Source: Clostridia bacterium
Lineage (GTDB): Bacteria; Bacillota_A; Clostridia; Oscillospirales; CAG-272
NCBI GenBank assembly: GCA_017529175.1
Contig: JAFXNX010000124.1
Location: forward strand, 1-8,124
Length of the DNA: 8,124 bases
Direction of reading: 5' to 3'
Under the pieces are notes generated by a model. It made no database searches, was not told where the DNA came from, and saw nothing but the letters and a program-made list of their open reading frames with translations. Position 1 is the stretch's first letter; every line of letters begins with the position of its first letter. Positions 1 to 8,124 of this stretch are shown here, in pieces. Position numbers and translations under genes: made by a program.

Positions 1-598
1 CGTACCATCTCTGCTGTTCCTCGGGAAGGTCGTGAACGACCGCTTCCTCAATGTGCGCGAGCGCGTGCTCGACAGGTCCCGAGAATGTATGCTGAGGAAC
101 GGTCTTTCCGTTCTTCGCGGCGCCGATAGCAGCTTCCGCCGCCTCCTCGACGCCGGTCCCCTTCAGAGCCGATATCTCGACGACCGGGCATCCGATCTGA
201 CGTGAAAGCTCCGCAAGGTTTATCTTGTCCCCTTCTTTTTTGACAAGGTCGATCATATTGATCGCGACTACCACCGGAATTCCGAGCTCCGTGAGCTGTG
301 TCGTCAGATAAAGGTTTCTCTCAAGGTTCGTACCGTCGACGATGTTGAGTATCGCGTCGGGACGCTCTCCTATAAGATAGTTTCTCGCGACGACCTCCTC
401 TAAAGTATAAGGAGAAAGAGAATATATACCGGGAAGGTCGGTTACGATCACGCCGTCGTGGCGCTTCAGTTTGCCTTCCTTCTTTTCCACCGTGACTCCC
501 GGCCAGTTGCCGACGAACTGATTCGAGCCGGTCAGCGCGTTGAACAGCGTCGTCTTACCGCTGTTCGGGTTGCCCGCAAGGGCTATCCTTATGTCCAT
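1..598 (-). CDS. feoB: Ferrous iron transport protein B, N-terminal G domain (partial, cut by left edge)
   Basis: FeoB is the inner-membrane Fe(II) permease; its cytosolic N-terminal GTPase domain is needed for uptake. About 199 residues are visible. The GTPase motifs are all present: G1 GNPNSGKT at residues 9-16, G2 threonine 36 in GVTVE, G3 DLPG at 54-57, G4 NMID at 114-117 and G5 SALKG at 143-147. The NWPGVTVEKKEG stretch is typical of FeoB rather than other small GTPases. The ATG at 598-596 has AAAGGAAG at 612-605, six bases upstream, which fixes the start. The sequence continues into the helical GDI-like segment and leaves the window before any membrane helix, so the permease part is inferred, not seen. 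It is the third gene of a feoA-feoA-feoB set, 72 bp after the second feoA, and a DtxR-type palindrome lies in that gap. Confidence 0.97.
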   Translation of the reverse strand, partial: MDIRIALAGNPNSGKTTLFNALTGSNQFVGNWPGVTVEKKEGKLKRHDGVIVTDLPGIYSLSPYTLEEVVARNYLIGERPDAILNIVDGTNLERNLYLTTQLTELGIPVVVAINMIDLVKKEGDKINLAELSRQIGCPVVEISALKGTGVEEAAEAAIGAAKNGKTVPQHTFSGPVEHALAHIEEAVVHDLPEEQQRWY

Positions 599-604
599 AA
601 TATG

Positions 605-612
605 CTTCCTTT
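605..612 (-). promoter_or_regulatory. Ribosome binding site of feoB
   Basis: Read on the minus strand this is AAAGGAAG, followed by six bases (CATATT) and the ATG of feoB. It supports ATG 598-596 as the start. Confidence 0.75.
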
Positions 613-630
613 CTGCTTTGATCCATTGAA

Positions 631-644
631 TTAGCATATGCTAA
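631..644. promoter_or_regulatory. DtxR-type operator box 1 (between feoA and feoB)
   Basis: TTAGCATATGCTAA is a perfect 14-bp palindrome of the form TTAG-N6-CTAA, identical to box 4 at 1214-1227. It lies 32 bp upstream of the feoB start and 26 bp after the feoA stop. This half-site arrangement resembles known DtxR/IdeR-family operators, and a DtxR-family gene is encoded nearby, so assignment to that regulator is a strong inference. No convincing -35/-10 pair accompanies this copy, so it may control a weak internal feoB promoter or act as a roadblock or accessory site. Confidence 0.75.
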
Positions 645-670
645 CCAAAGATTTAAAAAATAAACGGCTT

Positions 671-892
671 CTATTCTACTTCAATCATTTCCGCGTCTGC
701 TTTGCGGATCGACAGTTCATAATTTCTCACGGTGATCTCGATAGGGTCACCGAGCGGCGCGACCTTTCGCACGAACACGGGCGTGTTTTTCGTTATACCC
801 ATATCCAAGATGCGCCGCTTGACGGCTCCCTCTCCGTGAAGCTTCACGACTGTGGCGCTCTCGCCGATCGAAACGTCTCTCAAAGTTTTCAC
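671..892 (-). CDS. feoA: FeoA family protein (second of two), ferrous iron transport accessory protein
   Basis: FeoA proteins are small cytosolic SH3-like beta-barrel proteins that act with FeoB in Fe(II) uptake, probably by contacting its G domain. The best start is GTG at 892-890: AAGGAGG lies at 908-902 with eight bases between, and the resulting protein begins (M)KTLRDVSIGESATVV, as FeoA proteins usually do. A longer reading from TTG at 910 would place the start codon on the ribosome binding site and is unlikely. The 73-residue product shows the family pattern: KTLRD near the start, GEGAVKRRILDMGI in the middle, VRKVAPLGDPIEI and NYELSIRKADAEMIEVE at the end. It starts 24 bp after the stop of the upstream feoA and is surely co-transcribed with it. 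Confidence 0.95.
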   Translation of the reverse strand: MKTLRDVSIGESATVVKLHGEGAVKRRILDMGITKNTPVFVRKVAPLGDPIEITVRNYELSIRKADAEMIEVE

Positions 893-901
893 TATATCGT
901 C

Positions 902-908
902 CTCCTTC
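902..908 (-). promoter_or_regulatory. Ribosome binding site deciding the GTG start of feoA
   Basis: AAGGAGG on the minus strand, eight bases before GTG 892-890. The upstream in-frame TTG at 910-908 overlaps this site, so it cannot be the start codon served by it. Confidence 0.85.
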
Positions 909-916
909 AAATAATA

Positions 917-1129
917 TCAAATCATTATTTTGCGCGCCAGCTCATCGCTGAGCGCGACTCTGCTTTCCTTCACCTTGACGATAATATTGTCTCCGAGCGT
1001 GTTGATTATCTCCACTTCGCCCCCGACGTTGAAGCCGAGGTTTTCAAGGTGTTGCCTTACATCAGGGCTTCCGCCGACTTTTTTGATGATAAGCGCTTCG
1101 CCCGTTCCGGCATAACAGAGCGGTATCAT
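917..1129 (-). CDS. feoA: FeoA family protein (first of two), ferrous iron transport accessory protein
   Basis: This is a second, divergent FeoA-type SH3-like protein of 70 residues and the first gene of the feo operon. The sequence MIPLCYAGTGE, then IIKKVGGSPDVRQHLENLGFNVGGEVEII, then NIIVKVKESRVALSDELARKIMI follows the FeoA fold pattern, with the HLENLGF turn and the SRVAL segment near the end. ATG 1129-1127 is chosen because AAGGAGGA at 1141-1134 lies five bases upstream. An in-frame ATG at 1156-1154 would add nine residues (MLTAVRRTA), has no ribosome binding site and lies inside operator box 2, so it is rejected. Tandem feoA genes before feoB are common in Clostridia; the two copies are clearly different in sequence and may have separate roles in FeoB complex assembly or regulation. 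Confidence 0.93.
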   Translation of the reverse strand: MIPLCYAGTGEALIIKKVGGSPDVRQHLENLGFNVGGEVEIINTLGDNIIVKVKESRVALSDELARKIMI

Positions 1130-1133
1130 AGCT

Positions 1134-1141
1134 GTCCTCCT
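1134..1141 (-). promoter_or_regulatory. Ribosome binding site deciding the start of the first feoA
   Basis: AAGGAGGA on the minus strand, five bases (CAGCT) before ATG 1129-1127. It excludes the upstream in-frame ATG at 1156. Confidence 0.85.
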
Positions 1142-1148
1142 TACCGCC

Positions 1149-1164
1149 GTTAGCATAAGCTAAC
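1149..1164. promoter_or_regulatory. DtxR-type operator box 2 (feo leader)
   Basis: GTTAGCATAAGCTAAC is an inverted repeat with 6-bp arms GTTAGC/GCTAAC and a 4-bp centre, matching TTAG-N6-CTAA. It lies about 36-51 bp downstream of the predicted feo transcription start and just before the ribosome binding site of the first feoA. It is probably bound by the adjacent DtxR-family regulator and could block elongation or extend cooperative binding. Confidence 0.75.
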
Positions 1165-1180
1165 TTGTACGGATTAATAA

Positions 1181-1202
1181 TCGGTTAGCACCCTCTAACC
1201 GA
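1181..1202. promoter_or_regulatory. DtxR-type operator box 3 (over the feo transcription start)
   Basis: The arms TCGGTTAG (1181-1188) and CTAACCGA (1195-1202) are perfect 8-bp complements around a 6-bp centre (CACCCT), again TTAG-N6-CTAA but with a diverged middle. The predicted feo transcription start, about seven bases after the -10 box, falls at its right end near 1200. Its longer arms and unusual centre suggest different affinity from the other boxes. Confidence 0.72.
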
Positions 1203-1206
1203 ATTC

Positions 1207-1235
1207 ATTATAGTTAGCATATGCTAATTTGTCAA
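1207..1235 (-). promoter_or_regulatory. Consensus sigma-A promoter of the feo operon
   Basis: On the minus strand the -35 is TTGACA (1235-1230) and the -10 is TATAAT (1212-1207), separated by exactly 17 bp. Both hexamers match the consensus perfectly. The 17-bp spacer is almost entirely operator box 4, so a bound repressor would directly exclude RNA polymerase. Such a strong core promoter fits a gene set kept silent by repression and fully released under iron shortage. Confidence 0.9.
1214..1227. promoter_or_regulatory. DtxR-type operator box 4 (in the feo promoter spacer)
   Basis: TTAGCATATGCTAA is a perfect palindrome identical to box 1. It occupies the spacer of the feo promoter. Centre-to-centre distances are 29 bp to box 3 and 35 bp from box 3 to box 2, near three helical turns, which would allow neighbouring dimers to bind on a similar face. 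Confidence 0.82.
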
Positions 1236-1262
1236 GAGGTTTTTAAAAAATTCATCGATTTA

Positions 1263-1291
1263 TTGAAATTTTTTATCATTTACGGTATAAT
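1263..1291 (+). promoter_or_regulatory. Sigma-A promoter of the dtxR-family gene
   Basis: TTGAAA at 1263-1268 and TATAAT at 1286-1291 are 17 bp apart, giving a predicted start near 1298 and a leader of about 33 bases to the ATG at 1331. No TTAG-N6-CTAA box overlaps it; the nearest, box 4, ends 35 bp upstream of the -35. The regulator may therefore be only weakly autoregulated or expressed constitutively. Confidence 0.8.
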
Positions 1292-1330
1292 AGCGGTAGG
1301 CAAACGCTTATTGATCGGAGGCAAGTAATA

Positions 1331-1705
1331 ATGACGATACGCGAATCGGGCGAAATGTATCTCGAAACGATATATATTCTTTCTCAAACCTCGTCGGAGG
1401 TACGCGCAATTGACGTCGGAGAATATATGGGTTACTCAAAACCGTCCGTCAGCCGCGCGCTCGGGATACTGAAAAAAGATTCCCTTATTGTGACTGACAG
1501 ATCCGGCTACATAAAGCTCACCGAAAAGGGAGAGGCGCAGGCAAAGAGTATTTACGAGCGCCACACCGTTCTGACAAGTCTTCTGATCAGACTCGGGGTG
1601 GACGAGAAAACCGCCGCCGAGGACGCCTGCCGCATCGAGCATTACATCAGCGATACGACTTTTGACGCGATAAAAGCGCATATGAAAAAATACGAAAAAA
1701 AATAA
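1331..1705 (+). CDS. DtxR-family metal-dependent transcriptional regulator, iron-type ligand set
   Basis: A 124-residue winged-helix repressor of the DtxR/MntR family, which binds DNA as a metal-loaded dimer. Residues 23-66 form the helix-turn-helix and wing, with the recognition helix around SKPSVSRALGIL (36-47); residues 70-121 are the dimerisation and metal-binding helices. Compared from memory with DtxR, Met9 (in GEMYLETIY) matches DtxR Met10, and Cys100, Glu103 and His104 (in EDACRIEHYISD) match Cys102, Glu105 and His106. MntR has Asp and Glu at the Met and Cys positions, so iron sensing is favoured. His78 matches the ancillary-site His79, but DtxR Glu83 and His98 appear as Thr82 and Ala96, so that site is probably altered. 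There is no C-terminal SH3-like domain. GGAGG at 1317-1321 sets the start. It is divergent from feo and probably represses it through the four boxes. Confidence 0.93.
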   Translation: MTIRESGEMYLETIYILSQTSSEVRAIDVGEYMGYSKPSVSRALGILKKDSLIVTDRSGYIKLTEKGEAQAKSIYERHTVLTSLLIRLGVDEKTAAEDACRIEHYISDTTFDAIKAHMKKYEKK

Positions 1706-3177
1706 TGAAAGAAAAGATCGAGAGTGTGTTTAACGCTATCGGAAGAGTGCTGGCATATTACGCGCTCCTTCCTTTCATCGCAAGCATTGCCGGCATACCG
1801 TTCTTTCTCGGCGCAATAGACGCTATTGTGATGCCGGTAGTGATAGTTTTTTTGTATATATGGCTCGATGAAAAGACTTATTCAAACATTCGCGCCGCGG
1901 CGATAATCAACCTTGTCTGCGCCACGGTCACAGCCGTCGGATTTGCGGCGCTTATGGTCATTAATTCGGGAGAAACGGACGGTGTTATCAGAGAAATTGC
2001 GACATACGCGCTATTCCCGTTCATTCTTGAAAATATCGCGACGTCTTTTACCTCCGGAGCGGAGCTTATCTTTATGTCCGCTTTTTTCACTTACACGGCA
2101 GGTTACATCACCTGCACGGTTTTAGCAAAAAAAGAGATAAAGTTAAGACACTGTATCGTTCCCGTCGTACTTTCCGTCGCCGCTGTCGCCGTCAGCATCT
2201 TTTCATACGCAAACAGACCGGAAGTCAGATACGCGGGACACGGATTTGATTTTATGCACGGTTACTCAAGCACCGACTTCACCGATTACACAGTTTACGC
2301 AGAGGGCTCAAAGCTCGTAAGCCCCGATACGCCGTCTTCTTTTATGATCGAAAACGAAAACGATATGCCAGTTATGGACGGAGCAGAGGCATGCTATCCT
2401 CTTTATTCTTCAATAGCAAAATCAGTATACAAAGATATAGAGAAGATAGAACGCGATTTTAAAGACAGTAATCCCAATTCCTATGTGAACGGAAAGATCG
2501 TTACGTTCACGAATACGTTGACCGGGTTCGACCGTTTGATATGCGGCGACGCAGATCTGTTCTTCGGCGCACGTGCGTCAAAAGATCAGCTTGAGGACGC
2601 ATCACGGAAAAGCGTCGAGCTTGAGATCACTAAGATAGGTAAGGAGGCGTTCATCTTCTTCGTCGAAGACAGCAATCCCGTTGACGGACTGACGAGCGAA
2701 CAGCTTCGAGCGATCTATCACGGAGATATCGAAAATTGGAGCAAGGTCGGCGGAGATGACGAAGATATAGTCGCTTTCCAGCGTCCGAAAAACTCCGGCT
2801 CGCAGACTATGATGGAATATTTTATGGGTGACGTCGCGCTAAAGGAGCCGAAAACATATGAGACCGTCGGAGGAATGGGAGGCGTCATCCGCGAAGTCGC
2901 ACAATACGCGAACGAGGACGGCGCGATCGGTTATTCTTTCCGGTATTTCGTTGAAGAACTGTCGCAGGAAAAAGGCGTGAAGCTTTTGAATATTGACGGG
3001 ATCCCGCCGACGGTCGAGAATATCGAGAACGGCACTTATCCGTTGACGGTAGATCTCTGTCTTATCACGAGAAAGAACGATCCGAATCCGTACGTTTCAA
3101 AGATGATCGAATTCGTCCTCTCCGATTCCGGGCAGGAAATAATAAGGAAGACGGGATACGGCGGACTGTCGAAATAA
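1705..3177 (+). CDS. Membrane-anchored PstS-like substrate-binding protein (about five TM helices plus PBP domain)
   Basis: A 490-residue two-part protein. Hydrophobic segments lie near residues 14-36, 38-54, 63-86, 118-141 and 149-168. With KEK at the N terminus, DEKTYSNIR at 55-63 and KKEIKLRH at 142-149 inside, five helices place the rest outside the cell; a sixth candidate at 98-113 is weaker. Residues about 222-490 resemble the PstS-type periplasmic binding superfamily (PBP_like_2): GAEACYPLYSSIAK, DLFFGAR, EAFIFFVEDSNPVDGLTSEQ, LRAIYHGDIENWSKVGG, FQRPKNSGSQT (359-368, in place of the PstS RxxGSGT loop) and DGAIGYSF. There is no signal peptidase II lipobox, unlike usual Gram-positive PstS. 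Its ATG overlaps the regulator stop (TAATG) and has no clear Shine-Dalgarno sequence, implying translational coupling. No pstCAB genes follow. The ligand is unknown: phosphate or another oxyanion is the family expectation, and a purely sensory role is possible. Confidence 0.82.
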   Translation: MKEKIESVFNAIGRVLAYYALLPFIASIAGIPFFLGAIDAIVMPVVIVFLYIWLDEKTYSNIRAAAIINLVCATVTAVGFAALMVINSGETDGVIREIATYALFPFILENIATSFTSGAELIFMSAFFTYTAGYITCTVLAKKEIKLRHCIVPVVLSVAAVAVSIFSYANRPEVRYAGHGFDFMHGYSSTDFTDYTVYAEGSKLVSPDTPSSFMIENENDMPVMDGAEACYPLYSSIAKSVYKDIEKIERDFKDSNPNSYVNGKIVTFTNTLTGFDRLICGDADLFFGARASKDQLEDASRKSVELEITKIGKEAFIFFVEDSNPVDGLTSEQLRAIYHGDIENWSKVGGDDEDIVAFQRPKNSGSQTMMEYFMGDVALKEPKTYETVGGMGGVIREVAQYANEDGAIGYSFRYFVEELSQEKGVKLLNIDGIPPTVENIENGTYPLTVDLCLITRKNDPNPYVSKMIEFVLSDSGQEIIRKTGYGGLSK

Positions 3178-3190
3178 AGAATACAGACCG

Positions 3191-3212
3191 GAAGACCGCA
3201 GCGGCGGTCTTC
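3191..3212 (+). other. Perfect hairpin in the gap before the ABC exporter genes
   Basis: GAAGACCGC (3191-3199) and GCGGTCTTC (3204-3212) are perfect 9-bp arms around an AGCG loop, 14 bp after the PBP gene stop. No T-run follows (ACGACTGTTGAT), so it is not a standard intrinsic terminator. It could be an mRNA processing or stability element that sets exporter expression relative to the genes upstream, or a weak terminator. Confidence 0.6.
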
Positions 3213-3254
3213 ACGACTGTTGATAAAAAGATCGGAGGCAGCAGAGGAAAAATA

Positions 3255-4169
3255 ATGGAAAACGTAATTGAAATTGAGCATCTTTTCAAATCTTACGGCG
3301 AAGTCAAAGCGGTAAAAGATCTGTCTTTTATGGTAAAGCGCGGAGAACTCTTCGCTTTTCTCGGCGTAAACGGAGCGGGAAAGTCGACGACGATCTCAAT
3401 GATCTGCGGACAGCTTTGCCCCGACAGCGGCAAGATCACCGTATGCGGCGAGGACGTAGGACGAAACTTCGACGCGATCAGCCGCAGGATCGGCGTGGTG
3501 TTCCAAAGCTCCGCGCTCGACGCGCAGCTCTCGGCAAGAGACAATCTTCGCAGCCGCGCCGCGCTCTACGGCATAACCGGCAAAGAGTTTGCGAAACGCT
3601 TTGAGGAACTTTCAAAAATACTTGATTTCGCCGACTTCGCCGACCGCCCTCTCGCAAAGCTATCGGGCGGTCAGAAGCGCAGGATAGATATTGCTCGTGC
3701 ACTCGTCCACGAGCCGGAAATACTCATCCTCGACGAGCCGACGACGGGACTCGACCCGCAGACGAGAAAGCTTCTGTGGGACGTCGTGGAGTCGCTCCGC
3801 AAGGAAAAGAAGATGACAGTCTTCCTCACGACTCACTATATGGAAGAAGCGGCGGACGCAGACTACGTCGTGATCATCGACTGCGGAGAGATCGCGGCGG
3901 AGGGTTCTCCGCTCGAGCTGAAAAACAAATACGTCGGCGACTACGTGACGCTCTACGGAAAGAGCATAGAGGACGCGTCGCCCCTCGCGCTTCCGTGCGA
4001 AGCGATCCGCGACGCGGTGAGAGTGTCCGTTCCGAGCACGGCGGAGGTGACGAAGCTTATCGGAGCATATCCCGACCTGTTTACGGACTATGAAGTGACC
4101 AAAGGAAAGATGGACGACGTATTCCTTTCCGTCACCGGCAAAAATCTTCCTGGAGGCGGGCTGAAATGA
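3255..4169 (+). CDS. ABC exporter ATP-binding protein (drug/antibiotic-type, DrrA-like)
   Basis: The 304-residue cytosolic ATPase of an ABC-2-type exporter, powering the permease encoded next to it. All ATPase motifs are intact: Walker A GVNGAGKST (37-45), Q-loop Gln84, signature LSGGQ (136-140), Walker B ILILD with catalytic Glu161 (EPTTGLD), and the H-loop His194 in TTH. LSGGQKRRIDIARAL and TTHYMEEAADAD are typical of the DrrA/CcmA-like multidrug group. The C-terminal part (about 218-304) carries the extension common in this group and ends with a DDVFLSVTGKNL motif. GAGG at 3244-3247, seven bases before the ATG, supports the start. It lies 77 bp after the PBP gene with no promoter seen between, so co-transcription with the regulator is likely. 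The substrate cannot be read from the sequence. Confidence 0.95.
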   Translation: MENVIEIEHLFKSYGEVKAVKDLSFMVKRGELFAFLGVNGAGKSTTISMICGQLCPDSGKITVCGEDVGRNFDAISRRIGVVFQSSALDAQLSARDNLRSRAALYGITGKEFAKRFEELSKILDFADFADRPLAKLSGGQKRRIDIARALVHEPEILILDEPTTGLDPQTRKLLWDVVESLRKEKKMTVFLTTHYMEEAADADYVVIIDCGEIAAEGSPLELKNKYVGDYVTLYGKSIEDASPLALPCEAIRDAVRVSVPSTAEVTKLIGAYPDLFTDYEVTKGKMDDVFLSVTGKNLPGGGLK

Positions 4170-5065
4170 AAACTCTTGTTAACGTTATACGCAGAAACTT
4201 AAAGCTCTTTTTCAAGGATCGCGGGATGTTCTTCTCATCGCTCATCACTCCGATGATCCTGCTCGTGCTGTACGCTACCTTTCTTGCAAAGCTGTACCGT
4301 GAGAGCTTCGCGTCAGCTCTTCCCGAAGGAGTCATGATCCCGGACACGCTCCTTGACGGAACGGTAGTCAGCCAACTGATCTCCGCGCTCCTTGCGGTCT
4401 CGTGCGTCACGGTGTCGTTCTGCGCGAACCTTCTTATGATCCAGGACAAGGCAAACGGCTCCATCCGCGATTTCACGGTGACGCCGGTGAAACGTTCGAC
4501 TCTTGCGGCGGGCTTCTATATCGCTTCCGCGGCGAGCACGCTGATCGTGACGTTTTCGGCACTTGCCGTTTGTCTTCTCTACCTCTCTACCCAGGGGTGG
4601 TATATGTCAGTCGCCGACGTCGCGCTCGTCGCGCTCGACGTCTTCCTGCTTACTCTCTTCGGAACGGCGCTCTCATCGTGCGTCAACTTCTTCTTAACGA
4701 CCAACGGGCAGGCGTCCGCGGTCGGAACGATAATCAGCGCGGGCTACGGTTTTATATGCGGAGCGTATATGCCGATCGCAAGCTTCGGCGAGGGACTTCA
4801 AAAAGTTCTCTCTTTCCTTCCGGGTACTTACGGAACGTGCCTTATCAAGTGCCACATGATGCGCGGCGTATTCAACGAAATGGAAAACTTCGGCTTCCCC
4901 GCGGAAGTGATGAAGGGTATAAAGGACAGCGTCGACTACAATATTTATTTCTTCGGAAACTCCGTACCAGTTCCCATTATGTACGCGATCCTCGCGGGAG
5001 CGGTCCTTCTCTTCACCGCTCTGTTCGTTCTCTTCCACGTTATAAAGGGAAAAAGGCATAAGTAA
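4166..5065 (+). CDS. ABC-2 type exporter permease
   Basis: A 299-residue integral membrane protein, partner of the preceding ATPase. Six hydrophobic segments are visible near residues 22-42, 68-91, 115-139, 147-172, 183-205 and 268-292, the usual ABC-2 permease layout. The N-terminal RRNLKLFFKDRGMFFSSLITPMIL is the typical amphipathic lead-in with positive charges inside. The loop QDKANGSIRDFTVTPVKRSTL (93-113) matches the cytosolic coupling segment, and GAYMPIASFGEGLQKVLSFLPGTYGTCLIK (199-228) is the conserved region after helix five. Its ATG overlaps the ATPase stop by four bases (ATGA), with GGAGG at 4152-4156 upstream, so the two are translated together. Length and order fit DrrB-like exporters of lipophilic compounds or peptides, but a heme or lipid substrate cannot be excluded. 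Confidence 0.93.
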   Translation: MKTLVNVIRRNLKLFFKDRGMFFSSLITPMILLVLYATFLAKLYRESFASALPEGVMIPDTLLDGTVVSQLISALLAVSCVTVSFCANLLMIQDKANGSIRDFTVTPVKRSTLAAGFYIASAASTLIVTFSALAVCLLYLSTQGWYMSVADVALVALDVFLLTLFGTALSSCVNFFLTTNGQASAVGTIISAGYGFICGAYMPIASFGEGLQKVLSFLPGTYGTCLIKCHMMRGVFNEMENFGFPAEVMKGIKDSVDYNIYFFGNSVPVPIMYAILAGAVLLFTALFVLFHVIKGKRHK

Positions 5066-5073
5066 AATATTAT

Positions 5074-5118
5074 GCGAGACTCTGTCTCGCGCTCTGCCAA
5101 AGGGACAAGTCCCTTTGG
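5074..5118. repeat. Two adjacent perfect inverted repeats after the exporter genes
   Basis: The first has arms GCGAGAC (5074-5080) and GTCTCGC (5084-5090) with a TCT loop. The second has 10-bp arms CCAAAGGGAC (5097-5106) and GTCCCTTTGG (5109-5118) with an AA centre. Neither is followed by a T-run. Together with the hairpins at 5133-5165 and 5186-5207 they fill most of the 173-bp convergent intergenic region. Their look, short-loop palindromes with a CTCTGCC linker, suggests a dispersed REP-like intergenic element, but only this one copy is in view. Confidence 0.6.
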
Positions 5119-5132
5119 AAACCCTATATTAT

Positions 5133-5174
5133 AACTCCCGAAAACGCGAGGCGTTTTCGGGAGTTGTGTTTTTT
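5133..5174 (+). terminator. Strong Rho-independent terminator of the dtxR-PBP-ABC unit
   Basis: Perfect 15-bp arms at 5133-5147 and 5151-5165 (AACTCCCGAAAACGC and its complement) enclose a GAG loop and are followed by GTGTTTTTTAT, with six T at 5169-5174. It lies 68 bp after the permease stop. On the minus strand the same stem is followed only by ATAATATAGGG, so it would end the converging kinase transcript poorly. Confidence 0.92.
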
Positions 5175-5185
5175 ATAAAGACCGT

Positions 5186-5223
5186 ATCCGCGAACTTGTT
5201 CGCGGATCAAAAGGAAGCTTTTG
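5186..5223. repeat. Hairpins just beyond the permease-kinase gene end
   Basis: Perfect 10-bp arms ATCCGCGAAC (5186-5195) and GTTCGCGGAT (5198-5207) surround TT, followed at once by a smaller inverted repeat CAAAAG/CTTTTG (5208-5213 and 5218-5223). Seen on the minus strand these come directly after the permease-kinase stop and are the best candidate for its transcript end, but only TCTTT follows the larger stem, so they are a poor intrinsic terminator. Confidence 0.5.
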
Positions 5224-5238
5224 AAGGGGTCAAGACAG

Positions 5239-8124
5239 TTATTTCATAAGCTCCGCAAGTGTTGCGTAGATCTTTTCGGGCTCGATCGGCTTTGAGAGGT
5301 GAGCGTTCATTCCCGCCGCAAGCGAGCGTTCGACGTCTTCGTCGAAAACGTTCGCGGTCATCGCGATTATCGGTATCGTCTTAGCGTCCGCTCTGTCAAG
5401 CGCTCTTATCGCCTCTGTGGCGGAAAGTCCGTCCATTACGGGCATTCTGACGTCCATAATGATCGCGTCGTAATACCCCGTCTCGCTTGCGGTGAACATA
5501 TAGAGCGCCTCTTGACCGTTGCTCGCTCGCTCCGATATGACGTCTTCAAGCTCGAGCAGGTCTGCGAGGATCTCGGCGTTCGCGTCGACGTCCTCCGCCA
5601 TGAGCACCCGGCGTCCCGAAAGGATGGAGTCCGTCTTATCCGCAATATCCGCGTCTTCGGAAACGTCCTGTCTGATTCCCGCTTTGCCTTCCAGAACAGC
5701 GTGGATCGTACGGAGAAGGCTGTCCGTAAACAGCGGCTTTGCGATAATGCTGTCAACGCCGCCCTCTCTCGCCTCTTCATCTATGATGTCCCAGTTGTAA
5801 CCGGTAAGCATGATTATCGCGGTTTCCCCGCCGTCAAATCCGCGCACCGCGCGTGAGAGCTCGAGGCCGTTCATTTCCGGCATCTTATAGTCCGTGAGAA
5901 GAAGATTATAAGCATTCCCGCTCTCCTTCGCTCTTCTCAACATACCGAGCGCTTCATTTGCGGAAGTTACGGTATCGGACGCGACGCCCATCGCGTTCAG
6001 GACGAAATACGCGTGCTCACACGCCACCTCATCGTCATCGACGACAAGCGCGCGAAGCCCCTCGGGCAGCGCAAGACCGTTTTCATCTTTATAACTGCGC
6101 TCGGACGATTTGAGTTTTACCGTCACGACAAACGTCGAGCCGACTCCCTTTTCGCTTTCGACTTCGATACTTCCGCCCATCAATTCGACGAAATTCTTAG
6201 TTATCGCCATTCCGAGTCCGCTTCCGCCGTAGCGGTTCGTTGTCGTTGCGTCCTCTTGCGAGAACGCCTCAAAGATCTTCGGTATGTATTCCTTGTCCAT
6301 ACCGATACCGGTATCCTTGATCGTGAAGCGTATGGTGCTGACGCCGTCCGCCTCGTCGAGCTGCTTAATGCTCAGCGTGACCTCTCCCGGCGCACCTGTG
6401 AATTTAACCGAGTTGCCGAGTATATTGATGAGCACCTGTTTGAGTTTAAGGTCGTCGCCGACATAATAATCGTTTATATGACCTTCGATATTGCACTCGT
6501 AGTGCAGACCTTTATCAAAACACTGACCGTTTATGATGATACTTACCTGGTCTATCAGTTCGCGGAATGAAAATACTTCATTCTTGAGGACCATTCTGCC
6601 CGATTCAATACGGCTCATATCGAGTATATCGTTTATAAGTCCGAGCAAAAGTTTTGCGCTCGATCCGATCTTTTCGAGCTGTTCTTTCGTCTTCGGGGAG
6701 AGATCAGGATCGCGAAGCGCTATATTGTCAAGACCGATGATAGCGTTCATCGGCGTTCTTATCTCATGGCTCATGTTGGATAAGAAGCTCGTTTTAGCGC
6801 GGCTGCTCTCCTCGGCGAGCGCCTTCTCGACTTCGATCAACTTTTCGCGTTTCTGTATCCGCGAGTAAATGACGAACAGGGCGATCAGAGTCGCGACGAT
6901 CAGGACGATTTGTATCGTCGACGCGAGAGAGAGCGAGCGGTCGACCTTGTCGAGAGTATTCTGAAGATACTCATGTTGCGCCGCCTCCGCTTCGGACGCG
7001 GCGTCAGCTCCAGACTCTTCAAGCACTCCGTCATAGTAGGTCTGTATATCCCCGACCGAGTTGTCGACGGAAGACTCCGTAGTCTGTCTCATCCACACGG
7101 AAGACGTGAAGATGATGACCGCGAGCATAACGATGAGCGCGACGTTGGAACGGCCGAGCCTTCTTTTTTTATCTTTGCGGAGCAAATATTCGAAAACGAT
7201 GAATCCGAGAAGTCCCCACGCGGCGAGGATAAGATACGATTCCGTCGCGAGCGTCTTTACGGATATAAGGTTAGGTATAAGGAACGCGAAACCGAAGAAC
7301 GTTGAGACGATCAGCCCGAAGGCGCCGATCGCTCTCGCGCGTTTGTTCCCGTCAAGTCTTGCCGTCCTAAGCGTCGCGGCGGACGTGAACGCGAACGCGA
7401 TCGTCGCGCCGACGGTCGTCACGTCGACGATCCAGCCGATAGCCGTTCTTCCGAAGAACGGAAGGATGACGGATACCGCAAGGATCGCGATTATCGCGTT
7501 TTTCGGAACGTTGTTTCGGTCGAGCTTTCCGATCTTTCCGGAGAGCAGTCCGTCGTCGGACATCGTGGTAAGGAGTCTGCTGAGCGCTATATAGTTGCCG
7601 ATGATGCCGGTGAATATAGCTCCGAGCGCCGCGACTCCGAGTATCGCCGATCCGGCAGTACCGAGCGCGGAGAACGCAGAATTGAACGTCGGAGCGCCGG
7701 CGACGCCGGAATAGCTGTCAAGGTTGTTAATATAATCCGTCCACGACGACGCGCCTTCCGGAAGCGCCGTGACGGCGGAAAGCGAAAGAAAGCTGTAGGC
7801 GATGCCCGCCGCAAGGAGAGCGAGCGCCATAATACCGAAAGAGCGTTTCAGCGGGAACTTCGCTTCTCCCGAGGAATGGGATATGGACTCGAATCCGACG
7901 AACGCCCACGGCGCCAGCACGAATATCGTGAAAGTTCCTCCCACAGGCGTGTTATCGGGCGAGAACGCGGGGGAAAGGATCTCCGATCCGCCGTTGTTTA
8001 CCGCCGCGGCGATAAAGCAGATCACGACTCCGCAGAAAAGAAGGAGCGCCATAACGATCTGAACGGTCGAGCCGAGACGGCGGCGCAGACATACGAGCGC
8101 GCCGATTACGAGCGCCGCGATGAC
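5239..8124 (-). CDS. APC-family amino-acid permease fused to hybrid histidine kinase with two receiver domains (partial, 5' end beyond right edge)
   Basis: The frame is open to the right edge (961 residues visible; the 24 before Met at 8052 are also membrane-like), so the true start lies outside. Numbering from that Met: residues 1-291 hold the later helices of an APC-superfamily permease, with the TM6-type signature PWAFVGFESISHSSGEAKFP (48-67) and helices near 1-18, 40-58, 72-95, 128-158, 184-225, 240-262 and 270-291. Helices at 303-320 and 378-396 flank a short, Ala/Glu-rich outside loop. The kinase follows without HAMP or PAS: H-box SHEIRTPMN with His429, N-box Asn547, G1 DTGIGM (580-585), G2 GGSGLGMAI (609-617). 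Receiver 1 has Asp721, Thr750, Lys772; receiver 2 has Asp867, Thr899, Lys921. All phosphotransfer residues are intact. It probably couples amino-acid (or amine) transport or binding to phosphorelay signalling. No Hpt domain is visible. Confidence 0.93.
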   Translation of the reverse strand, partial: VIAALVIGALVCLRRRLGSTVQIVMALLLFCGVVICFIAAAVNNGGSEILSPAFSPDNTPVGGTFTIFVLAPWAFVGFESISHSSGEAKFPLKRSFGIMALALLAAGIAYSFLSLSAVTALPEGASSWTDYINNLDSYSGVAGAPTFNSAFSALGTAGSAILGVAALGAIFTGIIGNYIALSRLLTTMSDDGLLSGKIGKLDRNNVPKNAIIAILAVSVILPFFGRTAIGWIVDVTTVGATIAFAFTSAATLRTARLDGNKRARAIGAFGLIVSTFFGFAFLIPNLISVKTLATESYLILAAWGLLGFIVFEYLLRKDKKRRLGRSNVALIVMLAVIIFTSSVWMRQTTESSVDNSVGDIQTYYDGVLEESGADAASEAEAAQHEYLQNTLDKVDRSLSLASTIQIVLIVATLIALFVIYSRIQKREKLIEVEKALAEESSRAKTSFLSNMSHEIRTPMNAIIGLDNIALRDPDLSPKTKEQLEKIGSSAKLLLGLINDILDMSRIESGRMVLKNEVFSFRELIDQVSIIINGQCFDKGLHYECNIEGHINDYYVGDDLKLKQVLINILGNSVKFTGAPGEVTLSIKQLDEADGVSTIRFTIKDTGIGMDKEYIPKIFEAFSQEDATTTNRYGGSGLGMAITKNFVELMGGSIEVESEKGVGSTFVVTVKLKSSERSYKDENGLALPEGLRALVVDDDEVACEHAYFVLNAMGVASDTVTSANEALGMLRRAKESGNAYNLLLTDYKMPEMNGLELSRAVRGFDGGETAIIMLTGYNWDIIDEEAREGGVDSIIAKPLFTDSLLRTIHAVLEGKAGIRQDVSEDADIADKTDSILSGRRVLMAEDVDANAEILADLLELEDVISERASNGQEALYMFTASETGYYDAIIMDVRMPVMDGLSATEAIRALDRADAKTIPIIAMTANVFDEDVERSLAAGMNAHLSKPIEPEKIYATLAELMK

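Follow-up and report, generated by a model that had tools for sequence, protein, structure and literature searches.

The window, by which we mean the whole stretch of 8,124 nucleotides analysed here, encodes an APC amino-acid permease fused in frame to a hybrid histidine kinase. We propose, with a probability of roughly 0.6, that this protein derives from a transporter, senses a small amine or amino acid, and feeds an HPt phosphorelay that ends at a c-di-GMP phosphodiesterase. The repurposed permease would be the input domain of a membrane sensor kinase. The ligand, a small solute and most likely one of the amines or amino acids, would bind the old transport site between TM1/TM6 and TM3/TM8, and the resulting movement of the permease would reach the kinase dimer by way of TM12, the TM13-loop-TM14 hairpin, and one unbroken helix. 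The kinase would then autophosphorylate, and the phosphate would travel to REC2, to a separate HPt protein encoded just upstream, and finally to a REC-GGDEF(degenerate)-EAL response regulator, altering the breakdown of c-di-GMP. REC1, which lacks a counterpart in some relatives, would be an accessory receiver. Compared with the first-pass annotation of this DNA, it is the operon partners and the second-messenger outputs, both beyond its view, that change the picture most.

A permease and a hybrid kinase in one chain

The gene reads through 961 codons with no stop and runs off the end of the contig (Table 1). Every Pfam family matched by its product scores above its own cut-off: AA_permease (PF00324) at residues 24-297 (41.6 bits, for a cut-off of 24.6), HisKA at residues 443-509 (64.9 bits), HATPase_c at residues 556-672 (102.3 bits), and Response_reg in two stretches (132.5 bits for the whole protein). 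The top NCBIfam resemblances, to hybrid kinases such as TorS, BarA, and ArcB, are below cut-off. When aligned to P0002, a full-length relative, the window protein begins at about residue 151, and the window thus holds TM5-12, with TM1-4 past the contig end. P0002 itself has the complete 12-helix LeuT-type fold in its predicted structure. Membership of APC by profile extends to the scanned fused relatives, which also match AA_permease_2. No SSF family, the mark of an SSS/SLC5 transporter domain, was reported by Pfam in the window or in the scanned fused relatives; STAC was also absent from their matches, in a Pfam copy that may hold no STAC model.

Table 1. Parts of the fusion gene, their positions in the window, and the evidence for each.
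Feature	Position	Strand	Basis
APC permease (TM5-12), two-helix module, HisKA, HATPase_c, REC1, and REC2 in a single frame, 5' end cut	5239..8124	-	ORF, Pfam, relatives
APC permease part, TM5 to TM12 (aa 1-317)	7174..8124	-	PF00324, P0002 alignment, P0002 predicted fold
TM6 unwound-helix motif APWAFVGFESISHSSGEAKFP with the fused-only Glu and His	7852..7914	-	position, group-specific residues
TM13, first helix of the two-helix module common to the fused forms examined	7084..7155	-	hydrophobicity, conservation
Loop, 56 residues, predicted extracytoplasmic, poorly conserved	6916..7083	-	helix positions, entropy
TM14, one long helix on into the kinase dimerisation domain in the P0002 model	6859..6915	-	model
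HisKA, phospho-acceptor His = aa 453	6598..6798	-	Pfam, residue check
HATPase_c with N, G1, and G2 boxes	6109..6459	-	Pfam, residue check
REC1, intact Asp/Thr/Lys, limits approximate; missing from 20/68 complete relatives	5695..6057	-	residue check, locus survey
REC2, intact Asp/Thr/Lys; in 68/68 complete relatives	5257..5607	-	Pfam, residue check, locus survey

The 11 catalytic positions that we checked in the kinase and the receivers are all kept in the window: the phospho-His, the N-box Asn, the Asp and Gly of G1, the Gly of G2, and the Asp, Thr, and Lys of both receivers. By its residues the protein is therefore a hybrid histidine kinase. The linker after TM12 is a helix hairpin in the predicted models. 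TM14 may run on into the kinase as one helix, tentatively so because the full-length model of P0002 is moderate (pLDDT 75.5, pTM 0.54) and weak around the DHp. The first-pass annotation had read an APC-type permease with a TM6-type signature, a two-helix module with an outside loop of about 57 residues, an intact HisKA/HATPase core, and two intact receivers in one frame, and each of these parts is present. What it described as late APC helices are permease helices indeed, but there are eight of them (TM5-12), more than the late ones.

A protein search placed the permease, HisKA, HATPase, and receiver Pfam domains in a single chain in the 119 proteins that accompany the window's own among 120 listed matches (63-71% identity). 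The total of 7,442 protein matches will include ordinary kinases and does not measure the size of the family. We also scanned bacterial genomes with an alignment of the permease only, which gave 390 confirmed relatives, and analysed the best 80 of these 390. Sixty-eight of the 80 loci can be read from the permease to the stop codon, the remaining 12 being cut by a contig end. All 68 complete loci have DHp, CA, and REC2 in the same uninterrupted frame as the permease. REC1 is found in 48 of them, as counted with a REC1 probe barred from matching REC2; the tandem receivers noted earlier thus stand for the window but are not universal in the family. Although the window is a short contig and its gene runs off the end, a chimeric assembly or a chance read-through of ordinary permease and kinase genes has a negligible probability, because the same fusion is shared by the 119 listed proteins and by all 68 complete loci, including that of Lachnospiraceae bacterium AC2029 (L071), apparently a cultured strain by its title. 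The fusion is real with near certainty.

The best 80 loci are mostly from Bacillota (76, with 4 from Actinomycetota), and Lachnospiraceae is the biggest named family (30). The fusion occurs in bacteria of the rumen and gut: by their titles, 64 bear RUG/RGIG identifiers or name rumen, deer, or sheep samples, 12 are SRR-binned, and 4 are of other kinds. Matches were rare in samples of whole genomes. They were found in 15/398 genomes in the phylum of G001 (E up to 1e-40) and in 13/391 in its class (E up to 1e-50), both counts including the centre genome and stand-alone permeases, and in 7/150 in the class of G362 (E up to 1e-50), a count that includes the centre genome and one genome (G868) with broken pieces only. 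Seven of the listed relatives carry a name from their source, which in five is plain 'amino acid permease', and such proteins may thus be counted as transporters in metabolic models. One contig (L062 and L063) encodes two different APC-hybrid-kinase genes plus an APC-GGDEF gene.

One permease clade, several signalling ends

Permeases carrying other signalling ends lie beside several of the APC-kinase operons and elsewhere, with 34-51% identity to the permease of P0002. The APC domain followed by two helices is fused to GGDEF (L004, L036, L064, L132, L139, L140), to GGDEF-REC-GGDEF-EAL (L003, L058, L098), and to an HD_5 domain with HD-x-GK and HHE-GYP motifs, i.e., HD-GYP (L133, L135). There are also APC-kinases with a single receiver (L093, L134) and receiver-less ones, which come as tandem pairs and follow a CheB-methylesterase gene (L091, L092, L141, L142). 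In the receiver-less group, HisKA is weak or unlisted by Pfam and one HATPase_c is below cut-off; L141 and L142 were matched by BLAST only. The next upstream gene has the CheB methylesterase domain in L091 (where the receiver of the CheB protein is below the Pfam cut-off), L141, and L142, and a similar gene was seen by eye in L092. Chemoreceptor-like genes were also noticed by eye nearby, three in L141 and two in L142. Elsewhere, the APC-GGDEF gene at L035:17740-20100 has a Pfam GGDEF match confined to residues 586-655, the first half of the domain, its 3' end being apparently damaged. At L130:5574-11256 (+), genes for a REC and EAL protein, an HPt, a GGDEF protein, and an APC-GGDEF stand in a row with no kinase between them.

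The 34 fused forms outside the close kinase set all have two hydrophobic stretches after TM12. The residues that lead the hairpin are nearly invariant over 55 fused rows (P0002 numbering): Asp469 in 54/55, Gly475 in 54/55, and Trp495 in 55/55. Since both stretches and these residues are shared, the permease and the hairpin form one inherited unit, homologous across the different outputs. The other signalling ends of the relatives suggest that a transporter was converted into a sensor that can be reused to serve an internal messenger pathway.

The fused permeases form one clade. In the tree of 56 permease domains, a single branch (length 1.08, support 100/100) separates 41 fused from 15 stand-alone sequences, and a 42-row tree gives the same split. 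The larger tree takes in eight random members of the close kinase set together with the other available rows. It leaves out L062 (an identical row, 750 aa), the stop-broken frames L089 and L106, the short frame L090, the G868 pieces, five weaker stand-alone matches, and the window, which misses helices 1-4. Six labels (five outputs plus stand-alone) require 8 changes on the 56-row tree, against a mean of 34.1 after shuffling. The HD-GYP ends nevertheless occupy two separate places, and the GGDEF and receiver-bearing kinase ends each occur at more than one. The tree is rooted at its midpoint, so the direction from transporter to sensor is drawn from the wide spread of plain APC permeases.

Some residues distinguish the two groups. 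Glu230 is present in 55/55 fused rows and His234 in 51/55, where the 11 stand-alone sequences available for the comparison, from six genomes, have Asp (10/11) and Gln (11/11), respectively. Other residues of the fused forms are Trp112 (54/55), Asp94 (55/55), and Ala113 (55/55). Both Glu230 and His234 are found in 118/118 close relatives and in the window. Residues 112-113 are in TM3 and residues 230-234 in TM6. These two helices line the substrate site of LeuT-fold transporters. TM1 is likewise placed at that site, with TM6 (PMC12958826). We considered the GWG of TM1 as a mark of the sensors and rejected it, since GWG or GFG also occurs in stand-alone permeases.

These residues bear on whether the fused protein is a true transceptor, in which the APC domain would still transport and turnover itself would drive the kinase, as proposed for CbrA. 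That other LeuT-fold fusion is reported to transport histidine (PMC7918813), and the APC core is strongly conserved here, including the TM1 GWG and TM6 segments. Against continued transport, the Glu and His of TM6 have replaced Asp and Gln without exception in the close relatives. A weaker argument comes from a TM5 lysine that is described as essential in MjApcT, GkApcT, and HutT and has Lys196 as its counterpart in CbrA (PMC13022988). None of the 118 close relatives has Lys or Arg at positions 173-189, the TM5 register of GkApcT having been taken from an alignment with a gap nearby, and the broader fused set has only an Arg at position 172 (2/55). However, TM5 also lacks Lys or Arg in the stand-alone permeases (0/11), and we therefore rejected the missing lysine as a decisive mark of lost transport. 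We consider the transceptor unlikely, and the odds that the fused permease is non-transporting are about even. We would give similarly balanced odds to a broader scenario, in which the APC fold became a general sensory module once, with its own two-helix adaptor, and was re-joined to at least five signalling ends (hybrid kinase, receiver-less kinase beside a CheB gene, GGDEF, GGDEF-REC-GGDEF-EAL, and HD-GYP). In gut anaerobes it would then link a nutrient amine directly to c-di-GMP, serving as a receptor without transport and thus as the bacterial equivalent of Ssy1.

Partner genes of the kinase

In the relatives, the gene for a REC-GGDEF(degenerate)-EAL protein (about 567 codons, two scanned by Pfam) is followed by an HPt gene (about 122 codons, with Pfam Hpt in the two representatives scanned) and then by the APC-kinase. 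We counted these genes with tblastn, since the ORF caller sometimes picked an antisense frame. Where the upstream sequence extends for at least 500 bp, HPt is present in 74 of 76 loci; where it extends for at least 2,400 bp, the regulator is present in 54 of 66. The regulator is missing nearby in the other 12, two of which (L040 and L062) are also without HPt. Gap lengths were taken from the called ORFs and their first start codons: HPt and kinase genes overlap or are at most 60 bp apart in 42/56 pairs, 67 to 448 bp apart in 13, and 3,466 bp apart in one, and the gap between regulator and HPt is -26 to 108 bp in 33 pairs. The HxxKG motif is present in 56/56 HPt ORFs of the BLAST cluster. Among 50 full-length regulators, the receiver Asp and the checked EAL positions are invariant, and the GGDEF motif is kept in none (the commonest string is RFEADRF). 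The invariant EAL positions and the lost GGDEF motif point to a phosphodiesterase. REC2 is universal in the complete loci and REC1 is not, so we take REC2 as the putative relay receiver and REC1 as accessory. The upstream genes of the window's own kinase, if present, are off the contig, and its operon is thus presumed from the relatives.

These data make a relay from the kinase to the neighbouring HPt and regulator probable. Alternatively, the adjacent HPt and REC-GGDEF-EAL genes might form a system of their own, and the kinase might act on a distant transcription factor and not on c-di-GMP. The 12/66 loci without a nearby regulator and the 2/76 without HPt indicate that some genomes may have a different output or one that works at a distance. 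One genome without the regulator has 63 query matches, many of them other kinases and receivers. We nonetheless find a distant target rather improbable, given how regularly and closely HPt adjoins the kinase gene and given that the sister fusions carry GGDEF, EAL, or HD-GYP directly on the APC plus two-helix unit.

Signal entry, ligand class, and known systems

The position of the sensing site was assessed from the mean entropy per segment over 118 rows. Few parts are less conserved than the outside loop (2.31 bits): only the REC1-REC2 linker (2.45) and the N-terminal tail (3.16) have higher values, and permease loop 5-6 has a similar one (2.28). The values are low in TM1 (0.46), TM3 (0.51), TM6 (0.59), TM10 (0.60), TM13 (0.58), and the signal helix (0.48); TM5 (1.55) and TM14 (1.54) are variable as well. 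Constraint thus lies on the former transport core, TM13, and the signal helix rather than on the loop. The permease could instead be a membrane anchor only, with the outside loop of the hairpin sensing as in ordinary kinases with two TM helices. TM13, loop, and TM14 are indeed laid out like a small extracytoplasmic sensor, and the fused forms examined conserve TM13 together with its Trp and its Asp/Gly entry motif. But in addition to its poor conservation, the loop varies in length, with short versions in one HD form and in the kinases that lack receivers, and all the outputs sampled retain the permease core. Loops are commonly more variable than helices, so the contrast in conservation is only suggestive of sensing in the permease rather than by the loop. 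Taken with the other points, it leaves sensing by the loop very unlikely. The use of the input domain as a sensor, which the first-pass annotation had offered as a possibility, gains indirect support from the exchange of outputs and from the much stronger conservation of the permease core, and we regard it as highly likely.

The stand-alone relatives give a lead on the ligand. In three of the six genomes with context, they lie beside genes for the breakdown of amines or amino acids. The neighbours are a sulfoacetaldehyde acetyltransferase and an aminotransferase-family gene in L095, an aminotransferase and alanine dehydrogenase in L097, and lysine 5,6-aminomutase in L136. An aldehyde dehydrogenase is near the permease of L096, and inspection by eye of the neighbourhoods of L094 and L099 revealed nothing clear as a ligand clue. 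Amines or amino acids are thus the likely ligand class of the sensor, judging from these neighbours, and because the substrates of the neighbouring genes differ, we do not claim a single ligand. Nothing decisive on a taurine lead was found among the matches listed.

Fusions of transporters with kinases are already known (the SSS proteins CbrA and CrbS, the Amt protein Ks-Amt5, S-component receptors), as is the receptor Ssy1. CbrA and CrbS/MxtR resemble the present fusion in joining a LeuT-fold transporter to a histidine kinase in a single chain, and MxtR/CrbS also has a receiver (PMC7918813). They differ in belonging to SSS/SLC5, with 13 TM helices, STAC and PAS linkers, and a transcriptional-regulator partner, whereas the fusion described here has an APC domain, 12+2 TM helices, a direct helix in the model, and HPt and EAL partners. 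The first look at SSS-HisKA proteins in that 2021 review, as its text reports, found none in Gram-positive bacteria, and the review calls their stimulus and the role of the transporter domain enigmatic (PMC7918813). Ks-Amt5 likewise uses an uptake-transporter module as a sensor, joined to a kinase without PAS, HAMP, or STAC (PMC5764959). It differs from the APC-kinases in its Amt/Rh fold. We know of no receivers in Ks-Amt5 and of no set of swapped outputs. Ssy1, of the yeast SPS sensor, is a permease-like receptor of an amino-acid-transporter family with undetectable transport (PMC12958826), but it is eukaryotic and signals via a protease complex, without a kinase fusion. In 5TMR-SHK, a transporter-like membrane fold (that of S-components) is fused to sensor kinases, receivers, and other outputs (PMC11109136). 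This is another fold, with five helices. MASE-type membrane domains are likewise used with GGDEF, EAL, and kinase outputs; to our knowledge they have no LeuT fold. The best solved sequence relatives of the input domain are CAT4 (9sqh, E 3e-16) and CAT1, followed by xCT-type and GkApcT chains. CAT and GkApcT-branch APC permeases are transporters and are not known to carry a fused signalling end.

Among the matches listed from open-licence literature (titles and starts of abstracts), we found no description of an APC or amino-acid permease fused to a bacterial kinase or GGDEF, of its HPt/EAL operon, or of the swapped outputs. We set aside PMC3673472 as an earlier description, since it names AA_permease_2, HisKA, and HATPase_c among the domains that occur with universal stress proteins. 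Only a few fusions of a transporter with a kinase have been studied, and the APC-kinases add a second LeuT-fold line that has well over 100 natural variants. Their near-constant partner gene and the stand-alone permeases available for comparison make the conversion of a transporter into a receptor testable.

The window also holds other genes. The gene at 1705-3177 (+) encodes a 490-aa protein with a hydrophobic N-terminal stretch of about 170 residues (by eye) followed by a PstS-like PBP_like_2 domain, an unusual membrane-tethered form of a phosphate-binding-type protein. A DtxR/MntR-like regulator gene at 1331-1705 (+) is divergent from the start of feoB at 2-637 (-), possibly as a metal-regulated pair. 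Finally, an ABC exporter pair at 3255-5065 (+), with a resemblance to DrrA/DrrB that is below cut-off, is convergent with the fusion gene and therefore outside its operon.
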